Shown here in pieces: positions 1-64,000 of a DNA stretch of 64,000 nt (position 1 is the stretch's first letter; each line of letters starts with the position of its first letter). Where the stretch lies: NCBI RefSeq assembly GCF_900094945.1, contig NZ_FMAQ01000006.1:1-64000 (forward strand). Direction: 5' to 3'. Under the pieces are notes generated by a model. That model saw only the letters and a program-made list of their open reading frames with translations, did no database searches and was not told the origin of the DNA. The translations under genes and the position numbers were made by a program. The stretch is from Gilliamella bombicola. Its GTDB lineage: Bacteria > Pseudomonadota > Gammaproteobacteria > Enterobacterales > Orbaceae.

Positions 1-1269
1 ACTAATCCATCAAGTGCAGCAAATCCGATAAGTTTGCCGTATGTGGGGAGTAACTTAGGTCATATAACAATGGTCGTCCCGTCATCACAGAGTTCAATTA
101 GTATGAATGATTTGGTTGTTCAGGGTAATTGGGAAGATGATGATGGGGATGGACAGGGAACAAATGGAGTTACCGCATCGGGGAGTATATCGGTATCATT
201 TACGGATAAGGATGGCAATACTGTTAATCGTAGTGATGCATTAGATATATGTAATGCTCCTTATAGGGTAAGGTTAATAAGTACAGGAGGAAGTTTAACT
301 ACCCAGTATGGGGTGCCAAGGAGTAGTAATTTCGGTGGAGCTATGGTGGATTATTATATCAATCCGTATAACACTGTTGCTCGAGTTTGTTACGCAAGGC
401 CGAATTTGTTAATGGGTGGTACTACTATCCATTCTAATGATGAACCTCGCTTTGCCGGTTCAGCTAACATATGGAGTCCTGTTAAGGGTTTTTTAACTCA
501 GTCAACGAGTTCATCATCTTACGACCAAAATTTTCCTACAACGGGTGCTGATGGTTTGTATTTTGATTTAGACATAGGTGGAGTAGATGGAAGTCAGTTG
601 ACGTGGTCTGTTGTCACGAATGGTAGTATAAGCGCAACGGTAAGTTGGATAAAGCCGCGTTCTGGTTCATTCACGGCCCCAGATGGAAATATCCTACAAG
701 CTGATGAATGGATTAGAGATAAATCCAGTTATGTAACACGGGTAATGTTAAGAGGTCCAAGGGCAAGTAGTAATCAGATAGATTCAGATAGTCCTAGTCG
801 TTTAAGCGTACCAAGTTTACCACAGACCTTTGAGTTGGTGGGAAGGGATGGTCGAGGTAATGAGGTGAGGTATGGATTTGTATTAAAGCAGTGGTTCGTC
901 CATAGTGGTGTTAGTGAGCGTAATCAGTTTAACCTATCCTCTTGGTGTAGAAATTTGGGTTATCGCATTGCTAAGGTCAATGATTTAACTAATGCGGTTT
1001 GTTCTGGTTGGCATTCAGGATATTGGTGTCAAGGTGCAGTAGGCGCCACGCCGTCCTCAGGTTTTAATGGTTACCAGCGTCACATAGGTGCAGGATTTTT
1101 CACGGAGTGGGGCGTTATGTACATCTACGCTGATGTGGGCTTTGCCGACCACTTCTACTGGACGAGCGATGTAGCAGGTAGCACTAGCTTTGTTGTCAGC
1201 TCGGCCAATGGTGGAGTTAGCAGCCACGGTGTGTTCATCCACAACTACGCTGTTTGCACTGCACCTTAG
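1..1269 (+). CDS. Adhesin C-terminal part, DUF823/invasin-like (5' end outside window)
   Basis: The frame is open from base 1, so this is the 3' end of a longer gene and the window supplies at least 422 residues. The visible part is beta-rich, Ser/Gly/Thr-rich and low in Lys, as in Ig-like passenger domains of invasin-type surface adhesins. The last ~130 residues form a separate module: a YGFVLKQWFV segment, Trp-Cys pairs, a 'GAGFFTEWG' segment, 'YWTSD' and a final 'NYAVC' before the stop at 1267. I recall this pattern from DUF823-type adhesins and related C-type-lectin-like tips, which are exposed on the cell surface and bind ligands. The signal peptide and outer-membrane anchor must lie upstream. 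Codon use changes sharply near 1036, where C-ending codons become frequent (described separately). A structured repeat follows directly. Surface adhesin is fairly sure; the exact family is from memory. Confidence 0.7.
   Translation, partial: TNPSSAANPISLPYVGSNLGHITMVVPSSQSSISMNDLVVQGNWEDDDGDGQGTNGVTASGSISVSFTDKDGNTVNRSDALDICNAPYRVRLISTGGSLTTQYGVPRSSNFGGAMVDYYINPYNTVARVCYARPNLLMGGTTIHSNDEPRFAGSANIWSPVKGFLTQSTSSSSYDQNFPTTGADGLYFDLDIGGVDGSQLTWSVVTNGSISATVSWIKPRSGSFTAPDGNILQADEWIRDKSSYVTRVMLRGPRASSNQIDSDSPSRLSVPSLPQTFELVGRDGRGNEVRYGFVLKQWFVHSGVSERNQFNLSSWCRNLGYRIAKVNDLTNAVCSGWHSGYWCQGAVGATPSSGFNGYQRHIGAGFFTEWGVMYIYADVGFADHFYWTSDVAGSTSFVVSSANGGVSSHGVFIHNYAVCTAP
1036..1266 (+). other. Candidate hypervariable 3' tail of the adhesin (DGR-type variable region)
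   Basis: Within the adhesin's last ~77 codons about a third are NNC codons (TAC, CAC, TTC, ATC, AGC, GCC, GAC, GTC, AAC). This contrasts with the A/T-ending codons used upstream and in neighbouring genes. They cluster between apparently constant blocks: 'GF' then A-D-H-F then 'YWTSD', and a run of S-S-H-G-V-F-I-H-N before 'YAVC'. NNC at scattered sites is the footprint expected when adenines of AAC template codons are randomised by a diversity-generating retroelement, whose targets usually end in C-type-lectin-like folds. No reverse transcriptase or template repeat is present in the window, so this is inference. Confidence 0.4.
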
Positions 1270-1349
1270 CTGTTACTTCTTAGTCCTTAATCTTTGGGCC
1301 GCAGAGGTGGTTATAGTGAAGATAGAGATTTGTGGTCTATTTATAGTAC

Positions 1350-1702
1350 GGCAAGGTTTCGGACGTTTTGACCTTTGGTGAATAAATTAGCTACCGTGAC
1401 CACGTCCGAGCAAAGGGAATTAAAGCGAATTCCCTTTGCAATCCCACGCTTTGGCTGCAGAATGTGGCCTGCGGCACTACTCGTATCATCCTGATACTCG
1501 CCTCTACGAGGCCACCTTCGCTATGCTCAGGTGTTCAAATTTGTTCCAGACAAATTTGTCCGACGCCGCCGCTAGGTCTTGACGCACCGGCTATTATCCG
1601 TTCCAGACGGAGAATAGCCTCGCCAAACGTCCTGTTTGGCGTGCTAACCTCGCTCTGTTGTCGGCACATTCTGACGCCGGAATAAGACAAACTACATAAC
1701 CT
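1350..1702 (+). repeat. Hairpin-rich repeat, left arm of an inverted pair
   Basis: About 350 bp whose reverse complement recurs at 2339-2657 with long blocks of identity. It is GC-richer than its surroundings and is almost a chain of stem-loops: 1410-1439 (12-bp stem), 1483-1497, 1500-1512, 1536-1558 and 1589-1619, plus 1621-1641, which lies inside an insertion of about 30 bp absent from the other copy. The stems at 1536 and 1589 share the same seven-base loop TTCCAGA. No convincing gene lies inside. It could be a structured RNA, a DNA-level recombination or protein-binding element, or the remains of a non-autonomous mobile element. Confidence 0.8.
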
Positions 1703-2040
1703 TTAGTGCTTTTTGTGAGTTATTTTTGTGTTAAAAAGCAATGCAATTACATCCAAAAAGTGGTCAGGAAAGGTATTGATTTTATTGAAGTTTTTATTTT
1801 GCTATTTTTAAGCTAAATCAATAACTTAAACAACCTAAGCAAAGCGCTGACACACAACAAATCAACAAAACCACGAATAGCGCCCTAATAAAAACAATTT
1901 AACCGCTCAAACCCTTTTTTTAACAACAATTTAAAATTAAATAAAATCAATAAATTATAAAACACTTCAAAAAAAGGGTTTTCAAAGATGAAATTGTTGT
2001 TTATCTTTATATAGCAAGATTTATCAAATCTTGAGTTCTA
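1703..2040 (+). other. AT-rich spacer and putative CRISPR leader
   Basis: This gene-free AT-rich stretch lies between the left repeat arm and the first CRISPR repeat. The array's handle end (TTTAGAAA) faces right, so transcription should enter from this side and the leader should be here. It contains a copy of an AT-rich motif (1762-1813), an imperfect inverted repeat pairing AAACCCTTTTTTT plus AACAACAATTT near 1910-1935 with their complements near 1970-2005, and a small palindrome AGATTTATCAAATCT just upstream of repeat 1. No promoter could be called with confidence. Confidence 0.35.
1762..1813 (+). repeat. Dispersed AT-rich motif, copy A
   Basis: A stretch beginning GGTCAGGAAAGGTATTGATT and continuing as TTATTGAAGTTTTTATTTTG. 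Near-identical stretches occur at 2711-2761 on the same strand and at 13141-13200 on the opposite strand. All three copies lie outside genes. Function unknown; it may mark the edge of a decayed repeat element. Confidence 0.5.
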
Positions 2041-2280
2041 CCTTAACGCCGTATAGGCGGTTTAGAAAACAGTATGCTAGCAGAATTATGATGAAGCCTA
2101 CCTTAACGCCGTATAGGCGGTTTAGAAAAAAACCAAAAACCGCGTTAATTGCTAGATATACCTTAACGCCGTTGTTGTTAATCCGTTCTCGTCCAAGACC
2201 TTAACGCCGTATAGGCGGTTTAGAAAAAAATTGGCTTTCACTGATTCGGGGGGTAGGCCTTAACGCAGTGTAGGCGTTTA
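2041..2280 (+). CRISPR. Orphan, decaying type I-F-like CRISPR array
   Basis: Three intact identical 28-nt repeats sit at 2041-2068, 2101-2128 and 2199-2226. They begin CCTTAACGCC, have core GCCGTATAGGC and end TTTAGAAA. Spacers of exactly 32 nt follow the first two (2069-2100, 2129-2160). Repeat and spacer lengths, core and handle match subtype I-F, whose Enterobacterales repeats carry the same GCCGTATAGGC core and end in TAAGAAA or TTAGAAA. At 2161-2198 only the first ~12 nt of a repeat remain, fused to ~26 nt of spacer, which is a net loss of 22 bp. The last repeat (2258-2280) is degenerate, as expected at the trailer end. No cas gene is present in the window. Confidence 0.85.
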
Positions 2281-2338
2281 ATTTAAACAAAATCAACCCT
2301 ATAATTATAAAAACACAATATCCCATCCCAAAAACAAT

Positions 2339-2657
2339 GGTTATGTTGTTTGTTTTGTTCCGGCGTCAGAATGTGCCGACAACAGAGCGAGGCTATTCTC
2401 CGTCTGGAACGGATAATAGCCGGTGCGTCAAGACCGAGCGACGGCGGACAAATTTGTCTGGAACAAATTTGAACACCTGAGCATAGCGAAGGTGGCCTCG
2501 AAGAGGCGAGTATCAGGATGATACGAGTAGCGTAGCCGCAGGCCACATTCTGCAGCCAAAGCGTGGGTTGTCAGGGAATTCGCTTTAATTCCCTGACTCG
2601 GACGTGGTCACTGTGGCTATTTTGTTCACTATAGGTCAAAACGTCCGAAACTTGCGC
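2339..2657 (-). repeat. Hairpin-rich repeat, right arm of the inverted pair
   Basis: Reverse complement of 1350-1702, about 320 bp. It lacks the ~30-bp insertion with the extra hairpin seen in the left arm. The stem at 2570-2597 keeps the pairing seen at 1410-1439 although its outer bases differ: GTCA pairs with TGAC here, GCAAA with TTTGC in the left arm. That covariation supports a conserved fold. With the left arm it encloses ~640 bp containing the CRISPR array. Confidence 0.8.
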
Positions 2658-2710
2658 ACCCAATTTATCCTATTCACCAAAACAAAAAAAGCCTGATTTT
2701 TCACCAAAAA

Positions 2711-2761
2711 ACGGTCAGAAAAGGTATTGATTTTATTAAAGTTTTTTCTGGCTGTTTTTTA
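2711..2761 (+). repeat. Dispersed AT-rich motif, copy B
   Basis: Same motif and strand as the copy at 1762 (GGTCAGAAAAGGTATTGATT, then TTATTAAAGTTTTT). It lies between the right repeat arm and the truncated third repeat, outside any gene. Confidence 0.5.
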
Positions 2762-2771
2762 ACAAAAAACG

Positions 2772-2880
2772 CCTTATAAAAACACAATAACCCTTCCAAA
2801 AAATGATGGTTATGTTATTTGTCCTATTCCGGCGTAAGAATGCGCCAACAACAGAGACAAGTATCAGGATGATACGAGTA
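2772..2880 (-). repeat. Truncated third copy of the hairpin-rich repeat
   Basis: It runs parallel to the right arm: AAAACACAATA, ATGGTTATGTT, TTCCGGCGT..GAATG and CAACAACAGAG all recur in order. It then jumps to the GTATCAGGATGATACGAGTA hairpin, so roughly 150 bp of the unit, including the TTCCAGA-loop hairpins, is missing. It indicates that the unit was once tandemly present here and is decaying. Confidence 0.65.
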
Positions 2881-2920
2881 ATCATAGCCGATGCGTAATG
2901 AACACCAATTAGCTATTTTA

Positions 2921-3886
2921 TTATTCCCTAAGGCACTTATTTGGGCCGTTATTCGCTAAAAAATCACAGATCTCTTGCTGTGATTTGAGTGTTCGAATAT
3001 TTTGTAGAACTTCTGCTGCTTGAGCATAGTGCTGTTTTAAGTAAGCAAGCCACTGTTTGATGCGTGCAGAATGATAAAGCGGTTTAACGTCATCAATGGA
3101 GGATGTCGCATAGTGGATTAAAATTTCCATCACTTGTTGCCAATTGAATGATGATTGTTCAGTTCGAATCATATTGGCTAAGTTAGGAATTGTTAAAATA
3201 CCACGGCCCAGCATAATGTCGTTAGTTTGGCTTTGGTTTATGCAATTTTGTGCATCCTCAATAGAAAAAATTTCACCATTAGCAATAACGGGAATATTTA
3301 GAAGTTGCTTGATTTGACCTATTGTTTGCCAATCTATTTTTTCGGCTTTATAGCCGTCTTCTTTGGTTCTGCCATGAATGGCAATTTCATTGGCACCGGC
3401 AAGTTCAATGGCACTGGCGATGTCATGGCAATGCGATTTATTATCCCATCCTAAGCGAATTTTGACTGATAATCTATGCGTTGCCCCAATCGCTTGCCTT
3501 ACTTGGCTGACAATATTAAATATCTGCTCGGGATATTGTAATAAATAAGCGCCTCCGTGACTGCCAACGACCGTTTTGGCTGGGCAACCAAAATTGATAT
3601 CGATACCATAAGAGCCTAATTCAATAGCTTTAACGGCATTTTCCGCCATCCACTCTGGCGATTGGCCAAGGATCTGCACTCGAACTGGCGTGCCAGATTT
3701 AGTTTTTCCGTTATGGTAAAGCTCAGGACATAGGCGATAAAAGGTTCGATTAGATAATTTATGATGGGTTACTCTAATAAATTCAGTCACACAATAATCA
3801 AATTGGTTAATTTCAGTTAAAAGTTGTCTGACTTGATAATCAAGCACACCCTCCATGGGCGCTAAAATAATGCGATTAATTTTCAT
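2921..3886 (-). CDS. dusC: tRNA-dihydrouridine(16) synthase DusC
   Basis: 321 residues, close to E. coli DusC in length. It reduces uridine to dihydrouridine at position 16 of tRNAs with FMN and NADPH in the cytoplasm. The TIM-barrel start 'APMEGVLD', the catalytic-Cys motif 'NFGCPAKTV' near residue 100, 'KIRLGW', 'IHGRTKEDGY', 'VIANGEI' and 'MLGRGIL' are all present in DusC order, and the C-terminal recognition domain carries 'ARIKQWLAYL'. These favour DusC over DusA or DusB. It lies 8 bp downstream of moeB on the same strand, so they are probably cotranscribed although functionally unrelated. The decayed repeat region begins just past its stop. Confidence 0.93.
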   Translation of the reverse strand: MKINRIILAPMEGVLDYQVRQLLTEINQFDYCVTEFIRVTHHKLSNRTFYRLCPELYHNGKTKSGTPVRVQILGQSPEWMAENAVKAIELGSYGIDINFGCPAKTVVGSHGGAYLLQYPEQIFNIVSQVRQAIGATHRLSVKIRLGWDNKSHCHDIASAIELAGANEIAIHGRTKEDGYKAEKIDWQTIGQIKQLLNIPVIANGEIFSIEDAQNCINQSQTNDIMLGRGILTIPNLANMIRTEQSSFNWQQVMEILIHYATSSIDDVKPLYHSARIKQWLAYLKQHYAQAAEVLQNIRTLKSQQEICDFLANNGPNKCLRE

Positions 3887-3894
3887 TGCGAAAC

Positions 3895-4656
3895 CTAATT
3901 AGTATGACTGTTTCCACAAATGCGACAGTTAAGTTGTTTGGTAAATTTAACTTGGTTAAATTCCATTGTCATTGTATCAATCATTAATACACGACCAATT
4001 AATGGTTTTCCATATTGGGTTAGCACTTTGATGGCTTCTAAGGCTTGCATGGTGCCAAACATGCCAACAAGTGGCGCCATGACACCCGCTTCAACACATG
4101 TGAGTTGATCTTGACCAAATAAGCGGCTCAAACAGTGATAACAAGGTTCATTAGGCTGATAAGTAAATACGCTTAATAACCCCTCCATACGGATAGCTGC
4201 TCCAGAAACTAGCGGTTTTTTTACATGAAAACAGCAACGGTTAATTTGCTCTCGTGTCACTAAGTTATCAGTACAGTCGATGACAATATTATGCTGTTTG
4301 ATAAGCGCAAGGAGCTTGTCATCGTCAAGTTGCTGATGCACTGTTTCAATTAATGTATTGGCATTGATATTGGTTAAGGCTTTTTTTGCGACCTCGACTT
4401 TGTATTGATTGATGGCTGTTTCGGTATATAAAATTTGTCGATTTAAGTTGGATTTTGATATGGTGTCAAAATCAACTAACGTTAATTTGCCTAAACCTGA
4501 TGCAGCCAAATAGAGTGATGCCGCACAGCCAAGTCCGCCTAAACCGACGATTAGTGCTGAACTGTTTTTCAATATTTGTTGTTTATCAATATCAAAACCA
4601 CGCAATGTGATTTGTCTATCATAACGAAACAGTTCTTGATCAGTCAGTTCTTGCAT
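3895..4656 (-). CDS. moeB: Molybdopterin-synthase adenylyltransferase MoeB
   Basis: 253 residues, the usual MoeB size. The E1-like ThiF/MoeB fold adenylates the C-terminal Gly of MoaD so it can receive sulfur for molybdopterin synthesis. Visible features are 'RYDRQI', the nucleotide-binding loop 'VGLGGLGC' near residue 40, 'DFDTISKSNLNRQ', 'DCTDN', 'SGAAIRMEG', 'CVEAGVMAP' and two zinc-binding CxxC pairs (CYHC and the C-terminal CRIC). ThiF is the main alternative, but 'CYHCLSRLFG' and 'AIRMEG' fit MoeB better. No moeA or moa gene lies nearby. A TATAAT-like hexamer on the minus strand (4701-4706) may give it its own promoter. Confidence 0.88.
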   Translation of the reverse strand: MQELTDQELFRYDRQITLRGFDIDKQQILKNSSALIVGLGGLGCAASLYLAASGLGKLTLVDFDTISKSNLNRQILYTETAINQYKVEVAKKALTNINANTLIETVHQQLDDDKLLALIKQHNIVIDCTDNLVTREQINRCCFHVKKPLVSGAAIRMEGLLSVFTYQPNEPCYHCLSRLFGQDQLTCVEAGVMAPLVGMFGTMQALEAIKVLTQYGKPLIGRVLMIDTMTMEFNQVKFTKQLNCRICGNSHTN

Positions 4657-4713
4657 AGTGGATGATTATTGGGTTAATTATGAGTTAATTATGAAAAAGC
4701 ATTATAACAGAAA

Positions 4714-4735
4714 CTTGGCACAACAATGTGCCAAG
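4714..4735 (-). terminator. Possible terminator downstream of the M20 amidohydrolase gene
   Basis: A perfect stem CTTGGCACA / TGTGCCAAG with an ACAA loop lies 10 bp past the amidohydrolase stop. The following T-tract on the minus strand is weak (GTTTCTG), so termination may be partial and readthrough into moeB is possible. Confidence 0.5.
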
Positions 4736-4744
4736 CGATTAAGA

Positions 4745-6064
4745 TTATTTGTCAAAGCCAGATAGGAATGTTAAATATTCTTCTTTGGTCATAAGTGGCT
4801 TATATTCTGACATCAGCGTTTGTGCAGCTTTGGCGTCGTCATAAAGTAAATCGATAATTGTACAGGCCATCATTTGCGCAGGACGGATGTAAGCCATCTC
4901 TTCATCAAATACGGTATAATCTTTACCGTGTAAAACACCTCGAACCGAACCAATCCATGGGTGGCTAACAGGCATAATGTGGGATAGATCGCCTGTATCG
5001 GTGCTTCCTGTCATATGAGGGGCAACTGAAACATTTTCTTCACCAATTAACGCTTCGGCATTATGTTTTAAAAGCTCGTTAAGCGTTGGATTGTTATTTA
5101 ATGGTAAATAGCCAGGCAAGTCCTTAATTTCACAGGTGGCACCAACTGCCATAGCACCTGCTTTTAACGCTTGGTTAATTCGTTCATTGGCATTAATCAT
5201 TGCGGGCACATTGCCAGCTCGCACATAACTTTCCATTCTCACATCGCTTGGAACCACATTAACTAAATCACCGCCTTGAGTAATAATCGGATGGAATCGA
5301 ATATAGTCTTTTTCTTGAAATGTTTCGCGAATCGCGTGTACACCCATCATTCCCATCATCGCTGCATTTAAGGCATTGACACCTGCATGTGGTGCAGCAG
5401 CCGCGTGTGACGCTTCGCCTTTATATTTAATCAGTTTACCGATAAAACCATTACTAGTGGTTGATATTTCGATAAAACCATCTTGGCGGTCATTGGGTAC
5501 GCTAGTTAAGTGTATTTGCAGTGCCATATCAACATCGTCAAATTCACCCCGCGAAATTAGCTCTGGTTTGCCACCAATATATTTGATTTTACCTTCTTCA
5601 ATTAAGCGATTTCGATAAGTGATTTCAACATATTCTTCAGCAGGCACCGCAAAAGGTACGACATCGCCCGCTAAAAATTGCATAGCCCCTGCATCAATTA
5701 ATCCCATCGTGACTGCCATCATATTGGCAATTTGCGCATTATGCCCACAACAGTGCGCAGCGCCAGATGTTTCGTCAGCAGCAGGGTGATCAGCACAAAT
5801 AATGGCATCAAGCTCGCCAATAACAGCAATGCTGTACTGACTACCTTTTCCGCCTTTTAAGCGACCTTTTACGCCAGTTAGAGCTAATTTATTTTTAAAT
5901 GGTACACCTAATTTTTCAAAGGCTTCTTCGACTTTTTTAGCGGTTTTGTGTTCTTTATAACCAAGCTCTGGTTCTGCCCAAATTGACTGAGCAATCGCTT
6001 TGATGTCAGCTTTTCGGTTTGCTATTGCGTTACAAACCTTTTTTTTAAGTTCTTCTTTTGTCAT
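4745..6064 (-). CDS. M20-family amidohydrolase (AbgB/M20D-like)
   Basis: 439 residues, cytoplasmic with no signal peptide. The family hydrolyses amide bonds of N-acyl amino acids or aminobenzoyl-glutamate-type conjugates with two metal ions. Visible are the 'PELGYKEHKTA' start, 'GELDAI' (metal Asp region), 'HCCGHNAQ' near residue 105 (metal His and Cys), 'PAEEYVEI' (catalytic Glu pair), a lid domain near 'GEASHAAAAPHAGVNAL', and 'HMTGSTDTGDLS'. The long insert and GSTDTGD motif resemble AbgB and related M20D proteins more than ArgE or DapE. It lies 20 bp after two membrane-protein genes on the same strand, suggesting uptake or export of its substrate or product. The substrate cannot be read from sequence. 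Confidence 0.8.
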   Translation of the reverse strand: MTKEELKKKVCNAIANRKADIKAIAQSIWAEPELGYKEHKTAKKVEEAFEKLGVPFKNKLALTGVKGRLKGGKGSQYSIAVIGELDAIICADHPAADETSGAAHCCGHNAQIANMMAVTMGLIDAGAMQFLAGDVVPFAVPAEEYVEITYRNRLIEEGKIKYIGGKPELISRGEFDDVDMALQIHLTSVPNDRQDGFIEISTTSNGFIGKLIKYKGEASHAAAAPHAGVNALNAAMMGMMGVHAIRETFQEKDYIRFHPIITQGGDLVNVVPSDVRMESYVRAGNVPAMINANERINQALKAGAMAVGATCEIKDLPGYLPLNNNPTLNELLKHNAEALIGEENVSVAPHMTGSTDTGDLSHIMPVSHPWIGSVRGVLHGKDYTVFDEEMAYIRPAQMMACTIIDLLYDDAKAAQTLMSEYKPLMTKEEYLTFLSGFDK

Positions 6065-6084
6065 ACGTTAAATCCTAATTCAAA

Positions 6085-6534
6085 TTAGATAACACCTTCC
6101 CAATGCAAGGTTATTTGTGCAATGATTGCCGCAAAAATAAAGGTACCTGAAAACACGGCTAACGAAACAGGGATGATTCGCCAAGAGATACTTTTAAATA
6201 ATGCTAAATCTTTGCCAATAGCTAGTCCTGCATAAGCAAGTACTGGGGTACAGACAGCCAATAAAGAAACTTGATCAGTAATTGAAACAACTTGTTCGTG
6301 ATAAGGAAAGATTGGTGATGAAACAACTGCGGCTACGACTGATACCCATAATATAACTGGAAATTTGTTTAATAGTGGAATTTTACCAACTAAGTAGCCG
6401 ACTATTGAGATAGCAACTAAGATTGATAATGCTTGTAGCGACAGCATAAAATCAATTTTGTAACCTACAGTATTGCCGGCGGCCATAATAATGGCAACTA
6501 AGATCAGTAAAAATATTGTTTCTAGGCATTTCAT
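6085..6534 (-). CDS. Small integral membrane protein, probable transporter subunit
   Basis: 149 residues, nearly all hydrophobic, with four to five predicted membrane segments: near residues 5-20, 32-50, 62-80, 88-110 and 120-143. I do not recognise a named family. Its start overlaps the DUF3100 gene by 4 bp and the amidohydrolase follows 20 bp later, so the three probably form one transcript. The overlap and complementary sizes suggest that the two membrane proteins form one permease, comparable to a two-gene split transporter. That is inference. Confidence 0.65.
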   Translation of the reverse strand: MKCLETIFLLILVAIIMAAGNTVGYKIDFMLSLQALSILVAISIVGYLVGKIPLLNKFPVILWVSVVAAVVSSPIFPYHEQVVSITDQVSLLAVCTPVLAYAGLAIGKDLALFKSISWRIIPVSLAVFSGTFIFAAIIAQITLHWEGVI

Positions 6535-7322
6535 GATAACGCTCCTTCTTTGTTACGTCGTAAGCGGGCAAAAAGGTTATATAAGAAAGAGGCAAAAGGT
6601 AACGAAAATAGTGTATAAATATAAATACCAACAATACTTGATATTAAATTTGCTGTTGTTGCATAGGCTTTGATTTCGCTAGCCATTTGAGGATAAAGGT
6701 CACTGATTGGTGCAAGTGATGCCGCCATCATACTACCACTTCCAACCCCAGCCCCCATCGCTAACGCATAAGGATGGAGGATATCTAATTTTGCCATTAC
6801 GCTAGCAAGTATGCTCATCCAAATAGCGCCATAAAGCGTGCCACACACATACATCGCCATAACACCACGACCTTCAGCAGAATCTAATCCATATTTGTCG
6901 GCAACGATCGCGATATTGGGTTCGCGAGCAACTGAATAAGTTGCGCCCACCGCTTCGCGTTTCATGCCTAATATCATTGCCAGTGGTAAGCCTAATAAAA
7001 TCGTGCCGGCAAAATGACCTAACTCTTGAAAAATTAAGGCTAATTTCGCATCTTCTAAAATCATATCAATTTTAGGACCAACCGAAACGCCAAGCTTGGC
7101 AACAAGTAGCATTAAAGTAACCATCATGATGGTACTGGCATGATTCATATTTTTTAGTTTTAATATTTTTAATTTGGGCAGACTAATTATTCCGCCAATA
7201 ATCATGGCGTATAACATCGGGTACACTGAGATAGTCCAAATCGATTGTTTACCGATGAACTCACATACTAAAACAACGACTAGTGCAAGAGCATGCACTT
7301 TGTAGTCTTTTAACATTTCCAT
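6531..7322 (-). CDS. DUF3100 family membrane protein
   Basis: The frame can be extended to 7391, but the start chosen here is the ATG at 7322 (MEMLKDYKVH), which has GAGG eight bases upstream; an ATG at 7316 is also possible. The product is ~263 residues with about eight membrane segments. The block 'GMKREAVGATYSVAREPNIA', followed by 'DKYGLDSAEGRGVM' and 'YALAMGAGVGSGSMMAAS', is what I recall as the signature of DUF3100, an uncharacterised membrane family often found beside M20 peptidases. The glycine-rich re-entrant-like segments suggest a carrier. Linkage to an amidohydrolase suggests transport of an acylated amino acid or dipeptide-like compound. No function has been demonstrated to my knowledge. 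Confidence 0.75.
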   Translation of the reverse strand: MEMLKDYKVHALALVVVLVCEFIGKQSIWTISVYPMLYAMIIGGIISLPKLKILKLKNMNHASTIMMVTLMLLVAKLGVSVGPKIDMILEDAKLALIFQELGHFAGTILLGLPLAMILGMKREAVGATYSVAREPNIAIVADKYGLDSAEGRGVMAMYVCGTLYGAIWMSILASVMAKLDILHPYALAMGAGVGSGSMMAASLAPISDLYPQMASEIKAYATTANLISSIVGIYIYTLFSLPFASFLYNLFARLRRNKEGALS

Positions 7323-7599
7323 CCTTATGGCCTCATAGAATATTTTATTGTTAATAAAATTAGTTATAGTCACTAAAATCATAAGCAACAATTATCATTG
7401 TGTAGTTAATATACATAACCTAATTTACTTACGTCAACAAACAAGTTCCATCAATTACGCGTTAGTAAACAATATGGTAATAACAACACAAAATATTTAA
7501 ACAATTAAAGAAGAAATCTCAATAAATGCCTTTATAAGGGTTTTATTTGTTTTATAATAAACACTATTTTTAAAGATTGATACTTAAACAGGATATTTT

Positions 7600-9357
7600 A
7601 TGCGTTCAATTTATTGCGGTCAGTTAACGGCATCTCATATTAATCAAGAAGTAACATTGTGTGGGTGGGTCAATAAACGTCGAGATTTAGGCGGTATGAT
7701 TTTTATTGATATGCGCGATCGTGAAGGCATTGTTCAGGTGTTTTTCGACCCTGATTATCAACAAGCGTATCAACTTGCTGGTGAGTTACGTAATGAATTT
7801 TGTATTCAGATTAAAGGGAAAGTGAGAGCTCGACCTGAAGGTCAAATCAATAAAGAGATGGCAACTGGCGAGGTTGAAATTTTGGCCACTGAGCTGACTA
7901 TATTTAACCGTAGCGATGTTTTACCTCTTGATTTCAATCAAAATAATAGTGAAGAACAGCGTTTAAAATATCGTTATATCGATTTACGTCGCCCTGAAAT
8001 GGCAACGATTTTTAAAACTCGAGCCAAAATTACTGCGTTTGTTCGTTCATTTATGAACGAGCATGGTTTTTTAGATATTGAAACACCCATGTTAACCAAA
8101 GCAACACCAGAGGGAGCTCGAGACTATTTAGTACCAAGCCGAATTCATAAAGGTGAATTTTATGCCCTTCCACAATCACCACAGTTATTTAAGCAATTGC
8201 TGATGATGTCAGGATTTGATCGCTATTATCAAATTGTAAAATGTTTTCGAGATGAAGATTTGAGAGCTGATCGTCAACCTGAATTTACCCAAATCGATGT
8301 TGAAACGTCATTTATGACGGCCGAACAAGTGCGTGAGGTTATGGAACAAATGATTCGTGAACTTTGGTTGCATGTTAAAAATGTCGATTTAGGCCAGTTC
8401 CCTATCATGACTTTTGCTGAGGCGATGCGTCGTTTTGGTAGCGATAAACCTGATTTACGTAATCCGCTCGAAATTATTGACGTGGCTGATATTGTTAAAG
8501 ATGTTGATTTTAAAGTGTTTTCAACTCCAGCCAATGATCCTAAAGGTCGCGTAGCTTTACTTTGTGTACCAAATGGTGCCCAATTAACGCGTAAGCAGTT
8601 AGATGAATATACACAATTCATTTCAGTTTATGGTGCTAAAGGTATGGCATGGATTAAGGTTAATGAACGCCATAAAGGGCTAGAGGGCGTACAAAGTCCT
8701 GTAGCAAAATTCTTTAATGAATCACAAATGGAAGCCCTACTTAATCGAGCCAATGCTAAAGATGGCGATATTTTATTATTTGGTGCCGATAGTTATAAAG
8801 TTGTAAGTGATGCACTTGGCGCATTACGTTTAAAAGTTGGTAAGGACTTAAGCTTAACTGATGAAAGTAAATGGGCGGTACTTTGGGTTATTGATTTTCC
8901 TATGTTTGAAGAAACAGACGAAGGACTAAGTGCAATGCATCATCCATTTACCTCACCAAAAGATTATACACCAGAAGAGCTTATCAAAAACCCTGAAAAT
9001 GCCGTTGCGAATGCTTATGATATGGTTATAAATGGTTATGAAGTTGGGGGTGGATCGGTTCGTATTCATCGCAGTGAAATTCAGCAAGCAGTTTTTTCAA
9101 TTCTAGGTATTAATGAACACGAGCAACGTGAAAAATTCGGCTTTTTACTCGATGCATTAAAATACGGCACACCACCTCATGCAGGATTAGCATTTGGATT
9201 AGATAGACTAAGCATGTTATTAAGTGGAACAGATAATATCCGTGATGTGATAGCATTTCCTAAAACAACTGCGGCCGCATGTTTATTAACTGATGCGCCA
9301 AGTCCAGCAAATGCGGCTGCATTAACTGAATTGGGTATTGAAGTAAGTAAAAAATAG
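7600..9357 (+). CDS. aspS: Aspartate--tRNA ligase AspS
   Basis: 585 residues, the bacterial-type length. It charges tRNA-Asp in the cytoplasm. In order: an N-terminal OB-fold anticodon-binding domain (residues ~1-110, '[11 protein letters not shown]'), class II motif 1 around '[20 protein letters not shown]', motif 2 '[14 protein letters not shown]', the bacterial GAD insertion (~residues 285-420) and motif 3 'GLAFGLDRL'. The ATG at 7600 follows an AGGA ribosome site eight bases upstream. A TATAAT-like -10 lies near 7550. nudB follows after 9 bp, as a likely operon. Confidence 0.96.
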
Positions 9358-9366
9358 CGATATTTA

Positions 9367-9816
9367 ATGCAAAAATTCAAAAATCCTGAATCTGTTCTGG
9401 TGGTGATTTTCTGCCAGACAACAAATCGTTGTCTTATGTTGCAGCGTAAGGATGACCCTTGTTTTTGGCAATCAGTTACAGGTAGCATGGAAGCTAATGA
9501 ATCGCCATTAGATACTGCGATTCGTGAAGTCTTTGAAGAAACCGGCATTGATATTATAGGGCAAAATCTTAAGTTAATAGATGCAAAGCATACCGTTGAG
9601 TTTGAGATTTTTCCTCAATTTAGACATAGATATGCGCCAGAAGTTAATATAAATAAAGAACATTGGTTTTATCTACCTCTTATTAATGAGATAACACCTG
9701 TGCTTACTGAACATTTAGCTTATCAATGGCTAACGATTGATGAGGCTACTAGTCTTACTGTATCGCCAAATAACAGTGAGGCTATTGTTAAAATTCATAG
9801 TTTGATTAAATCTTAA
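9367..9816 (+). CDS. nudB: Dihydroneopterin triphosphate diphosphatase NudB
   Basis: 149 residues, as in E. coli. It removes pyrophosphate from dihydroneopterin triphosphate, an early folate step. The Nudix box is complete (GS..E....DTAIREVFEETGID, near residues 38-60). NudB-specific blocks 'LMLQRKDDPCFWQSVTGS', 'TVEFEIFPQFRHRYAP' and 'TEHLAYQWL' match the family closely. It follows aspS by 9 bp; the aspS-nudB linkage also occurs in enterobacteria. Confidence 0.93.
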   Translation: MQKFKNPESVLVVIFCQTTNRCLMLQRKDDPCFWQSVTGSMEANESPLDTAIREVFEETGIDIIGQNLKLIDAKHTVEFEIFPQFRHRYAPEVNINKEHWFYLPLINEITPVLTEHLAYQWLTIDEATSLTVSPNNSEAIVKIHSLIKS

Positions 9817-9830
9817 TTAAGAGGTCGAAA

Positions 9831-10247
9831 ATGAAATTGAGTCTATCTGCTCTTGTGTTGTCCTTTTTATGTTTTTTTGTACCCATCAGTCATGCGGAAA
9901 TAAGTATAAAAAAGTGCCAACCCAATCAAAGTGATTATATTATTTTTGATGAATATGACGCTAAAATCGCTGAGAATATCATTGATTACAAATTACATGA
10001 CCAACCTGAAAAGCGTGAAAATAGTATTATTCAGATATTTGCTAATGAAAATAGTGATGATCGTAATGACTGGATCGCCTCGTTCCGATTCGATGATGAA
10101 TCTGAACAATATTTATTTTATCAAGTTGATCAGGATGAATTTATTGAAATTGACAAAAAACAGTTTGAAACCCTATTACCTAAAATTGTTGCATGTAATC
10201 AAAATAAGCAAGTACCTATTTACAGTGAAAACTTTGATGCTGACTAA
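9831..10247 (+). CDS. Hypothetical secreted protein
   Basis: 138 residues that I cannot place in a family. Residues 1-22 form a clear Sec signal peptide ending in 'SHAEIS' with a probable cut after SHA. The mature part is acidic, rich in Asp, Glu, Asn and Gln, and has two cysteines (CQPN near the start, VACNQ near the end) that could form one disulfide in the periplasm. It starts 14 bp after nudB with a GAGG ribosome site and is probably cotranscribed with aspS-nudB. Confidence 0.7.
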   Translation: MKLSLSALVLSFLCFFVPISHAEISIKKCQPNQSDYIIFDEYDAKIAENIIDYKLHDQPEKRENSIIQIFANENSDDRNDWIASFRFDDESEQYLFYQVDQDEFIEIDKKQFETLLPKIVACNQNKQVPIYSENFDAD

Positions 10248-10336
10248 TTCAATTGCATGATAGTTTTTCATCAAGGATTAAAAGACCTTTAGATTTTGTT
10301 AACTCAAGATGAGTCAGTAACAGGGAGTAATAATAC

Positions 10337-11800
10337 ATGCATTTTTCAAATTTTAGAGATTTTTTAGATTATCTTGAGCAGCAAGGCGAATTAAAACGAA
10401 TTACTTTTCCTGTTAATCCTTATCTTGAAATGACCGAAATTGCTGATCGCGTATTACGCAGTGAAGGTCCTGCCTTATTATTTGAAAAACCGATTGGTTA
10501 TGATATGCCTGTTTTATGTAATCTGTTTGGTACCGCCAAACGTGTTGCGATGGGTATGGGGCGTGAAGATACTTCAGCTTTGCGTGAAATCGGTGAGTTA
10601 TTAGCATTTTTGCGTGAACCCGAACCACCCAAAGGCATACGGCAATTTTTTAATGTATTACCTAAATATAAACAAGTGCTTAATATGCCTGTTAAACATC
10701 GTTCATCAGCCCTCTGCCAAGAGGTGATTTTTAAGGATGATGAAGTGGATTTGACGCGTTTACCTATTATGCATTGCTGGCCCGATGATGTGGCACCGCT
10801 GTTATCTTGGGGACTGACTATTACTAAAGGTCCTTATAAAGATCGGAAAAATTTAGGTATTTATCGCTTGCAGCTTTTAGGTAAAAATAAATTAATTATG
10901 CGCTGGCTTTCACATCGTGGTGGGGCGCTTGATTTTGCCGAGTGGCAACAAGCAAATCCTAACCAAAAATTCCCTGTTAGCGTTGTGATTGGTGCTGATC
11001 CTGCAACCATTTTAGGTGCAGTGACACCCGTGCCAGACACTTTATCCGAATATGCTTTTTCTGGATTATTACGCGGTAGTCGAACCGAAGTGGTGAAATC
11101 GTTATCAAACGATTTAGAGGTTCCAGCTAGTGCAGAAATCGTGCTTGAAGGTTATATTGATCCTAATGAGTTAGCATCAGAAGGTCCGTATGGTGATCAC
11201 ACCGGTTATTATAATGAAGTTGAGCAATTTGCCGTATTTACCGTGACACATTTAACTCGTCGTAAAGATGCGATTTATCATTCAACCTATACCGGTAGAC
11301 CTCCAGATGAACCTGCGGTAATGGGGCTTGCGTTGAATGAGGTCTTTATACCAATTTTACAAAAACAATTTCCTGAAATTGTTGATTTTTATTTACCTCC
11401 CGAAGGATGTTCATATCGTATTGCGATTGTGACAATTAAAAAACAGTATCCAGGCCACGCTAAACGCGTCATGATGGGGGTTTGGTCTTATCTAAGGCAA
11501 TTTATGTATACAAAATTTGTGATTGTCTGTGATGATGATATTAATGCCCGTGACTGGAAAGATGTTATGTGGGCTATTTCGACACGTATGGATCCACAGC
11601 GTGATACTACTTTTATTGATAATACACCTATCGACTATTTAGATTTTGCTTCGCCGGTTTCTGGATTGGGTTCTAAAATGGGGTTGGATGCGACGAATAA
11701 ATGGCCGGGTGAAACCAATCGCGAGTGGGGAAAAATTATCAAGAAAGATCCTAAAGTTGTTGCTCGAATTGATGAAATTTGGGATGAACTTGGTTTATAA
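10337..11800 (+). CDS. ubiD: 4-hydroxy-3-polyprenylbenzoate decarboxylase UbiD
   Basis: 487 residues. UbiD decarboxylates the prenylated hydroxybenzoate intermediate of ubiquinone synthesis using prenylated FMN made by UbiX, which is not in this window. Family blocks are present: '[15 protein letters not shown]' at the start, '[13 protein letters not shown]', '[12 protein letters not shown]', '[11 protein letters not shown]' (the Glu/Arg/Asp catalytic region), '[12 protein letters not shown]' and '[11 protein letters not shown]' near the end. An intact UbiD implies that quinone synthesis is retained, which bears on the odd respiratory genes further along. A GGGAG ribosome site precedes the ATG. 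Confidence 0.94.
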
Positions 11801-11954
11801 TTTAATATATTATGTTGTTTATTAAAGGGAAAATAAACTCATATAGCTTGATATTAAAAAATATAATTTCAAAATGAATAAGTATTAAACAAAAACTATT
11901 CCCTTTGGTCGCATTTATGTATAATTATTATTAATATCATTATAATTAAAAAAT

Positions 11955-13019
11955 ATGAAAAAAAATCAAATTTTATTAGTACTATTATTATCCATTTCTT
12001 GTTGTGCAATGGCTACAAATTATAAGGTGCAATCAAGCGATGCCCAATTAAAGCTTAAAGAGTCAGAGTCGTTGCTCCCTTCTTTGCGTTTGTCTGCAGA
12101 AAAAGGAAACGCAGAAGCTCAGTACTCATTAGGTGGTATTTATAAACAAGGATTGGGGGTTGAAGCTAGTGATGTGCGTGCTTTTTTTTGGTACAAAAAA
12201 GCAGCCGAACAAGGACTTGCCAAAGCACAAAATAATTTAGGGTTTATGTATCAAAGTGGTCTAGGTACTGAGCGTAATTTAAATGAAGCGTTTAAATATT
12301 TTAAATTAGCTGCAGCTCAAAATTATGCGTTGGCTAAATATAATTTAGCTTTAATGTATAAAGAAGGTGACGGTATAGGAAAAAACACATTAGCTGCGAT
12401 TGATTATTTTTCACAAGCAGGTGATGAGGGTATTTATGATGCTTATTTAAATCTCGGTATTATGTATTTTTTTGGTGATGGAGTAACAAAAGATCGCATG
12501 ATAGCGGCTGATTGGTTTAGTAAAGCTGCGAAAGATAATATTCCAGAAGCGCAATATTATTTAGGGCTAATGTCAGAAAATGGTGATGGTTTAACCCAAG
12601 ATTATGTCGCTGCTAACTATTTTTATACACAAGCGGCAGAACGAGGGTATGTGCTAGCTATGTATAATTTAGCTATTATGTATGCAACCGGAACGGGAAC
12701 TAAACCAGACAATACACAAGCTGCATATTGGTTTACTAAAGCTGCTGAAGCGGGTAATGCCGATGCTCAATATAATATTGGTGTGATGTACGATGTAGGC
12801 GGTGGTGTTGATAAAGATGAGAAAAAAGCCGTTGAATGGTATCTAAAAGCTGCAGAGCAAGGCAGTGTAGATGCTCAATATAATTTAGGTGTTAAATATC
12901 TGGAAGGTGAAGGTATTGATAAAGATCAAGAGCGTGCTATCTATTGGTTCACTAAAGCTAGCGAACAAGGCGATCAAGATGCTAAAGCTTATTTAGAACA
13001 GTTATTACCTAAGAAATAA
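11955..13019 (+). CDS. Exported Sel1-repeat protein
   Basis: 354 residues. An N-terminal signal peptide (about residues 1-20, MKKNQILLVLL...CCAMA) is followed by eight or nine tandem ~36-residue Sel1-type repeats from residue ~50 to the end. Each repeat carries the pattern A..[QK]Y.LG.MY..G.G...D...A..W..KAA..G. Such solenoids act as protein-interaction scaffolds; bacterial exported examples often affect envelope or host interaction. No partner is evident. It is preceded by a long AT-rich gap and followed by a terminator, so it is probably monocistronic. Confidence 0.85.
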   Translation: MKKNQILLVLLLSISCCAMATNYKVQSSDAQLKLKESESLLPSLRLSAEKGNAEAQYSLGGIYKQGLGVEASDVRAFFWYKKAAEQGLAKAQNNLGFMYQSGLGTERNLNEAFKYFKLAAAQNYALAKYNLALMYKEGDGIGKNTLAAIDYFSQAGDEGIYDAYLNLGIMYFFGDGVTKDRMIAADWFSKAAKDNIPEAQYYLGLMSENGDGLTQDYVAANYFYTQAAERGYVLAMYNLAIMYATGTGTKPDNTQAAYWFTKAAEAGNADAQYNIGVMYDVGGGVDKDEKKAVEWYLKAAEQGSVDAQYNLGVKYLEGEGIDKDQERAIYWFTKASEQGDQDAKAYLEQLLPKK

Positions 13020-13048
13020 AAAAGCATTGTGCTTTTTAGATTGTTGAC

Positions 13049-13082
13049 AAACCTCGATATCATTCGGGGTTTATTTTTTTAT
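13049..13082 (+). terminator. Rho-independent terminator after the Sel1-repeat gene
   Basis: AAACCTCG pairs with CGGGGTTT (one G-T pair) across an ATATCATT loop and is followed by ATTTTTTTATT. A smaller AAAGC/GCTTTTT stem lies just upstream at 13020-13039. Confidence 0.7.
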
Positions 13083-13140
13083 TGGGATGCTACCCAAAAT
13101 ACTTAAAAATATGCTATCGGCTAACATACATTATTAAATG

Positions 13141-13200
13141 ATTTTTATAAAAATAAAAACTTCAATAAAATCAATATGTTTTCTGACCGTTTTTTTATTG
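13141..13200 (-). repeat. Dispersed AT-rich motif, copy C, in the intergenic region
   Basis: The reverse complement reads ACGGTCAGAAAACATATTGA then TTTTATTGAAGTTTTTATTT, matching the copies at 1762 and 2711. It lies in the 358-bp gap between the Sel1-repeat gene and the 3' end of ppc. The rest of this gap holds no convincing gene. It ends in the palindrome at 13321. Confidence 0.5.
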
Positions 13201-13320
13201 AAAATAAGATCGGTTCTTGTTCGGTCGAGGGAACTTATCTTTGATGTAGTTGGACTTAGAACATTTGAGTTTTTTCGGCATTGAGTAATAACTTTGGCTA
13301 TTTTATACACCAAGGAGATC

Positions 13321-13348
13321 AAAGAACTCGTTAGAAAACGAGTTCTTT
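13321..13348. repeat. Perfect 12-bp inverted repeat between convergent genes
   Basis: AAAGAACTCGTT and its exact complement flank an AGAA loop. It lies 30 bp beyond the ppc stop. Neither side has a proper T-tract, so it is a weak terminator candidate for ppc and could instead be a remnant of a dispersed repeat. Confidence 0.5.
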
Positions 13349-13377
13349 GTTAACAGCAGAAAAAGTATTGAGTTTTT

Positions 13378-16023
13378 TTATCCTGAGTTTCGCATACCAG
13401 CTGCAATTCCAGAAATAGTAATCATTAACCCCTGTTCTACTATAATATTTTCGTTATCGCTGTATTTTCGTGAACGACTTAATAACTCAGCCTGTAATAA
13501 ATTTAATGGTTCAATATAAGTATTACGCAAAGCTACCGACTGTGCTATCCACGGTAAATCAGCCATTAAGCTAATATCATCGGTAACAGTTAGCACGGTA
13601 TTGATATCTTGGGTTAACAAACTTCTTAGTTCTTCACCTAATGGCCATAGTGCAGGATCGACTAAACGTTGCTCGTAATATTCGTGAATATTCGGTGCGG
13701 CTTTGGCATAGACCATTTCAAGCATACCTAATCGAGCATTAAAAAAAGGCCAATTGTGATACATCTCTTTAAGGAGATTTTGTTTACCCTCTTCAATAGC
13801 TACTCTAAGTGCACTACCGGCACCAAGCCAAGATGGCACCATTAAACGGTTTTGTGTCCAAGCAAAAATCCATGGGATAGCACGTAAACTTTCAATACCA
13901 CCGCCAGTACGGCGTTTTTGAGGTCTGGAACCAAGTGGTAATCTACCTAATTCCGCCTCTGGCGTTACTGCTCTAAAATAATCAACAAATTCAGCTCGTT
14001 CTCGTACATAACTGCGATAGCAATTGCACGAAATTTCAGACATTTCATCCATGATATTGCGCCATTCTTGTTTAGGGGCTGGCGGTGGCAATAAGTTGGC
14101 TTGTAAAATCGCTGATGTATACAGCATTAAACTGCTGAGCGCAACTTCTGGTAGGCCAAGTTTAAAACGGATCATTTCACCTTGTTCGGTAACTCTAAGT
14201 CCGCCTTTTAATGAACCAGGTGGTTGTGAAAGCAGGGCCGCATGCGCTGGTGCTCCACCTCGACCTATTGAACCACCTCGCCCATGGAATAGCACTAAGT
14301 TAGTATCATATTTTTCAAATAAGCTAACTAATTCTTCTTGCGATCGATATTGTGCCCAAGATGCTGCGAGTGTCCCTGCATCTTTAGCTGAGTCGGAGTA
14401 GCCTATCATCACCATTTGCTTACCTTGAATTTTGTCGCGATACCAAGGAATATCCAGCAGTTTTTGCATCACCGATTTTGCGTTATTTAAATCTTCTAAT
14501 GTCTCAAATAACGGTGCAACTGGAATATATTTTTGGCAATCAACAATTTTCAATAATAAGTAAACGGCTAATATATCAGAAGGGGCTTTAGCCATCGATA
14601 TTACGTAGGAGGCAATCGATTCTTCGCCAGCTTTTTTGATAACACGACAGGTATCTAAAACTTCTTGAACCATTTGATCTGGTTGCCAGTTATAAGGCAA
14701 TAATGGTCGATTAGATTGTAATTCAGTTAATAAAAACGCTTGTTTTTCTTGCTCTGTCCATTTTGCATAGCTACCTAAATTAAGCTCTTTGGTTAATGCA
14801 TCAAGCGCTTCAGTGTGCATAGAGCTGTCTTGGCGAATGTCTAATCGGACTAATTGTAAACCAAAACTTTTTATGCGTCGTAAAGTATCAAGTAATGGAC
14901 CATGGGCTATAGTTGACATACCATGATCAATTAATGACTCATAACAGGTATAAAGTGGCATCCATAGCTGTTCATTTTTAATTAAAATATCACTGGGTGG
15001 TAATACTCGTTCATTATTCAGCAAAGCTTCAATATAATTGTGAGTGTTAATCAAACGTGTTCGTAACTGTTTCATTACAGCTCGATAGGGCTCGGAAACA
15101 GTTTTGTTTTTTTCATCTAATAGATCAATAACTGAATCACTACATTCTGTCATTGAAAGCTCACGTACTAGTATTTGAATATCGGCTAAAAATAACTCGA
15201 TTGCCTTTAATCTCGCTTGTAGCATGACCTTTTCGGTCACTTTAGCTGTCACATTTGGATTACCATCACGATCTCCGCCCATCCATGAGGTAAATTTAAT
15301 AGGCACATGATCAACTGGTAATTGCTCATCAAAGGCATCGACTAACTGGTCATTAAGTTCACGCAAAAATAGCGGCACACCTTCCCATAAGCTATCTTCA
15401 ATGACCGAAAATCCCCATTTAGCTTCATCAATGGGGGTAGGGCGTTTTTTGCGGATTTCATCGGTATACCATGCCTGACAAACTAACTGTTTTAAGCGAC
15501 GCATAATTCTTTCTATTTCATAGTCGGCTAAATCATCATGATCCAGTTGAGATAAACAGTTATTAATAGCCGTATAAGTATTTATCATGGTTCGGCGATT
15601 AATTTCGGTCGGGTGTGCAGTTAGCACCAATTCAATCGATAACTCATTAATCGCTTCTGTAATAGTTTGATTTGAAAAATTGAGATTTTTAAGTGTACTA
15701 AATAATTCAGTCATTTTTTTGGGGCTACTAGATGCTTCTCCATGGGGAGAAATACCATAATATTCAGCAGCCGTATTGACTAAATTTAAAAACTGATTAA
15801 ATGCTCGTGCAACATGTAATAAATCATCATCATTAAGGTTCTCAATTAATTTGAGTAGCTCATTATGTGCTTGAGTGTTTCCTTGTTGAGCTGATTTTGA
15901 TAGATTTCTTATTTTTTCAACTAAATCAAAGGTTTCATTGCCAGTGGCCCGTTTTATTGCATTGCCTAGTAAAGTGCCTAACATATTGACATTACTTCGC
16001 ATTGAAGAGTATTGGTTATTCAT
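13378..16023 (-). CDS. ppc: Phosphoenolpyruvate carboxylase Ppc
   Basis: 881 residues versus 883 in E. coli. It carboxylates PEP to oxaloacetate, the anaplerotic entry that matters where the TCA cycle is branched. Catalytic blocks are intact: '[13 protein letters not shown]' (catalytic His near residue 138), '[14 protein letters not shown]', '[12 protein letters not shown]', '[13 protein letters not shown]' and '[13 protein letters not shown]'. The C-terminus reads MRNSG where most homologues end in NTG, a conservative change. It is transcribed away from nuoJ; both start from the 16024-16375 gap. Confidence 0.96.
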
Positions 16024-16375
16024 GATTCTCTCATCTTAGATTTTATTATGCCTAAGCACCTTTAAGCTGCATGACCCAAATGACAAATTAATGGGATAGG
16101 TATAATGATTGGTTAATGTGCTTAATTTATATACTTTATAACAATTTCGCTTTGAATTTAAATAATAAAATTTTATGGTTTTTATTTTTTTTAGTTGTTT
16201 TAATTATATTTACCATGAAAGATTAACAAATAAAAATTTCACATTTCATTATGACATACTCACCCAAATACGGTTTAATAAGCTTATTTTTCGATGAACA
16301 CTATGTTTGTAAACTGTATCTTGATATCATTTGGGTATATACTAACAGCATTATCAATACATATCGGATTATTTA
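16024..16375. promoter_or_regulatory. Divergent promoter region between ppc and nuoJ
   Basis: 352 bp of AT-rich DNA with no gene. It must contain promoters for ppc (leftward) and nuoJ (rightward). A TATACT hexamer at 16338-16343 is a possible -10 for nuoJ, but no well-spaced -35 could be matched. The gap matters because nuoA-I, which normally precede nuoJ, are absent here. Confidence 0.4.
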
Positions 16376-16867
16376 ATGATCGCTGTTTTTTATATCGCGT
16401 CGATTATTGCTGTTTTTGCCAGTATAAAAGTGATTAGTAGTTTAAGGATTGATAAAGCAATCTTATACCTTGTTATTTCTCTTTTTGCATCAGCGTTGAT
16501 ATTTATTCTACTTGATAACTATTTTTTTGCTGTTTTATATATCCTATTATTTATTGGTGGATCGGTAACTATTTTTTTACTTGTTGCTTCAATTTTGAAA
16601 ATTAGTGTGGATACTGTAGAGCATAACAAAAACGGTATTAGTCCAAAAATTTGGTTAGGACCGCTAATTTTAGCCTTTATTTTGCTTGTTGTTCTTATTT
16701 ATGGTGTAGTAAGTGTTAATTACTTAGAATTAAAGGAATCTCATGAATTAATGCATGAAATGTCCATATATGCCTACATTTTGATGGCTGAATTAGCCTT
16801 GTTTTTATTATTAGGTGCAGCCGTGATTTCGTATCATTTTATGCATCGGCTTATGTCGGAGAAATAA
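16376..16867 (+). CDS. nuoJ: Complex I membrane subunit NuoJ, divergent
   Basis: 163 residues with five membrane segments, resembling NuoJ in layout: opening 'FYIASIIAVFASIKVI', central 'KIWLGPLILAFILLVVLIYGVV', final 'AYILMAELALFLLLGAAV'. NuoJ helps link the quinone site to the proton-pumping arm of NADH:quinone oxidoreductase. The usually strongly conserved third helix (E. coli 'LEIIVYAGAIMVLF') reads 'LYILLFIGGSVTIF' here, losing its Glu and the YAGAI pi-bulge motif. It is the first gene of a nuoJKLMN unit; nuoK starts 1 bp after its stop. The frame is intact. Confidence 0.8.
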   Translation: MIAVFYIASIIAVFASIKVISSLRIDKAILYLVISLFASALIFILLDNYFFAVLYILLFIGGSVTIFLLVASILKISVDTVEHNKNGISPKIWLGPLILAFILLVVLIYGVVSVNYLELKESHELMHEMSIYAYILMAELALFLLLGAAVISYHFMHRLMSEK

Positions 16868-16868
16868 T

Positions 16869-17171
16869 ATGATTCCACTCATGTATTGTCTTATTTTTGC
16901 CTCTATTTTATTTGTGATTGGTTTATTAGGCGTAATGATTCGACGTAATTTTTATTTTTTATTACTTAGCCTGATTATTATGAATAATGGTGCAATAGTT
17001 GCATTGTTTGCAGCAAGTAGCTATTGGCAACAATCCGACGGACAAGTGCTTGCAATACTAGCGGTAATAACGACTTTTGCTGAAGTTTGTGTTGGCCTTG
17101 CGTTAATGATGAAACTATTTTATCGTCGAAAAATCTTTAATATTGATTCATTGAGTGAAATGAAAGGATGA
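16869..17171 (+). CDS. nuoK: Complex I membrane subunit NuoK, lacking Glu36
   Basis: 100 residues, exactly the E. coli length, alignable without gaps ('MIPLMYCLIFASILFVIGLLG', 'RRNFYF', 'SYWQQSDGQV', 'NIDSLSEMKG'). NuoK carries two membrane glutamates needed for proton transfer. Glu72 is kept ('FAEVCVGLAL'), but position 36 is Ile ('LSLIIMNNG' where E. coli has LGLEIM-type sequence). Loss of this Glu abolishes or strongly cuts pumping in known mutants. It overlaps nuoL by 4 bp, which implies translational coupling. Confidence 0.88.
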   Translation: MIPLMYCLIFASILFVIGLLGVMIRRNFYFLLLSLIIMNNGAIVALFAASSYWQQSDGQVLAILAVITTFAEVCVGLALMMKLFYRRKIFNIDSLSEMKG

Positions 17172-19015
17172 ATTTACTTTATTTAACTATTATTGTTCCC
17201 TTGCTCACTTTTCTAATATTAGTTTGCTTTGGAAGGCATATTCGATCAATTAATGTGATGATTATTGGTATTAGTACTATGCTAGTAATTACATTAATTA
17301 CTATTTTTTCTTGTATTGACTTTATTTCAAACATAGTTCCAGACATGAGCTTAGTTTATACAAGACCATTATGGAATTGGTTTTCTGTAGGCGATTTTAT
17401 TGTGCCTATTTCTTTAACTTTAGATGGTTTATCACTAATTTTTTTAGTTTTAATCTCATTCTTCGGTTTTTTGATCTACTTCTTTGCGGCCTGCTATTTA
17501 ACGTCAAGCAAGGATATTTATAACTTCTACGCGTACAGTAATTTATTAATTGCCAGTATATTAACCGTCATATTAGTTGATAATTTGTTTGTTATGTTAA
17601 TTGGTTGGGAAGGTGTAAGCATAAGTACTTACTTACTTATTGGAATCTACTATCAACAGGCTCGTAATGGTTATGCGGCTGTAAAGGCATTTATCATGAT
17701 GCATTTAACCGATATCTTTTTAATTCTTGGCATATTTTTATTGTATCAAACTGTAGAAACATTAAATATCCGTGATGTTTTGACGCAAGCTCATGATAAT
17801 TTGGCGGTCGATTCAGACATCATCTTTTGGATAACGTTAATGCTGTTCCTTGGTGCAATGAGTAAGTCTGCGCTATTTCCTATGCATTCATGGTTTGCTC
17901 AAACAACATTAGCACCAATGCCTGCGGTAGCTTTATTGCAATCTTCAACGGTGATTTTAGCTGGAGTATATTTAGTTTTAAGGCTTAGTAATTTGTTTAT
18001 GATGTCAAATGACGTGCTTGCTATTATATCAATAATGTCATCGTTAACCATATTATTTGCTAGCACTATCGCCTTAGTACAATATGATATTAAACGAATT
18101 ATCACCTATATTAATTTAGCGCAAATCAGTTATATATTTTATGCTTTTTCAACGCAGAATTGGAGCTTGTCTCTTAATTACTTAATTAATTATGCTGTAA
18201 CAAGCACATTGCTGATTTTAGCTTCATCAATTTTAATCAAAAAATGCCAAGGTGAACGCGATATAAGCAAAATGGGAGGCTTAATTAAATCGTTTCCGAT
18301 GCTATATTCGGTATTTTTGTTTATTATGATATCACTAAGTGCTATGCCTTGGATTTCATCATCATTTTATATCAAGGGCGATATCATATTGGGCTTAATG
18401 GCTCAAGATAAATTGATATCTGGGACCATTGGTTTATTAGGTATTTTACTTTCTAGTTTAAATATTTGGCGTTTAATTTCAATAATATTTTATCACAAAC
18501 AAAAACAGTCTGACTTTGCAAAAACTAAATGGATAAGTTATTTGCCAATTTTTATATTACTGATATTTCCTACCGCGTTATTTATCTATTTCCCATTACC
18601 AATTCGCGGTATTGTTCCAATCGCTGAGTTAGACACTAACGGACAATTACTTTTCCAACTACTGTTAGCCGCAGTGACAGGATTAAGCTTCTTGATTGCC
18701 TATATTTTGTATGCACGTCCAAATAGCGAAGTACAAGAAGTTTTAAATACGCCAATGATTAAATTCTTTTTACGATTATGTAATAGTGATTGGCGTTATG
18801 ATTATTTGTTGCATACTCTATTTGTTAAACCTTATGTCTACCTAGCTAATTTATTAAAAAAAGATCCATTAATTTTATGGGATAATTGGATTTTGTGGGG
18901 TATTAGAAAGGTAAATGAATTCATCGTTGACTTAGAAAATGGGCAAATTCGATGGTATATGCTGTCAATGGTTATAGGTAGTATTACCATATTAATGTTA
19001 CTGATTTTTATTTAA
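17168..19015 (+). CDS. nuoL: Complex I antiporter-like subunit NuoL, divergent
   Basis: 615 residues, alignable end to end with E. coli NuoL at a constant offset of four across the channel region, including the C-terminal lateral helix ('LENGQIRWYMLSMVIG'). Retained: Glu148 ('GWEGV'), Asp182, Lys233 and Lys403. Changed: the conserved His of 'ALIHAATMV' is Gln258; the two His and the Lys of broken helix 12 (E. coli His334, His338, Lys342) are Tyr338, Tyr342 and Ser346; the Asp after Lys403 is Gly. These residues form the central water channel of this subunit. The frame is intact and hydrophobicity is preserved, so the gene is not obviously a pseudogene. Confidence 0.88.
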   Translation: MNLLYLTIIVPLLTFLILVCFGRHIRSINVMIIGISTMLVITLITIFSCIDFISNIVPDMSLVYTRPLWNWFSVGDFIVPISLTLDGLSLIFLVLISFFGFLIYFFAACYLTSSKDIYNFYAYSNLLIASILTVILVDNLFVMLIGWEGVSISTYLLIGIYYQQARNGYAAVKAFIMMHLTDIFLILGIFLLYQTVETLNIRDVLTQAHDNLAVDSDIIFWITLMLFLGAMSKSALFPMHSWFAQTTLAPMPAVALLQSSTVILAGVYLVLRLSNLFMMSNDVLAIISIMSSLTILFASTIALVQYDIKRIITYINLAQISYIFYAFSTQNWSLSLNYLINYAVTSTLLILASSILIKKCQGERDISKMGGLIKSFPMLYSVFLFIMISLSAMPWISSSFYIKGDIILGLMAQDKLISGTIGLLGILLSSLNIWRLISIIFYHKQKQSDFAKTKWISYLPIFILLIFPTALFIYFPLPIRGIVPIAELDTNGQLLFQLLLAAVTGLSFLIAYILYARPNSEVQEVLNTPMIKFFLRLCNSDWRYDYLLHTLFVKPYVYLANLLKKDPLILWDNWILWGIRKVNEFIVDLENGQIRWYMLSMVIGSITILMLLIFI

Positions 19016-19030
19016 AAGGTGTAATCATTC

Positions 19031-20575
19031 ATGTTGTTATGGCTTGTTTTTTTACCTGTAATAGGCGGATTTATTGGTTGGTTATGCCATGTATGTCTAC
19101 AACGAGGCGTTGTTTCTGTCAATGTACAAATTCGTTGGTCAAAATTACCAATAATTGTAGCATTTATCACTATTTGTATTACATTATTGATGACGATAAT
19201 ATTATGGATAGATGCCGTAAATGTATTAAATCAAGGGGAAAACTGGATAAAAGAAATTAATTTGGATTGGATCCCCTTATTAGGTATTCATTTTCATCTT
19301 GTTTTAGACGGTCTATCGATGGTTGTGATCACTGCAACTCTATTCATCGTGTTATTAACGATTGTTTATTCAAGCAAAGAAAGTCTAAATAATCTTGGCT
19401 TGTTTTATTTATGCCTATTATTTATGACATCAGCCATTATGATGCTATTTGTAATCGCTGATTTATTTTTAATGTTCTTCTTTTGGGAAGCCGTTGCGAT
19501 TCCTATCTATTTTTTAATTTCACTATGGGGACGACGAGATTCAAGCTCACAATTGCGTTTTAATGGTGCCAGCAAGTTTTTGATTTATACTCAATTAAGC
19601 AGCTTACTTATGCTTATCTCTATTGTATCACTAGCCTTAATTAACTGGAACTTAACAGGGCATTGGACCTTTGATTACCAGGTATTAACAAAAACGCCAA
19701 TTTCAAGCGATACCGAATTTTTGCTCATGCTTGGATTCTTAGCCGCTTTTATCGTGCGAATCCCTTTTGTTCCTTTTCATGGTTGGTTTATTGAAGCCCA
19801 TATGGAATCCTCAACAACTGGATCGATGATGATCAGTGGATTGTTACTTAATACTGCAGCATTTGGCTTACTGCGTTTTGTTATACCGCTATTTCCTAAT
19901 GCTTCCATCATGATTATGCCAATTATGTTAGTTCTTGCTCTGCTTACAATTGTTTATGCTGCGCTAGTTGCATTTAATCAAACGGATATTAAAAAACTTA
20001 TTGCTTATATTCATATTGCGTTAATGGGATTTGTTACAGCCATTATTTATAGCGGTTCTGTTGTTGCTTATCAAGGTGTGGTTATTCAAATGATCGCTAT
20101 CAATTTAGCAATAGTTGGCATGTTTATAATTAGTGGATTATTGGGGGAATGTTACTCAACACGAAACATAACTCAGTTTATTGGTCTTAAAGAGCGAGTA
20201 CCTTATCTATCTTCATTTACCTTGTATTTTATCTTAGCCGTATTGGGCATTCCTGGCACAGCTAATTTTGTAGGTAATTATATGATGTTACTTGGTAGTT
20301 ATAGTACTTTTTCGTTCTATACAATTTTTCTCGTAATTGGCTTATTATTGCTGTCTATTTCATTTATTGTCCGTATGCAGCCTATTTTTTATGGAGCTGT
20401 CGATAAAGGGGCCGCACCAAAATATCTTCTTAGTAAAAAAGATCTTTTGTTATTATCAAGCACTTTAATTGTCCTTATTTTTATTGGTTTGTATCCTCAA
20501 GTGGTTTTAGATATGTCTTATTCTGTTGTGAATCAAACACAACAATACATCACTACCGAGCGAGTGGGAGAGTAA
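19031..20575 (+). CDS. nuoM: Complex I antiporter-like subunit NuoM, divergent
   Basis: 514 residues, with a constant offset of nine to E. coli NuoM over the channel helices. Kept: Glu153 ('FFFWEA'). Replaced: Lys234 to Arg243, Lys265 to Asn274 ('GLLLNTAAFG'), His322 to Leu331, His348 to Ile357 and Glu407 to Asn416 ('ANFVGNYMML'). Lys234, Lys265 and Glu407 are, from published E. coli mutagenesis as I recall it, needed for activity or pumping. Overall family identity is clear ('LDGLSMVVI', 'VPFHGWF', 'LFPNAS', 'NQTDIKKLIAY', 'VLGIPGTANFVG'). Start ATG at 19031 follows AAAGGTG. Confidence 0.88.
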   Translation: MLLWLVFLPVIGGFIGWLCHVCLQRGVVSVNVQIRWSKLPIIVAFITICITLLMTIILWIDAVNVLNQGENWIKEINLDWIPLLGIHFHLVLDGLSMVVITATLFIVLLTIVYSSKESLNNLGLFYLCLLFMTSAIMMLFVIADLFLMFFFWEAVAIPIYFLISLWGRRDSSSQLRFNGASKFLIYTQLSSLLMLISIVSLALINWNLTGHWTFDYQVLTKTPISSDTEFLLMLGFLAAFIVRIPFVPFHGWFIEAHMESSTTGSMMISGLLLNTAAFGLLRFVIPLFPNASIMIMPIMLVLALLTIVYAALVAFNQTDIKKLIAYIHIALMGFVTAIIYSGSVVAYQGVVIQMIAINLAIVGMFIISGLLGECYSTRNITQFIGLKERVPYLSSFTLYFILAVLGIPGTANFVGNYMMLLGSYSTFSFYTIFLVIGLLLLSISFIVRMQPIFYGAVDKGAAPKYLLSKKDLLLLSSTLIVLIFIGLYPQVVLDMSYSVVNQTQQYITTERVGE

Positions 20576-20581
20576 TCACCT

Positions 20582-22327
20582 ATGATAGCTTTATCGCCTA
20601 TTTTTGTATTAAGCTTTGCCATCATTGTTTTATTGTTTTTATTGTTTGTTTTTAAAATAGGTACCAAAGGATGCGCTATTTTAACGGTATGTGGATTATT
20701 CTGCGCATTAATTTTTTCTGTGGTGGTTGGTTATAAAATTTCGTTTAGCACGCAAGCTATTACGGATATTAGCAGTGACAATATGCAAATATCGGTATCA
20801 ACTTCTGATCCTATTAAAGAACCCAATCCATCGAACGAAGAAACAATTGCAATTGATTCCGTACCTACGGAATCGGTGGAATCACCAAATGAAAACATAA
20901 GTATTGACGATAATATCGACAACAGTGCTGTTGATAATAATGGTGATATAAATATGGATGCTAACTCTAATTCCCATATTGATGATGGTTCTGGCATTGA
21001 CGATCCTTCAATGGCAGAATGGAAAGCGCGCCATATCACCGCACTTTTCACCTGCGATGGCTACGGCTTACTTTATACCAGTTTGATTTTGATGATATCC
21101 ATTGCAGTTGCATGCTTTGCTTATCGTTGGTTTAAGCAAGAACAGGTTCAGCACGGATTATTTTATTTAATTCTGCTTTTTATGGTATTAGGTGGTGTAA
21201 CACTGGTATACGCCAGTCATTTAATCGCATTTTTTGTTGGAATTGAACTATTATCCATTCCCTTTGTGGGATTAATTGGTTATCAATATACACAGACTCA
21301 TTCATTAGAAGCTGCTGTTAAATATATGATTTTATCGGCTGTTGCTAGCGTATTTTTATTGATGGGAATCGCTTTTTATTATGCAACGACAGGAGAGTTG
21401 ACTTTCAGCGGGTTAAGTTACCAGCTTTCAACGATGTCTTACCCAAGCACATTACTACTAATAGGTGTTTGCTTGATGTTAGTTGGTATTGGTTTTAAAT
21501 TATCACTGGTGCCATTTCAACTTTGGTTGCCTGATGTTTATCAGGGGGCACCAACGGTTGTCGCCTTATTATTATCAACAGTTGGAAAAGTGGCAGTGTT
21601 CTGTGCCATCGCAAGGCTATTCCTATTGGCACCGATCGTTAATAATGAAACTATCCGTATTATTTTAGTTATTATGGCTTTTTGTTCTATTTTGTGGGGC
21701 AATTTACTGGCGTTAAAGCAAAGTAGCTTAAAGCGATTACTTGCTTATTCATCAATAGCGCATTTCGGCTATTTATTTACGGCTTTAATTGCTGTTCAGT
21801 ATCAAGTGCTTGCATTAGAAACCATTGGTGTTTACCTAATTGGCTATATTTTAGCTAATATCTGTATATTAGGTGCTATCAGTTTAGATTCGCATTCTAA
21901 TGAACTGCAAGACCATGAAAACGAAATTGATCTTTCAGGTCTATTTTGGCGCAGGCCAATCCTTGCATTAGCGATGGGCATTGGCTTTTTATCTTTAGCA
22001 GGGACACCTCTAACTGCCGGTTTCGTTGGACGATTTTTATTGGTGTTATTAGGCGTAACTGCGGAATTATGGTGGTTAGTTGCCGCCGTGGTTATTGGTA
22101 GTGCATTGGGGCTTTATTTTTATGCCCGTTTAATTATCAATCTTTACATTAAACCGTCTTGTCGAGATGGCCAAATGTTAAGTGGCACTTCGATTAAGTT
22201 AAAATGGACAGATATTAGAATAAGCGAGTTAATCATCGTATTGTGTGCCTTATTGACTCTACTTTGTGGAATTTACCCTAAATGGTTATTTAACTTAGTT
22301 AGCATGGCGCAATATTTAACTACGTAA
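20582..22327 (+). CDS. nuoN: Complex I subunit NuoN with a large acidic insertion
   Basis: 581 residues versus 485 in E. coli. The excess is an insertion at residues ~60-146, between membrane helices 2 and 3, made almost entirely of Asp, Asn, Ser, Glu and Ile (for example 'NIDNSAVDNNGDINMDAN'). This loop should face the periplasm. The rest is a good NuoN: Glu222 ('GIELLSIP'), Lys306 ('GFKLSLVPF'), Lys336 ('VGKVAVF') and His394 ('SSIAHFGY') are kept, while the Lys of helix 12 is Arg484 ('GFVGRF'). So NuoN retains more of the proton path than NuoL or NuoM. It is the last gene of the unit. Confidence 0.9.
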   Translation: MIALSPIFVLSFAIIVLLFLLFVFKIGTKGCAILTVCGLFCALIFSVVVGYKISFSTQAITDISSDNMQISVSTSDPIKEPNPSNEETIAIDSVPTESVESPNENISIDDNIDNSAVDNNGDINMDANSNSHIDDGSGIDDPSMAEWKARHITALFTCDGYGLLYTSLILMISIAVACFAYRWFKQEQVQHGLFYLILLFMVLGGVTLVYASHLIAFFVGIELLSIPFVGLIGYQYTQTHSLEAAVKYMILSAVASVFLLMGIAFYYATTGELTFSGLSYQLSTMSYPSTLLLIGVCLMLVGIGFKLSLVPFQLWLPDVYQGAPTVVALLLSTVGKVAVFCAIARLFLLAPIVNNETIRIILVIMAFCSILWGNLLALKQSSLKRLLAYSSIAHFGYLFTALIAVQYQVLALETIGVYLIGYILANICILGAISLDSHSNELQDHENEIDLSGLFWRRPILALAMGIGFLSLAGTPLTAGFVGRFLLVLLGVTAELWWLVAAVVIGSALGLYFYARLIINLYIKPSCRDGQMLSGTSIKLKWTDIRISELIIVLCALLTLLCGIYPKWLFNLVSMAQYLTT

Positions 22328-22338
22328 TTAACTTTTAT

Positions 22339-22367
22339 CCGCCTTCATTGCTTGGTTGGCGGAGTTA
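22339..22367 (+). terminator. Possible terminator after nuoN
   Basis: TCCGCC pairs with GGCGGA around a loop of about 14 bases shortly after the nuoN stop. There is no T-run, so this is weak. Confidence 0.35.
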
Positions 22368-22512
22368 TATTAACCAAAGTATCTTAAAACACTTTTTATA
22401 CTAAAACGCATACTTTCCTGAAATTTTTTTACAAGAAATAGTTAATAACAGATTTATTTATTGTGTTATAATTCCGACCTTTAAAAATTTAGTTTAAAAC
22501 AAGAGGACCAGT

Positions 22513-22842
22513 ATGGATTTTTTAATCTCTAATGCCTATGCAGCCGATGGTAGCCAACCAGGTGGCGATTATATTATGCCAATTATGTTAGTTGTGTTTG
22601 GTTTATTTTTCTATTTTATGATTATGCGCCCACAGCAAAAACGCGCTAAAGCACATCGTGAGTTAATGGCTTCAATTTCAAAAGGTGATGAAGTGTTAAC
22701 TAGTGGCGGGCTTATAGGTCGTGTAGCAAAAGTTAACGAAAATGGTTACATCGCGCTAGAGTTAAATGATACGACTGAAGTTGTGATCAAGCGTGACTTT
22801 ATCGCATCAGTTTTACCAAAAGGGACAATGAAATCACTATAA
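22513..22842 (+). CDS. yajC: Sec translocase accessory subunit YajC
   Basis: 109 residues, normal for YajC. One membrane helix (~residues 20-38, 'IMPIMLVVFGLFFYFMIM') is followed by 'RPQQKRAKAHRELM' and a cytoplasmic domain with 'GDEVLTSGG', all diagnostic. It associates with SecD and SecF next to SecYEG at the inner membrane. The gene is preceded by a TATAAT hexamer near 22469 and an AGAGGA ribosome site. The tgt and queA genes that precede yajC in E. coli are not present here. Confidence 0.95.
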   Translation: MDFLISNAYAADGSQPGGDYIMPIMLVVFGLFFYFMIMRPQQKRAKAHRELMASISKGDEVLTSGGLIGRVAKVNENGYIALELNDTTEVVIKRDFIASVLPKGTMKSL

Positions 22843-22901
22843 TAGAGCTTTATCTATTGTGTTCATTGTATTAATTACCTAATCCTACAAGAGAATATGT
22901 C

Positions 22902-24758
22902 GTGTTAAACCGCTATCCTTTGTGGAAATACATCATGTTGGTCGTTGTTATTTGCTTCGGCCTTCTTTATGCACTTCCAAATATTTATGGTGAAGATCCC
23001 GCTATACAAATTTCAGGTTCAAATACTGCCGAAATCGATGTCGCTACACGAGATCAAGTTAAAAAACTTTTGTCCGATAATCATATCCAACCGAAATCAT
23101 TAGTTTATGACAACAAATCGATATTGATTCGTGTTGGTGATAACGATACTCAGCTTAAAGCAAAAGAACTTATATCTGAAGCATTGGGTGAAAAGTATAT
23201 TGTTGCATTAAATTTAGCACCAGCAACGCCTGCATGGCTTACTGTGTTAGGTGCCGAACCGATGAAACTGGGTCTTGATTTGCGTGGTGGTGTTCACTTC
23301 TTAATGGAAGTCGATATGACCACTGCATTAAGTAAACTCACTCAACAATCTATCGAAAACATCAAAGCTGAATTTACTAATAGCAAGTTAAACTATAAAA
23401 CGATAAGCAAAGATAGTAATCAGCAAATTGTAATGCAATTTGATAATACTGAAGATCGCAATAAAGCCATTACCAAGATCAATGGAATACAAGACTATAA
23501 AGTGATCTCTCAACGCGACAACAGTATCGTCATCAATGTCAGTGAACAACGTTTACAACAAGCGAAAAATGATGCTGTACAACAAAATACTACCATTTTA
23601 CGTAATCGTGTTAACCAACTCGGTGTTGCTGAACCAATTGTTCAACGTCAAGGGGCAGATCGTATTGTCGTTGAATTACCCGGCATACAAGACACTGCAT
23701 TAGCCAAGCGTATTTTGGGAGCAACGGCAACACTAGAGTTTAGACAAGTTAACGAAGAGAGTACGTCTAATTTGCCGGCTATTCTAAATGGTGATAAGCG
23801 TATTCCTTATGGTTCAGAAATTCAGTATATGGAAGACGGTCGCCCAGTACTACTTTATAAACGCATTGTATTAACTGGCGATCATATTACCGATTCTTCA
23901 TATCGCGTTAATCAATATGGTCAACCCGAAGTTGCTATTACACTTGATGGTTCGGGGGGTAAAAGAATGCTTGATTTTACCCAAAAAAATCTTCATAAAG
24001 CGATGGCAACCTTATTTGTTGAATACAAAGATACTGGTAAACGTGATGAAAACGATAAACCGATCTTTGAAAAACAAGAACGAGTTATCAACGTCGCGAC
24101 TATTCAGGGTATTTTTAGTGATCGCTTCCAAGTAACTGGTATTGGTAGTATTGATGAAGCTAAAAATTTATCACTATTATTACGTGCAGGGGCATTAATT
24201 GCACCGATTCAGATTATTGAAGAACGAACCGTTGGGCCATCAATGGGGCAAGAAAATATAACCCAAGGCTTAGAATCTTGCGCATGGGGTTTATTGATTT
24301 CTGTCATTTTTATGCTAGTGATGTATCGTTTGTTTGGTGTGTTTGCAAGCCTTGCATTAGTTGCAAACTTAATTTTAATTGTTGGTGCAATGTCTTTACT
24401 TCCTGGGGCAACGCTAAGCATGCCCGGTATCGCAGGTATTGTATTAACTGTGGGTATGGCTGTTGATGCCAATGTACTGATTAACGAACGAATAAAAGAA
24501 GAGCTTAGTAATGGACGTGGCGTTCAGCATGCAATTAATGAAGGGTACGCCGGCGCTTGGAGCAGTATTTTCGATGCCAACCTGACCACTTTAATTACTG
24601 CTGTTATTCTTTATGCAGTTGGTACAGGATCAATTAAAGGTTTTGCCATTACACTAGGCATCGGTATTGTAACATCAATGTTTACATCGATTGTCGGTAC
24701 TCGTGCATTAGCCAATCTTATTTATGGCGGTCGTCGCGTTAATAAGTTATCAATTTAG
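22902..24758 (+). CDS. secD: Protein translocase subunit SecD
   Basis: 618 residues (E. coli 615), GTG start with AAGAGA upstream. SecD and SecF use the proton gradient to help pull exported proteins through SecYEG on the periplasmic side. Membrane helix 1 ('YIMLVVVICFGLLYALPNIYG') is followed by the large periplasmic domain ('LGLDLRGGVHFLMEVD', 'NQLGVAEP..QRQGADRIVVELPG') and five C-terminal helices containing 'GMAVDANVLINERI'. It lies 9 bp before secF. Keeping full SecDF fits the large load of outer-membrane and secreted proteins in this window. Confidence 0.96.
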   Translation: MLNRYPLWKYIMLVVVICFGLLYALPNIYGEDPAIQISGSNTAEIDVATRDQVKKLLSDNHIQPKSLVYDNKSILIRVGDNDTQLKAKELISEALGEKYIVALNLAPATPAWLTVLGAEPMKLGLDLRGGVHFLMEVDMTTALSKLTQQSIENIKAEFTNSKLNYKTISKDSNQQIVMQFDNTEDRNKAITKINGIQDYKVISQRDNSIVINVSEQRLQQAKNDAVQQNTTILRNRVNQLGVAEPIVQRQGADRIVVELPGIQDTALAKRILGATATLEFRQVNEESTSNLPAILNGDKRIPYGSEIQYMEDGRPVLLYKRIVLTGDHITDSSYRVNQYGQPEVAITLDGSGGKRMLDFTQKNLHKAMATLFVEYKDTGKRDENDKPIFEKQERVINVATIQGIFSDRFQVTGIGSIDEAKNLSLLLRAGALIAPIQIIEERTVGPSMGQENITQGLESCAWGLLISVIFMLVMYRLFGVFASLALVANLILIVGAMSLLPGATLSMPGIAGIVLTVGMAVDANVLINERIKEELSNGRGVQHAINEGYAGAWSSIFDANLTTLITAVILYAVGTGSIKGFAITLGIGIVTSMFTSIVGTRALANLIYGGRRVNKLSI

Positions 24759-24767
24759 AGGTTTATT

Positions 24768-25769
24768 GTGAGTATTACTAAAAAACAAAATCATGATGTT
24801 AGAGAATTGAATCATGGTCGCAGAGTCCTCGACTTTTTAAAATTTGGCTTTATTGCTTTTGTTATTTCAATGTTATTAGTTGTCGCATCGTTTGTGGTTA
24901 TTTTTGTTAAAGGATTTAATCTAGGACAAGATTTCACTGGCGGTACGACAGTTGAGCTCACCGTAACAAAAGCTGTTAACCTTGATGACCTTCGTAACAG
25001 TTTACGCAATGCTGGCTATCATGAACCGATAGTACAATATTACGGTAGTAGTAAAGATATCATAATTAGATTACCTTCGGCTAAGCAAGAAGACGGTGCT
25101 GCCTCATCTGCTATTGATAATGCACTAGGTACAAAAATTTCCAATTTAATCCATAAAGATATTGATGCAGAAGCTCAAATTAAACGGATTGAATTTGTCG
25201 GTCCAACAGTTGGAGCTGAACTTGCTCAAGATGGTGTTTTGGCTATATGTGCCGCATTAGTGTGTATTTTAATCTATATTGCATTTCGCTTTGAGTGGCG
25301 ATTTGGTACGGGTGCGGTTGTTGCCTTAGCGCATGATGTTGTTATTACTGCAGGTTATCTATCACTATTTGAACGAGAACTTGATTTAACTATCATTGCT
25401 GCGATGTTATCAATTATTGGTTATTCACTTAACGATACCATTGTTGTTTTTGACAGAATTCGTGAAAATTTTAGAAAGATTCGCCGAGCAGAGCCTTACG
25501 ATGTTATTAATATCTCGTTAACACAAACTTTGCATCGTACTTTAATGACATCAGGTACAACCCTTGTTGTGGTGATTATTCTGTATATTTTTGGTGGTTC
25601 AATGTTAAAAGGTTTCTCTGAAACATTAGGCGTTGGTATTGTACTTGGTACAATTTCATCAATTTATGTGGCTGCGTATATGTCACTTAAATTGGGCGTA
25701 AAACGTGAACACTTTATGCCACCTAAAATTGAAGCAGAAGGCGCAGATCAACCTTCAATATTGCGTTAA
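24768..25769 (+). CDS. secF: Protein translocase subunit SecF
   Basis: 333 residues, GTG start after AGAGG. The order is helix 1, the periplasmic 'GQDFTGGTTVELTV' domain, then five helices with 'VGPTVGAELAQDG', 'YSLNDTIVVFDRIREN' and 'LHRTLMTSGTT'. It forms the SecDF complex with the upstream product. Its slightly longer C-terminus is hydrophilic ('EAEGADQPSIL'). A strong terminator follows. Confidence 0.96.
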   Translation: MSITKKQNHDVRELNHGRRVLDFLKFGFIAFVISMLLVVASFVVIFVKGFNLGQDFTGGTTVELTVTKAVNLDDLRNSLRNAGYHEPIVQYYGSSKDIIIRLPSAKQEDGAASSAIDNALGTKISNLIHKDIDAEAQIKRIEFVGPTVGAELAQDGVLAICAALVCILIYIAFRFEWRFGTGAVVALAHDVVITAGYLSLFERELDLTIIAAMLSIIGYSLNDTIVVFDRIRENFRKIRRAEPYDVINISLTQTLHRTLMTSGTTLVVVIILYIFGGSMLKGFSETLGVGIVLGTISSIYVAAYMSLKLGVKREHFMPPKIEAEGADQPSILR

Positions 25770-25775
25770 TTATGT

Positions 25776-25805
25776 AAACTCTGCCATCAATAGGCAGAGT
25801 TTTAT
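25776..25805 (+). terminator. Rho-independent terminator of yajC-secDF
   Basis: AAACTCTGCC and GGCAGAGTTT form a perfect 10-bp stem with an ATCAATA loop, followed by TATT. It ends the transcript just before the tRNA promoter. Confidence 0.8.
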
Positions 25806-25839
25806 TAGCCTGTTTTTTAAACAAATAATATCAAATCGA

Positions 25840-25868
25840 TTGACACTTATTATTTAGTTGCATATTAT
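25840..25868 (+). promoter_or_regulatory. Sigma70 promoter of tRNA-Ala
   Basis: A perfect -35 TTGACA (25840-25845) is separated by 17 bp from TATTAT (25863-25868), 27 bp before the mature tRNA end. Confidence 0.8.
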
Positions 25869-25895
25869 TAGCTACAGTTTTATCCCTTTCTATTT

Positions 25896-25971
25896 GGGGC
25901 CATAGCTCAGCTGGGAGAGCGCAACGCTGGCAGCGTTGAGGTCAGGGGTTCGATCCCCCTTGGCTCCACCA
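25896..25971 (+). tRNA. tRNA-Ala(GGC)
   Basis: 76 nt with encoded CCA. The acceptor stem is GGGGCCA with TGGCTCC, the D-arm GCTCAGCTGGGAGAGC, the anticodon stem CAACG/CGTTG with loop CTGGCAG (anticodon GGC), and the T-arm AGGGGTTCGATCCCCCT. The stems pair fully. It decodes GCC and GCU. It stands alone between secF and an accessory patch, with its own promoter; no integrase follows it. Confidence 0.97.
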
Positions 25972-26296
25972 ATCAATATTCTGTAAGATTCTTTAAAACC
26001 CACTTAAAGTATATAAAATTCTCGAAGTATTTGTTAGCAGATGCATGACCAAAATTTTTAGTTATATTATTGTGTTATTCAGTGGTTATCAATGAAAAAC
26101 GAAATTGATTTAATAAATAAAAAAATCAATTAATTATTGAATATCTCCAAATATTAAACTCAATTCTATTAAAAGTGCACAATCAATTTTGTATATATAA
26201 ATATAGTGCAACGATGACATCTACTAAGTGATACTTTTGTGCATAATCTAATAGTGATAGGATATAAAAAGTTAAATAAACAAAAGGTATAAAATC
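25972..26296. other. AT-rich gap after tRNA-Ala
   Basis: 325 bp without a supported gene. I see no attachment-site duplication of the tRNA 3' end and no strong terminator hairpin directly after the CCA. The segment near 26276-26296 should hold the ribosome site of the following GTG-started gene. Confidence 0.4.
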
Positions 26297-26611
26297 GTGA
26301 CTTATAAACCTACCCAAGCGCCAAACAAATGTGAGAATATGAACCACATTCGTGCCGAAATAGATCAGATTGACCATTCCATAATTAAATTGCTTGCTAC
26401 ACGCTTTGAATACGTCAAAGCTGCCAGTAAGTTCAAAAAAAATACCACTGACGTACAAGCCAAAGAACGTTTTGACAGTATGCTAGAGCAACGAAAACAA
26501 TGGTCGAATGAATTAGGACTTAATGGCGAAATCATCAAAGATCTATATGCAAATCTAGTACGATATTTTATCGATGAAGAATTGAAATATTTCAAAAACA
26601 AAGAAAAATAA
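26297..26611 (+). CDS. PchB-like isochorismate lyase / AroQ-class chorismate mutase
   Basis: 104 residues, GTG start. It aligns without gaps to Pseudomonas PchB over most of its length ('RFEYVKAASKFKK', 'ERFDSMLEQRKQWSNELGLN', 'FIDEELKYF'). PchB converts isochorismate to salicylate and pyruvate, with weak chorismate mutase activity. Active-site equivalents Arg19, Arg36 and the mobile-loop Lys47 are kept; PchB Gln90 is Glu95 here, a residue also used in fungal chorismate mutases. No isochorismate synthase or siderophore gene is near, so the reaction in vivo is uncertain. It heads a small accessory patch after the tRNA. Confidence 0.8.
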   Translation: MTYKPTQAPNKCENMNHIRAEIDQIDHSIIKLLATRFEYVKAASKFKKNTTDVQAKERFDSMLEQRKQWSNELGLNGEIIKDLYANLVRYFIDEELKYFKNKEK

Positions 26612-26700
26612 AAACAGAGATTTCATTAAAAATATTTAGATAAGATATTGATTTTATGTTATCTTTAAAGATATGAATGATCTCATAAGAAGTAGGTGAC

Positions 26701-27216
26701 ATGGCTTATGCAACTAAACAGCAGTTATTAGATGAAATAAACAAAACGGCCAAGCTATTTATTGATGAGTTTATAGTTTTATCTGAATCACAAAAAGACT
26801 CTTTGGTAGAGGGCGTTGATCGTACTCCTGCACAAATGATTGCTTATCAACTCGGTTGGCTTAATTTGGTGAAATCTTGGGATGATGATGAACTTGCTGG
26901 TAAAACACCTGAATTACCGGCTTCTGGATACAAATGGAATCAATTGGGTAATTTGTATCAACAATTTTATAAAACATATCAATACCTATCATTACAGGCA
27001 TTAATTCAAGCATTTAATCAGCAAATCACCATTTGGAATGATTGGATTCAATCTTTGAACGAAGACACTTTGTTTATAAAAGATAGCCGTAATTGGACTA
27101 AACCTTATCCTGAATCTTGGACTGTTGCTCGATTTATCCATATCAATTCTGTGGCGCCTTTTAAATCGTTTAGAGCAAAAATCAGAAAGTGGAAAAAGCT
27201 AAATGCATCAGTTTAA
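26701..27216 (+). CDS. ClbS/DfsB-family four-helix protein
   Basis: 171 residues, cytoplasmic, mostly helical. The pattern 'TKQQLLDEI......F', 'RTPAQMIAYQLGWLNLVKSW' and the final 'SWTVARFIHINSVAPFKSFRAKIRKWKK' is typical of the ClbS/DfsB (DinB-like) family. ClbS of the colibactin island is a cyclopropane hydrolase that protects the producer's DNA; most family members outside such islands have unknown roles. No polyketide or NRPS gene is present here. An AGTAGGTGA ribosome site precedes the ATG. The next gene follows after 32 bp. Confidence 0.78.
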   Translation: MAYATKQQLLDEINKTAKLFIDEFIVLSESQKDSLVEGVDRTPAQMIAYQLGWLNLVKSWDDDELAGKTPELPASGYKWNQLGNLYQQFYKTYQYLSLQALIQAFNQQITIWNDWIQSLNEDTLFIKDSRNWTKPYPESWTVARFIHINSVAPFKSFRAKIRKWKKLNASV

Positions 27217-27248
27217 AATTATATTCAATATAATGTAAGGAGAATAAT

Positions 27249-27482
27249 ATGGCCTTTACAGAAACAGAACGACAGCAATTGATGGAGCTTAAATTTGTGG
27301 GTGCCAAAATTATTGAAAGACTTGAAGAGATGAACTTCGATTCTTTCGATAAATTGCGTAATGTTAGTTTAGATGAAATCCTTAATAAAGGTGCGTTATT
27401 AACAGGTTCAACTTGTTGGAAAAACAGTCATCAAGCAAAAACGGCAATAAGTAATATTTTAAGTTTGGTTAACAATGCGTAG
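27249..27482 (+). CDS. Small helix-hairpin-helix-like protein
   Basis: 77 residues. The first half, 'LMELKFVGAKIIERLEEMNFDSFDKLRNVSLDEI', looks like a helix-hairpin-helix fold as in TfoX C-terminal or Cdd1-type proteins, which may bind DNA or proteins non-specifically. The second half, 'LTGSTCWKNSHQAKTAISNIL', contains the only cysteine. An AAGGAG ribosome site is well placed. Function unknown; linkage to the ClbS-like gene suggests cotranscription. Confidence 0.65.
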   Translation: MAFTETERQQLMELKFVGAKIIERLEEMNFDSFDKLRNVSLDEILNKGALLTGSTCWKNSHQAKTAISNILSLVNNA

Positions 27483-27686
27483 TGTTGTTTGGTTTTTTAT
27501 GAAATGCGTGTTTTAGCCAGCAATCTTATTTTATCTTCGTCTTATTAATTAGGTTTTGCTCATTTAGTTGAAGTTTGGCAAAATAGGCAACTTAGTTGAG
27601 GCTTGCCTTGAATGACTGATTTTTTAATAATCAATAAGAAGTTACATCATTATGCTATTGTTAAATAGAGCAGGAATGGAATTGGG

Positions 27687-29654
27687 ATGAATAGTCGAAT
27701 TAAACAACTTATAACAGTATTATTTATCTTGAGCTGCTTAAGCAGTATGGTCATTTGTTCTGCACCTGTTTTTGCTGATGAAGAACAGCCAATGCTTCTT
27801 CAGACAGAGTCTCAAACCGAGGTCGAAGTGGGTGTTAATCCCCTAACTCAATTACCTGAAACTAAGCAAATTGATATTGTTGGTCCACACCCAATACATG
27901 AGGAAATTTATCATAAGACTATCTATTCACTTTCCGGTCACCCTAAGTATCCAGATGATTTTCAACATCTTGATTATGTCAATCCTAATGCGCCAAAAGG
28001 TGGTGTGATTAAACTGGCCGAAATTGGCTCTTTTGATAATTTGAATCGCTTTGCTAGCCGTGGTGCACCTGAACGTAATTCTGGGGAGCTATATGATAGT
28101 CTTTTTACTAATACTGAGGATGATATTACCAGTTTTTATCCACTTATTGCGACGTCAATTACCTATTCTAATCAATATCGCTGGGCAGAAGTGGCGATTA
28201 ATCCTAATGCCCGTTTTCAAGATGACAAACCCATTACGGCACACGATGTTGTGTTTACTTTTGATAAATTTATGACCGAAGGGGTGCCTCAATATCGTGT
28301 TTATAATAAAGGTGTTATGGTTAAAGCGATAGATGATTACCATGTGAGGGTTGATATTCCCGAGTCAGATCGTGAAAAGCTCCTTTCATTTGTTGGTAGT
28401 ATGCGAGTTATCCCTAAACATTTTTGGCAAAATCATGATTTTTCAGAGCCATTAAGCACACCGCCAGTTGGTAGTGGTCCTTACTATATTAGTGATTATA
28501 AAATGGGGCAATATGTTGTGTATCGACGTAATCCCAATTATTGGGCGCGCGATTTGCCAATTAATAAAGGCTTAGATAATTTTGATGAAAAGCGTATTGA
28601 TTACTATATGGATAATAGTGTTTCGTTAGAAGCCTTTAAAGCGGGCGAATATGATTTACGCGATGAAGATCAACCTAAAAATTGGTTTACTCAATATCAA
28701 GGTAAATATTTTGATGCTAACCATATTATTAAACAAGAAAAACCGGTTAAAACAGCAACCGATACTAAGTGGCTTGCATTTAATTTACAAAAAGAGCTAT
28801 TCAAAGATATTAAAGTGCGAAAAGCTATCACACTAGCATTTGATTTTGAATGGTTAAATCATGCCTTTTATTATGATAGTTACAAAAGACCTTATAGTTT
28901 TTTTGAAAACACTATTTATGCGGCAAAGGGTAAGCCAACAGAGCAAGAATTGAAGTGGTTAAATCCTTATAAACATATTATTCCAGAAGCCGTTTTTAAG
29001 AATGCTTATTCTATTCCCAAAAGTGATGGTAAGGGCTTTAATCGTGATAATTTATTAAAAGCTGCTGAATTATTAAAACAAGCCGGATGGGTGATTAAAG
29101 ACGGTAAGTTGATTAATGTTAAAACGCAACAACCGTTTGAATTTGAGTTGATCAGTTATCTTGGTAACGATATTAAATATGCGGTTCCATTTCAACAGAA
29201 TTTAGCCCGTTTAGGGATTACCATGAAAATCACCTTATTAGATTCAGCACAACATTTACGTCGTGTTCGTGAGCGTGATTATGATATGGTTGCACGTAAT
29301 TATTATGCTGTAAATTATCCAAATTCTAGTTTGTCAATGTTTTGGGGCAGTGAGTATCTTAACTCGTCATGGAACGCTTCAGGTTTACATAATACGGCTA
29401 TCGATAGTATTATCGCTGAAATTATTAAAAATGTGGATAATCAAGAAGCACTTGTCCCATTAGGGCGTGCGCTGGATCGGATTTTAACGCAAGAATATCC
29501 AATGATTCCTATGTGGTATAATAGCAAATCGTACTATGCATACTGGAACAAATTTGGGCAACCAGCTATACAGCCAACTTATTCGATAGGGATTGATAGT
29601 TGGTGGTATGATGCAGACAAAGCAGCTAACCTGCCTAAAAATCGGGAACATTAA
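27687..29654 (+). CDS. yejA: ABC transporter substrate-binding protein YejA
   Basis: 655 residues, longer than E. coli YejA (~604). A signal peptide (cut near 'PVFA-DEEQ', residue ~31) is followed by an extra acidic linker to residue ~65, then the family 5 peptide-binding fold: '[22 protein letters not shown]', '[10 protein letters not shown]' and 'MRVIPKHFW'. It delivers peptides, including microcin C-type heptapeptides, to YejBEF. It is the first gene of yejABEF, with yejB 1 bp downstream. The added N-terminal linker explains the extra length. Confidence 0.92.
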
Positions 29655-29655
29655 T

Positions 29656-30744
29656 ATGCTAAATTATTTTATTCGTCGATTGTTACTGATTATTCCAACA
29701 TTATTTGTGATTTTAACAATCAACTTTTTTATTGTGCAAGTGGCACCAGGTGGACCGGTTGATCAGGCGCTTGCTATGATTGAAAATGGGCCGCAAGCAG
29801 GGCAAGGGCTATTGCCGGGGAGCGATAGTTCATCTACATCAGTACAACAGTATAAAAATGAGTCAAACTATCGTGGATCTCGAGGGCTTGATCCACAAGT
29901 TATCGCGATGATTGAAAAACAATACGGCTTTGATAAACCAATATTTGAACGTTATATCGAAACACTAAAAAAATACATATTATTTGATTTTGGTAACAGT
30001 TTTTTTAAAAGTGAATCGGTATTAGGATTGATTGCCAAAAGTTTACCTGTTTCAATTTCATTGGGATTATGGAGTACGTTAATTGTCTATCTGATCTCAA
30101 TTCCTTTAGGTATTCGCAAAGCGGTGAAAGATGGTTCAGCGTTTGATTTTTGGTCAAGTACCTTAATTATTATTGGCTATGCCATTCCTCCTTTTTTGTT
30201 GGCTGTATTGTTGATTGTGTTGTTCGCTGGTGGTAGTTATTGGGATGTTTTTCCTCTTCGCGGTCTTATTTCGAATAATTTTGATCAACTTGACTTTTGG
30301 GGCAAAGTAAAAGACTACGCATGGCACATGTGCTTACCGACTATTGCTATGTCGATTAGCGGTTTTGCTTCCTTGACAATGTTGACAAAGAACTCGTTTT
30401 TAGATGAAATCCGCAAGCAGTATGTAATTACTGCGCGAGCGAAGGGGTTGAGCGAAAGACAAATTATGTATAAGCATGTTTTTCGCAATGCAACGTTACT
30501 GATTGTATCGGGCTTTCCTGCTGCTTTTATCGGTATTTTATTTACCGGTTCATTACTAATTGAAATCATCTTTTCGCTTAATGGGCTTGGTTTATTGGGC
30601 TATGAGGCAATTATTCAACGTGATTACCCTGTGATTTTTGGGACGCTCTATATTTTTACGTTAGTTGGACTCATCACAAAACTGCTATCTGATTTATCTT
30701 ACATGATGATAGACCCACGCATTGACTTTGAGGCTCGAAACTGA
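29656..30744 (+). CDS. yejB: ABC transporter permease YejB
   Basis: 362 residues from the ATG at 29656 ([16 protein letters not shown]), close to E. coli YejB; an upstream in-frame ATG at 29593 would run inside yejA and is unlikely. Six membrane segments. The signature '[15 protein letters not shown]' and the cytoplasmic coupling motif '[22 protein letters not shown]' identify a peptide/microcin C permease. It pairs with YejE in the inner membrane. Confidence 0.93.
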
Positions 30745-31775
30745 TGACCACACATTATTCTTTTAATCAACAACGCTGGCAACGATTTAAGCATAATCGC
30801 CGTGGCTATTATTCACTTTGGTTATTTTCGATCTTTTTTGTGATTAGCTTATTTGCTGATTTTATTGTTAACGATAGGCCCATTTTTATTAAATATCAGG
30901 ATAATTACTATTCACCAATTTTTCATTTTTATCCAGAAACAGAGTTTGGTGGGCAATTAGAAACACAAACCAATTATCTTGACCCTACTATACAAAATAA
31001 AATAGAAGCCAATGGTTGGATTTTATGGCCGCCGTTTCGCTACAGTTATAGTACGCTAATCTATGATACGCAGAATACTTTCCCGACTCCGCCTTCAGCA
31101 TCGCATTGGTTAGGTACAACCGATACGGGTTTCGATGTACTGGCTAATATATTATATGGTTTTCGTATTTCAATGTTTTTTGCTATTTTTTTGACATTGT
31201 TTACTTCATTTATTGGTGTCATCATCGGGGCAATCCAAGGTTATTATGGCGGAGCAGTAGATCTAATAGGGCAGCGATTTATTGAAATTTGGTGTGGTTT
31301 ACCGAATTTATTTGTGATTATTTTATTAGCCAGTGTTTTGCCACTTAATTTTTGGTGGTTGTTAGGTATTACTGTTTTATTTGGTTGGATCGGGCTCGCC
31401 AACGTTGTGCGTACCGAGTTTTTACGGACTCGCAATTTTGACTATATTCGCGCAGCTAAAGCAATGGGGGTTAGTGATAGTAACATCATGTTTAGACACA
31501 TCTTACCTAATGCGATAGTGGCAACATTAACTTTTTTACCGTTTATCCTCTGCGGAGCTATTACAACGATAACCTCGTTGGATTTTTTAGGTTTTGGCTT
31601 ACCGATTGATTCACCATCGCTTGGTCGATTATTGCTGCAAGGTAAAAATAATTTACAAGCCCCTTGGCTTGGTATTAGTTCATTTTTAATTATAGCTACG
31701 TTACTTTCTTTACTTATTTTTATTGGTGAAGCAGTAAGGGATGCATTCGATCCAAACAAAGGAGCGTATCGATGA
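30744..31775 (+). CDS. yejE: ABC transporter permease YejE
   Basis: 343 residues (E. coli 341). Its start overlaps the yejB stop (TGATG). It opens with 'RWQRFKHNRRGYYSLWLFSIFF', has the long periplasmic stretch after helix 1 ('FIKYQDNYYSPIFHFYPETEFGG') and the coupling loop 'YIRAAKAMGVSDSNIMFRHILPNA'. It overlaps yejF by 4 bp. Subunit of the YejABEF importer. Confidence 0.94.
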   Translation: MTTHYSFNQQRWQRFKHNRRGYYSLWLFSIFFVISLFADFIVNDRPIFIKYQDNYYSPIFHFYPETEFGGQLETQTNYLDPTIQNKIEANGWILWPPFRYSYSTLIYDTQNTFPTPPSASHWLGTTDTGFDVLANILYGFRISMFFAIFLTLFTSFIGVIIGAIQGYYGGAVDLIGQRFIEIWCGLPNLFVIILLASVLPLNFWWLLGITVLFGWIGLANVVRTEFLRTRNFDYIRAAKAMGVSDSNIMFRHILPNAIVATLTFLPFILCGAITTITSLDFLGFGLPIDSPSLGRLLLQGKNNLQAPWLGISSFLIIATLLSLLIFIGEAVRDAFDPNKGAYR

Positions 31776-33535
31776 GTTCTCCTTTATTATCCGTTCAGGA
31801 TTTAAGTGTTGCTTTTAGACGTGGTACGCAAACTACATCCTCCATCGTGGATCATGTTAGTTTTGATATTCATGAGCAAGAAACATTGGCTCTTGTTGGT
31901 GAATCAGGCTCTGGAAAGAGTGTTACCGCGCTGTCTATCTTACGTTTGTTAGGTAAAGAGCAAGTGGTTTACCCCACTGGCGATATTTTGTTTGAAGAAG
32001 CCTCTTTATTGCATGCACCAGACAAAGTGCTTCGTAAAGTACGCGGCAATCAAATTAGCATGATCTTTCAAGAACCAATGGTGTCATTAAACCCTCTACA
32101 TACGGTTGAAAAACAACTTTATGAAGTATTAGCATTACATCGTGGTATGCGTCACAATGATGCGCGTTGCGAGATTTTGCAATATCTTGATCGTGTGGGA
32201 ATTAAAGAGCCAAAAAGTAAATTATCGGCTTATCCGCACCAGCTATCAGGTGGCGAAAGGCAGCGAGTTATGATTGCTATGGCAATTTTAACCCATCCAA
32301 AATTATTGATAGCAGACGAACCCACCACTGCTTTAGATGTGTCAGTGCAGGCACAAATTATTCAGTTATTAAAAGAGTTAAAGAACGAACTGAATATGAG
32401 CATGCTATTTATTTCGCATAATCTTAGCATTGTTAAAAAGCTGGCCGATAAAGTAGCTGTTATGCAAAAAGGCGAAATTGTTGAATATAATAATAAGCAG
32501 CGCATCTTTTTACGTCCAGAACATAAATATACGCAAACACTATTAAATTCACAGCCAAATGGTGATCCGGCCCCTTTGCCTGATACTCCTGGAATACTGC
32601 TTAATGTAAATCATCTGAGTGTTGAAGTTATTGCCAAAAAGCGTTTATTTAGTAGTCAAAAAAAACAAATAGTTAATAATATTGGTTTTACTGTGCATCA
32701 AGGTGAAACCGTTGGGATTGTTGGTGAATCAGGATCGGGAAAAACGACTGTTGCACTAGCCATTTTACGCTTGATTAAATCACAAGGTAATATTGTATTT
32801 GATAGCCATTCTATACAAAACCTAACTGGCAAAAAACTATTACCGTTTCGTAGCCGCATTCAAGTTGTGTTCCAAGATCCGTTCTCATCACTTAACCCAC
32901 GCTTTAATGTCGAGCAGATTATTTGTGAAGGATTAATGACACACAAAAAACTAAGCAAAGATGAGCGTGAAAAGGCCTTAATTGATATTATGCAAGAAGT
33001 TGGTCTTGATCCTGAAATGCGTTATCGTCATCCTACTGAATTTTCGGGTGGTCAGCGTCAGCGTATAGCCATTGCCCGAGCTTTAATTTTACAACCAGAG
33101 TTATTGATTTTAGATGAGCCGACTTCATCTTTAGATCATACTATTCAAAAACAGATTATTCATTTGCTTAAGTCATTGCAAGAAAAGTACCAGCTTAGTT
33201 ATTTGTTTATTAGTCATGATTTAGCATTAGTTTATGCAATGTGTCATCAAGTAGTTGTAATGAAAGATGGCCGAATTATTGAGCAAGGTACGCGTGAAAA
33301 GGTTTTCTACTCTCCAGAAGAAGAATACACCAAGGCGTTACTTTCATTTTTAGATAGACGACCTCGTAAGCAAAGTAAAATCTTGATACATCAGGAAAAG
33401 GTTGAAACAGCTGAAAAAGTAGAAACTACAGCAAAATTTGCTCATAACGATGATACACAACAACATCAACAGCAAAGTAAGGAGCCAGACAAAAAGGTTA
33501 ATTGGGGCGATGCGCTGTTAATGCGTAAAAAATAA
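31772..33535 (+). CDS. yejF: ABC transporter ATP-binding protein YejF
   Basis: 587 residues: two fused nucleotide-binding domains, each with Walker A ('GESGSGKS' near residue 45; 'GESGSGKT' near 320), signature ('LSGGERQRV'; 'FSGGQRQRI'), Walker B ('[12 protein letters not shown]'; '[12 protein letters not shown]') and H-loop. It powers peptide import by YejABE. E. coli YejF is ~529 residues; the excess is a C-terminal tail after 'LLSFLDRRP', rich in Lys, Glu, Gln and Thr ('[18 protein letters not shown]'), with no known function. Last gene of the operon. Confidence 0.94.
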
Positions 33536-33575
33536 ATATTTAAATCAATATGTTAATCTATTTAGCAGGTCAATT

Positions 33576-34436
33576 ATGCAAAAACGAATATTACCTTTTT
33601 TATTAACACCTTGTTTATCACTGATGTCGATAAATGCGATAGCGTTAACTTGTAGCGAAAACCCAGCTCAAAATACAGTTGAAGCAAATAACTATATTTT
33701 TCAAATTTTGGATTATATTGATTCGCCTGCAAAAGGAATCAAGCAAGATATTAGAACTTCAACGACTCAATTGGGTAGTGATGCAAATAGTACGACAGTT
33801 AAGCACTCATTAGAATATGATTCCAATGGTCTTATTACGCAAAGCTATTATGACCTTTATTCAGATAAAGGCATCCTAGTTTATTCTGAACATTTACAAA
33901 AAAATAAATCGGGTTGGGAAAATATCATTGAAGATGTAGAAGACAAAACCAATAGCATTATCCAATTCAATACTGATGAACAAGGTAAAATTGTCTTTTC
34001 ACTCCAAACTAAAAAAGCTGTCGATTTTGTTTTTATTGAAAGGGATAACTATGTGTATGACGATAACCACTGCCTCATTAATAAAAATGTACAATGGCAA
34101 CTAAAAGAGATTGATGAGAACGGTAAATACACAGGTACAGATCAAAAAGGAACTTCAAGTTATACCTTTGCATATCGAGATCAACAGTTAGCTAACGTGT
34201 TGTATCAATTTAGTAATAATATGAAAAACGAGAGTGATTTTTCGTATCATTATGATGATAATCATCGGTTAACAACCATTGAGTCTTCTTATTTATCAGC
34301 AGGTAAAGAAGCGGCTCATTATGTCACTAAATTTTTAACTTTTAATGAAAAGAATGAATGGCTTACGGCAATAAAAAATAAAAATAATCAAGGTGATAAA
34401 CAAACAGCTGTGACTCGAGAACTGACTTATTATTAG
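33576..34436 (+). CDS. Exported YnfC-like protein (UPF0257 resemblance)
   Basis: 286 residues with a signal peptide ending near 'INAIA-LTCSENPAQ'. The mature part has repeated 'YDSNG', 'YDDNH' and 'YHYDDNHRL' turns, typical of short beta-hairpin repeats, and ends 'RELTYY'. These and the 'DSPAKGIKQDI' start recall enterobacterial YnfC lipoproteins (UPF0257), but it is longer and has no clear lipobox. The match is from memory, and function is unknown in any case. It follows yejF by 40 bp and may be cotranscribed; a strong terminator ends the unit. Confidence 0.6.
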   Translation: MQKRILPFLLTPCLSLMSINAIALTCSENPAQNTVEANNYIFQILDYIDSPAKGIKQDIRTSTTQLGSDANSTTVKHSLEYDSNGLITQSYYDLYSDKGILVYSEHLQKNKSGWENIIEDVEDKTNSIIQFNTDEQGKIVFSLQTKKAVDFVFIERDNYVYDDNHCLINKNVQWQLKEIDENGKYTGTDQKGTSSYTFAYRDQQLANVLYQFSNNMKNESDFSYHYDDNHRLTTIESSYLSAGKEAAHYVTKFLTFNEKNEWLTAIKNKNNQGDKQTAVTRELTYY

Positions 34437-34441
34437 TCTTT

Positions 34442-34488
34442 AGAAATACAAAAAACGTTATTTGATTGCTAATGTTTTTTGTATTTCT
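34442..34488. terminator. Bidirectional terminator between the YnfC-like gene and frdD
   Basis: A 19-bp stem (AGAAATACAAAAAACGTTA with its complement, one G-T pair) around a nine-base loop. A/T tracts lie within the stem on both strands, so it can serve both convergent transcripts. Confidence 0.8.
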
Positions 34489-34516
34489 CCCCTTATTTAC
34501 AACTAAATAACATCCG

Positions 34517-34873
34517 TTACATTCGAATAAATAATATATAAACAGCATGTAATGTCCATGCTAATGCTAATCCAAACGTGAGTAACTTTTCGTGTTTGGG
34601 ATAGATTTTATATTTATGCAAAAGAGTTAGAATTTGCTGTAACCCACACCAGATAGGTAACGAAATCATTAAAAATAAAAAGACTTTGCCTATTTCTGTA
34701 TTGGCTATTTTTATAATATAAGATCGCGTTGCTACATCACCAAAGGAAATCATAAGCGTCATAATGATTAGCACAATAGGTGAAAACATAGCAGCCCATG
34801 TTCCTCCAAGTGTAAATAAACTTTTTATTACTTTTCCATCTGTGTTTTTTGTTTGAATTTGTTCATTTTTCAT
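34517..34873 (-). CDS. frdD: Fumarate reductase membrane anchor FrdD, divergent
   Basis: 118 residues from the ATG at 34873 (E. coli 119); a longer reading to 34942 would overlap frdC and is not needed. Family signs: 'GGTWAAMFSPIVLI', 'IGKVFLFLMISLPIWCGL' and three membrane helices. FrdD and FrdC anchor FrdAB to the inner membrane and form the menaquinol site. After 'CGL' the E. coli His-Arg pair and following His are Gln79-Gln80 and Thr83 here; these side chains contribute to quinone binding in E. coli. frdA and frdB are not adjacent. It starts 14 bp after frdC. Confidence 0.78.
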   Translation of the reverse strand: MKNEQIQTKNTDGKVIKSLFTLGGTWAAMFSPIVLIIMTLMISFGDVATRSYIIKIANTEIGKVFLFLMISLPIWCGLQQILTLLHKYKIYPKHEKLLTFGLALAWTLHAVYILFIRM

Positions 34874-34887
34874 TGATGCAATACCAC

Positions 34888-35283
34888 TTATTTCAATACA
34901 AGTAAAAATAAAAAAATCGATACAGCTAGCATAACTGTCCATAACCCTACAGTCAGTAATAATCTGTTAGATTTTTTATTAAACATTGCACTAGGAATCA
35001 TTTTATAGATTAACCTAAACCAATTTATCGTATGGAAAACGCTAACCAACAATGCAATACAATTAAGCACCACAATAACAGGACTACGTAAAAAGAAGAT
35101 AAAACGGTAAAACTCATCTTGCCCAAGGGTATTTGTGTGCATACATACTACACCATACATTAAAATTAAACTTACCCAAATCATGGAAAAAGGAACTAAT
35201 TTGTGCATAATAGCAATTATACAGGGACGCTTTACATCGGTTTGAATAGCATCAAGGTGATTATTGTTATTTTGTTGATTCAT
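34888..35283 (-). CDS. frdC: Fumarate reductase membrane anchor FrdC, divergent
   Basis: 131 residues, the same as E. coli FrdC, with three membrane helices and the block 'FLRSPVIVVLNCIALLVSVFHTINWFRL', where E. coli reads NPVIVIINLITL...HTKTWFEL. That His is kept. The E. coli Arg-Glu pair before helix 1 (Arg28-Glu29 in mature numbering), used in menaquinol oxidation, reads His27-Lys28 here. It is the first gene of a two-gene unit with frdD; upstream is a 468-bp gap and then kup, so frdAB are absent. Either the anchor works with distant frdAB or it has drifted. Confidence 0.78.
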   Translation of the reverse strand: MNQQNNNNHLDAIQTDVKRPCIIAIMHKLVPFSMIWVSLILMYGVVCMHTNTLGQDEFYRFIFFLRSPVIVVLNCIALLVSVFHTINWFRLIYKMIPSAMFNKKSNRLLLTVGLWTVMLAVSIFLFLLVLK

Positions 35284-35751
35284 AAATTTCTCTAGGTTGT
35301 ATTACATTTTATGTTAGTTATTGTTTGGTGGGCTTATTGTGCACTGGATTATTATAAGCATTAATCTATTCTATGTCGTCAGTTTAAATTGGGTCATAAT
35401 ATAGCCTTTTAATATTGCAATGCTATGCAAAAAATGCGTCATATTTTAATGAGGCCATACATAGGCAATAAGTAATAAAATAGATAATCAAATAAAAATG
35501 AAGTTTAATATCGAGTAAGGTATTTTATTAGAATTTTAAAAGATTTATACCATATAAATATATTTTGACGATTTTAATTTATTCATGAACAATTGCTATT
35601 AAATAGAATGAAAAAGAAAAGTTTGGAGCAATTTTGCTAATTTTACTGTAATTGATAATTAAATGTAAATTGTCAAAAAAACTTATGTATATTATTTTGA
35701 TTAGCAGTATCATTCTGAGCCTTATTGAGAATAATTTTAAGTCATACTAAA
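35284..35751. promoter_or_regulatory. Divergent intergenic region between frdC and kup
   Basis: 468 bp, very AT-rich, no gene. It should contain promoters for frdCD (leftward) and kup (rightward). A TTGTCA at 35670 with TATTAT-like sequence about 14 bp downstream is a poor kup promoter candidate. No FNR-, NarL- or Crp-type palindrome could be called with confidence. Confidence 0.35.
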
Positions 35752-37752
35752 ATGAACAACTCAAATCATAAAATTCCAGTTGGAATTGTCGGTATTATCA
35801 GTGCTATCGGCATTGTATATGGTGATATTGGTACTTCTCCTCTCTACGTCTTAAAGTCTATTATTCATGGATTACCTGATAATCAGTGGGCTAATCCATT
35901 CTATATTTTGGGAGCAGTGTCGTGTGTGATTTGGACATTAACTATTCAAACCACTTTGAAATATGTCATCATTACATTGCGTGCAGATAACAAAGGCGAA
36001 GGAGGAATTTTATCTTTATATGCTTTAATTCGTCGGCGTTATAAATGGACATTTGTTATTGCTATTATTGGTGCGGCGGCGTTACTTGCAGATAGCGCCA
36101 TTACTCCAGCAATTACTATTATTACGGCTATTGAAGGGTTAAATGTTATTTATCCTCATATACCTATTATCCCGATCACGGTGTTTTTGATTCTTACCTT
36201 GTTTGTTATTCAGCCTTTAGGGACTGGCGCATTGGGAAGATACTTTGGTGTGAGTATGACAATTTGGTTTACCATTCTTTGTCTATTAGGGCTATATCGA
36301 TTATTACCCCATTGTGATGTTTTAGTTGCTTTTAATCCTGTTTATGCTATTAGATTTATTATTGAAGCACCAGATGCTTTAGTTATTTTGGGTGCTATTT
36401 TTATGTGTACTACGGGTGCTGAAGCGCTCTATTCTGATTTAGGACATTGTGGGCTTAAAAATATTCGTATTTCATGGGGATATGTAAAATTTTGTTTAAT
36501 TATTAATTATTTAGGTCAAGCAGCCTGGGTTATTTATAATCCTCATTTAATTAATGCTGATATCAATCCATTTTTCATGATAATGCCTGAGTGGTTTAGA
36601 TTAATTGGTATTATTATGTCAACTTGTGCTGCCTTTATTGCATGTCAGGCATTAATTAGTGGCTCATTTACTATCATTAGCGAGGCGATGTCATTAGATC
36701 TTTGGCCATATGTTCACGTTCAATATCCTACCTTAATTAAAGGACAAGTTTATATTCGTTCAATTAACTATATTTTGTGTGCACTTTGTATTGCGATGGT
36801 ACTTGGTTTTTGTTCATCAACTAATTTAGAAGCAGCTTATGGCCTAGCAATTACTTTGAGTATGTTGATGACGACAGTTTTATTGTTTTTCTATTTTATG
36901 AAGAACAATAAGCCACTTTGGTATAGTATCCCGTTAACCCTCTTTTTTATGTCGATTGAAAGTGGATTCTTTATCGCAAATATTCAAAAATTCTTTCATG
37001 GTGGTTTTGCCTCAATTCTTATAGCTGGTTTTATTTTTATTATTATGTATTCGTGGATAACCGGGAGAAATTTAAAGCGTGAACATAACTCATTTGATAA
37101 ACTAGATGATGATTATTTGGCTAAAATTATTGCTGTCAGTCATGATAAAAGTATTGAAAAAATAGCGACGCATCTATTTTATTTAACACGTGCACAAAGC
37201 GCTCATGCGGTTGAAAGTAAAATAACTTACTCACTATTTGAACGAAAACCAAAACGAGCAGATACTTATTGGTTTATATCGATCAACCGTATGGATGAGC
37301 CATATCAATTCGAATATGAAATTGAAGTGTTAGTTCCATATAAGGTTTTTCGTATTGATTTGAATATCGGTTTCAAAGTAGATATGCATGTTGAACAGTA
37401 TGCTCAACTCATTGCGACACGTACAGAACAGCAGAATTTAGTTAACTTATCTTCACGTTATTCTTCTGTTAAAGATCGTCGAGGTGATAGTTTATATGTA
37501 ATTGTTGAGCGAACATTACGTAATGTAGATATTAATTTTATTAATCGCCCAATTTTAGCTATTTACTCATTTATTAAGCGTCAATTTACTTCGGATATTG
37601 ACATGTTTGATATCGATCCCTCTACGGCATTAGTTGAGTTTGTTCCAATTGTTGTTAGTGAATATGAGAACGATAATAAAACATTAAAACAACTTATTGA
37701 GCAATCGAAAATGAGTGTTACAGGTAAGTTAGAATCGACAGATAAAGAATAA
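35752..37752 (+). CDS. kup: Low-affinity potassium transporter Kup
   Basis: 666 residues from the ATG at 35752; an in-frame TTG at 35725 is less likely. About twelve membrane helices followed by a cytoplasmic C-terminal domain from residue ~450. The N-terminal 'GIVYGDIGTSPLYVLKS' and 'RADNKGEGGILSLYALI', then 'LLADSAITPAITI', are Kup/HAK signatures. It imports K+ with protons and is constitutive in E. coli. The C-terminus is ~40 residues longer than in E. coli. The gene appears monocistronic. Confidence 0.95.
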   Translation: MNNSNHKIPVGIVGIISAIGIVYGDIGTSPLYVLKSIIHGLPDNQWANPFYILGAVSCVIWTLTIQTTLKYVIITLRADNKGEGGILSLYALIRRRYKWTFVIAIIGAAALLADSAITPAITIITAIEGLNVIYPHIPIIPITVFLILTLFVIQPLGTGALGRYFGVSMTIWFTILCLLGLYRLLPHCDVLVAFNPVYAIRFIIEAPDALVILGAIFMCTTGAEALYSDLGHCGLKNIRISWGYVKFCLIINYLGQAAWVIYNPHLINADINPFFMIMPEWFRLIGIIMSTCAAFIACQALISGSFTIISEAMSLDLWPYVHVQYPTLIKGQVYIRSINYILCALCIAMVLGFCSSTNLEAAYGLAITLSMLMTTVLLFFYFMKNNKPLWYSIPLTLFFMSIESGFFIANIQKFFHGGFASILIAGFIFIIMYSWITGRNLKREHNSFDKLDDDYLAKIIAVSHDKSIEKIATHLFYLTRAQSAHAVESKITYSLFERKPKRADTYWFISINRMDEPYQFEYEIEVLVPYKVFRIDLNIGFKVDMHVEQYAQLIATRTEQQNLVNLSSRYSSVKDRRGDSLYVIVERTLRNVDINFINRPILAIYSFIKRQFTSDIDMFDIDPSTALVEFVPIVVSEYENDNKTLKQLIEQSKMSVTGKLESTDKE

Positions 37753-37880
37753 CGCATTGATAAATTTAGGGTAGTAATCCCAAAAAATAAAAATTAGTGT
37801 ACAATAACGCAATTTAGCGGGAAACGCTCCCCTGTGTTGGTTATATTTAAAAGTATCATAACAAATAATAGGAACTAAGC

Positions 37881-38513
37881 ATGACAGGCAAATTTATTGT
37901 CATCGAAGGGCTTGAAGGTGCTGGTAAAACAACAGCTATTAACACCGTTGCACGCATTTTGAATCAACACAATATTGACGATTTGCAATTTACCCGAGAG
38001 CCGGGTGGAACACCTATTGCTGAAGCATTACGTCATATAATTAAAAATGGTTTAGACAACGAGCCTTTGACAGATAAAGCCGAATTGTTAATGCTATATG
38101 CTGCGCGTATTCAACTGATTGATAATGTTATAAAACCAGCACTTAAAGCCGGTAAGTGGGTTATTGGTGATCGTCATGATTTATCAACACAGGCTTATCA
38201 AGGCGGTGGGCGTCAGTTGGATAAAACCTTTATGGTAACATTAAAAGAACAAGTATTGGGTAACTTTAAACCTGATCTTACTTTATATTTGGATATCGAT
38301 CCTGAAATTGGTTTGATGCGTGCAAGAACGCGTGGTGAACTAGATCGCATTGAGCAACAATCATTGCCATTTTTTGAACGAGTTCGTCAATGCTATTTAG
38401 AAATTGCCAAACAAGACAGAACCATTATAACTATTGATGCTGGAAAATCAATTGACGATGTGACTAAACAAATTGAACAAATTTTAACAAAATGGCTAAC
38501 AAAACAGGTTTAA
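37881..38513 (+). CDS. tmk: Thymidylate kinase Tmk
   Basis: 210 residues. It phosphorylates dTMP to dTDP. P-loop '[12 protein letters not shown]' at residue ~7, '[14 protein letters not shown]', '[19 protein letters not shown]' (DRH motif) and the LID region '[12 protein letters not shown]'. holB follows 6 bp later, the conserved tmk-holB pair. An AGGAAC ribosome site precedes the ATG. Confidence 0.96.
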
Positions 38514-38519
38514 TATTCA

Positions 38520-39503
38520 ATGATTTTAAATGACTATCCTTGGCTTTCGTTACCTTATCAGCAATTAGCATCAGGAATTATACATAAGCGTGCTCATCAT
38601 GCTTTGCTAATTAATTATGTTCAAGGTAGTGGTGAAGACGAATTTGTTTCAAAACTTGCAAGCCGTTTATTATGCCAAAATTCACAGCAATTAGAACCGT
38701 GCTTAAAATGTCATAGTTGCCAATTGTTTTTGTCTCACCATCATCCCGATTATTATGTAATAACCAATGAACAAGGTAAGCGGTCAATAGGTATTGATCA
38801 AATCCGTAATATATCCAGCAAAGTTTACGAAAAATCCCAACAAGGCGGTAATAAAGTCCTTTGGATAAAACATGCCGCTTTAATGACCGAAGCTGCCGCC
38901 AATGCACTACTTAAAACGTTAGAAGAGCCACCCCAAAATACGTATTTTATTTTAAGTGACGATCATAACAGCCACTTATTACCAACGATCCATAGCCGAT
39001 GTTTTTCTTATTTTTTGTCTGTTCCTAAATTGGAACAATCTATTGAATGGTTAAAAAAACAATACAGCCAACAATACAGCGATAATGAACTTGCCTCGGC
39101 ATTATTATTGAGCGAAAATGCGCCACTAAAAGCAGCTACACTATTAATGCCAGAAAAGTGGCAACAACGAAAAGAGTTTTGCAACCATTTATTAGAAGTT
39201 GTACCGCAAAATAATTATTGGCAGTTGGCTAAAATCTTTGATAACGAAGATTTTAGTGAACGTATTATTTGGTTTTGTGCATTATTAAGTGATGCGCTTA
39301 AAGCGAAGCAAAAAGTTGGGCGTTTTATTGTTAATCGTGATCAAGTGCCATTAGTCCGATTACTCGCAACTAATAGTAATGAGAAGCTTTCTGAGCTTTA
39401 TAATTTATGGTTGCAAGCAAGAAACCAATTGTTAACAATTACTGGATTGAATAAAGAACTTATTATTTGTAATGTTCTTGCTCAATCCGAATTAGTTGAT
39501 TAA
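38520..39503 (+). CDS. holB: DNA polymerase III subunit delta' HolB
   Basis: 327 residues. Clamp-loader subunit delta', an AAA+ fold without an active P-loop. Features: 'YPWLSLPYQQL' start, a four-Cys zinc module ('LLCQNS...CLKCHSC', residues ~50-68), 'KVLWIKHAALMTEAAANALLKTLEEPP' and the 'TIHSRC' SRC arginine-finger motif. It is cotranscribed with tmk, as in E. coli (where yceG, tmk, holB and ycfH cluster). The downstream partner ycfH is missing. Confidence 0.93.
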   Translation: MILNDYPWLSLPYQQLASGIIHKRAHHALLINYVQGSGEDEFVSKLASRLLCQNSQQLEPCLKCHSCQLFLSHHHPDYYVITNEQGKRSIGIDQIRNISSKVYEKSQQGGNKVLWIKHAALMTEAAANALLKTLEEPPQNTYFILSDDHNSHLLPTIHSRCFSYFLSVPKLEQSIEWLKKQYSQQYSDNELASALLLSENAPLKAATLLMPEKWQQRKEFCNHLLEVVPQNNYWQLAKIFDNEDFSERIIWFCALLSDALKAKQKVGRFIVNRDQVPLVRLLATNSNEKLSELYNLWLQARNQLLTITGLNKELIICNVLAQSELVD

Positions 39504-39571
39504 GCAAAAATTAAGTGATATAAGGAGTGTTTTTATTTTCAGGCGTACGTTTTAAGTAAAAAAGGGTGACC

Positions 39572-40972
39572 GTGAGTTATTTATCTATTGAATTTGGTTT
39601 GCTTTTTATCGCTTTTTTTGCCCTGTATTGGGGGTGCCGTTTATCGCCTAAAATCCAAAATGGACTGCTTTTAGTATCAAGTTACCTTATTGTTGGTAGT
39701 TATAGCTGGCAATTTGCGCTTATCCTTTTTATTTATACTTGTGTGATTTATTTGTTTTCGTTGTTGATTGCGGCATCGAAATGTCATGCAAAACGATGGC
39801 TTGTTTTAGGATTATGCGTATCAATTATTAACCTTGCGTTATTTAAATATTTTGATTTTTTTCGTTATGAGCTGCAATATCTGTTTAATTTATTAAATTT
39901 TCCTATTTTATTGCCCGCTATCACTTTATTAATCCCTATTGGCATCTCATTTTATACTTTCCATTCTGTAAGTTATTTAGTTTCGGTAAAGAAGAAAGAG
40001 TTCCCGGTTGCTAAATTTTGGGATTTTGCTTTATTTTTGTCGTTTTTCCCGAGTATTATTGCAGGTCCGATTAACCGTGCTAAAGACTTTTTACCACAAA
40101 TCAATGTTGCCCAACCTCGCGAAATTTTGGAGCCTTTTCGTGCATTTACATTGCTTATTTTTGCTGTTATTAAGGTTTACTGTGTAGGTGGTTTAATTAG
40201 CGAACATTGGGTTAAACCAATTTTTGCTAATCCATTAGAATTTAGTGTGATTGATTTGCTTGTTGGGCTTTATGGTTATGCAATGCAAATTTATTTGAAT
40301 TTTTCTGGCTATACTGATTTAGTTACAGGTATTGCTTTATTGCTAGGGTTTCGTTTGCCAATTAATTTCAATTTGCCATATTTAGCGTTGAATTTAAGAG
40401 ATTTTTGGGGGCGCTGGCATATTAGCTTATCACGTTGGATTCGTGACTATATTTATATTCCTCTTGGTGGAAATCGTCGAGGGCTTGTTCAAACGCAAAT
40501 TAATGTCATGCTTGCCATGTTATTATCTGGATTATGGCATGGTGCAGGTATTAATTTTATTATTTGGGGTGCATTTCATGGTATTGGTATCGTGGTACTT
40601 AATATCGGCGACCGTTATTTAGGTAAAGATTGGATAACACGACGTTCGCCAACGGTGGCACGATTGCTAACATGGCATTATGTTTGTTTTACATGGCTCT
40701 TTTTTTATTGCGAAAGTTTGCCTGATGCCTTGGAATATTTAACCGCATTAGTGCATAACTTTTCAATACAACCTCTTTATGCAGGGGATTTTCTCGTTAT
40801 TTGTTTTATCTATTTTTCCTATCCAATGTGTAAAAATTTCACTCAATGGTTTATTATACAACTAACCAGAATACCTCACATTTTTTTGCCTTTTGTTTTT
40901 ATCTGTATTTTATGGATGGTTATTTATATTGCACCATCAGGTATGCCAAACTTTATTTACGCTAATTTTTAA
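39572..40972 (+). CDS. MBOAT-family O-acyltransferase (PatA/AlgI-like)
   Basis: ~466 residues from the GTG at 39572, which has AAAGGG five bases upstream; a GTG two codons earlier is also in frame. Multi-pass inner-membrane protein with the MBOAT core: 'GPINRAKDFLPQI', 'NFSGYTDLVTGIALLLGF', 'NLRDFWGRWHISLSRWIRDYIYIPLGGNRRG' and the catalytic-His segment 'LSGLWHGAGINFIIWGAFHG'. Relatives move acetyl groups across the membrane for peptidoglycan (PatA), alginate (AlgI) or cellulose acetylation. The next two genes encode SGNH-fold proteins, matching the PatA-PatB or AlgI-AlgJ/X logic. The acceptor polymer is not identifiable. Confidence 0.88.
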   Translation: MSYLSIEFGLLFIAFFALYWGCRLSPKIQNGLLLVSSYLIVGSYSWQFALILFIYTCVIYLFSLLIAASKCHAKRWLVLGLCVSIINLALFKYFDFFRYELQYLFNLLNFPILLPAITLLIPIGISFYTFHSVSYLVSVKKKEFPVAKFWDFALFLSFFPSIIAGPINRAKDFLPQINVAQPREILEPFRAFTLLIFAVIKVYCVGGLISEHWVKPIFANPLEFSVIDLLVGLYGYAMQIYLNFSGYTDLVTGIALLLGFRLPINFNLPYLALNLRDFWGRWHISLSRWIRDYIYIPLGGNRRGLVQTQINVMLAMLLSGLWHGAGINFIIWGAFHGIGIVVLNIGDRYLGKDWITRRSPTVARLLTWHYVCFTWLFFYCESLPDALEYLTALVHNFSIQPLYAGDFLVICFIYFSYPMCKNFTQWFIIQLTRIPHIFLPFVFICILWMVIYIAPSGMPNFIYANF

Positions 40973-40974
40973 TT

Positions 40975-42273
40975 ATGATGATATATAAAAAATCGTTTTC
41001 AAAAAATAACAAAAAAACAAAATCGAATTTGAAAAGACAACGTCATAAATCGCGGAATAAAATTACGCTTAAAAAAGAACCTCAAAAAAATAAAAAGACA
41101 AGTCCTCATTCAGCCCTTGTTATTAAACATTTATCTATCTGTTATATATGGATAACCTTGTTTATTACTGCAATAGCACTAATGGCGCTTTATTACAAAT
41201 CTATATTGATTTATTGCCAGCAAGCATATCATATTCATTTATTTGATAGTAATACGTTTTTCGTACAAGAAACATCCACTCAAGTGCTTGAAAAAAGTAA
41301 CAATGATGAGTTAAATTTTCAACAAGTTGATGCTGTGTTGCCTATCATTGAAAATGAAGGATCAAACTTAAACGCTCCTCAGTTTCAAAATGTACAACAA
41401 CGTAATGAAATTGAAGCGATACGAAAAGTAAACCCAGAAACAGAAATAAACTTAAAAAGTGAACAACAAGACAGTATTGCAAATGGTAAATTAGACACAA
41501 ATTTAAAAACACATTTAGACATCATTGAGCAAAACAAACCTACTCCTGAGCTTGTATTACGAGGTGAACCTAAAACTATGCAAGTAGATATTGAGTTACC
41601 TCATGAACCACTACCTATTGTATTAACGAGTAACGATAAAGTATTTTTTGCCGGTGATTCTTTAATGCAAGGCGTTGCACCATATGTTAAAAAAATGCTG
41701 TTTAAGCAGTATAAAATAGAAAGCCTTAATTTGAGCAAACAAAGCACTGGACTTGCTTATCCAGGTGCTTTTGATTGGTCAAAAACAATTAATGACAATC
41801 TAATTGCTGATCCTTCTATTAAATTACTTATTGTTTTTCTTGGTGCTAATGACCCTTGGGATTTTCCTGTTAAAGGGTATGCAAAATATGCTAAATTCAA
41901 ATCTGAATTGTGGGAAGAGCAGTACCGTTTGCGTATTGAATCTATCTTAAATAGTGCTATAGAACATAATGTTCAAGTGCTTTGGCTTGCCGCCCCCTGT
42001 ATGCGCAAAGCAAAATTAAACGAGGGTATGGTTTACTTAAATAACTTATATAAGTCTGAAATAGAAAAAGTTCAACAACACTTTTTAACAACAAATGAAT
42101 TATTAGGTTGTACGTACGAAAAATTCAGTGATTTTATCGAAACCGGTAAAACAAAAATTAAAGTAAGGGTTGATGATGGGATTCATTTTACTCCAACAGG
42201 CCAAAAAATTCTGGCAAAAACCATTATGGAAAAAATAATTTATAAAGAATTAGAGGATCCCCATAGTGATTAA
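40975..42273 (+). CDS. Membrane-anchored SGNH/DUF459-type acyl esterase-transferase
   Basis: 432 residues: a strongly basic N-terminus (~residues 1-45, Lys/Arg-rich), one membrane helix (~55-78, 'ICYIWITLFITAIALMALYY'), a Gln/Asn/Glu-rich linker, then an SGNH domain from ~220. SGNH blocks are 'FFAGDSLMQGV' (Ser nucleophile), 'LLIVFLGANDPWDF' (Gly/Asn) and 'VDDGIHFTPTGQ' (Asp-His). I recall this as DUF459. The topology places the catalytic domain in the periplasm, where it would accept acyl groups delivered by the MBOAT protein encoded 2 bp upstream. Its 3' end overlaps the next gene by 8 bp. Confidence 0.8.
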   Translation: MMIYKKSFSKNNKKTKSNLKRQRHKSRNKITLKKEPQKNKKTSPHSALVIKHLSICYIWITLFITAIALMALYYKSILIYCQQAYHIHLFDSNTFFVQETSTQVLEKSNNDELNFQQVDAVLPIIENEGSNLNAPQFQNVQQRNEIEAIRKVNPETEINLKSEQQDSIANGKLDTNLKTHLDIIEQNKPTPELVLRGEPKTMQVDIELPHEPLPIVLTSNDKVFFAGDSLMQGVAPYVKKMLFKQYKIESLNLSKQSTGLAYPGAFDWSKTINDNLIADPSIKLLIVFLGANDPWDFPVKGYAKYAKFKSELWEEQYRLRIESILNSAIEHNVQVLWLAAPCMRKAKLNEGMVYLNNLYKSEIEKVQQHFLTTNELLGCTYEKFSDFIETGKTKIKVRVDDGIHFTPTGQKILAKTIMEKIIYKELEDPHSD

Positions 42274-43441
42274 ATTTTTAAAATATATTACAGCAGTAAT
42301 TGCAATAACTATTACTGTTGGATGTAGTATTGCTGAAAGCAAAACTTCTAGCGTATCTGCTATCGTTGATTTTGGTGATCCTAATGCTAAACAATTTGCC
42401 AAACGTTTAAAATTGTTAGCGAATAACAAAAAAGCTAATCAAGTGGTTAATATTACTCAATTTGGTGATTCGCATTCAGCAGCCGACTTTTTTACGGGTG
42501 AATTTAGAGCATTAATGCAACAAAAGTATGGTAACGCAGGTATTGGTTGGATAACGCCTGTTGCTATAAAAGGGCAAAACCATACTGCAGTGACATGGAA
42601 ATCTAATAGTTGGGAGGTATTAAGTAGCCGCACGTTAAGTAATTTAGATTTTCCTATGGGTGGTTTTATAGCTAAGCCTAATAAAGATTCATCTACTATC
42701 CAAATTGTACCTCGCGAATTAAATAACCAAACTTGGCAAGTTAGGCTAACCTTTAAGACGCTTAAAAACAATTCAAACTTACTAACACTTTATGATGCAA
42801 ATAATAATAAACTTAGTTCAAGTTATATGCCTAAACCAAATATTTGGCAAACTACAACAGTTGTATCTAATTTACCTTTAGTTATAAAGGCTCAAAAAGA
42901 TATTGAACTTGGTGGAATTTGGTTAACTCACAATCAACAATCTGGGGTTATTGTTTCATCGATTGCTACTAATGGTGCTAAGCAAACAATTTGGCAAAAG
43001 TGGGGGCAAAATTGGTTTAAAGAGCTGGGTGTATCAAAAAGTGATTTAGTTATTCTTGAATACGGGACAAATGAAAGCTTTGATGAAACACTAGATGTGA
43101 ATCAATATCGAAAGAATTTAGTGAATAATATTAGGCTGATTCGTAAAACATTACCTAATGCGGCAATATTAATAATGACACCACCAGACACAATGGCGAA
43201 TGAAACAGATATGCCTCAGTCTTTTATTAAAATAATAAATATTCAAAAGCAAGTTGCCAAATCTGAAAAAACCTTACTTTGGGACTGGCAAGTGGCGATG
43301 GGCGGTAAGTTTGTCATTAAACAGTGGCGTCAACGAGGACTAGCTCGTCCAGATCTCGTACATCAGACCCTACAAGGCTATAAAGAAAGTGCTCGCATTT
43401 TTTATGCAGATTTAAATGAATTTATTAGAAAAAACAGCTAA
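42266..43441 (+). CDS. Periplasmic SGNH/GDSL hydrolase-family protein
   Basis: 391 residues, GTG start with AGAGGA upstream. The N-terminus (~1-25) is a signal peptide ending 'ITVGC', so probably a lipoprotein at Cys20. The SGNH blocks are 'ITQFGDSHSAADFF' near residue 65 (GDSHS nucleophile), 'LEYGTNESFD' near 267 and 'RPDLVHQTLQGY' near 360 (Asp-x-x-His). The central ~150 residues are a beta-rich insert as in PatB/AlgX-like proteins. It is translationally coupled to the DUF459-type gene, giving a three-gene O-acylation cassette. Esterase or transferase direction cannot be told from sequence. Confidence 0.78.
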   Translation: MIKFLKYITAVIAITITVGCSIAESKTSSVSAIVDFGDPNAKQFAKRLKLLANNKKANQVVNITQFGDSHSAADFFTGEFRALMQQKYGNAGIGWITPVAIKGQNHTAVTWKSNSWEVLSSRTLSNLDFPMGGFIAKPNKDSSTIQIVPRELNNQTWQVRLTFKTLKNNSNLLTLYDANNNKLSSSYMPKPNIWQTTTVVSNLPLVIKAQKDIELGGIWLTHNQQSGVIVSSIATNGAKQTIWQKWGQNWFKELGVSKSDLVILEYGTNESFDETLDVNQYRKNLVNNIRLIRKTLPNAAILIMTPPDTMANETDMPQSFIKIINIQKQVAKSEKTLLWDWQVAMGGKFVIKQWRQRGLARPDLVHQTLQGYKESARIFYADLNEFIRKNS

Positions 43442-43469
43442 ATTTTTTATTAAAAGGAATAAATGAGTT

Positions 43470-44189
43470 ATGTTATCACCAATTATCGTTGCAGTTGATT
43501 TTGCGGACGTTAAATCAGCATGGAATTTTATTGATCGAGTGGATCCTAACGATTGCCGTCTTAAGATCGGTAAAGAGCTTTTTACACATGCCGGACCTGA
43601 TTTTATCAAGCAGATTATGAAAAAAGGGTTTGATGTTTTTTTAGATCTTAAATTTCATGATATTCCAAATACTGTTGCAAAAGCAATTGTAGTAACTGCC
43701 GATCTTGGTGTTTGGATGACTAATGTACATGCTAGTGGTGGTTCGCGTATGATGAGTGCTGCTAAAGATGCGCTTTATTCATATGGTAAAGATGCGCCAA
43801 TTTTGATTGCTGTGACAGTATTAACCAGTATGGAATCAACAGATCTTCAAGAAATTGGCATCAATGTATCGCCTTTAGAGCAAGCGACTCGATTAGCAAT
43901 ACTTGCTAAAAACTGTGGGCTTGATGGCGTGGTATGTTCAGCAAAAGAAGTACAAAGTTTTAGAACACGTTTGGGGGCTGATTTTAAATTGGTAACACCA
44001 GGTATTAGACCTGCAGGTACTAATCCAGATGATCAACGTCGTATTATGACACCTCAACGAGCTCAAGCGGCAGGTTCTGATTATTTAGTTATTGGACGCC
44101 CAATTACCCAAGCAGAAGATCCAGCCAAAGCGCTACAAACAATTTTAGCAACACTTGATGCAAGTAAGAGTGAGTCACATTATGTCTAG
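43470..44189 (+). CDS. pyrF: Orotidine-5'-phosphate decarboxylase PyrF
   Basis: 239 residues. Last step of UMP synthesis. Catalytic '[11 protein letters not shown]' (Asp-Lys-x-x-Asp array), N-terminal 'IVAVDFAD', 'LVTPGIRP' and '[11 protein letters not shown]' are intact. yciH follows immediately, the E. coli pyrF-yciH arrangement. ATG at 43470; an earlier ATGAGT at 43463 is out of frame. Confidence 0.96.
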
Positions 44190-44502
44190 TAATCAACTTG
44201 TATATTCAACCGATAAAGGTCGAATTAAACCTGCTGAAACTGTCATCTCTCGTCCTAAAGGGGATGGCATTATTCGAATTCAACGACAAACATCAGGCCG
44301 TAAAGGAAAAGGTGTTTGTGTTATTACTGGGTTTGATATCGATGATGCTCAATTAATACAGTTAGCTGCAGAATTAAAAAAACGTTGTGGTTGCGGTGGT
44401 TCAATTAAAGATGGCATTATTGAAATTCAAGGTGATAAACGTGATTTATTAAAGTCATTGCTGGAAGATAAAGGATTTAAAGTTAAATTAGCAGGAGGGT
44501 GA
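44182..44502 (+). CDS. yciH: SUI1/eIF1-like protein YciH
   Basis: 106 residues from the ATG at 44182 ([16 protein letters not shown]), overlapping the pyrF stop by 8 bp; an upstream in-frame ATG at 44155 would overlap pyrF by 35 bp and is unlikely. The SUI1 core '[11 protein letters not shown]', '[21 protein letters not shown]' and '[14 protein letters not shown]' is complete. Homologues bind the small ribosomal subunit and influence start selection; in E. coli it is non-essential. Confidence 0.94.
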
Positions 44503-44512
44503 TTTATCACTA

Positions 44513-44544
44513 AAATAGCGTCAATAATAAAAAAGACGCTATTT
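44513..44544. terminator. Stem-loop between convergent yciH and yeeX
   Basis: AAATAGCGTC and GACGCTATTT form a perfect 10-bp stem. The 12-base loop is A-rich on the plus strand. It serves either or both convergent genes; the T-run is in the loop rather than after the stem. Confidence 0.55.
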
Positions 44545-44557
44545 ATAAAATAGTATT

Positions 44558-44878
44558 TTAGTTAGAGCGATAACTACGCATTTTTTTGCTAATTTCGCGA
44601 CGTTCTTTCGAAATTTCAGCATTTTTAATAATATAATCATCAACACGATCATCATAATCGCTTTTCATATTAGCAATAATCGCTTGAAGTTCTTCATAAG
44701 TCATATCGGGCTTAATATATTCACTTAAGTTTTCAAGTAGTAACACGCGTTTTTGGTTGTCACGAATCTTTTTTTCGTTATCCGAAATTTCGCGTTTTAA
44801 TTTATTTAAACGACGCGATAAACGAATGTATTCTAGTACGTCTTGAAACGATGGTGCAGTTGATTTTTCCTTGTCCAT
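44558..44878 (-). CDS. yeeX: DUF496 coiled-coil protein YeeX
   Basis: 106 residues, close to E. coli YeeX throughout: '[18 protein letters not shown]', '[22 protein letters not shown]', '[26 protein letters not shown]'. It is nearly all charged alpha-helix and coiled coil. The role is uncharacterised as far as I recall; such conservation across families suggests a core cytoplasmic function. Confidence 0.93.
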
Positions 44879-45133
44879 CTATAACCCCTTATTTCAAAAA
44901 ATGGAAAATAAATTTTTACCAATTATATACCAATAATTTTTTAAGGTCATATTAATTATATTTTAAAACGTAAATGATATTTTTAGTATTAACTGTTCTA
45001 TTTTTATGCCATGTTTTCTCACAAAATTTATTTACAAAATAAGATAAAAATAAAAACAACTATTAAGAATTAGAATAAAGTATTGTACAATAGCCCCCAA
45101 ATTTATAAAGAGTGCCAGAATGCGAGAATCATA

Positions 45134-46024
45134 ATGAGCTGGATTGAAAAAATTCTTAGTAAAAATAATATATCGTCAGATCATAAAAAGGCGAATATTC
45201 CCGGTGGGGTTTGGACAAAATGTAGCAACTGTGAACAAGTTATTTATCAGGCTGAACTTGATCTTAACTTAGAAGTCTGCCCAAAATGCGACCATCATAT
45301 GCATATTCCTGCCCGTGTGCGTTTGTACCGTTTTTTAGACGAAGGTTCAGATGTCGAAATTGGCTCCGATCTTCTGCCTAAAGATATCTTAAAATTTAAA
45401 GATACTAAAAAGTATAAAGATCGCTTAACAGCTGCACAAAAAGAGACCCATGAAAAAGAAGCAATGGTTGTAATGAAAGGCACATTGTTTGGTATTCCTG
45501 TCGTTGTCGCTTGTTTTGAATTTGCGTTCATTGGTGGGTCAATGTCTTCTGTTGTTGGTGCATTATTTACGCGTGCTGCTGAACAAGCCATTGCAGATAA
45601 GTGTCCGTTAATTTGTTTTTCAACAAGTGGCGGTGCGCGAATGCAAGAAGCGCTATTTTCGTTAATGCAAATGGCAAAAACCAGCGCTATTCTTGCTAAA
45701 ATGCAAGATGAAGGTTTGCCTTATATTTCAGTAATGACCGATCCTACCATGGGTGGCGTATCAGCAAGTTTAGCAATGCTAGGTGATATCAATATTGCTG
45801 AACCTAAAGCGTTAATTGGTTTTGCAGGGCCTCGAGTGATTCAACAAACTGTGCGTGAAACATTACCAGAAGGATTTCAGCGCAGTGAGTTTTTACTTGA
45901 AAAAGGCGCAATTGATATGATCATTCATCGCAAAGATATGCGACCTAAAATTGCCAGTTTAATAGCAAAATTAATGAAACTAACCGATCCGTTTAATGAT
46001 GTTATCTTTAACGAGACAGTTTAA
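45134..46024 (+). CDS. accD: Acetyl-CoA carboxylase carboxyltransferase subunit beta AccD
   Basis: 296 residues from the ATG at 45134 ([10 protein letters not shown]), the conserved AccD start; the frame is open upstream to 45083 but without family similarity. Zinc finger CSNC...CPKC at residues ~27-50, then the crotonase-fold carboxyltransferase domain ('[15 protein letters not shown]', '[22 protein letters not shown]', '[17 protein letters not shown]', '[11 protein letters not shown]'). It forms ACC with AccA, B and C for malonyl-CoA synthesis. First gene of accD-folC-dedD-cvpA-purF. Confidence 0.96.
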
Positions 46025-47302
46025 TTGAGCATGCAAAAACAACAACCAGATGCCATGTCTAATTTAAACGCATGGCTTTGTTATTTAGAGCAATTACATC
46101 CTACAACTATCGATTTAGGTTTAGAACGAGTAAAGACGGTTGCTCAGCGCCTTGATTTATTACAACCAGCGCCCTATGTTTTTACCGTTGCAGGTACCAA
46201 TGGCAAAGGTACAACTTGTCGCACACTTGAAATGATATTACTTGAAAAAACTTTGCAAGTCGGTGTTTATAGTTCTCCTCATTTATTACGTTTTACTGAA
46301 CGTGTGCGTATTAATAATCAAGAATCAATTGAGCAAGAAACCGTAAAAGCCTTTGTCGAAATAGAAAAAGCCAGAGGTGATATATCACTTACTTACTTTG
46401 AATATGCAACGCTTGCTGCGCTTTATCAATTTAAAAAAGCAAAATTAGATGTTGTTATATTAGAAGTGGGACTTGGTGGACGGCTCGATGCAACCAATAT
46501 AGTTGATGCTGATGTGGCAATAGTTACAACAATTGGTATCGATCATGTTGATTATTTAGGTGATACCCGTGAAAGTATAGGACGTGAAAAAGCAGGTATT
46601 TTTAAATCTAAAAGTATCGCTATTGTGGGTGAACCGGAAATACCTACATCTATTTTAGAAGTAGCTAAATCAGTCCATTGTCCTATCTATGCTGTGGGTT
46701 GTGATTGGTGTTATCAACCAATAAACGAAAGTTTATGGACGTTTGAATCGCCAATAAAACAGTATAAACATCTACCTATTGCTAATGTTCCTTTAGCTAA
46801 TGCTGCAACTGCAATTGCCGCCTTAACTTTTTCATCGCTTGAAGTAACACAAGACCAAATAACTAAAGGATTGGCAAATGCCAATTTGACAGGGCGTTTT
46901 CAAATTATTCAACGATCACCACTTGTGATTCTTGATGTAGCGCATAATCCACATGCAGCAGCTTATTTAACACAACAATTAGAAAAACTAAAAGCAGAAT
47001 ATTTGAACATCGGTAAAGTTAGATTTGTTGTTGGTATGCTTAAAGATAAAGATATTAAAAGCACTTTATCTATTTTAAAAGGCGATAAATGGTATTGTGC
47101 TTCGCTTTATGGTGAGCGGGGGTGTAAAGCCGAGGTGTTAAAACAACATTTATTGAATAAAGGCGAGCTTAATGTATCAACATTTGATACGGTTTTTAAG
47201 GCTTATCAAAAGGCAATACATGATGCAAAAAAAGATGATATTATTGTAGTATGTGGCTCATTTCATACAGTATCTGATGTGTTAGCTGAAATTGAGCATT
47301 AA
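46025..47302 (+). CDS. folC: Dihydrofolate synthase / folylpolyglutamate synthase FolC
   Basis: 425 residues reading from a TTG directly after the accD stop; the ATG two codons later (46031) is an equally good start. Adds glutamate to dihydropteroate and folates. P-loop 'GTNGKGTTCR' near residue 58, 'SSPHLLRFTERVRIN', 'EVGLGGRLDATN' and 'DVAHNPHAA' are all in place. Folate-linked nudB also lies in the window but is not adjacent. Confidence 0.95.
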   Translation: MSMQKQQPDAMSNLNAWLCYLEQLHPTTIDLGLERVKTVAQRLDLLQPAPYVFTVAGTNGKGTTCRTLEMILLEKTLQVGVYSSPHLLRFTERVRINNQESIEQETVKAFVEIEKARGDISLTYFEYATLAALYQFKKAKLDVVILEVGLGGRLDATNIVDADVAIVTTIGIDHVDYLGDTRESIGREKAGIFKSKSIAIVGEPEIPTSILEVAKSVHCPIYAVGCDWCYQPINESLWTFESPIKQYKHLPIANVPLANAATAIAALTFSSLEVTQDQITKGLANANLTGRFQIIQRSPLVILDVAHNPHAAAYLTQQLEKLKAEYLNIGKVRFVVGMLKDKDIKSTLSILKGDKWYCASLYGERGCKAEVLKQHLLNKGELNVSTFDTVFKAYQKAIHDAKKDDIIVVCGSFHTVSDVLAEIEH

Positions 47303-47314
47303 GCGAAATTAATC

Positions 47315-47905
47315 ATGACGAACAATCAGCAAATTAATCCTAAAAATCAAAATAGAGTAAGAAATCGGTTTGTCGGTTTCGCTACATTGTTACTCATTAT
47401 CGCAGTATTTGCTCCATGGATAATAACGGATAAATCCAACTTACAAACATCAACAACGCCTATTTTACAATCAGAAGCTATTAATCATCAAAAGGTTGTA
47501 ACATCAACTAACGGTGTTGATGATAGTTTTACGAATAATATTCCAGATATTCCTTACATACCTGATTCTGAGCAGAATCCAAGTTCAGATGATTCATCAG
47601 ATAGTCTTGATAATGCTGATGTCTCCACAATGCAAACTAATCGTTCTATGTCGCAACAGATACAGCAAGAGTCTAAACCTTATATGATTCAGCTTACAGC
47701 ATTAAAAAATAGGCAAAAAATAGAAGAATTAGTTGCACTATTAAGATTAAATAATTATAGCGTTAGAACAGTTCCTCAAAAACCTGAACCTAACCAGTTG
47801 ATTAAATTACAGGTTGGTCCTTATGCTAAAAAAGAACAAGCCGAGCAAGTGATTATTAATTTACATAACCTAACAAAATTAAAAGGTATTATCGTTGCTA
47901 ATTAA
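47315..47905 (+). CDS. dedD: SPOR-domain cell-division protein DedD-like
   Basis: 196 residues: short basic cytoplasmic N-terminus, one membrane helix (~20-36, 'FATLLLIIAVFAPWIITD'), a Ser/Asp/Asn-rich periplasmic linker, and a C-terminal SPOR domain (~118-196: 'YMIQLTALKNRQKIEELVALLRLNNY', 'LIKLQVGPYAKKEQAEQVI'). SPOR domains bind denuded septal peptidoglycan. Position between folC and cvpA is the E. coli dedD position. The linker is poorly conserved, as usual. Confidence 0.88.
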   Translation: MTNNQQINPKNQNRVRNRFVGFATLLLIIAVFAPWIITDKSNLQTSTTPILQSEAINHQKVVTSTNGVDDSFTNNIPDIPYIPDSEQNPSSDDSSDSLDNADVSTMQTNRSMSQQIQQESKPYMIQLTALKNRQKIEELVALLRLNNYSVRTVPQKPEPNQLIKLQVGPYAKKEQAEQVIINLHNLTKLKGIIVAN

Positions 47906-47976
47906 TCATTGTTTTGCTTTTTGTGTTGTAAACAATAATTAAAATAAACATTAACAATATAAAGTTGTGAGTTATT

Positions 47977-48468
47977 ATGATGATGAACTGGGTTGATTTT
48001 ACGATTATTGGTGTGATTGCTTTTTCAGCATTAATTAGTATAGTGCGAGGGTTTGTGCGAGAAGCATTATCACTCATTAGCTGGATTTTAGCTTTTTTTA
48101 TTTCTAGCCGATTTTATATCTATATTACCGATTATTTAACTTATTTTGATAGCGATGTTATCCGCATTGCAGTGGCAATTGTTATTCTATTTATCGCTAC
48201 ATTGTTGGTCTGTTCAATTGTGTCGTATATTATTGGTCAATTAGTCCAAAAAACGGGGTTATCTGGCACTGATCGTGTATTGGGTATTTGTTTTGGTGTG
48301 CTACGAGGAATTTTAGTTGTAGCTGCTGTTCTCTTTTTTGTTGATACTTTTACGCCGTTATCACGATCGGTGTATTGGACCCAATCACAACTTATCCCTC
48401 ATTTCCATTTTATTATCCGTTGGTTTTTTGATTTTATACAACAGTCATCTTCGTTTCTAGTTCAATAA
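47977..48468 (+). CDS. cvpA: CvpA family membrane protein
   Basis: 163 residues with four membrane segments. 'VDFTIIGVIAFSALISIVRGFVREALSLISWILAFFIS' is the conserved CvpA start, and 'GTDRVLGICFGVLRGILVV' the second conserved block. It is required for colicin V production in E. coli; broader role in envelope homeostasis. The adjacent ATG codons at 47977 and 47980 are alternative starts. purF follows 18 bp later, as in E. coli. No purine operator matching the PurR box was seen upstream. Confidence 0.94.
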   Translation: MMMNWVDFTIIGVIAFSALISIVRGFVREALSLISWILAFFISSRFYIYITDYLTYFDSDVIRIAVAIVILFIATLLVCSIVSYIIGQLVQKTGLSGTDRVLGICFGVLRGILVVAAVLFFVDTFTPLSRSVYWTQSQLIPHFHFIIRWFFDFIQQSSSFLVQ

Positions 48469-48486
48469 ATTTGAGGTAATCATAGT

Positions 48487-50004
48487 ATGTGTGGTGTTGT
48501 TGGTATTGTAGGGTGTACTACTGTTAATCAATCTATTTATGATGCATTGACTGTGTTACAACATAGGGGGCAAGATGCTGCAGGTATTGTTACTATTGAT
48601 AATCAAAATCGATTTCGTTTACGCAAAGCGAATGGTTTGGTTAAAGATGTATTTCAAGAACATCATATGCAGCGGTTGCAAGGTAATTTGGGCATAGGGC
48701 ATGTTCGTTATCCTACTGCTGGTAGCTCCAGTCCATCAGAAGCACAACCTTTTTATGTTAATTCGCCTTATGGCATTGCGCTTGCACATAACGGTAATTT
48801 AACAAATACAGACAAGTTACGTAATAAAGTATTTGAATTAGCAAGAAGGCATATTAATACGAATTCTGATTCCGAGGTTTTACTCAATATTTTTGCTAGT
48901 GAGCTCGACAAATTCCCAACTTATCCTCTTACCGCAGATAACATTTTTACCGCAATACATAATGTGCATAATATAATTAAAGGTGCTTATGCTTGTGTTG
49001 CGATGATTATTGGCCATGGTCTTGTCGCTTTTCGTGATCCTTACGGGATTAGGCCTTTAGTTATTGGTAAACGGATACTTGAGAACCAACAAATTGAATA
49101 TATGGTTGCATCAGAAAGTGTTGCATTAGATATTCTTGATTTTGAATTTATGCGTGATGTCCAGCCAGGAGAAGCAATTTATATTACCCAAGATGGCCAA
49201 TTATATTCTCAGCAATGTTCTGATAATCCTCAATATTACCCATGCATTTTTGAATATGTTTATTTTGCAAGACCAGATTCTTTGATGAATGGTGTATCGG
49301 TTTATCAATCACGCATTTTAATGGGACAAAAGCTGGGGAAAAAAATAGCGAGAGAGTGGAAGGACATTGACATTGATGTTGTCATTCCTATTCCCGAGAC
49401 ATCATGTGATGCAGCTCTTGAAATTGCTCGTATTTTGGATAAACCTTACCGACAAGGTTTTGTTAAAAATCGATATGTTGGCCGCACATTTATCATGCCA
49501 GGGCAAACAGCCCGTAAATTATCAGTAAGAAGAAAGCTTAATGCAAACCGTATTGAGTTTGAGGGGAAAAACGTATTATTAGTTGATGATTCCATTGTGA
49601 GAGGAACAACCTCAAAAGAAATTCTTGAGATGGTGCGCTCAGTTGGTGCTAAAAAAGTTTATTTAGCTTCTGCTGCACCAGAAATTAGGCATCCTAATGT
49701 TTATGGTATTGATATGGCTGTTGCAAGAGAACTTATTGCCTACCATAAAACAGTTGATGAAATAGCGAAAGATATTGGTGCTGATAAGCTTATTTTTCAA
49801 GATTTATCCGATTTAATTGATTCAATCACGGAGCAAAATCCAAATATTCATCATTTAGAGTGTTCTGTTTTTGATGGAATATATGTTACTGAAGGGGTTG
49901 ATGATAACTACCTATCATTATTAGAACAAAAAAGAGGTGAAAATAAAAAACACTCAGTTTCTAAAGAATTAGAAAACTTAGAAATTTATAATGAAGGCCA
50001 ATAA
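48487..50004 (+). CDS. purF: Amidophosphoribosyltransferase PurF
   Basis: 505 residues, E. coli-like. First committed step of purine synthesis. After Met the N-terminal Cys ('MCGVVGIVG') is the glutaminase nucleophile; '[18 protein letters not shown]' and '[12 protein letters not shown]' build the glutaminase site. The PRTase loop '[17 protein letters not shown]' binds PRPP. Last gene of the accD-folC-dedD-cvpA-purF run. Confidence 0.96.
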
Positions 50005-50392
50005 ATAACGATAATCCATCAACAAAAAATATTATATAAAAAATTGAAATTACAAATTTAGCTGTTTTTTATTTGTTTCTTGTAAATTTTATTTAAATTT
50101 TTATCTGTAATTTTTCCTAATTTCTTAATAATAATTGTAATTTTTAATTGATTAAGTAATTGTATTTTATAAGTATAAAATACAATTTACAAAAAAAATC
50201 AAAAAAATAAAGAAATAATTTGGATAAATGACTTTTTTGTAATAAAATTGAAAAGGCTAGGTAATGTAAAGAAATGTAAAGAGCATAAAATATAAAAATA
50301 AATGAGCACATAAATACTTAATGAAGACAAGTTAGTCTTAGTTAGAAATTCTGTGTTATGCGGTTTGTCGTAGGAAAATAAGGAATGTTAAG
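50005..50392 (+). promoter_or_regulatory. Long AT-rich leader upstream of the SinH-like adhesin
   Basis: 388 bp, one of the most AT-rich stretches of the window, without a supported gene. It separates purF from the adhesin and must hold the adhesin promoter. Homopolymeric A and T runs suggest curved DNA and silencing by an H-NS-like protein, which is typical for adhesin genes (inference). A ribosome site (AAGGAATG) lies just before the ATG at 50393. Confidence 0.4.
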
Positions 50393-53071
50393 ATGAGAAA
50401 AAATCTTAATTTAACAATTATCTCTGCATTTGTGATTGCTACATTAGGATGGCAGTCAGCTTTTGCTATTGGCTCTCAGAAACCACAAGATTCTGTAGAT
50501 AGCAATAAGATAATTAAGTTAAAAGATGGTTCAAAAGCTCGTGAGATGATAAATGATCAACAGCGCAGTCTTTATCAAATTGCACTGTTAAGTAGTATTT
50601 CGGTTTCGGAATTACGGGCAATGAATGCAGGGCGCTTTGATAAAAAAGATGTAGTTGAGGTCGGAGAGCGCTTGGTCTTGCCTGAAAGCTCACCATTATT
50701 GCCTGCAATTAAACAAAAAAGTAATAAAAACGATAAGTATGCCAATCTACCTCAGTTAGGCTCAGATGAAAATTATAATGTAAAAAAAGATAAAGACACA
50801 CTTTCGACCCAAGTCGCTTCAACATTACAAACCTTAGCTAGTCAAGATTGGAAACAAATAACTTCGTCAGATAACGGAGGCTTATCTGGGCATTTAAAGA
50901 ATAGAGGTAAAGATTACGCAGAGAATTATGTGCGTAATGGAGCTAAAAATCAAGTTGTAGATCCTGCTCGTAGCGCTGTTCAAGACTTTTTAGGGCGTTT
51001 TGGTACAGCTCAATTGCAGTTTGATTTGAGTGACAAAGGTACATTTAATAATGTCAACCTGAAGTTATTTAGCCCATGGTACGATACCGAAGATACATTA
51101 ATATTTAGCCAAATGTCGTTTCAAGAATATGAACATAACCGTCGAATAGGTAACTTTGGTGTTGGTCAACGTTGGGATGTAGATGATAAAAAATGGCTAC
51201 TTGGTTATAACGTATTTTTTGATCATGACTTTCAACGTGCGCACAATCGTTTAGGTGTTGGTGCCGAAGCATGGACTGATTATATGAAGTTTGCTGCTAA
51301 CTATTACCACCCTTTATCTGATTGGAAGGATTCTAGAGACTTTGATGATTACTTAGAACGAGCCGCAAGAGGTTTTGACGTTCGATTCCAAGGTTATTTA
51401 CCACAATATCCACATTTGGGTGGATCACTTATGTATGAGCAATACTATGGTGATAAAGTCGCATTATTTGGTAAAGATAATTTACAAAAAGATCCAAGAG
51501 CCGTTACTGTAGGGCTTGATTATACACCAGTTCCTCTTTTTACTATCAAAGCAGATCATAAACGAGGGCAAGATAACAAAAAGGCAACTAAAGCTGAGTT
51601 AACGATGAACTATCGTATTGGTACTCCATTAAAAGACCAATTAGATCCAGATATGGTTCAATCTGCTCGTTCTTTAAAGGGTAGCCGTTATGATTTAGTC
51701 GATCGTAATAATTACATTGTTCTCGAATATAAAGAAAAGAAAATGTCTGTCGATTTGGGGCTTGAACAAACTCAGTTAATTGAGGGACAAACCTATCCAT
51801 TAAGTGTTAGCGTTCATAATGCTAAAAACTTACAAAGTTTAGCATGGGCAGGTAATATGCTAGACATTGATGCTGGTGGCGGTTTCTTATGTGCGACAGT
51901 GGGGGTATGTACTGCTTCTTCATGGCTTAATCCACCAATTGATACAAATAACTGGAAAATTGTTGCCCCTAGTTATGTTAGTGCAAATGGTCAGCGGCTA
52001 CCTGTTAGCACAAATGGAAAATATTCTTTATCTTTATCCGTCTCAGATAGTCGCGGTAAATCTGCAACATCTAACACTGTTAGTTTTGAGGTATTACCAG
52101 ACCCTGTGATGCGTAAAGTCGGTGTATGGGCTGTTGATACTTCAGGAAATAAGACAGTAATGACGTCTCAAACGGCTGATGGGTTAAGTAGTTTGACAGT
52201 ATTAGCAACTCTTGTTAAGCCTAAAGTGTACAATGGCGCAATTAACACATTTCTAGATGTAGATGGATTTAGTGATGAAAATGTAACGAACAGTATTCCT
52301 GAAACATTTAGCGAATTTTCAAAATTATGGACGGCGACGAGTAATGGTAGAAAAATTGCTTTAATTGACGGTACTTCTGGCAATATAAACCAATGTCCAG
52401 GGCAAATTGCTTGTGTTATTGTGAAATCATTTGAAAAAGTAGTAAAAGACCATAATGTATCATCTCGTGCTTCAACTGCTGCTGGTTTACAAGTAATTGG
52501 CGATAGTTATGCATTGGATGTTGCTTCAAATATTACTGGAGCGGTTGATTTTTCAATTTCGCTAGAACAGTATGGTTTGGGTAAGTCATTTAATAGTGCT
52601 ACCGTCGATTTTACTGGTGGTAGTGCAGGTCTCCTTGAAGTTTGGAATACTTCTGGAGTACTAGTTGCTAGAAGTTCAGGTTCTTTACTTCAGTTTGACC
52701 CTGCAGGTCCAAACGAATGGCGTGTTGGTAAGGAATATCTTGTTAAAGCCTTTGCAGCTGATGGTACTCCAATCGTTAATCCATATGTGATTTGGTCATT
52801 GGTTGGTTCAAATGCAGATGCTTGTCTTGGTGTTGCCCCGACAACATTACCAAATGCTGCTAGTAATCCAAATGGGCCTTGGTTTAACGTTGCAATGGGA
52901 ACTGATGCCCATTATATTATAAAAGGTAGAAACGACAGTTATGCAACATCAGGTACTAGTATTCCAGCGGTACAAGGTGCACCAAATAATCTAGATTTAA
53001 GGCAAGTAACATCTTCTCCTCGTGCATGTGCTGGGGACCAAGGATTCAAGTTGCAAGTAACCGTTTTATGA
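50393..53071 (+). CDS. SinH/intimin-like inverse autotransporter adhesin
   Basis: 892 residues. A signal peptide (1-25, ending 'SAFA') is followed by a LysM-like peptidoglycan-binding segment (~58-98, 'SLYQIALLSSISVSELRAMN') and a linker with 'ARSAVQDFLGRFGTAQLQFDL'. The 12-strand inverse-autotransporter barrel (~203-412) carries 'LIFSQMSFQEYE', 'NFGVGQRW', 'LGYNVFFDHDF' and 'RLGVGAEAWTDY'. The Ig-like passenger is fairly short. Intimins and SinH display the C-terminal passenger on the surface for adhesion. Its last residues (AGDQGFKLQVTVL) match the end of the next gene's product, suggesting a shared C-terminal module. Confidence 0.88.
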   Translation: MRKNLNLTIISAFVIATLGWQSAFAIGSQKPQDSVDSNKIIKLKDGSKAREMINDQQRSLYQIALLSSISVSELRAMNAGRFDKKDVVEVGERLVLPESSPLLPAIKQKSNKNDKYANLPQLGSDENYNVKKDKDTLSTQVASTLQTLASQDWKQITSSDNGGLSGHLKNRGKDYAENYVRNGAKNQVVDPARSAVQDFLGRFGTAQLQFDLSDKGTFNNVNLKLFSPWYDTEDTLIFSQMSFQEYEHNRRIGNFGVGQRWDVDDKKWLLGYNVFFDHDFQRAHNRLGVGAEAWTDYMKFAANYYHPLSDWKDSRDFDDYLERAARGFDVRFQGYLPQYPHLGGSLMYEQYYGDKVALFGKDNLQKDPRAVTVGLDYTPVPLFTIKADHKRGQDNKKATKAELTMNYRIGTPLKDQLDPDMVQSARSLKGSRYDLVDRNNYIVLEYKEKKMSVDLGLEQTQLIEGQTYPLSVSVHNAKNLQSLAWAGNMLDIDAGGGFLCATVGVCTASSWLNPPIDTNNWKIVAPSYVSANGQRLPVSTNGKYSLSLSVSDSRGKSATSNTVSFEVLPDPVMRKVGVWAVDTSGNKTVMTSQTADGLSSLTVLATLVKPKVYNGAINTFLDVDGFSDENVTNSIPETFSEFSKLWTATSNGRKIALIDGTSGNINQCPGQIACVIVKSFEKVVKDHNVSSRASTAAGLQVIGDSYALDVASNITGAVDFSISLEQYGLGKSFNSATVDFTGGSAGLLEVWNTSGVLVARSSGSLLQFDPAGPNEWRVGKEYLVKAFAADGTPIVNPYVIWSLVGSNADACLGVAPTTLPNAASNPNGPWFNVAMGTDAHYIIKGRNDSYATSGTSIPAVQGAPNNLDLRQVTSSPRACAGDQGFKLQVTVL

Positions 53072-53083
53072 TAAATAAAAGTT

Positions 53084-53111
53084 TAGATTACCGATAACTG
53101 TCGGTAATCTA
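53084..53111 (+). other. Stem-loop between the adhesin and its SinI-like partner
   Basis: TAGATTACCGA and TCGGTAATCTA form a perfect 11-bp stem with a TAACTG loop, 13 bp after the adhesin stop. No T-run follows, so it is better read as an mRNA-stability or processing element that sets unequal expression of the two genes than as a full terminator. Confidence 0.6.
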
Positions 53112-53188
53112 GTAGAAGGGACACCAACTTAATGGTGTGTTTGTATAACTATAATACATTAGTTTATAGAAAAAATAGGAAGTTAAAC

Positions 53189-54253
53189 ATGAAAAATCTT
53201 ACAATTAAAAAAGTTGCACTAGGCTTGTTTTTAGCTGGCTATGCAGCAAGTAGTGCATTTGCTGCTTTACAGAAAGAAACTGCTAATCTTATCAGCGGTA
53301 ATGCACCAGTATTGAAATCCCATGCAGGTGTAGCTGACAAATTGACTGTCGATGTATTCCATGCGGATGGCTCAGCATACGTTGCAGGTGACGTAGTTAG
53401 AGTAGGTGATAAAGTTCATATCAAATATCGATTAGCCGATTTAGATGGTGATACTGATACTGCTAATGCAGGAAAAGTAAAAGCGTCACTCGAAGTTTCT
53501 GGAAAAGATTCAAGTGGTAACTGGGCTCCCATTTCAATACCTACGGTAGTATCAACTTATGATGCTACCGATCCGGAATTAGGTGAACTTGTATTTGAAA
53601 TTACCAATGATTTCGTTGGTAAAAGCAACATCGGTTTCAAGGTTTTAGCAGAAACTGAATTTGGTCTTCCTACAAAAGGTAAGTGGGTATGGGTAAGTGA
53701 TATCTTCGGGGCAGGCGACCCTGCTCATGGTACTAATCCACCAAGTAACCCTGGAGCTCCTGGTGATAATGGTAACCCTGGGGGGCCTGGTGAGGGTAAC
53801 ATCCCTGGTACAAACCCTGGCCCTATTATGCCTTCAGGTGGTGTGTTAGGTATTTTCCTAGTTAATAGCACAGGTGACCTTGTAAGTCGCGAAAGCTATA
53901 CTAATTTAGGTTCTACTTTAACACCTAAATATGGCGAAAGATATGCAGCTATAGTATGGGATGATGCAAATAGTAATGGTACTTATGAGGCTGGTGAAAC
54001 TGAGTTTACTAGTGGCTTTAAATTTGAATGGCATGTAGTAGGTAATGGAAATCTTCCTGTTGGTACAAATGGTAATATAGGTGGTGTACCAGCTGAATCT
54101 GGCTTCCTTACCGGTGATGGAAATAGAGCAGGTACAAATGATACTATCTTCTTAGGTTCTAGTACCTCTGGTACTAAGCATAACAGTGTTTATAGCTTTA
54201 GCACCCATAAAGCAGGTATTCAAGGCTACCAACTTCAAGTTAAAACATTGTAA
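53189..54253 (+). CDS. SinI-like autotransporter-associated secreted protein
   Basis: 354 residues from the ATG at 53189, which begins a good signal peptide (MKNLTIKKVALGLFLAG..SAFA, cut near 25); in-frame codons upstream to 53132 are not needed. Domain 1 (~26-190) is Ig-like ('LTVDVFHADGSAYVAGDVVRVGD'). A Gly/Pro-rich collagen-like linker follows ('NPGAPGDNGNPGGPGEGN'), then domain 2 (~232-354), which resembles the C-terminus of the upstream adhesin and ends AGIQGYQLQVKTL. It resembles SinI proteins, which sit beside SinH-type intimins in Salmonella and relatives. A strong terminator follows, so the two genes form a unit. Confidence 0.8.
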   Translation: MKNLTIKKVALGLFLAGYAASSAFAALQKETANLISGNAPVLKSHAGVADKLTVDVFHADGSAYVAGDVVRVGDKVHIKYRLADLDGDTDTANAGKVKASLEVSGKDSSGNWAPISIPTVVSTYDATDPELGELVFEITNDFVGKSNIGFKVLAETEFGLPTKGKWVWVSDIFGAGDPAHGTNPPSNPGAPGDNGNPGGPGEGNIPGTNPGPIMPSGGVLGIFLVNSTGDLVSRESYTNLGSTLTPKYGERYAAIVWDDANSNGTYEAGETEFTSGFKFEWHVVGNGNLPVGTNGNIGGVPAESGFLTGDGNRAGTNDTIFLGSSTSGTKHNSVYSFSTHKAGIQGYQLQVKTL

Positions 54254-54271
54254 GCTAGTTTCTTACATTAT

Positions 54272-54299
54272 AAAAACCACTCTTCGGAGTGGTTTTTTT
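54272..54299 (+). terminator. Strong Rho-independent terminator
   Basis: AAAAACCACTC and GAGTGGTTTTT form an 11-bp stem closed by a UUCG tetraloop, followed by further T residues. It ends the sinH/sinI-like transcript. Confidence 0.92.
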
Positions 54300-54479
54300 A
54301 TTAGCTTGTGGTTTTAATTTAATATTGAACGTATTAGGTAAAATATAGTTTGCATCTTGTCTATTTAGCCTTGATATAAAACCGATAAACTCAGTAAAAC
54401 TATAATAATTAAATTCTCACTTCTTATTATTAATTTAATCATTTAAAATGGCATCAAATTTAACTCGATGTAATTTACA

Positions 54480-54686
54480 ATGAATATTCCCTGGCAAGAT
54501 CTTGACCCTGAAACGTTAAATAACCTTATAGAATATTTTGTATTGCGTGAAGGTACTGATTACGGTTTACACGAAACATCATTACAAGAAAAAGTGAACG
54601 ATGTTAAACTTCAGTTAGCAAATGGTTCTGCAGTCATATTTTGGTCACAATTACATGAAACAATTGATATTAAACTAATTAAATAA
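54480..54686 (+). CDS. yheU: UPF0270 protein YheU
   Basis: 68 residues, colinear with E. coli YheU: '[27 protein letters not shown]', '[25 protein letters not shown]'. Small cytoplasmic protein of unknown role. yheU also lies close to crp in E. coli, so this linkage is ancestral. ATG at 54480; the ribosome site is weak. Confidence 0.93.
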
Positions 54687-54775
54687 TGATTAAAATGATT
54701 GTATGGTAATATATGATTTATTGTGTAACTTTGTTATAGTGTCTTGGATGTAAATTAAATAGAGAGGTAGCAATA

Positions 54776-55405
54776 ATGATTGGTAAACCGCAATCGGATA
54801 CAACGTTAGAATGGTTTTTATCTCACTGCCATATTCATAAATACCCAGCTAAGAGCACCCTTATACACCAAGGTGAAAAAGCAGAAACTCTCTATTATAT
54901 TTTAAAAGGTTCTGTCGCTGTTTTGATTAAAGATGATGAAGGTAACGAAATGATTTTGTCTTACTTGAATCAAAATCAGTTTTTAGGTGAATTAGGCCTT
55001 TTTGAAGAAGGCACCGAGCGAAGTGCTTGGGTTAAAGCTAAAACAAGTTGTGAAGTGGCCGAAATTTCATACAAAAAATTTAAACAACTTGTCCAAGTTA
55101 ATCCTGATATTTTAATGCGTCTTGCGAGCCAAATGGCAAGTCGATTACAAGTAACTTCTGAAAAGGTCAGCAATTTAGCATTTTTAGATGTAGCTGGACG
55201 CATTGCACAAACACTTTTAAATCTTGCAAAACAACCTGATGCAATGACTCATCCTGATGGTATGCAAATTAAAATTACACGGCAAGAAATAGGGCAAATA
55301 GTTGGTTGTTCACGAGAAACAGTTGGCCGAATTTTAAAAATGCTTGAAGATCAACATTTGATTTCTGCACATGGCAAAACGATTGTTGTTTATGGTACAC
55401 GTTAA
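54776..55405 (+). CDS. crp: cAMP receptor protein Crp
   Basis: 209 residues (E. coli 210). Global regulator that activates catabolic and other genes when bound to cAMP. cAMP-binding domain: '[19 protein letters not shown]', '[29 protein letters not shown]' (with the Glu and Arg-Ser that contact cAMP), the long dimer helix, then the helix-turn-helix '[25 protein letters not shown]' that reads TGTGA half sites. The DNA-contacting Arg, Glu and Arg are intact, so canonical sites are expected in this genome. Confidence 0.97.
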
Positions 55406-55456
55406 TTGGTCAAAATAATAAATTGATAAAATGATTGATACAATACGAGATATGGC

Positions 55457-56188
55457 ATGACTCAAGAAAGATGTATTCCAAGTCATGTGGCTATAATTAT
55501 GGATGGAAATGGACGCTGGGCACAACAACGTAACCAATTGCGTGTCATTGGTCATCGAGCAGGTTTAAAAACTGTACGAAAAATTGTTGCTTATGCGGCA
55601 AGATTGAAGGTGAAAGTTCTTACTTTATACGCATTTAGTAGTGAAAACTGGAAGCGTCCGCCTAATGAAGTTTCAGCTCTGATTTCTCTTTTTATTTATG
55701 CATTAAATCGAGAAATCAAAAACTTACATAAAAATAATGTTCGCTTGAATATTATTGGTGATATTTCTCGGTTTAGTGAACATTTGCAAGAAATGATTGT
55801 TCGCGCAGAAGATCTAACCAAAAACAATTCAGGCCTTGTTCTGAATATTGCTGCCAATTATGGTGGACGTTGGGATATCTTACAATCTGCAAAAAAAATG
55901 GCTATGCAAATAAAAAAGGGAGAAATCACTTTAGAACAAGTGACAGAAGATCGTTTTGCTTCAATAATGTGTATGGGAAAATTTCCCGAAGTTGATTTAG
56001 TTATTCGTACAGGTGGTGAATATCGGATTAGTAATTTTTTACTATGGCAAATTGCTTATTCTGAGCTTTACTTTACCGATACCTTATGGCCTGATTTTAA
56101 TCAGACTTTATTTGATGAAGCAATCAATGTATTTAATGCCAGAGAACGACGTTTTGGAGGCATTCATAATAAGGAACACTCATGTTAA
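55457..56188 (+). CDS. uppS: Undecaprenyl diphosphate synthase UppS
   Basis: 243 residues. Makes C55 prenyl diphosphate, the lipid carrier for peptidoglycan and O-antigen. Block I '[18 protein letters not shown]' with catalytic Asp, '[13 protein letters not shown]', '[11 protein letters not shown]', and the C-terminal '[27 protein letters not shown]' are complete. It overlaps cdsA by 7 bp and starts a six-gene envelope operon. The frr and ispC genes that precede it in E. coli are absent. Confidence 0.95.
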
Positions 56189-57024
56189 TCCATCGTATAC
56201 TTGCTGCAATTGTGCTTATTCCGCTTGTTATAGCGGTTGTTTTTTTTGTCCCGTTATCAGTATTTTCTTTAATTATTATTCTGGTTTGTGGACTAGCAGC
56301 GTGGGAATGGGCTCAGTTTCTTCATATTACTAACAAGTATTCAAGGTTGGTTTTTGCTATTTCAATCGTTGTTTTGCTAAGTATACTTTATTTGATTCCC
56401 AATTCCTGCGAACTAAAAATAAGGGTATTTGCCGTTATTTTATTTTTATCGATTATATGGTGGATAATTGCTTTGTGTTTAGTACTTAGCTATCCTGATA
56501 CAACTAAATATTGGCGTAATTCAATTGTTATAAAATTGTTATTTGCTTTTTTTACTTTAGTGCCGTTTTTTATTAGTATGATTGAATTACGATCCATTAA
56601 CTATAATTCTAATTCTTATATAGGCGCAATTTGGTTGCTTTATGTCTTTGTGCTAGTATGGGCTACAGATACTGGCGCTTATTTTGCAGGGCGAACATTT
56701 GGTAAGCGAAAATTAGCAGCAAAAGTATCACCAGGTAAGACTATAGAGGGCTTTATTGGTGGTGTTAGTTTGGCAGTCATTATTAGTCTAATTGCTTACT
56801 TTTTTAATTTGTTTGATATGGCATTTAGCGTATTTTTTATTAGCTCTTTGTTAGCAATTTTTGTTTCAGTATTAGGTGATTTAACTGAAAGTATGTTTAA
56901 GCGTGAAGCTGGCATTAAAGATAGTGGTCATTTAATTCCGGGGCATGGTGGTATTTTAGATCGTATTGACAGTTTAACTGCTGCTGTTCCTGTTTTTACT
57001 GCATTATCTTTTTGTTTACTATAA
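56182..57024 (+). CDS. cdsA: Phosphatidate cytidylyltransferase CdsA
   Basis: 280 residues, about eight membrane helices. Makes CDP-diacylglycerol for all phospholipids. Signature '[12 protein letters not shown]' and C-terminal '[28 protein letters not shown]' are exact for the family. It overlaps uppS and is 13 bp before rseP. Confidence 0.95.
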
Positions 57025-57037
57025 AAGGTGATAGATT

Positions 57038-58357
57038 TTGCTGTGGTCACTATTATTATTTGTTATTACTATCAGTATATTAGTTACTATTCATGAGTTC
57101 GGGCATTTTTGTGTTGCTCGCTTATGCCAGGTTAAAGTTGAATGTTTTTCAATTGGCTTCGGTAAAAAACTTTGGTCACATAAATTTTTAAGTGGAACCG
57201 AGTTGGTAATTGCTATGATTCCACTTGGCGGTTATGTTAAAATGCTCGACGGAAGAGCAACAATCTTATCAAGCAATAACGAAAAATTTGCATTTGATAA
57301 AAAAAAGATTTGGCAACGTGCTTTAATTATTTTTGCCGGTCCATTTGCTAACTTTATATTAGCTTTGATTATCTATTGGATTATTTTTTTGATAGGGGTA
57401 GTACATTATCCAGTTAAAGTAAAAGATGTAATACCTAACACACCAGCAGCTTTGGTCTCAATCCCATCTGGCGCTGAGTTGAAGACCATTGATAATGTTA
57501 AAATTGAAAATTGGAATGATGTCAATTTGGCCTTAATTGCTGTAATGGGTAAAACAAATATAACTTTCTCTTATATTGATAGTAGTGATGATAGTAATCA
57601 AAAAGAAGTGAAAAAAAGTGTAGATATTAACAATTGGCATTTTGATATAGAAAAAGATTCAGCTATTATGGCGTTTGGTTTTGTGCCTAAAGAGTTGGAA
57701 ATTTATCCAATTGTGAGTAAAATTGTACCAGATTCTGCTGCTGAGCGGGCAGGTTTACGTGTTGGCGATAAAATTATTGGTTATAATGAGCAATCGTATG
57801 TAGATTGGCGTGATTTTTCCAATACAATTAAAAAAGCTCAAGCTATCACTTTAAAGGTTAATCGAAAAAATAAAGATATTTATCTTAAACTCGTACCAAC
57901 CGTTCAAAAGAACGGAGAAGGTGTTGCAGGTTTATATCCTACATCTGATGCGATAGTTGTTCAGTATGGTTTTTTCGATGGGTTGAATAAAGGTATTGCG
58001 CAAACATTGTTAACCACAAAGTTAACAATTCGTTCGCTTTATCAATTAGTAACAGGTGTTATTGGATTAAAACATTTATCAGGACCAATAACAATAGCAA
58101 AAAGCGCAGGGCAAACAGCAAGTTATGGTTTTACTCCTTATTTATATTTTCTAGCCTTTATCAGTATAAGTTTAGGGGTTATCAATCTTGTTCCATTACC
58201 TATGTTAGATGGCGGCCACCTTATTTTTTTATTATTTGAAAAAATAAACGGAAAAGCCTTATCAAATAAAGCCCAAGAGCGTTTTTTTCGTATTGGCTTT
58301 TTTTTATTAATGGTAATAATGGGAATTGCACTATTCAATGATATTTTACGATTGTGA
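57038..58357 (+). CDS. rseP: RIP zinc metalloprotease RseP
   Basis: 439 residues (E. coli 450), TTG start with AAAGGTGA upstream. Intramembrane site-2 protease that cuts RseA to release sigma E and clears signal peptides. Active site 'TIHEFGHF' (HEXXH) in helix 1 and 'PLPMLDGGHLIF' (Asp ligand) in helix 3; between them are two PDZ domains in the periplasm ('AAERAGLRVGDKIIGYNEQSY' is the clearer one). The first PDZ is shortened, which accounts for the missing residues. Its position beside bamA and skp links it to envelope stress. Confidence 0.95.
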   Translation: MLWSLLLFVITISILVTIHEFGHFCVARLCQVKVECFSIGFGKKLWSHKFLSGTELVIAMIPLGGYVKMLDGRATILSSNNEKFAFDKKKIWQRALIIFAGPFANFILALIIYWIIFLIGVVHYPVKVKDVIPNTPAALVSIPSGAELKTIDNVKIENWNDVNLALIAVMGKTNITFSYIDSSDDSNQKEVKKSVDINNWHFDIEKDSAIMAFGFVPKELEIYPIVSKIVPDSAAERAGLRVGDKIIGYNEQSYVDWRDFSNTIKKAQAITLKVNRKNKDIYLKLVPTVQKNGEGVAGLYPTSDAIVVQYGFFDGLNKGIAQTLLTTKLTIRSLYQLVTGVIGLKHLSGPITIAKSAGQTASYGFTPYLYFLAFISISLGVINLVPLPMLDGGHLIFLLFEKINGKALSNKAQERFFRIGFFLLMVIMGIALFNDILRL

Positions 58358-58382
58358 TGGAATGAGGTTATAAACATTTACG

Positions 58383-60806
58383 ATGAAAATAAATAAATTA
58401 CTTATAGCATCTTTGCTGTTCAGTACGACAGCCGTATATAGTTCCAATGCATTTTGTGTTGATGATTTTGTGGTGAAAGATATCAAATTTGAAGGTTTGC
58501 AGCGTGTGACAGTTGGTGCTGCATTACTTGAAATGCCAATTCAAATTGGTGATTATGTTAATGAAGCTGATTTAGGCCGTATCATCAAATCACTTTATGC
58601 CAGTGGTAACTTTGATAATATTACTGTTTCTCGTGATGGTGATCAGCTAATTATTCATGTTGAAGAACGTCCTACTATTGCAAGCATCACTTTTTCCGGT
58701 AATAAATCAGTAAAAGATGACATGCTTAAGAAAAATCTAGATAGTTCGGGTATCCGTGAAGGCGAAGCGTTAGATCGTACTATGCTTTCAGGTATAGAAA
58801 AGGGCTTAGAAGATTTTTATTACAGTGTTGGTAAGTACAATGCTCAAGTTAAAGCTGTTGTAACTCCTTTATCTCGTAATCGTGTTGATTTAAAGTTAGT
58901 TGTTGCTGAAGGTAAATCGGCGTTAATCGATCAGATCAATATTGTTGGAGCTAAGGCTTTTTCATCAGAAGAACTTATTGCGCGCTTTACTTTGCGTGAT
59001 GAGGTGCCTTGGTGGAATATGCTTGGCAATCGTAAATATCAAAAACAAAAATTATCTTCAGATTTAGATGAGTTGCAGAGCTTTTATTTAAATCGAGGTT
59101 ACGCTCGTTTTAATATAGAGTCAACGCAAGTTAGTTTAACGCCAGATAAAAAAGGCATTTACGTTACAATTAATATTCATGAAGGTGAACAATATAAAGT
59201 ATCTCAACTTGAATTTATGGGTAATTTTGCAAATCATAAAGATGCGATTGCTAAAATTGCTAATGAAAAAGTAGAGATTGGTGAACTTTATAATGGCAAA
59301 AAAATAACCGAAATTGAAGATAATGTTAAACGTCTACTTGCTAATTTTGGTTATGCATACCCTAGGGTTTCGATTCAACCAGAAATGGACGATGCCGCAC
59401 ATACAGTTAAATTAGTTGTTCTTGTCGATGTAGGTCAACGTTTTTATGTTCGCAATATTAAAATAGTCGGTAATACCATCACAAGTGAAAGTGTAATTCG
59501 CCGCGAACTTCGACAAATGGAGGGCGCGTGGTTAAGTAATGGATTAGTTGAATTAGGTAAAGAACGTTTAAGTCGACTTGGTTTTTTTGATACTGTTGAA
59601 GCAAATACTGAACGAGTACCAGGCGTAGATGATCAGGTTGATATCATTTATAAAGTTGCTGAACGTAATACAGGTAGTATTAAATTTGGTGTCGGTATCG
59701 GTTCTGATAGCGGTCTCAGTTTCAACGCTGGTATTTCTCAAGATAACTGGTTAGGTACAGGGAATAGTGTTTCATTTGATGTTAATACTACTGATACAGA
59801 TAAAACAGCATCTATTTCTCTTGTTGATCCTTATTTTACAGTTGATGGAGTAAGTTTAGGCGGTAGTATTTACTATAATACCTATAAAAATGACGATAAA
59901 GATGATGAGTCAGAATACTCAAGTAAAACATGGGGTGCATCGGCAAATTTAGGATTCCCTATTAGTGAAAATAATTTTGTTCGATTTGGTACAGAATTTG
60001 CTAATCATAAATTATCGGATATGCAACCACAGTATAGTATGTGGCGTTATTTTGATTCTATGGGTAAAAAAGCAAAAGATGAGCATTCATTTACGTATGA
60101 TACAAATGATCTATTGTTGAATGCTTATTGGACATACAACTCTTTAGATCGTGGATTCTTTCCTACTGATGGTTTAAAAATGACTGCTAATGCTAAAATC
60201 ACCGCACCTGTATTTGATAATCGATTCTATAAACTGATATCGGATGCATCTTACTATTATCCAATTGACAATGACCATAATTGGATATTCTTAACTCGTG
60301 CTCGATTTGGTTATGGTGGTGGTTTAGGTGGTAAAGAGTTGCCATTTTATGAAAACTTCTATGCTGGTGGGGCATCAGTATTGAGAGGGTTTAAATCAAA
60401 TACTGTTGGTCCTAAAGCAGTATATCTTAATAAAGCTGGCGTTTGTGATAGTTTAGAACGTACATCTGGATGCACAAAATCAAAAGATGCCGTAGGTGGT
60501 AATGCTATCGCTTTTGTTAGTACAGAGCTAATTGTTCCAACTCCATTTGCTGGAGAAAAATACGCTGATAATCTTAGAACATCTCTATTTTTTGATGCAG
60601 GTACAGTATGGGATACTGAATGGAACTTAAAGGGGAAAGATATTCCCGATTATAGCTCTCCATCTGATATTAGAATGTCAGCTGGTCTTGCTGTTCAGTG
60701 GATGTCACCATTAGGTCCTTTGGTATTTTCTTATGCTCAACCATTTAAGAAATATGATGGTGACTCATCACAACAATTCCAGTTTAATATAGGTTCTACA
60801 TGGTAA
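58383..60806 (+). CDS. bamA: Outer membrane protein assembly factor BamA
   Basis: 807 residues (E. coli 810). Signal peptide (~1-24), five POTRA domains in the periplasm (~25-420) and a 16-strand barrel ending 'FQFNIGSTW' with the usual C-terminal aromatic. The conserved 'VLRGF' of loop 6 is present ('[12 protein letters not shown]'). It inserts barrels such as the intimin-like proteins found here. It is preceded by rseP and followed by skp, the classical order. Confidence 0.97.
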
Positions 60807-60841
60807 TTCATGTTATAAATAAAAATACATAGGTGATTAAA

Positions 60842-61330
60842 GTGAAAAAAATTATAGCTGTTTTAGGCATTAGTGCCGCATTACTTTTTGCTGGATTTGC
60901 AAATGCTGAAGTTAAATTGGGTGTGATTAATGTTGAATCAGTATTAGAACGGATGCCTCAACGTGAATCAGTAAGAAAAATGTTGAAAAATGAATTTGAA
61001 GCAAGAGCCAACTCATTGCAAGAAGAAGAAAAAAAATCTAAAGAAGCTATCGCTCGTCTAAAGAAAGATGGTTTAACATTATCTTCTTCTGAAAAAGCTA
61101 AATTAAATAAGGTAATTTCCGATTTTGAAAGTAAGGCTGATGCGTTTTCAGTAGATTATCAAAAACGTCAAAAAGAAGAGGCTGAAAAATTATTTACTAA
61201 AATCCAAGAGGCAGTTAAAGATATTGTTGCAACAGAAGGATACGATGTTATTTTAAGCGCTGGAGCTACATTGTTCGCATCAGATGCAGTTGATATTTCA
61301 GATAAAGTGTTGGAAAAGGTTAAGAACTAA
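60842..61330 (+). CDS. skp: Periplasmic chaperone Skp
   Basis: 162 residues from the GTG at 60842, which has AGGTGA five bases upstream; an in-frame GTG at 60833 overlaps that ribosome site. Signal peptide ends '[10 protein letters not shown]' (~22). The mature part is the OmpH/Skp fold with long charged coiled-coil arms ('[21 protein letters not shown]') that hold unfolded outer-membrane proteins. Its stop overlaps the lpxD start (TAATG). Confidence 0.93.
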
Positions 61331-62358
61331 TGTTTTCCATTCGTTTAGAGCAATTAGCTAAGCAACTTGATGCCGAGTTACATGGTGATGGTAATGTAAT
61401 CATCACCGGTATAGCATCAATGAAAAGTGCGGTATCTGGGCAAATTACTTTTTTGTCTGATAAAAAATTACAAAGTAATTTATCAACATGTAAAGCTTCT
61501 GCTGTCGTAATGACTAGAGAGAGTGTTGAACATTGGGGTGGGGCTGCTCTTATTGTTAAAAATCCTTATCTTGCATATGCAAAATTAGCGCAAATCCTTG
61601 ATACTACGCCAACACCAGCAAAAGATATCGCACCGACAGCAGTAATTGATTCAACTGCTCAGCTAGGTTGCAATATTTCGATTGGCGCTAATGCTGTCAT
61701 CGAAAGCGGTGTTGTATTAGGTGATAATTGTGTTATTGGTGCAGGTTGTTTTATTGGTAAGAATACAACAATCGGTGCTGGTACAAAATTATGGGCTAAT
61801 ATTTCTATTTATCATAATTGTATTATTGGTGAAAATTGCTTAATTCAGTCTGGAACTGTAATTGGCGCAGATGGATTTGGTTATGCTAATGATAAAGGTA
61901 AATGGATTAAAATTCCCCAACTAGGTCGTGTTGTTATTGGTAATAATGTTGAAATTGGCGCCTCAACAACAATCGATCGTGGTGCGTTAGATGATACTGT
62001 TATAGGTAATGGTGTGATTATTGATAATCAATGCCAAATAGCTCATAACGATATTATCGGTGATCATACAGCGGTTGCTGGTGGTGTTATTATGGCTGGT
62101 AGTTTGACTATTGGTCGCCATTGCTTAATTGGTGGAGCTAGCGTGATTAATGGACATATGGAAATATGTGATCAAGTTACCGTAACTGGTATGGGGATGG
62201 TAATGCGCCCAATTACACAGCCAGGTGTTTACTCATCAGGTATTCCATTGCAAGAAAATAAAGTATGGCGTAAAACCGCGTCGTTAGTTTTACATATTGA
62301 CGAAATGAATAAACGCTTGAAAGCACTTGAGAAGAAACAATTAAATGTCTCGACGTAG
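61330..62358 (+). CDS. lpxD: UDP-3-O-(3-hydroxyacyl)glucosamine N-acyltransferase LpxD
   Basis: 342 residues (E. coli 341). Third step of lipid A synthesis. N-terminal uridine-binding domain (~1-100), then a left-handed beta helix of hexapeptide repeats ('[20 protein letters not shown]'), '[11 protein letters not shown]', the catalytic His segment '[14 protein letters not shown]' and a C-terminal helix. In E. coli fabZ-lpxA-lpxB follow; here the next gene is tig, so the operon has been cut after lpxD. Confidence 0.96.
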
Positions 62359-62466
62359 ACGATTACGGTCGGTATAATGCATGCCTATTTTTAATATTTT
62401 TTTAGCTCAGTTATCGTTTTTATATAATTATGGACGGATAACATTCAATAATTTCGAGGTATAAAG

Positions 62467-63768
62467 ATGCAAGTTTCGGTAGAAACAACAAAAGGTTTAG
62501 GTCGACGTTTATCAATTACAATTAAATCAGAAGACATCAAAAAAGCGGTTGATAAAGAACTAATTAATACTGCAAAAAAAGTACGTATTGACGGTTTTCG
62601 TAAAGGAAAAGTACCTTTAAAGATTGTTGAACAACGTTATGGGGCTTCTATTTTACAGGACGCATTAGGTGATTTGATGCAACGAAATTTTGTTGAAGCA
62701 ATTATTCAAGAAAAATTAAATCCAGCAGGCGCTCCAACTTATACTCCACAAGAATATAAAAATGGTGAAGATTATACCTTTACTGTTGAATTTGAAGTAT
62801 ATCCAGAAATTAAAGTTGAAAATTTAGATAAAATTGAAGTTGAAAAACCGATAGCAGAAGTTGTAGATGCTGATATAGAGACGATGATCGAAACTTTACG
62901 CAAACAACAAGGTGCTTGGAAAGAGGTTAAAAAAGCAGCTCAAGATCAATATCGTGTTACTTTGGATTTTGTTGGTCAGGTTGACGGTGCGGAGTTCGAA
63001 GGTGGTAAAGCAAATGATTTTGCATTGGTTTTAGGTCAAGGTCGCATGATTCCTGGGTTTGAAGATGCAATTATTGGTCATAAAGAAGGTGACCAGTTTG
63101 ATATTAATGTGACTTTCCCAGAAGATTATCATGCCGAAAACCTAAAAGGTAAACCCGCTATATTTGCGGCAACACTTAAAAAGGTTGAAGAGCTTGAGTT
63201 ACCAGAGCTTACAAAAGATGTTATTAAACGCTTTGGTATCGCTGATGGTACTGTTGAAAGCTTACGAGCTGAAGTTTGTAAGAACATGACTAGAGAGCTC
63301 AATGCAACAATTCGTAATAAAGTCAAAACGCAAGCTATTGATGGTTTAGTTAAAAATAATGAAATTGATATACCTGTGGCATTAATCGACCGCGAAGTTG
63401 ATGTGTTACGTAAGCAGGCTTTATCTCGTTTCGGTGGTAATGTAAAACCAGGTATGGAGTTACCTAAAGAACTATTTGAAGCTGAGGCAAGAAAACGAGT
63501 GGCTACTGGTTTATTATTTAGTGAAATCATTGAAAGTAATAAACTAACTGCGGATGAAGCGCGTGTTCAAGCGTTAATTGATGAAATCGCAACTGCATAT
63601 GAAGATCCAAAAGAAGTTTTAGAATATTATCGTAAAGATAAAAAAGCGATGGAGAATATTCGAGCTGTTGCATTAGAAGATCAAGTCGTTGATCTATTAT
63701 TAGCTAGCGCAAAAGTAACGGAAAAGAATTACTCGTTTTCTGAATTAATGAATCAGCAAATAGCTTAA
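62467..63768 (+). CDS. tig: Trigger factor Tig
   Basis: 433 residues (E. coli 432). Ribosome-bound chaperone with prolyl isomerase activity. The ribosome-docking signature '[17 protein letters not shown]' near residue 43, the FKBP-like domain (~150-240: '[17 protein letters not shown]', '[20 protein letters not shown]') and helical arms are all present. clpP follows, the usual tig-clpP linkage. It starts with GAGGTATAAAGATG. Confidence 0.96.
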
Positions 63769-63808
63769 TCTATTTGCTTTTTCATTTAGTCCAAAAAGAG
63801 CACTTTAA

Positions 63809-63846
63809 AGCCCAAATAAGGAATATCTGTTTGGGCTATTTTGTTT
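63809..63846 (+). terminator. Terminator between tig and clpP
   Basis: AGCCCAAA pairs with TTTGGGCT over a 13-base loop, followed by ATTTTGTTT. Separates tig from clpP transcripts at least partly. Confidence 0.65.
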
Positions 63847-63861
63847 AATTAGGAGATAAAA

Positions 63862-64000
63862 ATGCCTTTAGAATCATATATGGGTGTTATTCCAATGGTT
63901 GTTGAGCAAAGTTCTCGAGGCGAAAGAGCTTACGATATTTACTCACGATTATTAAAAGAACGAATTATATTTTTGACAGGTCAAGTTGAAGATAATATGG
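63862..64000 (+). CDS. clpP: ATP-dependent Clp protease proteolytic subunit ClpP (cut by window end)
   Basis: First 46 residues are visible from the ATG at 63862 with a strong AGGAGA ribosome site. '[36 protein letters not shown]' is the conserved ClpP N-terminus that makes the axial gate and first strands. The short propeptide differs from E. coli. The catalytic Ser, His and Asp lie beyond the window. Confidence 0.95.

What the first reader, a model, noticed from the sequence alone, without database searches (positions are those of the whole stretch)
16376..22327. Detached nuoJKLMN with loss of proton-channel residues
The genes nuoA-I do not precede nuoJ; a divergent promoter and ppc do. Gap-free alignment from memory to E. 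coli shows NuoK Glu36 to Ile; NuoM Lys265 to Asn, His322 to Leu, His348 to Ile and Glu407 to Asn, with Lys234 to Arg; NuoL His254 to Gln, His334 and His338 to Tyr, Lys342 to Ser; and NuoJ's conserved third-helix motif replaced. NuoN keeps most key residues. All five frames are intact. So either complex I pumps fewer protons, the arm has a new role, or the unit is at an early stage of loss. Such concerted loss in an intact operon is unusual.
Basis: partly seen in the sequence, partly recalled or inferred. Interest (0 to 1): 0.78.

Follow-up and report, generated by a model that had tools for sequence, protein, structure and literature searches.

The report
Orphan complex I membrane arm, repurposed
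Bee-gut bacteria and their relatives have lost the electron-carrying half of respiratory complex I but have kept, and rebuilt in a consistent way, five genes of its membrane half, which suggests that this half of the machine now does a separate job that has not been identified.

Summary
The window's genome (2.32 Mb, rated 100% complete) holds one nuoJKLMN set, no NuoD and no NuoH. NuoF is found in 0 of 44 Orbaceae genomes. NuoJ is in 42 of 44, including 39 of 39 good-quality ones from five genera. All five frames are full length in the 41 of those 42 genomes that I examined.

The residue losses are mostly fixed across the family, e.g. NuoM E407N and H322L in 41 of 41. Selection is purifying: median dN/dS 0.08-0.15 within the genus. 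Constraint has moved from NuoL/M to NuoN: N/L divergence ratio 0.65, against 1.27 in canonical complex I. NuoN has gained an acidic, probably periplasmic loop (stretch of 79-227 residues; 19-21 in controls).

The gene set is published, as a possible remnant of genome reduction (PMC11325843); the evidence here is against that. Most likely it is a redox-free membrane complex centred on NuoN, probably handling ions. That activity is inferred and untested. It does not look like a standard Mrp antiporter.

The parts
16376..16867 (+). nuoJ, 163 aa; helix 3 altered; homologue in 42 of 44 Orbaceae genomes
16869..17171 (+). nuoK, 100 aa; E36 replaced (M22, I14, V5 in 41 genomes), E72 kept here (E25, Q16 in 41)
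17168..19015 (+). nuoL, 615 aa; keeps E144, D178, K229, K305, K399; lost H254, H334, H338, K342, D400
19031..20575 (+). nuoM, 514 aa; E144 and H241 kept, K234R; K265, H322, H348, E407 lost; His gained at E. coli position 319
20582..22327 (+). nuoN, 581 aa; E133, K158, K217, K247, H305 kept, K395R; slowest of the three large subunits in Orbaceae
20750..21025 (+). coding stretch (about residues 57-148) of the acidic, low-complexity loop inserted between helices 2 and 3 of NuoN; limits approximate
   Evidence: helix positions from the weak model
16024..16375 (.). gap between the divergent ppc and nuoJ; presumed promoter region of the unit, no regulator site identified

Best explanation
The five genes encode a stand-alone membrane complex made from the distal part of complex I (NuoJ, K, L, M, N). 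It is inherited throughout the Orbaceae and works without an NADH or quinone module. Shown here: absence of the redox subunits that I searched for, family-wide intact retention, purifying selection, fixed and partly relocated charged residues, constraint moved onto NuoN, and a new acidic loop on NuoN. Inferred: the five proteins still assemble into one arm (NuoL keeps its length, 614-617 aa in 41 of 41, and so probably its lateral helix). NuoM, which has lost its central lysine and distal glutamate, has become mainly a spacer. NuoL has lost its central bases and the exit aspartate D400. NuoN, with its Glu-Lys pair, central lysine K247 and acidic loop, is the working subunit, and it moves or senses protons or other cations in response to the membrane gradient rather than to electron flow. 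The least certain step is the last: ion exchange or gated conduction by NuoN. My estimate for that step alone is about 0.4.
For: One nuoLMN set in the genome and no NuoD; NuoF 0 of 44; NuoH in 5 of 44 genomes, not in the own one, each time flanked by antiporter-like genes as in hydrogenase-4. NuoJ in 42 of 44 genomes and 39 of 39 good-quality ones. All five genes full length in 41 of the 42 positive genomes, the other (G034) not fetched. Median dN/dS J 0.147, K 0.095, L 0.098, M 0.079, N 0.105; neighbours yajC 0.100, secD 0.056, secF 0.047, sel1-like 0.139, ppc 0.035 (4 pairs). At a neutral distance of 0.5 about 162 nonsense events would be expected over the five frames. Fixed in 41 of 41: NuoM E144, R234, H241, L322, N407; NuoN E133, K158, K217, K247. 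Charge gains beside losses: NuoM H322 lost with His at 319 (40 of 41), R442 lost with Arg at 439 (41 of 41). N/L divergence ratio median 0.65 (10-90%: 0.55-0.79; 812 pairs) against 1.27 (1.04-1.43; 137 pairs). Acidic NuoN loop in 41 of 41. No trace of nuoA-I by tblastn at E 0.01 in 68 partly overlapping Orbaceae loci.
Against: No activity, expression or partner is shown. NuoN K395 is R in 40 of 41 and NuoM K234 is R in 41 of 41; arginine rarely gives up a proton, so even NuoN may not conduct protons right through. NuoL E144 is missing in 3 of 41 and K399 in 1 of 41; NuoL D400 is lost in 40 of 41. Median dN/dS is about 1.2 to 2 times that of the canonical controls, so constraint may be somewhat weaker; but the pooled control values are as high or higher than the Orbaceae ones (0.101-0.247 against 0.085-0.151), so this control is unreliable. 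The extremes of the N/L ratio overlap between the groups (control minimum 0.28, Orbaceae maximum 0.96) and pairs are not independent. In E. coli the NuoM E407K variant still pumped about 75% of protons per electron (PMC9271201 passages), so losing that residue need not abolish proton transfer. The AlphaFold model of NuoN was too poor to use (mean pLDDT 46).
Confidence: 0.6

Rival explanations
1. Mrp-type antiporter: the arm exchanges Na+ or K+ for H+ as Mrp does, NuoL acting like MrpA and NuoN like MrpD, and replaces lost antiporters.
For: Same superfamily and a redox-free set; E. coli NuoL restores loss of MrpA but not MrpD in B. subtilis (PMC4938563 abstract). NhaA and NhaB are in 0 of 44 Orbaceae genomes. 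NuoN keeps its Glu-Lys pair and central lysine in 41 of 41.
Against: MrpA keeps residues equivalent to NuoL H254, T257, M258, V259, H334, H338 and K342 in both Mrp operons compared, while Orbaceae NuoL has lost most of them; both MrpD keep lysine in TM12, where NuoM has Asn and NuoN has Arg or Gln in the rows shown. Other antiporter families remain: PF00999 in 43 of 44 and PF03553 in 40 of 44. Against this objection: the helix VIII mutants of PMC4938563 all still coped with high salt (abstract), so those residues are not strictly needed.
Confidence: 0.15
2. Scaffold: the arm no longer moves ions and serves as a membrane platform or assembly partner for another complex, for example a quinone-linked enzyme or the orphan FrdCD anchor.
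For: Central and exit groups of M and L are gone and arginines replace lysines. FrdC is also kept, in 43 of 44 genomes, and is reported without FrdAB outside Zophobihabitans (PMC11325843). New invariant surface-type charges, such as NuoM D161 and D206.
Against: A pure scaffold would not need the buried Glu-Lys pair and K247 of NuoN invariant in 41 of 41. No partner gene travels with the unit in all loci: ppc is beside it in 15 of 20 and yajC-secDF in 19 of 20 of the longer loci.
Confidence: 0.15
3. Remnant: the genes are left over from genome reduction and are not needed, as suggested in print.
For: PMC11325843 suggests it. Catalytic subunits are gone. L, M and J have diverged strongly from E. 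coli.
Against: 42 of 44 genomes in five genera keep the NuoJ gene, 41 of 41 examined have five full-length frames, dN/dS is about 0.1, and new residues are invariant across the family.
Confidence: 0.1

Closest known systems
Respiratory complex I (NDH-1), membrane arm NuoJKLMN of E. coli
   Same: Gene order J-K-L-M-N and subunit families; window identity to E. coli J 31%, K 54%, L 37%, M 42%, N 45%; best solved matches of NuoL and NuoN are E. coli 3rko_L and 3rko_N.
   Different: No NuoD, NuoF or NuoH in the genome; NuoK E36, NuoM K265/H322/H348/E407 and NuoL H338/K342 lost in all or nearly all of 41 genomes; long acidic insert in NuoN; NuoN slower than NuoL instead of faster.
Mrp (MnhA-G) cation/proton antiporter
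   Same: Redox-free assembly of the same superfamily; homology NuoL/MrpA, NuoN and NuoM/MrpD, NuoK/MrpC, NuoJ/C-terminal MrpA (PMC7419157 passages).
   Different: No MrpB, E, F or G genes in or beside the unit, three large subunits instead of two, and MrpA helix VIII and TM11 residues and the TM12 lysine pattern not met.
nuoJKLMN of Gilliamella as described in PMC11325843
   Same: The same genes, reported in all 95 Gilliamella genomes and conserved across Orbaceae.
   Different: Described there as possible remnants; I saw no residue, selection or loop analysis in the passages and the part of section 11 that I read.
Hydrogenase-4 / formate hydrogenlyase membrane module
   Same: Antiporter-like and NuoH-like proteins in 5 of 44 Orbaceae genomes.
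   Different: A separate locus, not in the window's genome.

Membership tests
Respiratory complex I (NDH-1) | membrane-arm subunits J, K, L, M, N | tested here: met
   Pfam PF00499, PF00420, PF00361 above cut-off; NCBIfam: K above its equivalog cut-off, M and N above the subfamily cut-off, J and L below theirs
Respiratory complex I (NDH-1) | NADH and quinone modules, NuoH and NuoA | tested here: not met
   NuoD 0 in own, NuoH 0 in own, NuoF 0 of 44, NuoA in no Orbaceae of the sample. NuoB, C, E, G and I tested only by tblastn on 68 loci around the unit
Respiratory complex I (NDH-1) | conserved titratable residues of the NuoK, M and L proton paths | tested here: not met
Mrp antiporter | MrpA to MrpG subunit set | tested here: inconclusive
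   no further small subunits in or beside the unit and no PF00361 protein besides L, M, N; MrpB, E, F, G not searched genome-wide
Mrp antiporter | MrpA helix VIII and TM11 residues; TM12 lysine in MrpA and MrpD | tested here: not met
   against two Mrp operons only (L152, L153); NuoL does keep the TM12 lysine in 40 of 41
Mrp antiporter | cation/proton exchange activity | not testable with these tools
   needs vesicle or complementation assays
Decaying remnant | interrupted frames, dN/dS approaching 1, patchy presence | tested here: not met
DabAB inorganic carbon transporter | DabA partner next to a NuoL-like DabB | tested here: inconclusive
   no DabA seen beside the unit, DabA not searched genome-wide; DabB2 9rd0_B is only a weak match of NuoL

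The most novel reading that the evidence does not exclude
The Orbaceae have turned the distal half of complex I into a new kind of redox-independent ion-handling membrane complex in which NuoN, with an acidic periplasmic loop, is the active unit and L and M are remodelled supports: a natural, long-lived experiment in running the complex I arm without its engine.
Probability: 0.35. Interest if true: 0.82.

Novelty: new variant of a known kind. Interest (0 to 1): 0.62.

Why it matters
How proton movement is divided among NuoL, M and N, and whether the arm can do anything without the redox module, is still debated. Here a bacterial family has kept the arm without the redox half and has rewritten it site by site while keeping it intact. 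Which residues survived (nearly all Glu-Lys/Arg pairs, and the NuoN central lysine) and which did not (NuoK E36, NuoM and NuoL central and exit groups) may separate residues needed for redox-driven pumping from those needed for whatever else the arm does. It also changes the reading of bee-gut symbiont metabolism: a published possible 'remnant' is probably an active membrane complex. The test is simple, because Gilliamella is a culturable bee symbiont (recalled).

Tried and rejected
Second canonical nuo set: searched and not found. NuoH-positive family genomes: five, all with antiporter-like genes on both sides of the NuoH-like gene, two read in full; read as hydrogenase-4 and set aside.

Replacement of missing Na+/H+ antiporters: promising when NhaA and NhaB were 0 of 44, but PF00999 was in 43 of 44 (the one I read is 546 aa) and PF03553 in 40 of 44. 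Kept as weak evidence only.

Mrp-like residues: tested and not met. Structure prediction of NuoN from 18 sequences failed (mean pLDDT 46); no fold search was run on it, and the second prediction job was not used. Regulation: no FNR-type site within one mismatch in the ppc-nuoJ gap; promoter-like matches in 15900-23000 were fewer than in shuffles (26 against 36).

Similar orphan sets elsewhere in the order: outside Orbaceae the over-cut-off counts are 114 for NuoJ (147 less 33 Orbaceae) and 114 for NuoA. I noticed one genome with NuoJ but no NuoA (G100, 500 contigs) and one the other way round (G189, with stops inside); I did not compare the two lists further. The genome-contig scan (two peptide patterns only) gave 45 loci: 28 Orbaceae and 17 others. 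Of the 17, 12 carry nuoF-I upstream, 2 carry part of that, and 3 show none (L128 and L138 are contigs of 5-6 kb; L142 is noted below).

Literature searches. In these I found no work giving a function, expression data or a mutant for the Orbaceae genes. The library holds only open-licence PubMed Central papers, and only listings were seen except for the papers cited.
Full report
The observation. Pfam and NCBIfam identify them as NuoJ, K, L, M and N relatives; J, L, M and N fall below the strict equivalog cut-offs, K passes. Against E. coli K-12 sequences from the public record I reproduced all residue changes listed for K, L and M. NuoJ helix 3 is changed too. The upstream gene is ppc on the other strand, and yajC-secD-secF follow downstream. 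In the twenty longer loci (17-19 kb) ppc is next door in 15 and yajC-secDF are downstream in 19.

No complex I is encoded, as far as tested. In the window's genome the only three antiporter-like proteins are these L, M and N, and NuoD and NuoH give no match. NuoF is found in 0 of 44 Orbaceae genomes. NuoH is found in 5 of 44; in all five the NuoH-like gene sits between antiporter-like genes, and in the two read in full the order looks like that of hydrogenase-4 (gene names by recall). NuoA was found in 114 of 394 genomes of the order, none of them Orbaceae; the NuoJ search of a same-sized sample found 33 Orbaceae. E. coli NuoA-I find nothing by tblastn (E 0.01) in 68 Orbaceae loci, which include overlapping copies of the same genomes.

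It is a family trait. NuoJ is present in 42 of 44 genomes and 39 of 39 good-quality ones in five genera; the two misses are 59% and 74% complete. I fetched 40 of the other 41 positive genomes (not G034) and found all five genes full length and contiguous in each. Named records give Gilliamella, Frischella, Orbus, Zophobihabitans, Candidatus Schmidhempelia and two unnamed Orbaceae. The Schmidhempelia locus has all five genes (L045, L126), although one passage of PMC11325843 speaks of lack of nuo genes shared with that organism.

Selection. Within the genus (32 sequences) median pairwise dN/dS is 0.147 for nuoJ, 0.095 K, 0.098 L, 0.079 M and 0.105 N, from 338, 215, 81, 77 and 73 of 496 possible pairs; the other pairs lay outside dS 0.1-1.2 and were dropped. 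Neighbours give yajC 0.100, secD 0.056, secF 0.047, sel1-like 0.139 and ppc 0.035 (4 pairs only). Canonical nuo genes from 20-21 controls have medians 0.091, 0.048, 0.082, 0.055 and 0.068 but wide spread, and their pooled values (0.101-0.247) equal or exceed the Orbaceae ones (0.085-0.151), so the comparison with controls is not reliable. At a neutral distance of 0.5 some 162 nonsense changes would be expected over the 1973 codons; none of the 41 genomes has a truncated gene.

What changed. Over 41 genomes NuoM keeps E144 and H241 in all, has R for K234, N for E407 and L for H322 in all, and N30, T6, S4 or G1 for K265. NuoK E36 is M22, I14 or V5; E72 is E in 25 and Q in 16. NuoL keeps D178 and K305 in all, E144 in 38, K229 in 39 (R in 2) and K399 in 40; H338 is Y in all, K342 is S in 39, H254 is Q in 38 and still H in 3. 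NuoN keeps E133, K158, K217 and K247 in all and H305 in 37; K395 is R in 40 and Q in 1. Some charges moved rather than vanished: NuoM gains His at 319 (40 of 41) as H322 goes, Arg at 439 as R442 goes to Pro (both 41 of 41), and Asp at 161 and 206 (41 of 41). NuoL D400 is lost in 41 of 41 (Gly in 40, Ser in 1). In a joint alignment NuoL's TM11 has come to resemble canonical NuoN (Tyr-Tyr-Ser), not MrpA, and NuoM's TM12 Asn matches neither complex I nor Mrp.

Constraint has moved to NuoN. In canonical complex I, NuoN diverges faster than NuoL: ratio median 1.27, 10-90% range 1.04-1.43, 137 of 190 pairs. In Orbaceae it diverges slower: 0.65, 0.55-0.79, 812 of 820 pairs (pairs with NuoL distance 0.05-1.0). 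A closer control subset gives 1.32. The extremes overlap (control minimum 0.28, Orbaceae maximum 0.96), and pairs are not independent. Identity to E. coli agrees: in ten Orbaceae loci NuoN (46-49%) is as close as in six Moraxella loci (43-48%), while NuoL (34-44%) and NuoM (38-46%) are far below Moraxella's 56-60% and 58-63%.

A new loop. In the stretch that corresponds to E. coli NuoN residues 52-71, between helices 2 and 3, Orbaceae have 79-227 residues where 20 canonical controls (of 21 loci; one gave no NuoN) have 19-21. Net charge is -4 to -27 in 41 of 41, the sequence is low in complexity, and length differs between close relatives. The basic residues between helices 1 and 2 put this loop on the periplasmic side by the positive-inside rule (inference). 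The AlphaFold model is too poor to add anything beyond coil there.

Mechanism. PMC9271201 (passages) treats K265, H322 and E407 of NuoM as a proton relay and D400 of NuoL as the proposed exit; its E407K variant pumped about 75% of protons per electron, so that residue is not strictly needed. PMC7419157 (passages) raises the possibility that protons pass to and from the periplasm only on the MrpA/NuoL side. With K265, H322, E407 and D400 all gone, the Orbaceae arm should not pump as complex I does. What is left is the Glu-Lys or Glu-Arg pair in nearly all copies of the three large subunits and a nearly whole set in NuoN. I therefore favour a redox-free complex with NuoN as the working part, moving or sensing protons or cations. 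The constant length of NuoL (614-617 aa in 41 of 41) suggests that its lateral helix, and so the assembled arm, is kept. The transport step is inferred. A scaffold for an unknown partner is the main rival.

Against a simple Mrp reading. The NuoL/MrpA-specific residues in helix VIII named in PMC4938563 (abstract and section 11) are largely lost, although the same abstract says that mutants at those sites still coped with high salt. NhaA and NhaB are missing in all 44 genomes, which fits a need for another exchanger, but other antiporter families are there.

What is known. PMC11325843 reports nuoJKLMN in all 95 Gilliamella genomes and its conservation across Orbaceae, and suggests remnants of reduction. 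A survey of complex I in prokaryotes (PMC12361115; passages) has an 'incomplete' class and does not contain the words Orbaceae or Gilliamella in its main text. In my searches I found no study of selection, residues or function for these genes.

Corrections made on checking: the counts for NuoL D400 (lost in 41 of 41; Gly in 40) and for the membership rows on Mrp and DabAB (now inconclusive where only the neighbourhood was tested). Where the field on evidence says D400 is lost in 40 of 41, it means Gly in 40; the remaining genome has Ser.

Noticed in passing
window 34517-35283 (minus): frdD and frdC, a second orphaned membrane anchor: FrdC is found in 43 of 44 Orbaceae genomes, with lower scores in Gilliamella than in Zophobihabitans and three Orbus-group genomes, and is reported without FrdAB outside Zophobihabitans (PMC11325843). 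The N-terminal stretch that carries the quinone-site Glu in E. coli FrdC (recalled) looks replaced.
   Followed up: partly
44 Orbaceae genomes: NhaA (PF06965) and NhaB (PF06450) are found in none of 44, while the E. coli control is positive.
   Followed up: partly
L045, L126: Candidatus Schmidhempelia bombi carries all five genes, although one passage of PMC11325843 speaks of lack of nuo genes shared with it.
   Followed up: yes
L142: A Balneolales MAG locus with nuoJKLMN and no nuoF-I found in the stretch held upstream; may be only a split operon.
   Followed up: no
L039, L040 (Frischella genus): In both genomes NuoL has R for K229; L039 has E for K399, and L040 has V for E144, so NuoL drifts further there than in the other genera.
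   Followed up: no
window 7928-7941 and 12916-12929: Two perfect FNR-type palindromes; 14 sites with at most one mismatch in the window against 7.1 expected, none in the ppc-nuoJ gap.
   Followed up: no
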